Shown here: piece after piece, positions 1-26,702 of the stretch | Numbering within the stretch: position 1 is the stretch's first letter | How the letters are laid out: each line of letters begins with the position of its first letter | Source: a virus | Length of the DNA: 26,702 nt | Virus record (IMG/VR): IMGVR_UViG_3300044954_000186 | Location: 1 to 26,702 of that record | Strand: one strand, 5' to 3' | Program-made: the position numbers and the translations under genes | Notes under the pieces: generated by a model | Told to the model about the DNA's origin: nothing | What the model saw: the letters and a program-made list of their open reading frames with translations, nothing else | Databases searched by the model: none

Positions 1-1
1 A

Positions 2-1255
2 GCTAACGATGTTATTAAACTTCCTGTAGAAAATACACGTTTTAACTTCGACACTTTCTCGAACTATTCCTCTACCGTTCCTAATATAATCAAGTATTTA
101 AGGACAAACAGACGATTCATTTTGGATGTGGATGAAAACAATAAGACGTTCATTCAATTCGGTCCATCTACAGATAGTTTGGAGGAAGAAATCATCGTTC
201 CTAACTCAGAACTTTTGGGTGTCGGATTTTCCAATGTTTCCCGATATAACTTGACCTTGGATCCTACCGCGTTCGTGAAATCCAACGCATATGGTTCATC
301 ACCATTTAATACGACCCTCTCTGTAAAATACATAGTGGGTGGAGGCATTGAGTCTAATGCAACCGTTGATGATATACGGTCAATAAGTAAAATTGAATTC
401 GAGGATAATGTCGAATATATGCCCTCGGAAATAAATTTGGTCAACACTGTAAAGAGTAGCGTTCGTGTAACCAACCCAGTGCCTGCTACAGGAGGTGCAT
501 CGTCCGAGAGCACCCTCGAAATAAAACAAAATGCGTTGGCCAATTTTTCTTCACAGAACAGAGCTGTGACCAGGGAAGATTATGTTGCTCGAGTTTTTAG
601 TATGCCTCCGGAATATGGAAAAGTTGCGAAGGTATTTGTTTCATCGGAGTCGGATCTTGTTTCAAATGAAATACAATCCGTCAATGGTCTGATGGATGAA
701 AATAAAAATCTTATACTCGACAAAAAATATGAAGGCTTAAGAAAAGTCAATTTAGATAACACAAATCCAATGGGAATTAATTTGTATGTCCTTACATACA
801 ATGACAATAAAAATCTGGTTCCTTTGAATGAGGCGTTAATTTACAATTTAAAACAGTATATTTCTAAGTATAGAATTCTCTCTGATAGGATAAACATAAT
901 AGACGGTTATGTTGTAAACATTGGCATAGACTTCACCATTTTGACTTATTCTACTTATAATAAAAAAGAAGTGTTAGCAAATTGTATAGATGCGATGAAA
1001 AAGTTCTTTGACATAGAACTCTGGCAATTTAACCAACCACTCAATATAAGTCAGTTGGAATTGGAAATAGCAAAAGTAGAAGGAGTGCAATCCGTGTCCA
1101 ATTTAGAATTCAGAAACTTGGTCGGTGGAAACTATTCTCTATGTGAATATGATTTAAAGGCGGCCACCAAAAATAAAATAGTATATCCTCCAATAGATCC
1201 TACGGTTTTTGAAGTAAAATATCCCGATGTAGATATTCGTGGAAAAGTTCTGTGA
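2..1255 (+). CDS. Baseplate wedge protein, gp6/J-like (5'-partial)
   Basis: This frame is open from base 2, so the gene begins upstream; the first in-frame TTG at 122 is not a convincing start. The 417 residues present are the C-terminal part of a gp6/Baseplate_J-type protein. T4 gp6 is about 660 residues and forms the inner ring of the baseplate that joins the wedges. The family signal is the stretch around window residues 270-390: a helix with LIYNLKQYISKYRILSD, then a strand-rich INIIDGYVVNIGIDFTIL segment, then LNISQLELEIAKVEGVQSV, matching the usual 'establish order, then check the constraint' ferredoxin-like C-terminus of J/gp6 proteins. An upstream segment, AVTREDYVARVFSMPPEYGKV, is also typical. 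The next gene starts one base after this stop, so they are probably co-transcribed. I am fairly sure of the family, less of strict gp6 orthology. Confidence 0.82.
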   Translation, partial: ANDVIKLPVENTRFNFDTFSNYSSTVPNIIKYLRTNRRFILDVDENNKTFIQFGPSTDSLEEEIIVPNSELLGVGFSNVSRYNLTLDPTAFVKSNAYGSSPFNTTLSVKYIVGGGIESNATVDDIRSISKIEFEDNVEYMPSEINLVNTVKSSVRVTNPVPATGGASSESTLEIKQNALANFSSQNRAVTREDYVARVFSMPPEYGKVAKVFVSSESDLVSNEIQSVNGLMDENKNLILDKKYEGLRKVNLDNTNPMGINLYVLTYNDNKNLVPLNEALIYNLKQYISKYRILSDRINIIDGYVVNIGIDFTILTYSTYNKKEVLANCIDAMKKFFDIELWQFNQPLNISQLELEIAKVEGVQSVSNLEFRNLVGGNYSLCEYDLKAATKNKIVYPPIDPTVFEVKYPDVDIRGKVL

Positions 1256-1256
1256 T

Positions 1257-1544
1257 ATGCACAAATTTTTACATCCGACCAAAGACACTTTTATAGATAA
1301 TCACCCAGATTATAGGAATCTAAATTTTGGTAGAGACGAGATATGTGAGGTGTCTTCTATAAGTTACAAAATTAAGAGTTATCAATCGACTTCCTCTGTT
1401 AGGCAAGCAGTCACGGATTTCGTTGGACTTCAATTAATAGGATTTACAGGGTCAATAACAGGATCAATAACTGGCAGTGCAAGTAATGTATCAGGAAGCA
1501 TAATAGGATGTGGAATGGTTTTGGCTGAAGACGATAGTTGTTAA
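1257..1544 (+). CDS. Small DNRLRE-type N-terminal adhesin/structural protein A
   Basis: This 95-residue protein starts at ATG 1257, one base after the gp6-like stop. An in-frame GTG at 1239 would overlap that gene and is rejected because the next gene begins with the same MH-F pattern. Residues 7-32 (PTKDTFID...NLNFGRDEICEV) resemble the first strands of DNRLRE adhesin domains, where a 'sDaty...n.nyG.d..L.v' pattern is usual. The rest of that domain is absent. Residues ~58-85 are a Gly/Thr/Ser-rich run with repeated TGSITGS-like units, which in phage fibres often form trimeric beta structure. It lies beside a paralogue (1546-1932) and a long DNRLRE protein (1961-3205). A baseplate-attached fibre or decoration role is inference. 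Confidence 0.6.
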   Translation: MHKFLHPTKDTFIDNHPDYRNLNFGRDEICEVSSISYKIKSYQSTSSVRQAVTDFVGLQLIGFTGSITGSITGSASNVSGSIIGCGMVLAEDDSC

Positions 1545-1545
1545 T

Positions 1546-1932
1546 ATGCACCACTTTATTTTTTGTCAAAAAGATTCGACCATCTACAACGAAGAAGTTG
1601 CTAGAAATAAAAACTTTGGACTGGACAAGTTTGTGGAGGTCGGTTGTGTAAATAAATTATCAAGAACTTTCAGAACGGCTTCGGTAATTACCACAACCAT
1701 TTCATCTGAACTCATAAATCGATACGTTCAAAATTTTAATGGATATTTTACCGGAAGCATATGTTTGGGAACAGGAAGCGTAAGTGGGTCTGTCAATTGT
1801 TTAGGCAGTCTTTCTTCGGGAGGGGCGTGTGCTCCAACCCAAGTTATAGATGAATACGGAAATTTTGTAACTGAGGATGACGGCGACTATGTTTATATTA
1901 CCCTCGATCAAGATTTCTTTGTTTTCCCATAA
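1546..1932 (+). CDS. Small DNRLRE-type N-terminal adhesin/structural protein B
   Basis: This 128-residue protein is a paralogue of the gene before it. ATG 1546 follows the previous stop by one base and gives an N-terminus (MHHFIFCQKDSTIYN) that aligns with MHKFLHPTKDTFIDN of protein A; the in-frame GTG at 1510 lies inside the previous gene and is not preferred. Residues 10-33 again carry the early DNRLRE pattern (KDSTIY...KNFGLDKFVEV). Residues ~62-90 form the GYFTGSICLGTGSVSGS-type Gly/Ser/Thr region. Unlike protein A it continues with an acidic tail (DEYGNFVTEDDGDYVYI) ending in FFVFP. No membrane segment or catalytic motif is visible. It is probably a virion surface component; the exact position is unknown. 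Confidence 0.6.
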   Translation: MHHFIFCQKDSTIYNEEVARNKNFGLDKFVEVGCVNKLSRTFRTASVITTTISSELINRYVQNFNGYFTGSICLGTGSVSGSVNCLGSLSSGGACAPTQVIDEYGNFVTEDDGDYVYITLDQDFFVFP

Positions 1933-1960
1933 ATGTCCGTCTAAATTATACTTATAAGAT

Positions 1961-3205
1961 ATGGCACTATCATTCACAGTAGACAGTTTTACAGGAATTA
2001 CAGGAAGCAGCTGTGTTTCCGGTACTATGCACGGAAATTTTAGTGGTTCTGCTTGCGGATATACTGGAAGTTTGTCAAGTTTTACAGGAATATTGACGGG
2101 ATATATTTCTGGTTCATATAGAGTTTCAGTCAATAGATTTGTCAACGAATACAAGAATTATATTAAACGTTCCCTTTTGAAGTTTGATTTAACAGAGGTA
2201 AGTTCATCGATAGCTAGAGGTGACATATCTAATCCAAAATTTATTCTCAATTTAAGAACGATAGAAACGAAAGAAGTTCCTTTAGATTATGCGGTTTATG
2301 CGTTTCCTTTGAGTCAAAGTTGGGCAATGGGAACCGGCTTGTATGCAAACGGAGGTTCTTCAGATGGAGTTAGTTGGTTGTATAAAAACTCTCAGAACAC
2401 GTCGAGCACTTGGTATCCAAACCAAGACCCCGAAATGACCGTAACCGGATCGGATTATTTAAATTCTGCATCTTCTGCATCCTTTCAAAGAGGTGGAGGA
2501 ACTTGGTATTATTCGGCGCCGCCGAGCTGTTCAAACAATCCAAGTTTTAGCTTTTGTTCGGCCGTCTCCGGTTCAAGTTATATCTGTTCACAGTCATTCA
2601 GTTATTCTACAGCGGATTTGGCTATCGACATAACTTCGATATGTAAAGCTTGGGTTTGTGGATGTATACCGAATGAAGGATTAATATTGCTTACATCGGA
2701 GGAATTGAATCCTTCCGCTTCAATGAATTTGAAGTTTTTCGGCAGAGAGACAAATACAATATACTCCCCTTATATCGACATAAAGTGGTCAGATGCGTCG
2801 ATAAATACATCTAGTTTGGCACCGGTGACATCCAGTTTAGGTGTCGCGGTAAGCATAAAGGGAATGAAGTCGGAGTATAAGAGCGGAAATAAGATAAGAT
2901 TTACAGTATTTGCCCGTGAACAGAATCCTGCGAGGAAGTTTGTCACATATCAAACCAACTATCTTACTCCAAAGTTTTTACCGTCAAGTAGCTTCTATTC
3001 GATAAAAGACAACGAAAGTGAAGAAACGGTGATAGGATTTGACGACTATACTAGACTAAGCTGTGACGAATATGGTAACTTTTTCTATTTAGATACCACA
3101 GGACTTCCTCAGGAAAGATACTACAGAATTTTGATAAAGTCAGAATTTTCAGACGGTTCTATACAGATTTTTGACGACAAACATCCGTTTAAAATAACAC
3201 GATAA
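1961..3205 (+). CDS. DNRLRE-domain virion protein (adhesin-like)
   Basis: This 414-residue protein opens with a Gly/Ser/Thr-rich segment (residues 7-50, repeated FTG and TGS units) like those in the two genes before it. It then carries most of a DNRLRE/TGF-propeptide-like adhesin domain at about residues 55-285: KRSLLKFDL (the 'LLrFDl' strand), SQSWAMGTG, LAIDITSICKAWVCG and NEGLILLTSEE, then FFGRET...YIDIKW. In bacteria these domains sit on surface and cell-wall-associated proteins. About 130 further beta-rich residues follow and end in FKITR. The early DNRLRE strands seen in the two small genes are missing here, as if the module were spread over three genes. The stop TAA overlaps the next ATG by one base. 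Fibre or baseplate-periphery location is inferred from position. Confidence 0.7.
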   Translation: MALSFTVDSFTGITGSSCVSGTMHGNFSGSACGYTGSLSSFTGILTGYISGSYRVSVNRFVNEYKNYIKRSLLKFDLTEVSSSIARGDISNPKFILNLRTIETKEVPLDYAVYAFPLSQSWAMGTGLYANGGSSDGVSWLYKNSQNTSSTWYPNQDPEMTVTGSDYLNSASSASFQRGGGTWYYSAPPSCSNNPSFSFCSAVSGSSYICSQSFSYSTADLAIDITSICKAWVCGCIPNEGLILLTSEELNPSASMNLKFFGRETNTIYSPYIDIKWSDASINTSSLAPVTSSLGVAVSIKGMKSEYKSGNKIRFTVFAREQNPARKFVTYQTNYLTPKFLPSSSFYSIKDNESEETVIGFDDYTRLSCDEYGNFFYLDTTGLPQERYYRILIKSEFSDGSIQIFDDKHPFKITR

Positions 3206-3678
3206 TGACAGATCCGGAAAATTTTAGTAAGGAAATATCTGATTTTCGTTCAGGTATACTTGACTATTCTTATAGTTTTAATTCAGTTGGAAATCTTGTT
3301 TTTAAAGACGGTGCCAAAAAATTCAATGAATCCTTTTTCAAGGTTCCTGTGAAAAATTTTGAATACAATCAGAAAAATATCAAGGAACTGTATAATTTAG
3401 ATTTTGAAGAATTTAAGTCCGTTAAAGGAGAAGCCAAGTCGGCCCCAGAATCGGTGGATGTTAGTAGTTACAAAAAACAAATAGTAGATTTGAAGGCAGC
3501 CATTTCTTCAAGTTCAAACTCAACTGATGAATATTTCCGACTCAAATCCGAACTAAAAGCTCACCGTGATACAATTATTAAATTGAGAATCAATGCCGGA
3601 GAAGGAAATACGGACGAAGATTTTTCTGGAGAATTCCCATTTTACCCAAAAAATCAATCCAACATTTCAAAGAAATAA
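3205..3678 (+). CDS. Hypothetical coiled-coil structural protein
   Basis: I do not recognise this 157-residue protein. It is acidic and charged. Residues ~90-135 (KKQIVDLKAAIS...YFRLKSELKAHRDTIIKLR) have heptad-like hydrophobic spacing compatible with a helical or coiled-coil segment, and the C-terminus (GEFPFYPKNQSN) looks unstructured. There are no cysteines, no signal peptide and no membrane helix. Its start codon overlaps the preceding stop (TAATG), so translational coupling to the DNRLRE gene is likely. It lies between fibre-like proteins and the giant baseplate protein, which suggests a small baseplate or fibre-attachment component, but this rests on position alone. Confidence 0.55.
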   Translation: MTDPENFSKEISDFRSGILDYSYSFNSVGNLVFKDGAKKFNESFFKVPVKNFEYNQKNIKELYNLDFEEFKSVKGEAKSAPESVDVSSYKKQIVDLKAAISSSSNSTDEYFRLKSELKAHRDTIIKLRINAGEGNTDEDFSGEFPFYPKNQSNISKK

Positions 3679-3706
3679 TGGTTATAAGTGATAGTTATTG
3701 TAGAGT

Positions 3707-6700
3707 ATGGCATCACCAAATATAATAACAGATCTAAAGGATGGATTGAATTCTATAGATTATCTGGAAAAAAAGGAACACGATTTATTTTTCGTTTCTT
3801 CCAGTAGAGAATACTCGTTTGGAAACTCCGAAAAAGATGTGTTGGAGATAGGAATTTATAATCAACAGAAAGAAATAAGTTCGTATTTCACCATAACCGG
3901 CTCAAAGAAAGAAACCGTCGAAACCTATAGATACTTTGACACCGATGGAAATGCTTTTGACGACGTATATTCCCCAAATAAAAACACACCGATACAAGAT
4001 CCAGAAAAGAACGTTCTGTTGTCAATAAAGGATGTAGTGTCGGCGGGTAACGTATCTGCTAACAATTTTTACTTATTGGTAAATCCGATATTCAATTACT
4101 TTTCTAAAGACAAACCTCTCATAGTAAAGGAGATAAGCAACTCCAGAAAAGAAGTAAAGCTGATAAAGTCGTTTAAATCCTACGAGGTTTCTGGAAACCA
4201 TGTCGCCCAATTAATCGATGGAAAGGTAGTAATCGATGGAGACACCACATTAAAATTTGCAGAAGGCATTGTTCACGTCATCAAAGTTATCGGAACGGAT
4301 GTGCGAAACATAAGATTTAGCAAGGCAAATGGAACAGCCAACCAAAGTAAAGCTTCGGAATATCTCGTTAATGTAATTTACAAACCAAAGTCAAACGAGA
4401 TAATTTTGGATGCAACCGAAACCGTGCCAAAGGTTCTTTATGTATATGAGAATAAATCCTCTGGTGAAAGCACTACGATTAAATTTTCTGAAAAGGTAGA
4501 CAGGGAAGATTTTAGGTTAAATACGGAATTTAACTCTTTTGGTAAAAACAAGTTCATTCATAAAGAAATATTTGATGAGATTTCTTACGAAATTTCTTCA
4601 ATAAAATTGGCCGAGACATTCAGTAACACAAAACGGTCATACTCCGATTTAATTTCGACAACAAAAACTCTACTTTCGTTTCAGACTGATAACGACGTAT
4701 TGCAGTTTTTGTCATCGATATATTACGGAAGTTCAGAATACGATTTCTCGTTAGGAAAAACTATAAAACTTCCAGGAGTGGTTGACTACATAAAAAACCA
4801 TTTTAAATTCAACTTTGAATTTTTGGGAGACTTTGTTGACTTAAACCAGAAATTTTCAGAAATTGTGGATTCGGTAGTTCTCGAAAGAATAAAGTTTTAT
4901 AATTCAAACGCCGAAGGAAGGGCAACCTCTGCCTCGCTGAAACTTTCGAGGAATTATGCGCACAGTTTATTGTTTGGTTTATTAAAGTCTTCGGTTTCCA
5001 CCGTAGAATATAATTACAACGAGAAATACAAATCTCCGTTAAAACTTGCCATAAATTTGGGTAAAGGTGACTTTCACCACATATTGTCATTTAAGTTGGA
5101 GAATAAAAACGAACTCTGGGTAAAATTGAAGTCGCCACTTCCACTGTCAGTCACCGTTGGTGGAGGAATTTCTATTTCAAATATATCAATCATTCCTACG
5201 GTGGAGATGGTTTCGTATTCTTCAGAAAAATTGGAAAAGGTTATAAAACTAAAAACCCCAAACTTTTCTCTGAGTCTGAACGAACCGTCTAATAGAACAC
5301 TATCGACCAAATATTATAACGGAGAAGATTTAGAGGTCGCCCGTGAAGAAAAGAATAAGATATCAGTAAATAAAAAATTGATAGATCTAAACACCGACTA
5401 CAGTGATTTTTCAAACTTCGTGGTATTTTCTTCTGCAAATTTAAGAATAAAGATATTCAAAAACAAATATGCTCGACTCACTACATTGAGTGAGGAAATA
5501 GACGAATTGACAGCTATAGATCCGGCAAACTCCGAAGCCAGCGATAGATACTCTGTTTATTCCGACTTAGAGAGAAAAAAGTTAGAATACGACCAAATAA
5601 TCGATGGGTTCGATGGTTATGAATCTTATTTGTATAAATCCGGTCTGTTTGTATACGACACCAATTTGTCTATTTTCGTTGAGGAGTCCGGAAGCAGCAC
5701 GGCGTCTTCGGCAGTCGAAGACTTACTGTTAGAATCCGAAGCATACGACAAAAACAACAGAGACTCTTTGTTGAATAACACCCCTGACTTCATTTACGAG
5801 GATTCAGACAACGATGATTATTTGAAGTTTTTGAGCATGGTTGGACACCACTTTGACAACATATATTTGCATATAACAAATATAGGTATTTACAAGAACG
5901 TGGGTAAAAATATTTCCGATGGATTGACCGGGAAGATTGTTAGCTACGTATTGAACAGTTTAGGATTTAAACTTCCTCCGGGATTGTCTGGATTGATAGA
6001 ATCGGCTGACACGGTTGAAAACTATCTTTCGTCTGATGAAAAGGCCGGCTTACCAAACTCCATCTCAGTTGATGAAAAGACAAAGACTATTTGGAAGAGA
6101 ATGTTAATAAATCTTCCGTCGATTTACAAATCAAAAGGCACGGAAGAATGTATTCGACAGATATTTTCAATCTATGGCATACCTAACAATCTGATTACCC
6201 TCCGAGAGTTCGGTGGTGGATGGACAAACAATGACGTAAGTTCTTCGTATTTTTCAGAAGAGAAAGAATATTTGTTGGAATTTATGGGAGAAGAAGATGA
6301 ATACGTCAGAATCTCAGGTTCATCGTGGCTACCATTTAAATCCATAGATTTTAAGGTTCATATAGATCAGGCACCATATTCTTCTTCAAGAATAATCGTT
6401 CCATTACATGAAAAAATAAATTATGATTCCGCCACAGGTATAACCGCTCAGGCATACTCTTTAGGTTTTGTTAAGACCGGAAAAAGTCTGGGAAGGTTTT
6501 ATTTCTTTATACAAAACACTACTTCCACATTCACCACTCTAACGGAACCGATTTATCTATTTTCCGACGAACCAATGAGTGTGATGTTGAGGAGAAATTA
6601 CATAGACGATAAATTCGATGTAGAACAATCCGCTTCGACCATTCCTATAAAATATGACTTAAAGGTGTACCGAGCATCGGCTGGCGGTAAAAATATCGAC

Positions 6701-8290
6701 ATTCAAACGTCGTTTTACTTAAGCGGTTCTCTCAATGATACATTTGATGCTCAGGGATATTTTGCGTTTGGAAATTCCGGATTGAATGAAATAGAAATTA
6801 TCAGCGAAATCTTAGAAGATATTGAGTCTGAAGATTCTTCGTTTGATTTTATAAAAGAATACTCGGAGGATTTTACGGAGGACGCTTTCTCGGGATATTC
6901 CTTGGCAAAATTCAGGGGATGCCTAGATAGATTTGTAATACAATCAACTCCGCTGAGTGACGAAAACTTCATAATAAGAGGAAAGAACCTAGGGTCATAC
7001 TATCAAGGCGAACCTACGTCCAGTTATGAGGATATACTTTTCAGATTCAATTTGGGAATTCCGTTTGATTTTTCGTCAGCCTCACTTACCGATGCTGGTT
7101 ATGATGTGTCAAATCTTAACCGAAACTTTTCTTCGTCGTTTGCAACCCTATATAACTTCTCAGGAAGCAACGTCACTTCGAGTTTGGGAACAGGAAGTTG
7201 TTTAACTCAGTCTTATTCATACTTCCCACATCAGACCAAAGAATTCATCATCACCAATGAGTTTTATACTGACAAAGTGGGTCCAAGCAGACTTGAGAAT
7301 GGAAAAGTCAATTACTTTCGACAAACCGAATTTGATAACCAACTTTCTCACGAAAAATTTCTTTCAACCAAACCATCCTATAACAAATTTTTGGATTCCA
7401 ACAAAATAGGTGTGTTCGTTTCACCAATACATGAGAGAAACAAAGACATTTTGAATTTTTACGGAAACCACGATATAATAGCGTCTATATCAGAACCTTC
7501 TGATAGATACGGTAAACGATATCTAAAATTGGACGAATTAAGACGACAGTTCTACAGAAAGAACATGACGAACAAGATTCTTTTCAATGAACTGTTCTCT
7601 ATATACAAAATATTCATAGATAAGAGCATATTCGAGACTTTGAAATTGGTGTTGCCGGCTAGAAGCAAAGTTTATTCCGGAATACTGATTGAAGGAACTA
7701 TATTGGAACGAAGTAAGTTGGAACAAAAACCAGTGGATATACTCGAAATAAGAAATTTGAATACGGATATAGATTTGAAAAATTTGGTGGGTCAGGCCGA
7801 AATTATTTCTACAACCACATCAAGTGTGGATATATCCTACATATCTCAAGAGAATTTCTCAGGCAATTCAAATTCTTTTAACGGATTTGGATGTATCTTG
7901 GACAGAGACAATGAATTTAATACAAATGTATTCTTGGACGGAGGTTCTATATACACTCAGTATAATGGAGAAATTTATAGAGTATATAAGAAAAACTCGA
8001 CAAAACAAAAAGATTTCTTTGGTGGAAGACAAACAAGAAAAACGGTCTATTCAATAGAGTTGGTTCCGAGTGGCAGTTCGTTGTATATGGCGTCATATCA
8101 AGAGGTGTCTGACGTACATTTGTTCCGTCAGATAAATAGAAAGCCTCTGCCGTTCAGAAACTCTGTGGGTAAATCCCGTCAGACCGAGTTGACCACAATA
8201 AATATAGACGGCATTGAGGACAGAAGTCCAGTAATTAGGATTAATACCGGACCTAACATCAAAAACACTAATGCCGGATTAAAGGTTTAA
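3707..8290 (+). CDS. Giant baseplate/tail structural protein with lectin-like region
   Basis: At 1527 residues this is the largest gene in the window. The N-terminal ~750 residues are beta- and charge-rich with no motif I can name. Residues ~796-835 (WKRMLINLPSIYKSKGTEEC, then IRQIFSIYGIPNNLITLREFGG) match the 'P.iyksKGT...ll.iyGip' element found in tail protein I-like and large baseplate proteins of environmental myoviruses. Residues ~865-1110 look like a concanavalin/LamG-type sandwich, ending in the usual closing pattern KFRGCLDRFVIQSTPLSDENF. The C-terminal third contains helices (RRQFYRKNMTNKILFNELFSIYKIF) and a beta-rich end. Its position after gp6-like and fibre genes is where T4-like phages place gp7/gp8-type wedge proteins, but I cannot show homology to T4 gp7 (1032 residues). 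Confidence 0.68.
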   Translation: MASPNIITDLKDGLNSIDYLEKKEHDLFFVSSSREYSFGNSEKDVLEIGIYNQQKEISSYFTITGSKKETVETYRYFDTDGNAFDDVYSPNKNTPIQDPEKNVLLSIKDVVSAGNVSANNFYLLVNPIFNYFSKDKPLIVKEISNSRKEVKLIKSFKSYEVSGNHVAQLIDGKVVIDGDTTLKFAEGIVHVIKVIGTDVRNIRFSKANGTANQSKASEYLVNVIYKPKSNEIILDATETVPKVLYVYENKSSGESTTIKFSEKVDREDFRLNTEFNSFGKNKFIHKEIFDEISYEISSIKLAETFSNTKRSYSDLISTTKTLLSFQTDNDVLQFLSSIYYGSSEYDFSLGKTIKLPGVVDYIKNHFKFNFEFLGDFVDLNQKFSEIVDSVVLERIKFYNSNAEGRATSASLKLSRNYAHSLLFGLLKSSVSTVEYNYNEKYKSPLKLAINLGKGDFHHILSFKLENKNELWVKLKSPLPLSVTVGGGISISNISIIPTVEMVSYSSEKLEKVIKLKTPNFSLSLNEPSNRTLSTKYYNGEDLEVAREEKNKISVNKKLIDLNTDYSDFSNFVVFSSANLRIKIFKNKYARLTTLSEEIDELTAIDPANSEASDRYSVYSDLERKKLEYDQIIDGFDGYESYLYKSGLFVYDTNLSIFVEESGSSTASSAVEDLLLESEAYDKNNRDSLLNNTPDFIYEDSDNDDYLKFLSMVGHHFDNIYLHITNIGIYKNVGKNISDGLTGKIVSYVLNSLGFKLPPGLSGLIESADTVENYLSSDEKAGLPNSISVDEKTKTIWKRMLINLPSIYKSKGTEECIRQIFSIYGIPNNLITLREFGGGWTNNDVSSSYFSEEKEYLLEFMGEEDEYVRISGSSWLPFKSIDFKVHIDQAPYSSSRIIVPLHEKINYDSATGITAQAYSLGFVKTGKSLGRFYFFIQNTTSTFTTLTEPIYLFSDEPMSVMLRRNYIDDKFDVEQSASTIPIKYDLKVYRASAGGKNIDIQTSFYLSGSLNDTFDAQGYFAFGNSGLNEIEIISEILEDIESEDSSFDFIKEYSEDFTEDAFSGYSLAKFRGCLDRFVIQSTPLSDENFIIRGKNLGSYYQGEPTSSYEDILFRFNLGIPFDFSSASLTDAGYDVSNLNRNFSSSFATLYNFSGSNVTSSLGTGSCLTQSYSYFPHQTKEFIITNEFYTDKVGPSRLENGKVNYFRQTEFDNQLSHEKFLSTKPSYNKFLDSNKIGVFVSPIHERNKDILNFYGNHDIIASISEPSDRYGKRYLKLDELRRQFYRKNMTNKILFNELFSIYKIFIDKSIFETLKLVLPARSKVYSGILIEGTILERSKLEQKPVDILEIRNLNTDIDLKNLVGQAEIISTTTSSVDISYISQENFSGNSNSFNGFGCILDRDNEFNTNVFLDGGSIYTQYNGEIYRVYKKNSTKQKDFFGGRQTRKTVYSIELVPSGSSLYMASYQEVSDVHLFRQINRKPLPFRNSVGKSRQTELTTINIDGIEDRSPVIRINTGPNIKNTNAGLKV

Positions 8291-8317
8291 AATAAAATAG
8301 AAAATCTAAAGTAAAGA

Positions 8318-8327
8318 CTATTTATTA
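8318..8327 (+). promoter_or_regulatory. CTATTTATTA motif before tail protein gene
   Basis: CTATTTATTA lies seven bases before the ATG at 8335, in one of the longer gaps of the window (8291-8334). The nine-base form CTATTTATT recurs at 18194-18202 and 26108-26116, each just before a start codon. This could be a late-type promoter element or an RNA signal. If it were a T4-style -10 element, the transcript would be nearly leaderless. Confidence 0.4.
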
Positions 8328-8334
8328 GAAGATT

Positions 8335-8970
8335 ATGGCATATCTAGACAACAAATCAATCGTCGTTGACGCAGTTCTTACAAAAAAAGGAAGAGAACTG
8401 TTGGCAAAAAACGGAACCTTAAAGGTCACATCCTTCGCCCTTGCTGATGACGAGATTGACTACGGATTGTATAATCCTGACGCCGAGACGGAAGATTTGA
8501 AGGAAATTGCTTTGATAAACACTCCTATTTTTGAACCCAATACCGATGAAACACAGGTAATGAAATATAAACTCGTGTCGCTCGAACAGGGAGCCACGTT
8601 CATACCTACCGTGACTATATCTCAGGAGAGTATTTCTGTGTTGTCGACTTACAACGGAAGAATAATAATCTCTCCATCAACCACCCCATCCAATTACAAT
8701 TTGAACGGTGGTTATACGGCTATACTTGGAAATAGTAGAGTAGGTTCCTTGGTAGTCACCACCGAAGCAGCGGTCACTACTAAACCTGGAACCACAGCTA
8801 CGTTTGGTGGAGATAGAGCAGTAGATAGTTCGTTGTATGTTGTCGGTCTTGAGTTCGCATTCATTCCGTCGTCAGCATTAAATCGGACGACAACAACCAC
8901 GTTGACTATAATAGGTAACGAATCCGGCGGCGGAGTTAGTATTCCTGTAACTGTCACTGTGTCTAACTGA
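8335..8970 (+). CDS. Tail-associated structural protein with Ig-like C-terminus
   Basis: This is a 211-residue protein. Residues 1-85 (MAYLDNKSIVVDAVLTKKGR, then LLAKNGTLKVTSFALADDEIDYGLYN) are a signature I associate with a widespread structural protein of environmental T4-like phages, in which 'LTkkGRelLA...F.laDDEiDY' is strongly conserved. The second half is rich in Thr, Val, Ser and Gly with alternating beta strands (GGYTAILGNSRVGSLVVTTE, TTTTLTIIGNESGGGVSIPV) and looks like a single Ig-like domain, a common virion decoration. A CTATTTATT motif lies 8 bases before the ATG. The protein is most likely in the tail or neck; its exact role is not known to me. Confidence 0.65.
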   Translation: MAYLDNKSIVVDAVLTKKGRELLAKNGTLKVTSFALADDEIDYGLYNPDAETEDLKEIALINTPIFEPNTDETQVMKYKLVSLEQGATFIPTVTISQESISVLSTYNGRIIISPSTTPSNYNLNGGYTAILGNSRVGSLVVTTEAAVTTKPGTTATFGGDRAVDSSLYVVGLEFAFIPSSALNRTTTTTLTIIGNESGGGVSIPVTVTVSN

Positions 8971-8977
8971 GTAATTT

Positions 8978-10069
8978 ATGGATAACACTTTTAAAATTTA
9001 TCAACCGTTGGATGCCGGCGATGTAATATCCGGAAAAAACAACACGATATCAAACGGATATTTTCCTGGAAATCAAGCCACATTTCTACAATCTTTGTTG
9101 AGGACTGACACCGATCAGAAGCAGTTGACCGGTTCCAATGGCGTATATGATGTGTTGAACGGACTGTATTACACCAACGTATATGATAGTTCAAATTCTT
9201 CAAAACAATTATTATTCTCAATTTCCTACGGAGATAAGAACGGCGGCGGAGTGAAGACCGGATCAGTTTTTCAAAACACCAAAGCAATTTATTCTCAGTA
9301 TTCAAATATCCTTTTGGGAATTTCTGATGAAGACGGATTGTTCAGTTTTAAGACAGGAAGTTCGACCACCAACACCTATATAACGAGTTCTGAGATTTTC
9401 GTCATGGCATTTTCAACCAATTTGATGAATGACCAAATCGATAAAGGTCAATGGGCGTTTGCGTTGGCTGGAGAGAGTGGAAGTGGAAACCTTTATTTAA
9501 TCGATGAAACTCCGCTTTTGACTGCGGCTGAGAAAAAGGAAAATAGATTGGTGTATCAAGTAGTTTCTGGTTCATTTGACACCGATTTGGGAAGGACGAC
9601 AGCTGCCGGTGATTATCACGGGCTTGGATTGTTCTATCCAAAAAACGGCGTGATAGTTTTGAACGCTAATAAATTAAAAGAGAGGTGTGGACTTAACTTC
9701 AATAGTCAATCAAATTCACTTATCCACGTAGATAACAGTATAAGGTTTTATAATCAAATGGTTGCGGTAAGTAACCGAAATATGCGTGTAAGAAAGTCGG
9801 AGATAGTCCCATCCACCCACTATTTCATACGTGTAAAAAATCAAGACTTTAACTTCTCAAACAACCCTTCCTTTGTGTATGCTGAAAATGTATCTGGAAG
9901 TTACAAGGGAGAAATCATATCTTCACTTGTAGATGAACCAAAGACATACATAACCACGGTTGGATTGTATAATGATCAAAATGAGTTGATTGCGGTCGCA
10001 AAACTTAGCCAACCGACTAGGAAAGATTTTACATCGGAACTGACATTTAGGATAAGACTGGATTTTTAA
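8978..10069 (+). CDS. Virion structural protein with shared C-terminal domain
   Basis: This 363-residue protein follows its upstream neighbour after seven bases. It is beta-rich and Gly/Ser/Asn-rich throughout with no catalytic motif. The N-terminus (IYQPLDAGDVISGKNNTISN) and the central TAAGDYHGLGLFYPKNGVIV region resemble a structural family common in aquatic myoviruses. Residues 290-363 (DFNFSNNPSF, then TYITTVGLYNDQNELIAVAK and a closing FRIRLDF) are repeated in the next gene (10112-13129), where EFNFSTNPTSY and YITTIGLYNGLDLVAVAK correspond. The shared domain suggests both proteins dock in the same way or form one complex. A tail or fibre role is inferred from context. Confidence 0.62.
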   Translation: MDNTFKIYQPLDAGDVISGKNNTISNGYFPGNQATFLQSLLRTDTDQKQLTGSNGVYDVLNGLYYTNVYDSSNSSKQLLFSISYGDKNGGGVKTGSVFQNTKAIYSQYSNILLGISDEDGLFSFKTGSSTTNTYITSSEIFVMAFSTNLMNDQIDKGQWAFALAGESGSGNLYLIDETPLLTAAEKKENRLVYQVVSGSFDTDLGRTTAAGDYHGLGLFYPKNGVIVLNANKLKERCGLNFNSQSNSLIHVDNSIRFYNQMVAVSNRNMRVRKSEIVPSTHYFIRVKNQDFNFSNNPSFVYAENVSGSYKGEIISSLVDEPKTYITTVGLYNDQNELIAVAKLSQPTRKDFTSELTFRIRLDF

Positions 10070-10095
10070 TATAATTAACTTATAAAATGAATCTC

Positions 10096-10111
10096 TTCAT
10101 ATTTATATGAA
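10096..10111 (+). promoter_or_regulatory. Inverted repeat with ATTTAT core before propeller gene
   Basis: TTCATAT (10096-10102) and ATATGAA (10105-10111) form an inverted repeat that abuts the ATG at 10112. As RNA it would fold as a 5-bp stem with an ATTTAT loop. The core resembles the loop of the hairpin before 18212. TATAAAAT at 10081-10088 could be a -10-like element about 25 bases before the start, but this is weak. Confidence 0.35.
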
Positions 10112-13100
10112 ATGATTAAAAGTCTGAGCCAGTATGACATTTCCTCGACTCCATTCAGTGTATCTAAAACGTGGAGGTCTCCAGGAAGTTCAGAGAATTT
10201 TTTGCTTTCAGATTCCAATTACACCACATCATCCATCGGAAATAATACTCCTGTAGGAATAAATTACACGGATTTTAGAGAAGGTATATCCCCTGCAAAT
10301 TTTATATCTGGGTCGTTTAATTATTACAATAAATCGTTTACAGAATCCAGCCGTAGTCTTGGTTATTATTCTTCTCCCGCAGATGTCTATACCTTCACAA
10401 ATGTATCTGATACGGTGGTTGTAGATTTTAATTTGTTATTAGAAGAGAGTGAAGATAAATTTATAGATATATCGGAAGGCATCCGTGTCAATAAGTATGT
10501 CAGATTTATTCCGGAGTCAGAGTCTATCAATGTAAACAGAAAATACAAAAGACTCGTTTACGATCAGATTAAAAATTCTTACTACAGTGACACAAAGGAT
10601 CCTACAAAACTGTTCGGTTTGGAAAATATAGACATATTTTTGGACAATAATAATCGGTTTATAGGAGACAGAATAAAGGTCGCAACCATTCCACAGGCTT
10701 ATTTTGGAGACACCATAAAGAAGAATTCTCTTAAAATAAATGACGACTCCAACGAAAATTCTGTGTCATTTGTTGATGATGGATATGGGAATTTAATCAC
10801 AAGTGGAAGCGTATTTGAGACAGTCGTTCAAGATACTCTTCACAGTAGTTCTCTACATCCAAATGTGGGATATTCCGTGTCAATTTCGGAATACTATTCT
10901 GTGGTGGGTTGTCCTTCGTTCAATTCAAACATAGTAAAAACGGGAAGTGTAGACGTTTATAAGAAGGAAAGGTTGATTTCCGACAAGTTTGTTTACAATA
11001 GGACGTTGACTCTAAAAACAAGTTCTTTGAGTCACATGGGAAATGTGACCGCAATATCTCAATCCGATTTCGGAAGGTCGGTTGCGTTGTATGAAGATTT
11101 GTTGGCGACAGGAGTGACCGTTACAAAAGGAGGAATCGGTTCATCTACACCATTTACATCAAGTGGATTTGTATTGATTTATAATTTGGAGAACACGGCG
11201 TCGAATTTACCGACACAAATAATCACCCATCCTCTGTCTTCAAGTGAACAATCACACTCATTCGGTTGTGCAGTTTCCATTAACAACGATTTTCTTGCGG
11301 TGGGTTCTCCGATGAGTTTGACCAACGGTATGCGTGGGTCGGTGTATCTGTATAAGAGTTCTTCCGCAGGGTATGTATATAACACCACGTTGACCGGAAG
11401 CGAATCGTCCGATATATTTTTCGGGTCGGTCTTGGAAATAGACAAATCGTTTAACAAATTGATAGTGGGCAATGCTAGTTTCAATAACACTGCTTCAAAG
11501 GCATATCTATTCGAGTCGTCCAGCCTTGGATGGCACGAGACTAAAAAGTTCTCGCCTACAAAAGAAGCAGAGGATTTGTTCTTTTCTCCTATAAAACCGT
11601 ATTTCAATCAAAACAATACAATGGACGGATTTGGAAACTCCGTTTCAATCTACTGTTCATCATCAAATGATGTTAAAGTGGTTATAGGAGCCCCATATGA
11701 CAGAAACATATTGGAATACAGCGGTTCTCGTTATATGAGAAATGGTGCGGCGTATGTGTTTGAAAAGAAGAATTGTATAATAAACGGATACACCGGATCG
11801 CATTGGAAGGAAACCAGACTGTTTGGAGATTACGATAACTTCCATTCCAACCGATTTGGACATTCAGTGGGAATCTATGAAGATAAGATGGTAATATCTT
11901 CGCCAAAATACATCTCTGAATACACATCGTCTCATATAAAGAATACATTAAATAACAGTCCTATAGACGGAGAATTCTTTGATTACGATTTCAATGGCCT
12001 TCTTTATGTATACACGTCCTCGGCGTCAGGTTCATGGGATGTATTGGCTAAGTATAAACCAAAGAAGAGAACCGGTAAAAGTTACCGATTCTTTGGTAAG
12101 GAAGTGGATATTTTTGATAACAACATTATAACCGGCGATCCTTTGCCATTATTAGACCCTTCCTTGGACGTTATAAACTTTTCACTGGCAAATACAAACG
12201 TCTCTTCGAGCTTTAATGGTGGATTCCACATATTCAATTTCGATGATCTGCTTCAATCCCATCATGTAGGAAATGTGTTTTATAAAACAGGAAAAATAAT
12301 AGTGACTTCAGACAGTGATGTGTTTAGTCACGTATTCGAGAACGGTTTTAATGATATACCTATCTATGATATATCCTACAAGAGTTCGGAACAATTCTTT
12401 GAAAAAGAAGTGCTTTGCACCGTAAATCCCGGAGAGTTTAACTTTTCCACAAATCCTACTTCATACGAAAAGTCTAGTTCCATAGCAGACATAGACTTAG
12501 ATGGAAGATTTGGGTTCAATGATTGTGACTATATCTTGAGAGCCATATATAAGAAAAATAATGGAAATGAAGCTTGGTGGAACTTGTTTAATTTCTCGAA
12601 CCCAAATACAGTAGAAGAGGATGTAGATTCAAGTTTGTTTAAATACCACGTATCCAATTCATTTGAAAATATCACTCAAGCAAGATTGATAGAGAATAAA
12701 TTATCGACTCCGATTTACGAGTATGTCGTCGGCAACCATCTCGAAGACTTCGATATAAATGCTGATGGAAAAACAGACGAGTTGGATATAAAGATAATTT
12801 GGAAGTATTTTCTAGGTAAACTTACGTCTGATAATTTGGTGGGATTGATTCGTTCCAAGAGTGTATCGTCGGATGTGAGACACACCTTTGCGGGAGTTGA
12901 AGATTACTTGGAATCAATCACCCGTAAGAAGAGTCCAAAATATATAAAATCCGAATTTTTGGCAGACGCTAGTATAGACTCGTTTACCACAGGTTCAAAT
13001 CTATCTCCATATATAACAACCATAGGCCTCTATAATGGATTGGATCTCGTCGCAGTAGCAAAGTTGGGAACCCCAATAAAAAATGCGGGTTATTTTCCTT

Positions 13101-13129
13101 TAAATTTTGTAGTAAGATTTGATATTTGA
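10112..13129 (+). CDS. FG-GAP beta-propeller adhesin with EF-hand-like calcium loops
   Basis: This is a 1005-residue protein. Residues ~250-715 contain seven FG-GAP/integrin-alpha-like repeats: VGYSVSISEYYSVVG (~253), DFGRSVALYEDLLATG (~319), SFGCAVSINNDFLAVG (~384), FFGSVLEIDKSFNKLIVG (~435), GFGNSVSI...VVIGAPYD (~506), RFGHSVGIYEDKMVISSP (~581) and FFGKEVDIFDNNIITGDP (~660). Each ends in a G-x-hydrophobic strand such as GSVYLYK. Seven units imply a closed propeller of the type used for ligand binding. Two 12-residue calcium-type loops follow: DIDLDGRFGFND (793-804) and DINADGKTDELD (881-892), each leading into a helix as in dockerins. The C-terminus (965-1005) matches that of the preceding gene. 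A hairpin overlaps the region just before the ATG. The protein is likely a fibre or receptor-binding component (inference). Confidence 0.72.
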   Translation: MIKSLSQYDISSTPFSVSKTWRSPGSSENFLLSDSNYTTSSIGNNTPVGINYTDFREGISPANFISGSFNYYNKSFTESSRSLGYYSSPADVYTFTNVSDTVVVDFNLLLEESEDKFIDISEGIRVNKYVRFIPESESINVNRKYKRLVYDQIKNSYYSDTKDPTKLFGLENIDIFLDNNNRFIGDRIKVATIPQAYFGDTIKKNSLKINDDSNENSVSFVDDGYGNLITSGSVFETVVQDTLHSSSLHPNVGYSVSISEYYSVVGCPSFNSNIVKTGSVDVYKKERLISDKFVYNRTLTLKTSSLSHMGNVTAISQSDFGRSVALYEDLLATGVTVTKGGIGSSTPFTSSGFVLIYNLENTASNLPTQIITHPLSSSEQSHSFGCAVSINNDFLAVGSPMSLTNGMRGSVYLYKSSSAGYVYNTTLTGSESSDIFFGSVLEIDKSFNKLIVGNASFNNTASKAYLFESSSLGWHETKKFSPTKEAEDLFFSPIKPYFNQNNTMDGFGNSVSIYCSSSNDVKVVIGAPYDRNILEYSGSRYMRNGAAYVFEKKNCIINGYTGSHWKETRLFGDYDNFHSNRFGHSVGIYEDKMVISSPKYISEYTSSHIKNTLNNSPIDGEFFDYDFNGLLYVYTSSASGSWDVLAKYKPKKRTGKSYRFFGKEVDIFDNNIITGDPLPLLDPSLDVINFSLANTNVSSSFNGGFHIFNFDDLLQSHHVGNVFYKTGKIIVTSDSDVFSHVFENGFNDIPIYDISYKSSEQFFEKEVLCTVNPGEFNFSTNPTSYEKSSSIADIDLDGRFGFNDCDYILRAIYKKNNGNEAWWNLFNFSNPNTVEEDVDSSLFKYHVSNSFENITQARLIENKLSTPIYEYVVGNHLEDFDINADGKTDELDIKIIWKYFLGKLTSDNLVGLIRSKSVSSDVRHTFAGVEDYLESITRKKSPKYIKSEFLADASIDSFTTGSNLSPYITTIGLYNGLDLVAVAKLGTPIKNAGYFPLNFVVRFDI

Positions 13130-13132
13130 TTT

Positions 13133-13142
13133 ATATTTATTA
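13133..13142 (+). promoter_or_regulatory. ATATTTATTA motif before 71-residue gene
   Basis: ATATTTATTA ends two bases before the ATG at 13145 and varies the CTATTTATT word found before other genes. It is too close to the start to serve as a promoter for that start codon unless transcription begins downstream or the mRNA is leaderless, which argues for an RNA-level signal or chance. Confidence 0.3.
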
Positions 13143-13144
13143 TC

Positions 13145-13360
13145 ATGGAAAGACCATCATTAACACTTACCCTTGAGGAAAGATACGCTAAGTCTTCTTG
13201 TGGAGGAGCGTTCGACGCAAAGGCTGCTGGAAAAGCTACCGTAGACGGAATTCCCAATGAGTTTGCTGACGGATTTACGGTTGGTGGAAAGAACACAAAT
13301 TTTCCAAAAAAAGAATCCGTTCTTTTAAAGGGCCATTCAAATAAAAAATACAAAGGTTAA
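13145..13360 (+). CDS. Small hypothetical virion-cluster protein
   Basis: This 71-residue basic protein is rich in Gly, Lys and Ala (SSCGGAFDAKAAGKATVDGI, then FADGFTVGGKNTNFPKK). I do not recognise it. It has one cysteine and no signal peptide or membrane helix. Reasons to call it: it starts 15 bases after the preceding stop, it ends 31 bases before ruvC, and it is preceded by an ATATTTATT element like those before other genes here. It is the last gene of the fibre block and could be a small structural or assembly protein, but its function is unknown. An opposite-strand frame over the same bases has no context support. Confidence 0.5.
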   Translation: MERPSLTLTLEERYAKSSCGGAFDAKAAGKATVDGIPNEFADGFTVGGKNTNFPKKESVLLKGHSNKKYKG

Positions 13361-13374
13361 GCTTTTGTTCACCT

Positions 13375-13397
13375 AACCATATGTATTAAATATGGTT
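13375..13397 (+). promoter_or_regulatory. Hairpin enclosing the ruvC start codon
   Basis: AACCATAT (13375-13382) and ATATGGTT (13390-13397) are perfect 8-bp complements around a 7-base loop (GTATTAA). The ruvC ATG (13392-13394) lies in the right arm, so the folded RNA would occlude initiation. This may keep resolvase expression low or conditional. It is a structural observation only. Confidence 0.45.
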
Positions 13398-13895
13398 TTA
13401 GGTTTAGATGCATCTACAAGCACAATCGGATGGGCCGTCACAAACGGATCAGTTATACTTACCGCTGGATTTGTTGATATAAAGAAGTTTGAAACTGCCA
13501 AGGAAAAAACTTTTACGTTAACAAATTTTATAGAGTCGCAGGATTTTTTCCCTAAAATAGAAGTGGTTCACCTTGAAGCTGCTTTAAGCGGATTTGCCGG
13601 TGGATTTACGTCTCAACAAGTTATAATAAAACTATCCCGATTCAATGCTGTGTTTGAGTATATACTTTCGGAGAAGTGGAAGATTCCTGTAAAACTTTGG
13701 AACGTAAACACCGCTCGAAAATGTGTTTTAGGAAAGAGTAGAGAAAAGGGCGTGAAATCAAAAGAGTTTGTCAAAAATCAGTTGGAAAAGATACATGACA
13801 TTCACAAATTTGATGTCGTTAATAAAAAGGGAAACTGGGATGAAAGAAACTCGGATATGTATGACGCCATTGTTTTAGGATTGGCAAGGAATTAA
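13392..13895 (+). CDS. ruvC: RuvC-like Holliday junction resolvase
   Basis: At 167 residues this is the length of bacterial RuvC. The RNase H-like fold is visible: MVLGLDASTSTIGWAV gives the first acidic residue (D6) on strand 1, VVHLEAALSGF gives E62, and ERNSDMYDAIVLGLA gives the C-terminal acidic pair D155 and D158, with D158 in the usual 'DA' context. Such enzymes cut four-way junctions during recombination and clear branched DNA before packaging; T4 uses the unrelated endonuclease VII for this. It heads a cassette with primase and SbcCD-like genes. The ATG lies in the right arm of an 8-bp hairpin (13375-13397), and no clear Shine-Dalgarno sequence is seen. The family call is firm; the physiological substrate is inferred. 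Confidence 0.85.
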   Translation: MVLGLDASTSTIGWAVTNGSVILTAGFVDIKKFETAKEKTFTLTNFIESQDFFPKIEVVHLEAALSGFAGGFTSQQVIIKLSRFNAVFEYILSEKWKIPVKLWNVNTARKCVLGKSREKGVKSKEFVKNQLEKIHDIHKFDVVNKKGNWDERNSDMYDAIVLGLARN

Positions 13896-13899
13896 TTTA

Positions 13900-13915
13900 A
13901 ATTGATAGTTCAATT
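13900..13915 (+). promoter_or_regulatory. Short hairpin between ruvC and primase
   Basis: AATTGA (13900-13905) and TCAATT (13910-13915) can pair over a 4-base TAGT loop, just after the ruvC stop and before the primase Shine-Dalgarno. The stem is A/T-rich and no T-run follows, so it is not a convincing terminator. It could mark an RNA-processing point. Confidence 0.25.
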
Positions 13916-13918
13916 CAT

Positions 13919-13924
13919 GGAGGT
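13919..13924 (+). promoter_or_regulatory. Shine-Dalgarno GGAGGT for primase gene
   Basis: GGAGGT is the strongest ribosome-binding sequence in the window. It is 12 bases from the primase ATG (13937), longer than the optimum. The nearer ATG at 13917 overlaps it and is closed by a stop after six codons, so 13937 remains the best start. Confidence 0.55.
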
Positions 13925-13936
13925 TACATTGAAATA

Positions 13937-14881
13937 ATGTTATTAGAAGAACGTGTTTCTTTGCTTAACTCGGTTTTAAAACAAAAGGCAAAAATCAGAA
14001 AAGGAACTGATGCCGTTTATTTTTGTCCAAAGTGTAAACACCATAAAAGAAAACTGGAGATAAATTTAAACACCGGAAAATACAACTGTTGGGTGTGTGG
14101 ATTTTCTGGGTTATCTCTGGCAACTTTGCTTAAAAAGTTGAACGCACCTAGAGAGTTTTTATCTAGGGTGTCGGTTGAAAGAACTAAGAATTTCAATAGG
14201 CCTACAGAGTTCGCTGTCAACTTTAGCGAAGTATCTACGAAGCCTGTTTCTGAGTTGAGTCTTCCGACAGACTTCATTCCAATGACAGATATATCTAATT
14301 CGATAGAATACAAAAATGCACTACGGTATCTGTTGAAAAGAAATATAACAAAGTATGATATGTTGAGATATAACATTGGATACTGTGAACGGGGTGAGTT
14401 TTCTCAAAGAATAATCGTTCCGTCGTATTCAAAAGAGGGTAAGTTGGATTTCTTTGTAGGAAGAAGTTATTACGACGCTTCGTTAAAATACAACAACTCT
14501 GTGGCTAGTAAGGATTTTGTTGGGTTCGGTTCTTTCATAGACTTTAATCAAGAAATAACTCTCGTGGAAGGAGTGTTCGACGCGTTTTCGGTCAGATATA
14601 ACTGTATTCCGTTGTTTGGAAAAACTTTGTCGAAGTCATTAAAAACCGAGTTGTTGTCAAACAAGACTCCTTCCGTAAACGTCTTATTGGATTCGGACGC
14701 CGTGAGGGAATCGATTCGTATAATAGAATTTTTGTTGAGAAACAATATAAAAACCAGATTTATAAATATTGGTGAAAAAGATCCATCTGTGTTAGGATTT
14801 GACAATACTTGGAAAACTATACGGTCTTCTGAATTTATGGATTTCGAGAAACTGGTTTCTATGAAGCTTAAAATTTTATGA
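13937..14881 (+). CDS. DnaG-type DNA primase (zinc finger + Toprim)
   Basis: This is a 314-residue protein with the DnaG/phage primase layout. An N-terminal zinc-binding domain has C30-x2-C33 (FCPKC) and C51-x2-C54 (CWVCGFSG), with basic residues between. Around 130-180 is a segment (RYLLKRNITKYDMLRYNIGY, then RIIVPSYS, FFVGRSY) typical of the region before Toprim. The Toprim core follows: LVEGVFDAFSV (E211, D215) and VLLDSDAVRE (D252, D254), which bind catalytic metal. It would make RNA primers at the phage fork with a helicase encoded elsewhere. It is about half the length of bacterial DnaG and lacks a helicase-binding C-terminus. A GGAGGT Shine-Dalgarno lies 12 bases before the ATG, and the stop overlaps the next ATG (ATGA). 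Confidence 0.88.
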   Translation: MLLEERVSLLNSVLKQKAKIRKGTDAVYFCPKCKHHKRKLEINLNTGKYNCWVCGFSGLSLATLLKKLNAPREFLSRVSVERTKNFNRPTEFAVNFSEVSTKPVSELSLPTDFIPMTDISNSIEYKNALRYLLKRNITKYDMLRYNIGYCERGEFSQRIIVPSYSKEGKLDFFVGRSYYDASLKYNNSVASKDFVGFGSFIDFNQEITLVEGVFDAFSVRYNCIPLFGKTLSKSLKTELLSNKTPSVNVLLDSDAVRESIRIIEFLLRNNIKTRFINIGEKDPSVLGFDNTWKTIRSSEFMDFEKLVSMKLKIL

Positions 14882-15615
14882 ATGTGGTTAAACTAAAATG
14901 TGATATAACTGAATTTGTGGGGGTCATGCATCTCGCAGACATACACATCCGTTTGACAAAAAGGCACGAGGAATATATTCAAGTTTTCAACAAATTGAAT
15001 AAAGACATATCCTTGCTTCCTAAAAATTCATGTGTCGTAGTCGCGGGCGACTTGTTTCACTCTAAGTCCGATTTAAGTCCAGAGTGTGTGAGCATAGCTA
15101 GCAACGTTTTGAAAGGTTTGGCTGATGAAAGGCCGACGGTTTTGATAGCTGGCAACCACGATGCTACCCTATCAAATAAAAACCGACTCGATAGTTTAAG
15201 TCCTATTGTAAACGCACTGAATCACAACAATTTATTTTACCTTAAAGACACAGGTCTGTATATATTAGGCGACATATTGTTCAACCATATGTCAGTATTT
15301 GATGACGCTGAGAATTATATCAAGGCGGAGGACATTCCTCAAAAATACAGACGAGAGACTAACCACTTCATTGCGTTATTTCATGGCCCGGTTGACAAAT
15401 CCATGAGTGATGTAGGTTACATGGTAAGCAACAGAGCAATGACGACTAAGATTTTTGATGGACATGATATTGTGTTACTGGGAGACATTCACAAACATCA
15501 GTCTCTATTTCCGGATACTATGATTGTTCGAGAGGATGAATTGAATGAATTTCTCTCTTCCGGAGACTATGAATTGGTAGGAAGTGCCGAGAATTTACTA
15601 AAAGATATAACATGA
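14878..15615 (+). CDS. sbcD: SbcD/gp47-like recombination nuclease, N-terminal part (frame-broken)
   Basis: These 245 residues form the first two thirds of an Mre11/SbcD/T4 gp47 phosphoesterase. Motifs in order: HLADIHIRL (D21, H23), VVAGDLFHS (D58), IAGNHDATLS (N93, H94), ALFHGPVD (H169) and LLGDIHKHQ (D203, H205). The family's next element, the 'YaGSLIQQ' strand that completes the fold, is not in this frame but begins the following ORF. After HQ (residue 208) comes a ~46-codon insertion, and within it the frame breaks: from 15573 the other frame reads IGRKCREFTKRYNMKNY, continuous with the downstream gene. The listed last 14 residues are therefore probably out-of-frame. Either the gene carries a one-base deletion, there is an assembly error, or two chains must associate. 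With its ATPase partner the nuclease would process ends for recombination-dependent replication. Confidence 0.82.
   Translation: MNVVKLKCDITEFVGVMHLADIHIRLTKRHEEYIQVFNKLNKDISLLPKNSCVVVAGDLFHSKSDLSPECVSIASNVLKGLADERPTVLIAGNHDATLSNKNRLDSLSPIVNALNHNNLFYLKDTGLYILGDILFNHMSVFDDAENYIKAEDIPQKYRRETNHFIALFHGPVDKSMSDVGYMVSNRAMTTKIFDGHDIVLLGDIHKHQSLFPDTMIVREDELNEFLSSGDYELVGSAENLLKDIT
15571..15615 (+). other. Probable frameshift site in the SbcD-SbcC gene
   Basis: The upstream frame runs through GAA TTG GTA here and stops at 15613-15615. The downstream (-1) frame is open only from 15573, because TGA occupies 15570-15572, and reads IGRKCREF, TKRYNMKNY into the SbcC gene. One extra A in GAATT (giving GAAATT) would produce a single ORF with ...SGDYEIGRKCREF... 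across the join. The bases show no standard X-XXY-YYZ slippery heptamer, so programmed -1 shifting is not favoured over a deletion or a sequencing error. Confidence 0.7.
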
Positions 15616-18188
15616 AGAATTATTTAATTCGTAAAAAAACGCCTGCGATTGTTTACGCGGGGTCGTTAATTCAGCAAAATCACGGAGAAGATATTTCTGG
15701 TCACGGATATGTGATTTGGAATTTAAAAACCAAGGCATTTAAACAAATCGATATCGACAATGACTACGGATTCTATACCATAGATATAGCAAACGGAAAA
15801 TTGGTCACGGACGTATCTAATATTCCTCGGAAGGTAAGACTCCGAGTAAGGTGTTTTGAGTCAGTCGCCACTGAGGTAAAATCGATTATATCGGAATTAA
15901 AAAAGGTATGTGAGATTATAGAAACCACATATGTCCGTGTGGAGTCTAATGCATCGGCAACGGCCAAGAAGGACGATAAATCGGAATTAAACCTCTCAAA
16001 TCTCTCATCGGTTGAGTATCAAAATAAAGTTATTCGGGATTTTATTTCTAGAAAATCCGTCGGAACAGTTGTTCCGGAGTCAGTTCTTCTGCGAATCGAT
16101 GAAATGAATAAGTCATACAACGAATCCATCGATAAAGAAAAATCTGTCCGAAATATTAGATGGAAACCAAAACTATTCACGTTCAGCAATATGTTTAGTT
16201 ACGGAGAAGACAATGTAATAAATTTTTCAAATTTGAAAGACGTTGTGGGAATTTTCTCTGTAAACATGAGCGGAAAGTCTTCGATACTATCTGCGCTTAG
16301 TTTCTGTATCTTTGATAAGTGTGACCGAGCATTTAAGGCGTCTCACATACTAAACTCACAAAAGATGTCTTTCACTTGTAAGTTTAACTTTGATATTGAT
16401 GGAACGGATTTCTTCATAGAAAGAACAGGAAAGTCTGATAAAAAGGGGAATGTCAAGGTCGAGGTGAAATTTTGGAAAGAAGTTGATGGGAAAGTTATCG
16501 AACTCAATGGTGAGGCTAGAAGAAGCACCAATGATTTAATTCGCGACTATCTTGGTTCCTACGAAGACTTCATACTAACGGTCTTATCAATACAAAATAA
16601 TAAATCAGGAACCTTTGTTGACATGGGACAAAGCGAACGTAAGGATTTGTTGTCTCAGTTCATGGGATTGAATATCTTTGACGAACTATCCAAGAAATCT
16701 TCGGATAAGTTAAAAGAACTAGAATCACAACACTCGTTTTTGATTAAAAACCAGGGTGAGGATATAAACAAAATAGATTCTGATATAGAAGGATTTTCAA
16801 AAAAATGTGAGGAGCTTGTTTTAAATGGAACAAATCTTTCCTCGGAGAAATCTGACATAAATAAACGCATAATCGGTCTTACGGAGGGGTTGGTGAAGCT
16901 AGACGAAGACCTTCCTATGGATATATCCGGTGTCGTGGAAAAAAATAAAAAGGCAAAACAACAACTCAAGGATAAACAATCAGAAATAGAATTGGTAAAG
17001 AGGGAGTCGGAGTCAATTAAGGTAGAAATAGATTCTGTGGAAGCGCAGTTGAATTTGATCCCAAAGACAATCGAAGCCGATTCTCAGGAATTGTATAATT
17101 TAAAGAAACTCCTATACTCTAAGAAAAACGAAATAGATAAAAAGAAAATCGTTGTTGATGGAAAGTTAGAAAAAATCAAACGATTGGAATTACACAAATA
17201 TGACCCAAATTGTAAGTATTGTGTCAATAATGATTTCGTAAAAGACGCGTTGATTGCCAAGGAGGAATTAAAATCTGATAAACTGGTTGCAGCAGAACTG
17301 TTGTCGGAGTATTCTTCTATTAATGATAAGATAACCGAGAAATCTCATGTAGAAGAGTTATATGAGAAGTTTAAATCCATCCCAATTAAACTCTCAGAGT
17401 TGGAGAAGAAGGGTGCTTCAAAGAGCAAAAAACAAGTAGAATTGAATGAGTCGGTTTCGACACTATCAAATAACATAAAACAGTTTGAAGAGTTGATTGA
17501 AAGATATTTAAAACAATCTAAATCAATAGAGTCTAATAAAGTCATAATTGAAGAAAGAAACAAACTTTCCAGACAAGTGGAACTCATTGAAAAACGTATC
17601 ACAGAAAATAACTCTGCCCTCACAAATTTTTCTACAAAAGTCGAAGTATTAAAAACAAATAAACTAAGAGTATTAGACACCGAGAAGAAGTTGAAAGAGT
17701 TGGAGACTGATATCCAGGCGTATTCGTATTATCTGGCTGCCGTGTCTAGGGACGGTGTTCCGTTTGAGTTAATCTCAGCAGCTGTCCCGTTAATTGAAAA
17801 AGAGGTTAATATGATACTCTCACAGATTGTGGAGTTTGGTGTAAGGATACAAACTGATGGAAAGAATGTAATAACCAATATAGTTTATAATGAAAAGTGT
17901 TGGCCACTGGAACTGGCAAGTGGATTGGAAAAGTTTTTGACTTCGCTGGCGATACGCGTCGCACTTATAAACATTTCAAATTTACCTAGACCCAACTTTA
18001 TAGCGATAGATGAAGGGTTTGGTTGTGCCGACGCTGAAAATCTGGCATCCATGAGTGCATTATTCTCAATATTGAAGACAAATTTTGATTTTATGTTGAT
18101 TATCAGTCACTTGGATTCCATGAAAGATATGGTAGACATGACTTTGGAGATAAAAAAAGAAAACGGTTTCTCTAAAATAACCGCATAA
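15612..18188 (+). CDS. sbcC: SbcD C-terminus fused to SbcC/gp46-like ATPase
   Basis: This is an 858-residue product. Residues 11-35 (PAIVYAGSLIQQNHGE, then GHGYVIWNL) are the end of the SbcD/gp47 nuclease fold and the start of its cap, so this is a gp47-gp46 fusion whose first part lies in the preceding ORF. From ~183 (IRWKPKLFTFSNMFSYGED) the SMC-like ATPase begins. Walker A is GIFSVNMSGKSS (GKS 221-223). Long helices from ~330 flank a zinc hook CKYC (534-537). The signature is the degenerate ASGLEKFLTSLAIR, and Walker B is FIAIDEGFG (D800, E801) with a D-loop (CADAENL). The product is a rod-shaped ATPase that drives end resection. The ATG at 15612 overlaps the previous stop, but an authentic start here is doubtful given the frame evidence. 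A hairpin follows the stop. Confidence 0.85.
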   Translation: MKNYLIRKKTPAIVYAGSLIQQNHGEDISGHGYVIWNLKTKAFKQIDIDNDYGFYTIDIANGKLVTDVSNIPRKVRLRVRCFESVATEVKSIISELKKVCEIIETTYVRVESNASATAKKDDKSELNLSNLSSVEYQNKVIRDFISRKSVGTVVPESVLLRIDEMNKSYNESIDKEKSVRNIRWKPKLFTFSNMFSYGEDNVINFSNLKDVVGIFSVNMSGKSSILSALSFCIFDKCDRAFKASHILNSQKMSFTCKFNFDIDGTDFFIERTGKSDKKGNVKVEVKFWKEVDGKVIELNGEARRSTNDLIRDYLGSYEDFILTVLSIQNNKSGTFVDMGQSERKDLLSQFMGLNIFDELSKKSSDKLKELESQHSFLIKNQGEDINKIDSDIEGFSKKCEELVLNGTNLSSEKSDINKRIIGLTEGLVKLDEDLPMDISGVVEKNKKAKQQLKDKQSEIELVKRESESIKVEIDSVEAQLNLIPKTIEADSQELYNLKKLLYSKKNEIDKKKIVVDGKLEKIKRLELHKYDPNCKYCVNNDFVKDALIAKEELKSDKLVAAELLSEYSSINDKITEKSHVEELYEKFKSIPIKLSELEKKGASKSKKQVELNESVSTLSNNIKQFEELIERYLKQSKSIESNKVIIEERNKLSRQVELIEKRITENNSALTNFSTKVEVLKTNKLRVLDTEKKLKELETDIQAYSYYLAAVSRDGVPFELISAAVPLIEKEVNMILSQIVEFGVRIQTDGKNVITNIVYNEKCWPLELASGLEKFLTSLAIRVALINISNLPRPNFIAIDEGFGCADAENLASMSALFSILKTNFDFMLIISHLDSMKDMVDMTLEIKKENGFSKITA

Positions 18189-18209
18189 TCACTCTATTTA
18201 TTGAGTGAT
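18188..18209 (+). promoter_or_regulatory. Hairpin with TATTTATT loop before fibre gene
   Basis: A perfect 7-bp inverted repeat, ATCACTC (18188-18194) and GAGTGAT (18203-18209), encloses the 8-base loop TATTTATT. It begins at the sbcC stop codon and ends two bases before the next ATG at 18212. There is no following T-run, so it is not a standard intrinsic terminator. Its placement suits a translational operator, an RNA-processing site or a promoter-associated element. CTATTTATT also precedes genes at 8335 and 26130. Confidence 0.5.
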
Positions 18210-18211
18210 AT

Positions 18212-20821
18212 ATGCATCGTAGTGCGAACACTCAAAAACAAAAAAGCCTGAGGGCAATTTCTGTTGATATAGAGGATTCTTCCTATAGGTCTGAGTATTT
18301 TATAATAACAGACCTTCCTTCGGTTTTTACTGCCGGAAAAAATTATCTCAGCATAAATGGTTCAAATAAACTAAAGAAAAACACAAACATTTTGTTAGAG
18401 ATATTGGATTCCGATGGGAAGTATGTATACTATGAAATAGGAAAATCCGGTTATATTTCCTACAAAGAAACCACCGATCTAGTTGTTTCAGTTCATGTGT
18501 ATGATACCACTGCTTCGGGCTTTGGTTCAATTACTTTAGTCGGAACTAGAACCGACGGTAAATTAGTCAGGTGGACATCTACAATAAAGATTGACCCAAC
18601 TATGGATAATTCCAGCAGGGTTGTGTTTTTTGATACACCTAAGTTGGAAAAATCAGAATTTTTGTCTTATGTGTTAAACGAGGGATGGACCACCTTGGAA
18701 CAGTACGCGAGAACCATATCGGGAAGCATCGTAGGCGTAGCCTTGTCTCCAAAAGTGTTTTCCGACATTGCTGCAACAGACTACAGAAAAACGGAAATAG
18801 ATTATAGATTGAAATACAGTTCTCCTACTGACCCGACCCTCACACTATTTTGTAGAGAAAATGAACAGTCCGATTTAACGATCCATATAACAGAAATATC
18901 GATTCCAAGAAACAACTCGGTTCAGAATATTGCGGTCGATATAACAAGTTCAGCAAAAATAAAATCCGTCGTAAATTCTACAGAATTAAAACTGGTCGAT
19001 CCAATTACATATGTGGTAGATGGTGTGGAAAGAATCGTCCCAATAGTATCTGGTTCTATAGTCCAAACATTTTTTGCAACGTCTTACATAACTTCTTCGG
19101 GATTGGTTTCCGGTTCTAGTATAGACGGTGATCCTGACCCAAATGTGTTTCTTCAAAAGCCCGTAGGAGCGACATATGCGTTTCTTAGAGAACCATTTGT
19201 TGACGTAACCTACAAAAATTTAAAAACTCTTACCGGAAAAATCCACCGACACAAAATTTATAGAAAGAGTCTAAATAAGGCATCCGACTTTGAGTGTATA
19301 GCCGACGAACCGTTGTTAGAGACGGAGACGTTATTCGACACAGCTACAGCAAATAGAGCGTTTGCGAAATTGGGAGAGTTTTACAATATAGATCACATAC
19401 TAAGATATTACCACACAAGCTCTGCCGATTTATCCATAACTCAAAGTTCAGACTCCGTTTTAAATTCTATGGAACTCAGGTCGGTGTCTGAAAATCAAGA
19501 TTTATCTAAGTATATCATAGTAAAGAACGACACGTCGTTATTGACATTCTCACAATCCAAAGCCAACTACGTGGGATATAACGATGCCCAGTCTGTAATA
19601 AAGAGCGGATCGGCGTATGACTCAAACTTCATAACCCTCCATTCCGGCACAGACTATCTCATTTCTGCTGACCTTGATTTGGTGAGACTCAATTCTGATT
19701 ATGATTCAAAATTAGTGTTTTACTTTACCAGTTCAAATAATCCGCAGGGACTTTCACAGGAGCCAGAATTTTCCGGAGTTCATGGAATAAAATTACATGA
19801 ATATGTTATACCCGCCGGAGAAGGTCGTGTAAGTTTTTCTGGAAAACATGACGGAAAAATATTAAAATTTCAAAATGATTATCACGGAACGTTGGTGATT
19901 GTTCCGGTAAATTTACGATTTTCAAACATATCAAACCTTTCGTTGAAGACATTCGCAGAGTTTGGATTTTCTCCGGATGTATTTTCTACAAGAGTTTATT
20001 TTCCTGTAACCATAAAAAATGAACAGTATGAGTTAAAGTCTGAGTTTTTGGATATAAACAACAAATCCATATACAGTGGATTGCGAACAATAATTAATAT
20101 TGATAAAGACGGACAGACCTTATTCAAAAATATAACTAACTATTTAATAACCGACTCGGAAACGATTCGTTCAGTAGTTTCATCTGGTTCGTTGACAATT
20201 TCAGCGTCTCGCCAAGCAGGCGGACTTGGATACGATTCTTCCACAAACAGAGCCTCTCTTTCTGTGGTTGAAAGTTTTGTCGTTCAGAGTGGTAGTGCTA
20301 ACGACAGATATCCATTCTTTATTGCAGAGTTTGGTCCGGGAAACGTTGGCCCGACTGTAAGAATCAGTGGAAGTTTGATTCTGACGGGGTCGATGAGAGT
20401 CACCAATGGAAACGAACGTTTATATGCCACCTCTAGCTGGGCGGTAAGTTCTAGTTATTCTTTTGTGGCGTCCAGTTCATTGTCTTCGAGTGGTGCCCAA
20501 TCCGCTCTTTCGTCAAGTTGGTCTATAAGTTCTAGTTATTCTTTTGTGGCGTCCAGTTCATTGTCTTCGAGTGGTGCCCAATCCGCTCTTTCGTCAAGTT
20601 GGTCTATAAGCTCCAGCTACGCATATAAGGCATCAAGTTCTCTGTCTTCAAGTGGAGCCGAGGTTTCTATTTCTTCAAGCCACGCCCTGATGTCAAATAC
20701 GTCAAGTCATCTAGTTTATGCGTCGGGTATTGCTCCTGTAGGTTCTCCTGCCTTGGCCGGGTATTTGACCGCAACCCTCGGTGGAACACGAATTTATGTT
20801 CCGTATTACACAAGCGTATAA
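18212..20821 (+). CDS. Fibre-like structural protein with Ser-rich tandem repeats
   Basis: This is an 869-residue beta-rich protein without catalytic motifs. The N-terminal half (FTAGKNYLSINGSNKLKKNT, EILDSDGKYVYYE, TSTIKIDPT) resembles long structural or fibre proteins of environmental myoviruses, in which 'GS..Lk..t.i.vEvlD.dGn.iy' modules are common. Residues ~730-840 are Ser/Ala-rich with repeated ATSSWAVSSSYSF, VASSSLSSSGAQSAL units; the core 27-residue unit is perfectly duplicated at the DNA level (20445-20606), and a diverged third copy follows. Such ATSSWA/SSSYA runs usually form a trimeric stalk just before a short C-terminal tip, here HLVYASGIAPVGSPALAGYL and RIYVPYYTS. It is a likely tail or neck fibre (inference), preceded by the 18188-18209 hairpin. 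Confidence 0.65.
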   Translation: MHRSANTQKQKSLRAISVDIEDSSYRSEYFIITDLPSVFTAGKNYLSINGSNKLKKNTNILLEILDSDGKYVYYEIGKSGYISYKETTDLVVSVHVYDTTASGFGSITLVGTRTDGKLVRWTSTIKIDPTMDNSSRVVFFDTPKLEKSEFLSYVLNEGWTTLEQYARTISGSIVGVALSPKVFSDIAATDYRKTEIDYRLKYSSPTDPTLTLFCRENEQSDLTIHITEISIPRNNSVQNIAVDITSSAKIKSVVNSTELKLVDPITYVVDGVERIVPIVSGSIVQTFFATSYITSSGLVSGSSIDGDPDPNVFLQKPVGATYAFLREPFVDVTYKNLKTLTGKIHRHKIYRKSLNKASDFECIADEPLLETETLFDTATANRAFAKLGEFYNIDHILRYYHTSSADLSITQSSDSVLNSMELRSVSENQDLSKYIIVKNDTSLLTFSQSKANYVGYNDAQSVIKSGSAYDSNFITLHSGTDYLISADLDLVRLNSDYDSKLVFYFTSSNNPQGLSQEPEFSGVHGIKLHEYVIPAGEGRVSFSGKHDGKILKFQNDYHGTLVIVPVNLRFSNISNLSLKTFAEFGFSPDVFSTRVYFPVTIKNEQYELKSEFLDINNKSIYSGLRTIINIDKDGQTLFKNITNYLITDSETIRSVVSSGSLTISASRQAGGLGYDSSTNRASLSVVESFVVQSGSANDRYPFFIAEFGPGNVGPTVRISGSLILTGSMRVTNGNERLYATSSWAVSSSYSFVASSSLSSSGAQSALSSSWSISSSYSFVASSSLSSSGAQSALSSSWSISSSYAYKASSSLSSSGAEVSISSSHALMSNTSSHLVYASGIAPVGSPALAGYLTATLGGTRIYVPYYTSV
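20445..20606 (+). repeat. Two identical 81-base tandem repeats in fibre gene
   Basis: Bases 20445-20525 and 20526-20606 are identical by eye, each encoding the 27-residue period SSSYSFVASSS, LSSSGAQSALSSSWSI. A third, diverged copy begins at 20607 (TAAGCTCCAGCTACGC). The length is a multiple of three, so copy-number change alters stalk length without breaking the frame. Exact identity, including synonymous positions, implies recent duplication. Confidence 0.85.
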
Positions 20822-20822
20822 T

Positions 20823-22679
20823 ATGTATAGAGATATGCAAGATATTTTAGAGAACTTTGTATTTGAAGTGGTCGAATCGTGTCTTTTTGAGGGAATGCGT
20901 ATACAACACGCGGAGGATTTGATTTTTTGGGAGGGGTCAAAGGGTGCTTTAAGATCCATAAAAAGTATAATGGGGCTTGAAAAGGAGGGTTACAAAAATC
21001 TAACTATTAAGTGGGACGGCTCTCCAACAGTGGTGTTTGGTAGAGATTCGGCAGGGCGGTTTGTATTAACCAACAAGGCCGGATTCCTTGCCAAAGGATA
21101 TGACGGAAAAGCTAAGTCTGGAGAAGATTTAGAAAAAATGTTTTTGAACATGGGTAAAATACCTGCTGACGAAAAGCCTCCGGAATATAAGGCGTTTGCA
21201 GCCAACATGAAAAACCTATTTAAATACTTTGAGAATTCCACGCCCAAGGATTTTCGAGGATTCTTCTCAGGAGATATGTTGTATTTAAAACGTCCAGAGA
21301 TAAACGACGGTAAGTTTACCTTTAAGCCAGGAATAGTGACCTATTCGGTGGAGGTAAATTCTAATATAGGAGGCAAGATAGCAAAGAGTCAATGTGGTGT
21401 GGTTCTTCACCGTCAAATGGACGTTAATGGAGAGAACGAAATTCCTGTCAGAGACTTGTCAATTCTTTTGGACGCAGGAGTGTTTTTCGTTCCACCGGTA
21501 ACGGTTCAACATCCACCGAGTATATCTAAAGAAGGTGTTTCGGAACTGTTGAATACATTAAAGTCTTATTCTTCTAAAATAGATGCGTTATTGGATGAAA
21601 AAGTTTTGAGGGCCGGACAACTTTCAAACTTTTCTGAGATGTTGTATTCATATACAAACAGTAAAGTGGATTCTGGATTAAGTGACTTAGGAAAAGATTT
21701 TGGTGATTGGATTAAATCAAACAAAACCATAAGTGAACAGAAGAAGAAACGGACTCTTGAACACATTTCAAAACACAAAGAGGGGTTCATCGGACTTTGG
21801 AAAGTCGTAAGCGGAATAATGCAGCTTAAAGAAAACGTTATAGACCAATTGGAAAACCAGCCGGCGGACGTTCAATCTTCCATAGGAACGGATTATAAGG
21901 GAGGCGAAGGATACGTTCTTTCTCACCCTGATGGAGATATAAAGTTTGTGTCACGCCCTAGATTTACTGCTGCCTCAAGAGCAGCTCACCGAAAACCGGA
22001 GTTGACTGAAGGCGGCAACGTCTTTAAAGACATAGAATCGGGGACGAATCGTATATTAAGAAAAGACGTGGAACCGACTATAAAGTGGTTGGAGTCTATT
22101 ACTAACTTGCCTTTATTATCTAATACACTCGGCACCACAGGAAAAAACGAAACCTCGGGGGATTTGGATATTGCCGTAGATGAAAAGTTTATTGATAAAA
22201 ATAAATTGGCAGCTATTTTATCTAATTGGTGTTCGGCACATAAATTGGAACCAAAATCATTTGTAAAGAAATCCGGAGACTCAGTTCATTTTAGAACACC
22301 GATATTAGGCGACCCTCACAACGGATTCGTTCAAACTGACTTTATGTTCGGTGACCCGGAGTGGATGAAGTGGAGTCTCCGAGGCGGAAAAGAAAACTCT
22401 CAATATAAGGGGATGCACAGACACGTTTTGTTAGCAAGTATAGCAAAATTTAGAGGCTTCAAATGGTCTTATAAAAACGGCATCGTTAACAGAGAAACGG
22501 ATGAAATCGTGACTAAAGATCCGAATAAGATAGCGGAGATTTTGTTGGGGAGTGGTTCGACAGCAAAGGATTTAGAATATTTTGAAACCGTTTTGGATAA
22601 AATAAAAAAAGACAAGGATTACGAAAATATGGTATCTGATGCTAGGAATACACTACTTAAATACGGGGTAAAATTTTAA
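20823..22679 (+). CDS. Ligase-like adenylyltransferase fused to Pol-beta-type nucleotidyltransferase
   Basis: The chosen start is ATG 20823, one base after the fibre stop; a GTG at 20781 inside that gene is rejected. The 618-residue product has two catalytic-looking halves. The first resembles the ATP-dependent ligase/capping fold: KWDGSPTVVFG with K63 in KxDG (motif I), LTNKAGF (Ia-like), GFFSGDMLYL (III-like), then, after a helical insertion (~235-345), EGYVL with E362 (IV) and IKFVSRPRF with K374 (V). The second half (~405-618) looks like a nucleotidyltransferase: LGTTGKNETSGDLDIAVD with D447 and D449, and VQTDFMFGD with D506 as third acid. It resembles a phage family of unknown function (I believe DUF6267). 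The substrate is unknown; nucleic-acid end modification or repair is inference. Confidence 0.68.
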   Translation: MYRDMQDILENFVFEVVESCLFEGMRIQHAEDLIFWEGSKGALRSIKSIMGLEKEGYKNLTIKWDGSPTVVFGRDSAGRFVLTNKAGFLAKGYDGKAKSGEDLEKMFLNMGKIPADEKPPEYKAFAANMKNLFKYFENSTPKDFRGFFSGDMLYLKRPEINDGKFTFKPGIVTYSVEVNSNIGGKIAKSQCGVVLHRQMDVNGENEIPVRDLSILLDAGVFFVPPVTVQHPPSISKEGVSELLNTLKSYSSKIDALLDEKVLRAGQLSNFSEMLYSYTNSKVDSGLSDLGKDFGDWIKSNKTISEQKKKRTLEHISKHKEGFIGLWKVVSGIMQLKENVIDQLENQPADVQSSIGTDYKGGEGYVLSHPDGDIKFVSRPRFTAASRAAHRKPELTEGGNVFKDIESGTNRILRKDVEPTIKWLESITNLPLLSNTLGTTGKNETSGDLDIAVDEKFIDKNKLAAILSNWCSAHKLEPKSFVKKSGDSVHFRTPILGDPHNGFVQTDFMFGDPEWMKWSLRGGKENSQYKGMHRHVLLASIAKFRGFKWSYKNGIVNRETDEIVTKDPNKIAEILLGSGSTAKDLEYFETVLDKIKKDKDYENMVSDARNTLLKYGVKF

Positions 22680-22684
22680 GTTAT

Positions 22685-23290
22685 ATGAAGCACGCATCCA
22701 ATAAAAGCAATATAGACATTGTCCGTGGGTATCTCGCCGGAGAAAGACCGTTCGTTCAAGTGGGTTTTGACCCATCCCAAAACGACGTTAATAGAAAAGA
22801 GGGAGAGACCTGGGAAGATGCGTCAGGTAAATGTTGGATAAAGAAGAACGGATATAGAAAAAGAATAAATAAATTAGGGAAAGTTTCTGCCGAATCTGCT
22901 CGTTTATTGTGTTCTATGTGTCAACGAGATATGAAGTGGGGAAATTATTTGGATGATAAAATCTTTCCAAAAACGGGAAGATGTTATGACTGCAATATAG
23001 AGTATGAGTCTAAACTAAAGCTTGAAGGCAAGTATAAGAACTACGAATTGGAAAAAGTTTTTAAGATGCAAAAGGCTAAGGTAGAAGAATTTAGAGCTAA
23101 ATTGGTAGAGACAATACACCACCTTGAGACTTCCACGGATGACATAGTTTATTTTAATGAAGATGGTTCTAAGGATGTCTGGAAAGACACAACACGAGAA
23201 ATGGTTCTGACTGATGCAAAGACAGATTTAACTGAATGTGATTTAGCGTTGGAAAGAATAAACAAGTCATTGGCCGATCTTGCCGTATGA
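22685..23290 (+). CDS. Zinc-ribbon protein upstream of terminase; possible small-subunit role
   Basis: This is a 201-residue protein. Residues 30-65 (GETWEDASGKCWIKKNGYRK) form a small motif I have seen conserved in environmental phages. Four cysteines in two pairs, CSMC (76-79) and CYDC (99-102), form a likely zinc ribbon. Residues ~105-150 and ~170-200 are charged helices (ELEKVFKMQKAKVEEFRAKL, DLALERINKSLADL) suggestive of oligomerisation. The stop overlaps the terminase ATG by ATGA, implying coupled translation. Its place just before the terminase large-subunit gene is where small terminase subunits are often encoded, and a DNA-binding zinc ribbon plus helices would be compatible, but there is no sequence proof. 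It may equally be an unrelated packaging or regulatory protein. Confidence 0.55.
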   Translation: MKHASNKSNIDIVRGYLAGERPFVQVGFDPSQNDVNRKEGETWEDASGKCWIKKNGYRKRINKLGKVSAESARLLCSMCQRDMKWGNYLDDKIFPKTGRCYDCNIEYESKLKLEGKYKNYELEKVFKMQKAKVEEFRAKLVETIHHLETSTDDIVYFNEDGSKDVWKDTTREMVLTDAKTDLTECDLALERINKSLADLAV

Positions 23291-24132
23291 GTGAAAATAA
23301 AATAAATATACGGGACGTAATAAAGGAAGAATATAAACGGTGTTTGGCTGATCCGATATACTTTATGAAAAAGTATGTCAAAATCCAACATCCGTTGAGA
23401 GGGACAATTCCGTTTGACTTATACCCTTTCCAGGAAAAAGCGCTTAAAGGGTTAGTTGATTTCGATTATAATATCATATTGAAATCCAGGCAGATGGGTA
23501 TTACCACACTCACGTCTGCTTATTCTCTGTGGTTGATGGTTTTTCACAGTGATAAAAATATTCTGTGCATAAGCATAAAACAAGAGACTTCAAAAGAAAT
23601 TGTCACTCGGGTAAGATTTGCCAACAATAATTTGCCGTCTTGGTTAAAAATCCCGTGTGTAGAAGATAACCGCTTGTCACTTCGGTTAAAGAACGGCTCC
23701 CAAATAAAAGCAGTTTCATCCTCAGGTGACGCCGGCCGTTCTTCGGCACTCTCCTTGTTGATAATAGACGAGGCCGCATTCATAGATAACATTGAAGAAA
23801 TTTGGCTTTCTGCCCAACAGACACTATCTACCGGAGGTAAAGCCATAATTTTGAGCACACCTAACGGTGTAGGAAACTTCTTTCATAAAACGTGGGTGGC
23901 TTCCGAACAGGGAGAAAATAAATTCAATACCATAAATTTGCCGTGGCATTTACACCCGGAAAGAGACCAGGCTTGGAGAGACAATCAGACCGAACTTCTA
24001 GGTGTAAAGGGTTCTGCTCAAGAATGTGATTGTTTATGGGGAGAGTCATTGGTAAAAATACGAAATAAAATTACAGGAATAGAATCGGAAATATCGATAA
24101 AAGATTTATTCGACAAATTATCTGTCATGTAA
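23287..24132 (+). CDS. terL: Terminase large subunit ATPase half + N-terminal split-intein fragment
   Basis: This is a 281-residue product. Residues 1-248 are the packaging ATPase of a T4 gp17-like terminase: FDLYPFQEKAL (adenine/Q-motif region), a Walker A-type ILKSRQMGITTLTSAY (~64-79), LLIIDEAAFID as Walker B (D161, E162), and IILSTPNGVGNFF as the coupling motif (~187-199). The Walker A lacks the classic GK lysine and instead has K66 upstream, a deviant form known in terminases. At C249 the sequence leaves the terminase pattern (SAQECD, then CLWGESLVKI) and ends after 33 residues; these are the start of an intein. Rejoined to the 24886-26097 product by trans-splicing, it would give a complete 538-residue TerL. 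Alone it lacks the nuclease needed for headful cutting. Confidence 0.9.
   Translation: MSENKINIRDVIKEEYKRCLADPIYFMKKYVKIQHPLRGTIPFDLYPFQEKALKGLVDFDYNIILKSRQMGITTLTSAYSLWLMVFHSDKNILCISIKQETSKEIVTRVRFANNNLPSWLKIPCVEDNRLSLRLKNGSQIKAVSSSGDAGRSSALSLLIIDEAAFIDNIEEIWLSAQQTLSTGGKAIILSTPNGVGNFFHKTWVASEQGENKFNTINLPWHLHPERDQAWRDNQTELLGVKGSAQECDCLWGESLVKIRNKITGIESEISIKDLFDKLSVM
24031..24129 (+). other. Split intein, N-terminal fragment (33 residues)
   Basis: Codons from Cys1 (TGT at 24031) to the stop form a minimal intein start: CLWGESLVKI is block A with the nucleophilic Cys, and ISIKDLFDKL continues the first Hint strands. The TxxH-type block B is absent here and lies in the distal gene. The break after ~33 residues, rather than after ~90-100 at the usual endonuclease site, is the atypical split known from AceL-TerL, which inserts in the same protein. 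Confidence 0.85.
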
Positions 24133-24133
24133 T

Positions 24134-24889
24134 ATGTATTCGCAAGAGTGTGATTGTATGAAAAATAATTATGTAAAAGTTGGATGGGATAAATTAAAGG
24201 AGTTTATTTCTAACGATATATCTATAATGTCTATAGAAAATACAAAATTGTCATTGATGCGTGACGAATATTACAAAAAATTTTTTGGACGATCAAAAAA
24301 CAGAACAATGATGAAAGAAAATCCTGCGTTATACAAGTCTGTGTATGTGCACACGAATTCATTGGAAAATGCATTTAGATCTCAAAAAAGTTATAAAGGA
24401 AATTATAACTTTACCCACAGATTGTTATTTATTGTAGAAAAAAATTGCGACATTGAATCGATTAGATGTAAGTGTGGCAAATCTTATACATGGAATACAT
24501 ATTGTAGGCGGTGCCCGGAATATCATAACACATGGAAAGGAAGAACGCATTCGGTCGATACAAAGAAAAAACAAAGAGTGGGTGCTATAAATTATATAGA
24601 AAATTTACGTGGACAAGTTGTTCCACGATATAACAAATCCTCCATACGAATTATTGAGGAATATGGAAAAAAACACGGATATAATTTCCAACACGCCGAG
24701 AATGGTGGAGAGTTTCATATAAAAGAGTTGGGATATTTTTTGGATGCTTATGATAAAGATAAAAATGTTGTGTTGGAAATAGATGAAGACAGGCACTTCA
24801 GTTGTGGCAAGTTAAAGAACTCAGATGTTGTTCGACAGTCTGAAATCGAAAATGTATTGAAGTGTAAATTTATAAGGATTCGTATATGA
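24134..24889 (+). CDS. Free-standing Vsr-like (EDxHD-type) homing endonuclease
   Basis: This is a 251-residue product if started at ATG 24134. ATG 24158 is an equally plausible start and would drop MYSQECDC, which copies the terminase QECDC sequence. Residues ~112-127 (CKCGKSYTWNTYCRRC) form a small zinc finger. HNTWKGRTHSVDTKKKQR (~131-148) resembles NUMOD3, a DNA-binding motif of homing endonucleases. Residues 169-251 form a Vsr/PD-(D/E)xK-like nuclease: FLDAYDKDKNVVLEIDEDRH (E215, D217, H221), D231, R234 and the closing CKFIRIRI. The gene sits exactly between the two intein halves and its stop overlaps the distal ATG. This matches 'fractured gene' loci where such nucleases separate split-intein genes. 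It is likely the mobile part; activity is not shown. Confidence 0.82.
   Translation: MYSQECDCMKNNYVKVGWDKLKEFISNDISIMSIENTKLSLMRDEYYKKFFGRSKNRTMMKENPALYKSVYVHTNSLENAFRSQKSYKGNYNFTHRLLFIVEKNCDIESIRCKCGKSYTWNTYCRRCPEYHNTWKGRTHSVDTKKKQRVGAINYIENLRGQVVPRYNKSSIRIIEEYGKKHGYNFQHAENGGEFHIKELGYFLDAYDKDKNVVLEIDEDRHFSCGKLKNSDVVRQSEIENVLKCKFIRIRI
24143..24157 (+). repeat. Imperfect copy of the terminase insertion-site sequence
   Basis: CAAGAGTGTGATTGT here matches CAAGAATGTGATTGT at 24019-24033 (14 of 15 bases), encoding QECDC in both places. The first copy is the terminase sequence running into intein Cys1; this one begins the endonuclease ORF. It may be a footprint of an earlier insertion or conversion event at the homing site. 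Confidence 0.6.
24874..24878 (+). promoter_or_regulatory. Shine-Dalgarno AAGGA for distal terL/C-intein gene
   Basis: AAGGA lies 7 bases before ATG 24886, inside the last codons of the endonuclease gene. It supports 24886 as a true, independently initiated start, so the distal intein-terminase chain does not depend only on coupling to the endonuclease stop. Confidence 0.55.
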
Positions 24890-25224
24890 GTCTTGTAAAA
24901 TTGAATACAGAGTATGAAATTTTGACCCCTAATGGATTTCAAAACTTTTATGGAATTCGTAGTTTGGATAAAGAGAGTCATTTATCTATAGAACTATCCA
25001 ATGGAAAGCTTTTAAAGTGTTCTCTTACGCATCCATTTGTAAAAAATGGAAAGGAAATTTTAGCAAATACGTTAAAGGTCGGTTCTATTGTTGATAGTGC
25101 TACACACAACGAAACTGTTTCAATTGTTAATATAGAGGAAATAAAATCGCCTATAAAGCTTTACGATTTGATAAATGTTGATGGAGGAAATGTATTTAAT
25201 GTAGATGGAGTTGTTTCTCATAAC
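24886..25224 (+). other. Split intein, C-terminal fragment (113 residues)
   Basis: This region holds the rest of the Hint fold: ILTPNGFQNFYGI continues block A, KCSLTHPF is block B with H49 (Ser where the usual TxxH Thr stands), LYDLINVDGGNVFNVDG is block F, and VVSHN ends block G with the penultimate His and terminal Asn (AAC 25222-25224). Cys follows at 25225. Having block B in the C-half is diagnostic of the atypical split. No embedded endonuclease domain is present. Confidence 0.87.
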
Positions 25225-26097
25225 TGTGATTTCACAACCACCGGTCAAACGGTTTTGGATGTTGAGACGTTAAAGTGGTTAAAATCTGCGGGCGTTTCCG
25301 ACCCGATTGAGAAACGTTGGTTAGACCAATCGCTTTGGATATGGCATCCGCCGGATTACTCTCGTTCTTATTTGGTTTGTGCCGACGTGGCTCGGGGCGA
25401 CGGCCGCGACAAATCTGCATTTCATGTATTGGATATGAATACTATGGAACAGGTCGCAGAATTTAAGGGGCTTGTGGATACAAAGGGATATGGAAATCTA
25501 CTTGTCAGCATTGCCACGGAATACAACAATGCGATTCTGGTTGTGGAAAACAACAACGTCGGTTGGGCAACACTTCAACAGATAATAGATATTGGTTACC
25601 CGAACACTTTTTATAGTAGTGCAGATTTGCAGTATGTAGATTTGGAACGGCAGATGTCAAACAAATTTAACCGTGCAGAGAAAAACATGGTTCCTGGATT
25701 TACTACAACGACTAGAACCAGACCGCTTATAATTTCAAAACTAGATTCGTATTTTAGAGATAAATCCGTAAAGGTGAATTCCATAAGATTGTATGAAGAG
25801 CTGTCCGTGTTTATATGGAACGGAAGTAAAGCTGAGGCAATGGCCGGTTACAACGACGACCTTGTTACTTCTCTTGGAGTGGGTTTGTGGGTAAGAGACA
25901 CTGCGTTGAGATTAAGAGCCGATGCAGGAGAATATCAAAAAGCCCTTCTCGGAGGAATATCAAAAACTGGCGGCGGCGAGCCTGTGTATAGGCAATCAGT
26001 TGATAGAGGACGTGAGTATTGGACGATGCCTTCTTTGAACGCAGGTGGGTTTAATTCTCCACAAAGAAAAACGGAAGACTTGAAGTGGTTATTATAA
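24886..26097 (+). CDS. terL: C-terminal split-intein fragment + terminase large subunit nuclease half
   Basis: This is a 403-residue product. Residues 1-113 are the distal intein piece (KLNTEYEILTPNGFQNFYGI, LLKCSLTHPF, LYDLINVDGG, VVSHN). From C114 the terminase resumes as CDFTTTGQTVLD, with the RNase H-like nuclease following: YLVCADVARGDGRDKSAF (first metal acid D167), AILVVENNN (E221) and AGYNDDLVTSL (D324/D325). This nuclease cuts concatemeric phage DNA at initiation and at head filling. The first exteinic residue Cys is the nucleophile for ligation to the upstream fragment. The gene has its own Shine-Dalgarno and overlaps the endonuclease stop. The C-terminus (GGGEPVYRQSVDRG) is a flexible tail. 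The portal gene follows after 32 bases. The domain call is firm; trans-splicing is a strong inference. Confidence 0.9.
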   Translation: MSLVKLNTEYEILTPNGFQNFYGIRSLDKESHLSIELSNGKLLKCSLTHPFVKNGKEILANTLKVGSIVDSATHNETVSIVNIEEIKSPIKLYDLINVDGGNVFNVDGVVSHNCDFTTTGQTVLDVETLKWLKSAGVSDPIEKRWLDQSLWIWHPPDYSRSYLVCADVARGDGRDKSAFHVLDMNTMEQVAEFKGLVDTKGYGNLLVSIATEYNNAILVVENNNVGWATLQQIIDIGYPNTFYSSADLQYVDLERQMSNKFNRAEKNMVPGFTTTTRTRPLIISKLDSYFRDKSVKVNSIRLYEELSVFIWNGSKAEAMAGYNDDLVTSLGVGLWVRDTALRLRADAGEYQKALLGGISKTGGGEPVYRQSVDRGREYWTMPSLNAGGFNSPQRKTEDLKWLL

Positions 26098-26107
26098 CAA
26101 TCACACA

Positions 26108-26116
26108 CTATTTATT
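26108..26116 (+). promoter_or_regulatory. CTATTTATT motif before portal gene
   Basis: An exact CTATTTATT sits in the 32-base gap between the terminase and portal genes, 13 bases before the portal ATG. It is the third copy of this nine-base word immediately upstream of a gene here. No hairpin flanks this copy. A promoter or translation-control role is inference from recurrence and position. Confidence 0.4.
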
Positions 26117-26129
26117 AACATAAGTAACT

Positions 26130-26702
26130 ATGACAGAATCAGATAAACCGATTGACCTAAAATCTAGGAGTCTATATTCCAGATTAAAGAGACTGTTTTC
26201 TACGGATGTTATTGTAAGAAACGTCGGCGGCAAATCTTTAAAAATAAAAGATACCGATCAGGTTCAATATGCGACGGACCGGAATTCGTTAAGAGACAGA
26301 TTTAATCGGATAAGAACATCTGGTTACAATCAATACGGTAGAGATTTCCATTTGGCCTACCAATCATCTAGGTTGGAATTGTTTAGGGATTATGACACGA
26401 TGGATATGGATCCTATTATCGCCTCTGCGTTGGACATTTATGCAGATGAATGTCTTACGCACAATGAGTTAGGATTCGTTCTCACAATCAAGGCTCAAGA
26501 TAATAACATAAAGAAAATTCTGGAGAACCTTTTCTATGATATTCTAAACATAGAATTTAACTTGTGGTCTTGGACGAGAAATATGTGCAAATACGGAGAT
26601 TTCTATTTGAAGATGAACATATCTCCGGAGTATGGTGTATATTTGGTAGAACCAATTTCTGCCTATAACGTAGTTCGTGTAGAAAACTCAGACCCTCTGA
26701 AT
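26130..26702 (+). CDS. Portal protein, gp20-like (3'-partial)
   Basis: The first 191 codons of a gene that runs past the window end. The translation (MTESDKPIDLKSRSLYSRLK...) includes RDYDTMDMDPIIASALDIYA followed by DECL, a hallmark of T4 gp20-type portals, then ILENLFYDILNIEFNLWSWT and RNMCKYGDFYLKMNI, and LVEPISAYNVVRVE, all in the order expected for the portal clip/stem approach region. The portal forms the dodecameric ring at the head vertex through which TerL pumps DNA and to which the neck attaches. The terminase-portal order agrees with T4-like maps (17, 18, 19, 20), except that the tail sheath and tube genes are not between them here. A CTATTTATT motif precedes the gene. Confidence 0.88.
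   Translation, partial: MTESDKPIDLKSRSLYSRLKRLFSTDVIVRNVGGKSLKIKDTDQVQYATDRNSLRDRFNRIRTSGYNQYGRDFHLAYQSSRLELFRDYDTMDMDPIIASALDIYADECLTHNELGFVLTIKAQDNNIKKILENLFYDILNIEFNLWSWTRNMCKYGDFYLKMNISPEYGVYLVEPISAYNVVRVENSDPLN

What the first reader, a model, noticed from the sequence alone, without database searches (positions are those of the whole stretch)
23287..26097. Atypically split intein in a phage terminase, with only 33 intein residues on the N-half
The terminase is encoded as two genes. The first ends 33 residues after intein Cys1; the second starts with 113 residues that include block B (SLTHP), block F and the terminal HN before Cys+1. Most natural split inteins break near residue 90-100. 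A break this early is established for AceL-TerL, an intein in the same gene. This locus is therefore a likely new member of a rare group valued because the N-piece is short enough to synthesise. Precise joining SAQECD+CDFTTTG restores a normal terminase.
Basis: partly seen in the sequence, partly recalled or inferred. Interest (0 to 1): 0.9.

Follow-up and report, generated by a model that had tools for sequence, protein, structure and literature searches.

The report
Split phage terminase intein with endonuclease
A bacterial virus carries its DNA-packaging motor gene in two pieces that a known type of split, self-joining protein element should stitch back together, and between the pieces sits a DNA-cutting gene whose start carries a short copy of the exact target where the element inserts, probably to control itself.

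Summary
TerL-N (23287-24132) ends 33 residues after intein Cys1; TerL-C (24886-26097) starts with 113 intein residues ending HN|C. Joining gives 538 residues that align gaplessly through the invariant AQECDC(D/N)F of intein-free phage TerLs. It is a new member of the atypically split TerL inteins (GOS-TerL, AceL-TerL, Cat). The group is not rare: 51 non-redundant junctions in the loci fetched.

The locus is therefore a 'fractured gene', and the early break is where the nuclease sits. GIY-YIG and HNH nucleases occupy the same intein position in other phages, and continuous relatives exist (58% identity).

New here: the nuclease leader (24143-24157) carries a 15-nt copy of the terL insertion site. 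It matches 14/15, and 11-15/15 in half of the endonuclease-bearing relatives. It is mostly untranslated and frame-independent, and sits beside a promoter-like octamer. I infer a homing-site-mimic operator, as described for I-TevI; this is not shown. Trans-splicing, cleavage and repression all need bench tests.

The parts
23287..24030 (+). TerL N-extein (248 aa), ATPase half, ends KGSAQECD
   Evidence: PF03237 Terminase_6N E 3.6e-12; phrog_5989 terminase E 6e-42; joined alignment
24031..24129 (+). IntN, 33 aa from Cys1 (CLWGESLVKIRNKITGIESEISIKDLFDKLSVM); stop 24130-24132
   Evidence: family alignment A6 with invariant C1, W3, G4, L26; profile match to CatN 6dsl_A E 0.009
24133..24140 (+). promoter-like octamer TATGTATT (variant of TATTTATW, which lies 11-21 nt before five other ORFs in the window)
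   Evidence: function not shown
24143..24157 (+). copy of the terL insertion-site sequence CAAGAGTGTGATTGT, 14/15 to the exon copy at 24019-24033; proposed homing-site-mimic operator of the endonuclease gene
24019..24033 (+). exon side of the insertion site CAAGAATGTGAT|TGT (QECD|C)
24134..24889 (+). predicted homing endonuclease ORF, 251 aa from ATG 24134 or more likely 243 aa from ATG 24158; Cys-rich (CxCG..CRxCP) module, NUMOD3-like motif, C-terminal Vsr/EDxHD-type nuclease domain
   Evidence: homologues at the same place in 33 non-redundant loci; model pLDDT 89.4 with residues 1-9 disordered; nuclease domain like I-Bth0305I 3r3p (Z 6.8) and Vsr 1cw0 (Z 6.7); weak NUMOD3, MTES_1575 and DUF559 matches among homologues
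24886..25224 (+). IntC, 113 aa, block B SLTHP, block F/G region ...LYDLINVDGGNVFNVDGVVSHN; start overlaps the endonuclease stop (ATGA)
   Evidence: CatC 6dsl_B E 1.6e-14; alignment A2 with invariant H49, D94, S111, H112, N113
25225..26097 (+). TerL C-extein (290 aa), nuclease half, starts CDFTTTG
   Evidence: phrog_24361 terminase E 2e-13; 47% identity to Mel-JY01 TerL

Best explanation
The terL gene is broken by a naturally split class 1 intein of the atypical TerL type. Two precursors, TerL(1-248)-IntN33 and IntC113-TerL(249-538), are made from one operon. They associate into a Hint fold and trans-splice through Cys1, Asn113 and Cys+1 to give a normal 538-residue terminase. The ORF between them is the homing endonuclease that spreads the whole insert: it should cut intein-free terL at the conserved QECD|CDF codons, so that repair copies in IntN, endonuclease and IntC. 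The break lies about 30 residues into the intein because this is where nuclease genes enter this intein. The leader of the endonuclease gene carries a 15-nt copy of the left side of its own target, next to a promoter-like octamer. The most likely role is an operator: the enzyme binds this half-site without a proper cut and lowers its own expression. Shown: gene anatomy, homology, recurrence and statistical reality of the copy. Inferred: splicing, cleavage site, autorepression.
For: Split intein. Same insertion site and IntN length in many loci. Endonuclease. Its place in the intein is also used by GIY-YIG (L108, Vibrio phage VP-1, PF01541 E 9e-7) and HNH_3 (L094, PF13392 E 7e-12), and the same endonuclease is fused in frame to IntN in L171. 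Related loci lack it, hold remnants, or have a continuous intein. Target copy: of 361 offsets along the joined terL exon, the junction 15-mer matches the leaders best over 29 non-redundant loci (mean 11.17/15 against 8.50, sd 0.47). It is 11/15 or better in 16 of 33 loci with the full endonuclease, 3 of 4 with remnants and 0 of 11 without (Fisher P 0.003). It is out of frame with the endonuclease or untranslated in most loci, and an inverted partial copy lies in the leader of another clade. I-TevI has such an operator, 15/20 identical to its homing site and beside its late promoter (PMC2988022).
Against: No splicing, binding or cleavage data. 17 of 33 endonuclease-bearing loci lack a forward copy at this place, and in L004, L038 and L171 the endonuclease starts inside the end of IntN with no such leader. 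The copies do not significantly follow the exon of their own phage (P 0.085). In the window and L001-L002 the copy is in the endonuclease frame after an ATG and could be translated as MYSQECDC. The P values ignore shared descent.
Confidence: 0.85

Rival explanations
1. The 15-nt copy is a scar of how the endonuclease gene entered: it was carried in from, or inserted beside, the terL exon target, and has no present function.
For: The copy covers only the left half-site up to TGT and is present mostly with the endonuclease or its remnants; free-standing relatives of the endonuclease sit beside intein-free terL (L012).
Against: It stays recognisable in loci whose endonucleases share only about 50% identity. 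Changes in untranslated copies concentrate at the positions that are wobble positions in the exon (25 of 30; 8 of 11 distinct changes), which neutral decay would not produce. Inverted partial copies occur in another clade.
Confidence: 0.25
2. The copy is coding: the endonuclease starts at ATG 24134 and SQECDC is a functional N-terminal peptide.
For: In the window, L001 and L002 an ATG precedes it in frame, and changes there are synonymous.
Against: L003 has ATA instead; other lineages have it out of frame, interrupted by a stop, or without a start. Residues 1-9 of the model have pLDDT under 50.
Confidence: 0.1
3. terL is a broken pseudogene or an assembly chimera, and the intein pieces do not splice.
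For: Metagenome contig; no splicing data.
Against: All three ORFs are intact. L001, L002, L003 and L007, from other metagenomes, have the same arrangement at 69-96% identity, and dozens more distant loci keep it. Catalytic residues are conserved.
Confidence: 0.03

Closest known systems
Atypically split TerL inteins: GOS-TerL, AceL-TerL and engineered Cat (PDB 6dsl)
   Same: Host gene terL, Cys1 (AceL, Cat) and Cys+1, IntN 25-37 aa and IntC 104-115 aa (PMC11766414), sequence match of both halves to Cat
   Different: IntN 33 and IntC 113 aa, sequence distinct from Cat; splicing rate and temperature range unknown
[quoted passage not shown] 2009; paper not held, known from its title and from memory)
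   Same: Host gene broken by a split intein with a free endonuclease ORF between the halves
   Different: The copy of the insertion site in the endonuclease leader is, as far as I know, not described; I could not check the paper
I-Bth0305I (EDxHD homing endonuclease, PDB 3r3p)
   Same: Predicted nuclease fold of residues 168-251 (Z 6.8); E..E..H motif
   Different: Sequence too distant for a sequence match; last residue of the EDxHD motif is F, Y or N here; not intron-encoded
I-TevI autorepression operator in phage T4 (PMC2988022)
   Same: Partial copy of the homing site just upstream of the endonuclease ORF, beside a promoter
   Different: GIY-YIG enzyme in a group I intron, operator proven; here another nuclease family, a split intein, and only sequence evidence

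Membership tests
Atypically split TerL inteins (GOS-TerL, AceL-TerL, Cat) | Two ORFs, IntN of about 25-37 aa on the N-extein and IntC of about 104-115 aa on the C-extein | tested here: met
   33 + 113 aa; ranges from PMC11766414
Atypically split TerL inteins (GOS-TerL, AceL-TerL, Cat) | Sequence relation to characterised members | tested here: met
   IntC to CatC 6dsl_B E 1.6e-14; IntN family profile to CatN 6dsl_A E 0.009, weak because short
Atypically split TerL inteins (GOS-TerL, AceL-TerL, Cat) | Hint fold of the reassembled halves | tested here: inconclusive
   The two-chain complex could not be modelled. The continuous relative L031 (58% to window IntC), with window halves as alignment rows, gives pLDDT 96.4 and matches 6dsl, 6vgv and 6qaz
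Atypically split TerL inteins (GOS-TerL, AceL-TerL, Cat) | Catalytic residues: Cys1, block B His, terminal His-Asn, Cys+1 | tested here: met
Atypically split TerL inteins (GOS-TerL, AceL-TerL, Cat) | Trans-splicing activity | not testable with these tools
   needs co-expression
Fractured gene (split intein plus free endonuclease between halves) | Endonuclease ORF between the two gene halves | tested here: met
   24134-24889; 33 non-redundant loci alike; fold
EDxHD homing endonucleases | Vsr-like PD-(D/E)XK nuclease fold as in I-Bth0305I | tested here: met
   3r3p Z 6.8, rmsd 3.9 over 73 residues; 1cw0 Vsr Z 6.7, rmsd 3.3 over 79. Z below 8, so moderate
EDxHD homing endonucleases | E-D-x-H-D motif | tested here: inconclusive
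   window E218-D-R-H221-F; in 28 homologues E and H invariant, second position variable, last F, Y or N
EDxHD homing endonucleases | Site-specific cleavage of the intein-free allele | not testable with these tools
   needs purified enzyme
Homing-site-mimic operator (I-TevI type) | Leader sequence resembling the homing site, beside a promoter | tested here: inconclusive
   Copy real; homing site and promoter are themselves inferred
Homing-site-mimic operator (I-TevI type) | Binding by the endonuclease and repression | not tested
   bench work

The most novel reading that the evidence does not exclude
Homing endonucleases of fractured terL genes regulate themselves through an untranslated copy of their own intein insertion site in their leader, an I-TevI-like feedback that arose separately in an EDxHD-type, split-intein-borne enzyme. 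The copy would also mark which part of the target the enzyme reads.
Probability: 0.45. Interest if true: 0.6.

Novelty: new member of a known kind. Interest (0 to 1): 0.45.

Why it matters
Split inteins with a very short N-piece are sought for protein labelling, because the N-piece can be made by peptide synthesis. This locus and the dozens of relatives found here enlarge the natural set, including continuous, split, nuclease-bearing and nuclease-free forms of one intein at one site. That series makes the origin of split inteins testable and suggests why the split is early: three nuclease families entered at the same loop. The site copy in the nuclease leader is a concrete lead to how such selfish genes hold back their own expression.

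Tried and rejected
Close-relative scan with IntC alone in IMG/VR found nothing; the alignment scan did. phmmer of the endonuclease against PDB gave only noise, and its profile too. IntN alone found nothing in PDB.

The QEGDYL/QECDYL tails of IntN in the 36-38-aa clade (L090, L095, L112 and others) first looked like further copies of the site. They are in frame with IntN, and a continuous intein without endonuclease has QEPEYL there (L119), so I do not count them as leader copies.

A search for repeats between endonuclease leaders and whole loci, meant to predict targets of relatives at other genes, has no power in this AT-rich DNA (random leaders reach 13-15/15). Tracking of the copy with the exon of the same phage was not significant.

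T4 late promoter TATAAATA is not placed before genes here; TATTTATW is. The Toxoplasma and Tetrahymena mitoribosome rows and the viral endonuclease rows of the fold search are taken as the shared PD-(D/E)XK core, not as relatives. Dassa 2009 and the I-Bth0305I paper are not held.

Full report
What is there. The window is a fragment (26,702 bases, the whole record) of a T4-like phage of unknown host: baseplate, SbcC/SbcD-like, primase-like, terminase and portal genes are recognisable. terL is in two ORFs. 23287-24132 encodes the ATPase half and ends 33 residues after a Cys (CLWGESLVKIRNKITGIESEISIKDLFDKLSVM). 24886-26097 begins with 113 residues ending VVSHN and continues CDFTTTG. The exteins join to 538 residues that align without a gap at the junction to three intein-free TerLs, inside AQECDC(D/N)F, where every residue but one is the same in all four.

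Between the halves lies a complete ORF, 24134-24889, whose stop overlaps the TerL-C start (ATGA). Homologues lie at the same place in 33 non-redundant loci with an IntN-like CLWG junction. The predicted structure (pLDDT 89.4) has a helical N-terminal part, a Cys-rich module (CxCG...CRxCP), a NUMOD3-like motif and a C-terminal domain like the catalytic domain of I-Bth0305I and like Vsr (Z 6.8 and 6.7). These Z values are moderate; E, E and H of the motif are invariant in 28 homologues. I read it as an EDxHD-type homing endonuclease. The arrangement is the one called a fractured gene (Dassa 2009, title seen; the paper is not held).

Membership. IntC matches CatC of PDB 6dsl at E 1.6e-14; a profile of 26 IntNs matches CatN at E 0.009, behind two repeat-protein matches that are clearly spurious. 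A continuous relative, L031 (58% identity to the window IntC), modelled with the window halves among its alignment rows, gives pLDDT 96.4 and matches 6dsl, VidaL (6vgv) and gp41-1. The lengths 33+113 lie among GOS-TerL 37+115, AceL-TerL 25+104 and Cat-TerL 30+104 (PMC11766414). So it is a new member of a known kind. Activity is untested.

How common, and why the break is early. Two IMG/VR scans returned the same intein at the same site in many contigs. After removing near-identical ones, 51 junctions remain: 33 split with the endonuclease, 4 with remnants of it, 8 split without it, 3 continuous, 2 with IntN fused to a nuclease, 1 cut by the contig end. In Vibrio phage VP-1 (L108) IntN runs into a GIY-YIG domain; in L094 an HNH_3 domain precedes IntC; in L171 the EDxHD-type endonuclease is fused to IntN. 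Thus nucleases of three families sit about 30 residues into this intein. The simple reading is that the atypical split site is the place where nuclease genes entered, as the usual split near residue 100 is the usual nuclease position (the latter from general knowledge). The direction of change, continuous to split or back, was not resolved here.

A copy of the insertion site in the endonuclease leader. 24143-24157 (CAAGAGTGTGATTGT) repeats the exon sequence 24019-24033 (CAAGAATGTGAT|TGT) at 14 of 15 positions. These are the only two 15/15 matches to the motif CAAGARTGTGAWTGT in the window. Sliding every 15-mer of the joined exon over the leaders of 29 non-redundant loci, the junction 15-mer is the best of 361 offsets (11.17 against a mean of 8.50, sd 0.47). 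The copy reaches 11/15 or more in 16 of 33 loci with the endonuclease, 3 of 4 with remnants, and 0 of 11 without.

In the window and L001-L002 it is in the endonuclease frame behind an ATG. In L003 that ATG is ATA; in L033, L040, L044, L058 and L060 the copy is out of frame; in L083 a stop follows. The first nine residues of the window ORF are disordered in the model, so the true start is probably ATG 24158 and the copy is leader DNA.

Among 16 untranslated copies, 25 of 30 changes fall on positions that are third codon positions in the exon (8 of 11 distinct changes, P 0.009; descent not corrected). An enzyme that reads the exon but tolerates its wobble positions would leave this pattern. In a second clade a partial copy lies inverted in the leader.

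Just upstream is TATGTATT (24133-24140). Its relative TATTTATW occurs six times on the + strand of the window, five of them 11-21 nt before an ORF (P 1e-7), so it is promoter-like. T4 I-TevI has just this arrangement: an operator 15/20 identical to its homing site, beside its late promoter, bound but hardly cut (PMC2988022). I therefore propose a homing-site-mimic operator, at about 0.45. Against it: half of the endonuclease-bearing loci lack a forward copy, the copies do not significantly follow their own exon (P 0.085), and there is no binding or expression data. A scar of insertion is the main rival.

Verdict. Observation confirmed; interpretation supported but incomplete. The intein is a new member of a known group that is larger than assumed. 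The extra interest lies in the nuclease at the split point and in the leader copy of its target.

Noticed in passing
L031 4908-5336 (and L115, L119, L087, L107): Continuous inteins at or near the same TerL site, related to the split family (L031 IntC 58% identical to the window); useful as natural fusion forms.
   Followed up: partly
L108 2238-3038 (Vibrio phage VP-1): IntN of the TerL intein fused in frame to a GIY-YIG nuclease domain; IntC in a separate ORF. The deposited record calls the pieces terminase large subunit and terminase like family protein.
   Followed up: partly
L012 3085-5396: Intein-free terL with a relative of the window endonuclease directly downstream; a 15/15 repeat AAAAAGAGGATTTGA links the end of terL to a site 86 nt past the insertion point (AT-rich, may be chance).
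   Followed up: partly
L012 5406-9719: Portal protein ORF of 1437 aa that appears to hold two inteins.
   Followed up: no
window 8319, 10100, 13134, 18195, 26109 (+): Octamer TATTTATW 11-21 nt upstream of ORF starts, 5 of 6 plus-strand copies; at 18195 it is the loop of a CACTC...GAGTG inverted repeat. Possible late promoter or leader element of this phage.
   Followed up: partly
L090, L112, L125, L126, L182 (about +87 to +130 from intein Cys1): Inverted repeat CAAGAAGGYGAC-TATTTATNATAAAG-GTCGCATTCTTG around the end of IntN and the endonuclease leader, with the 3' arm resembling the insertion site on the other strand.
   Followed up: partly
window 3707-8290: 1527-aa ORF without any Pfam or PHROG match.
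   Followed up: no
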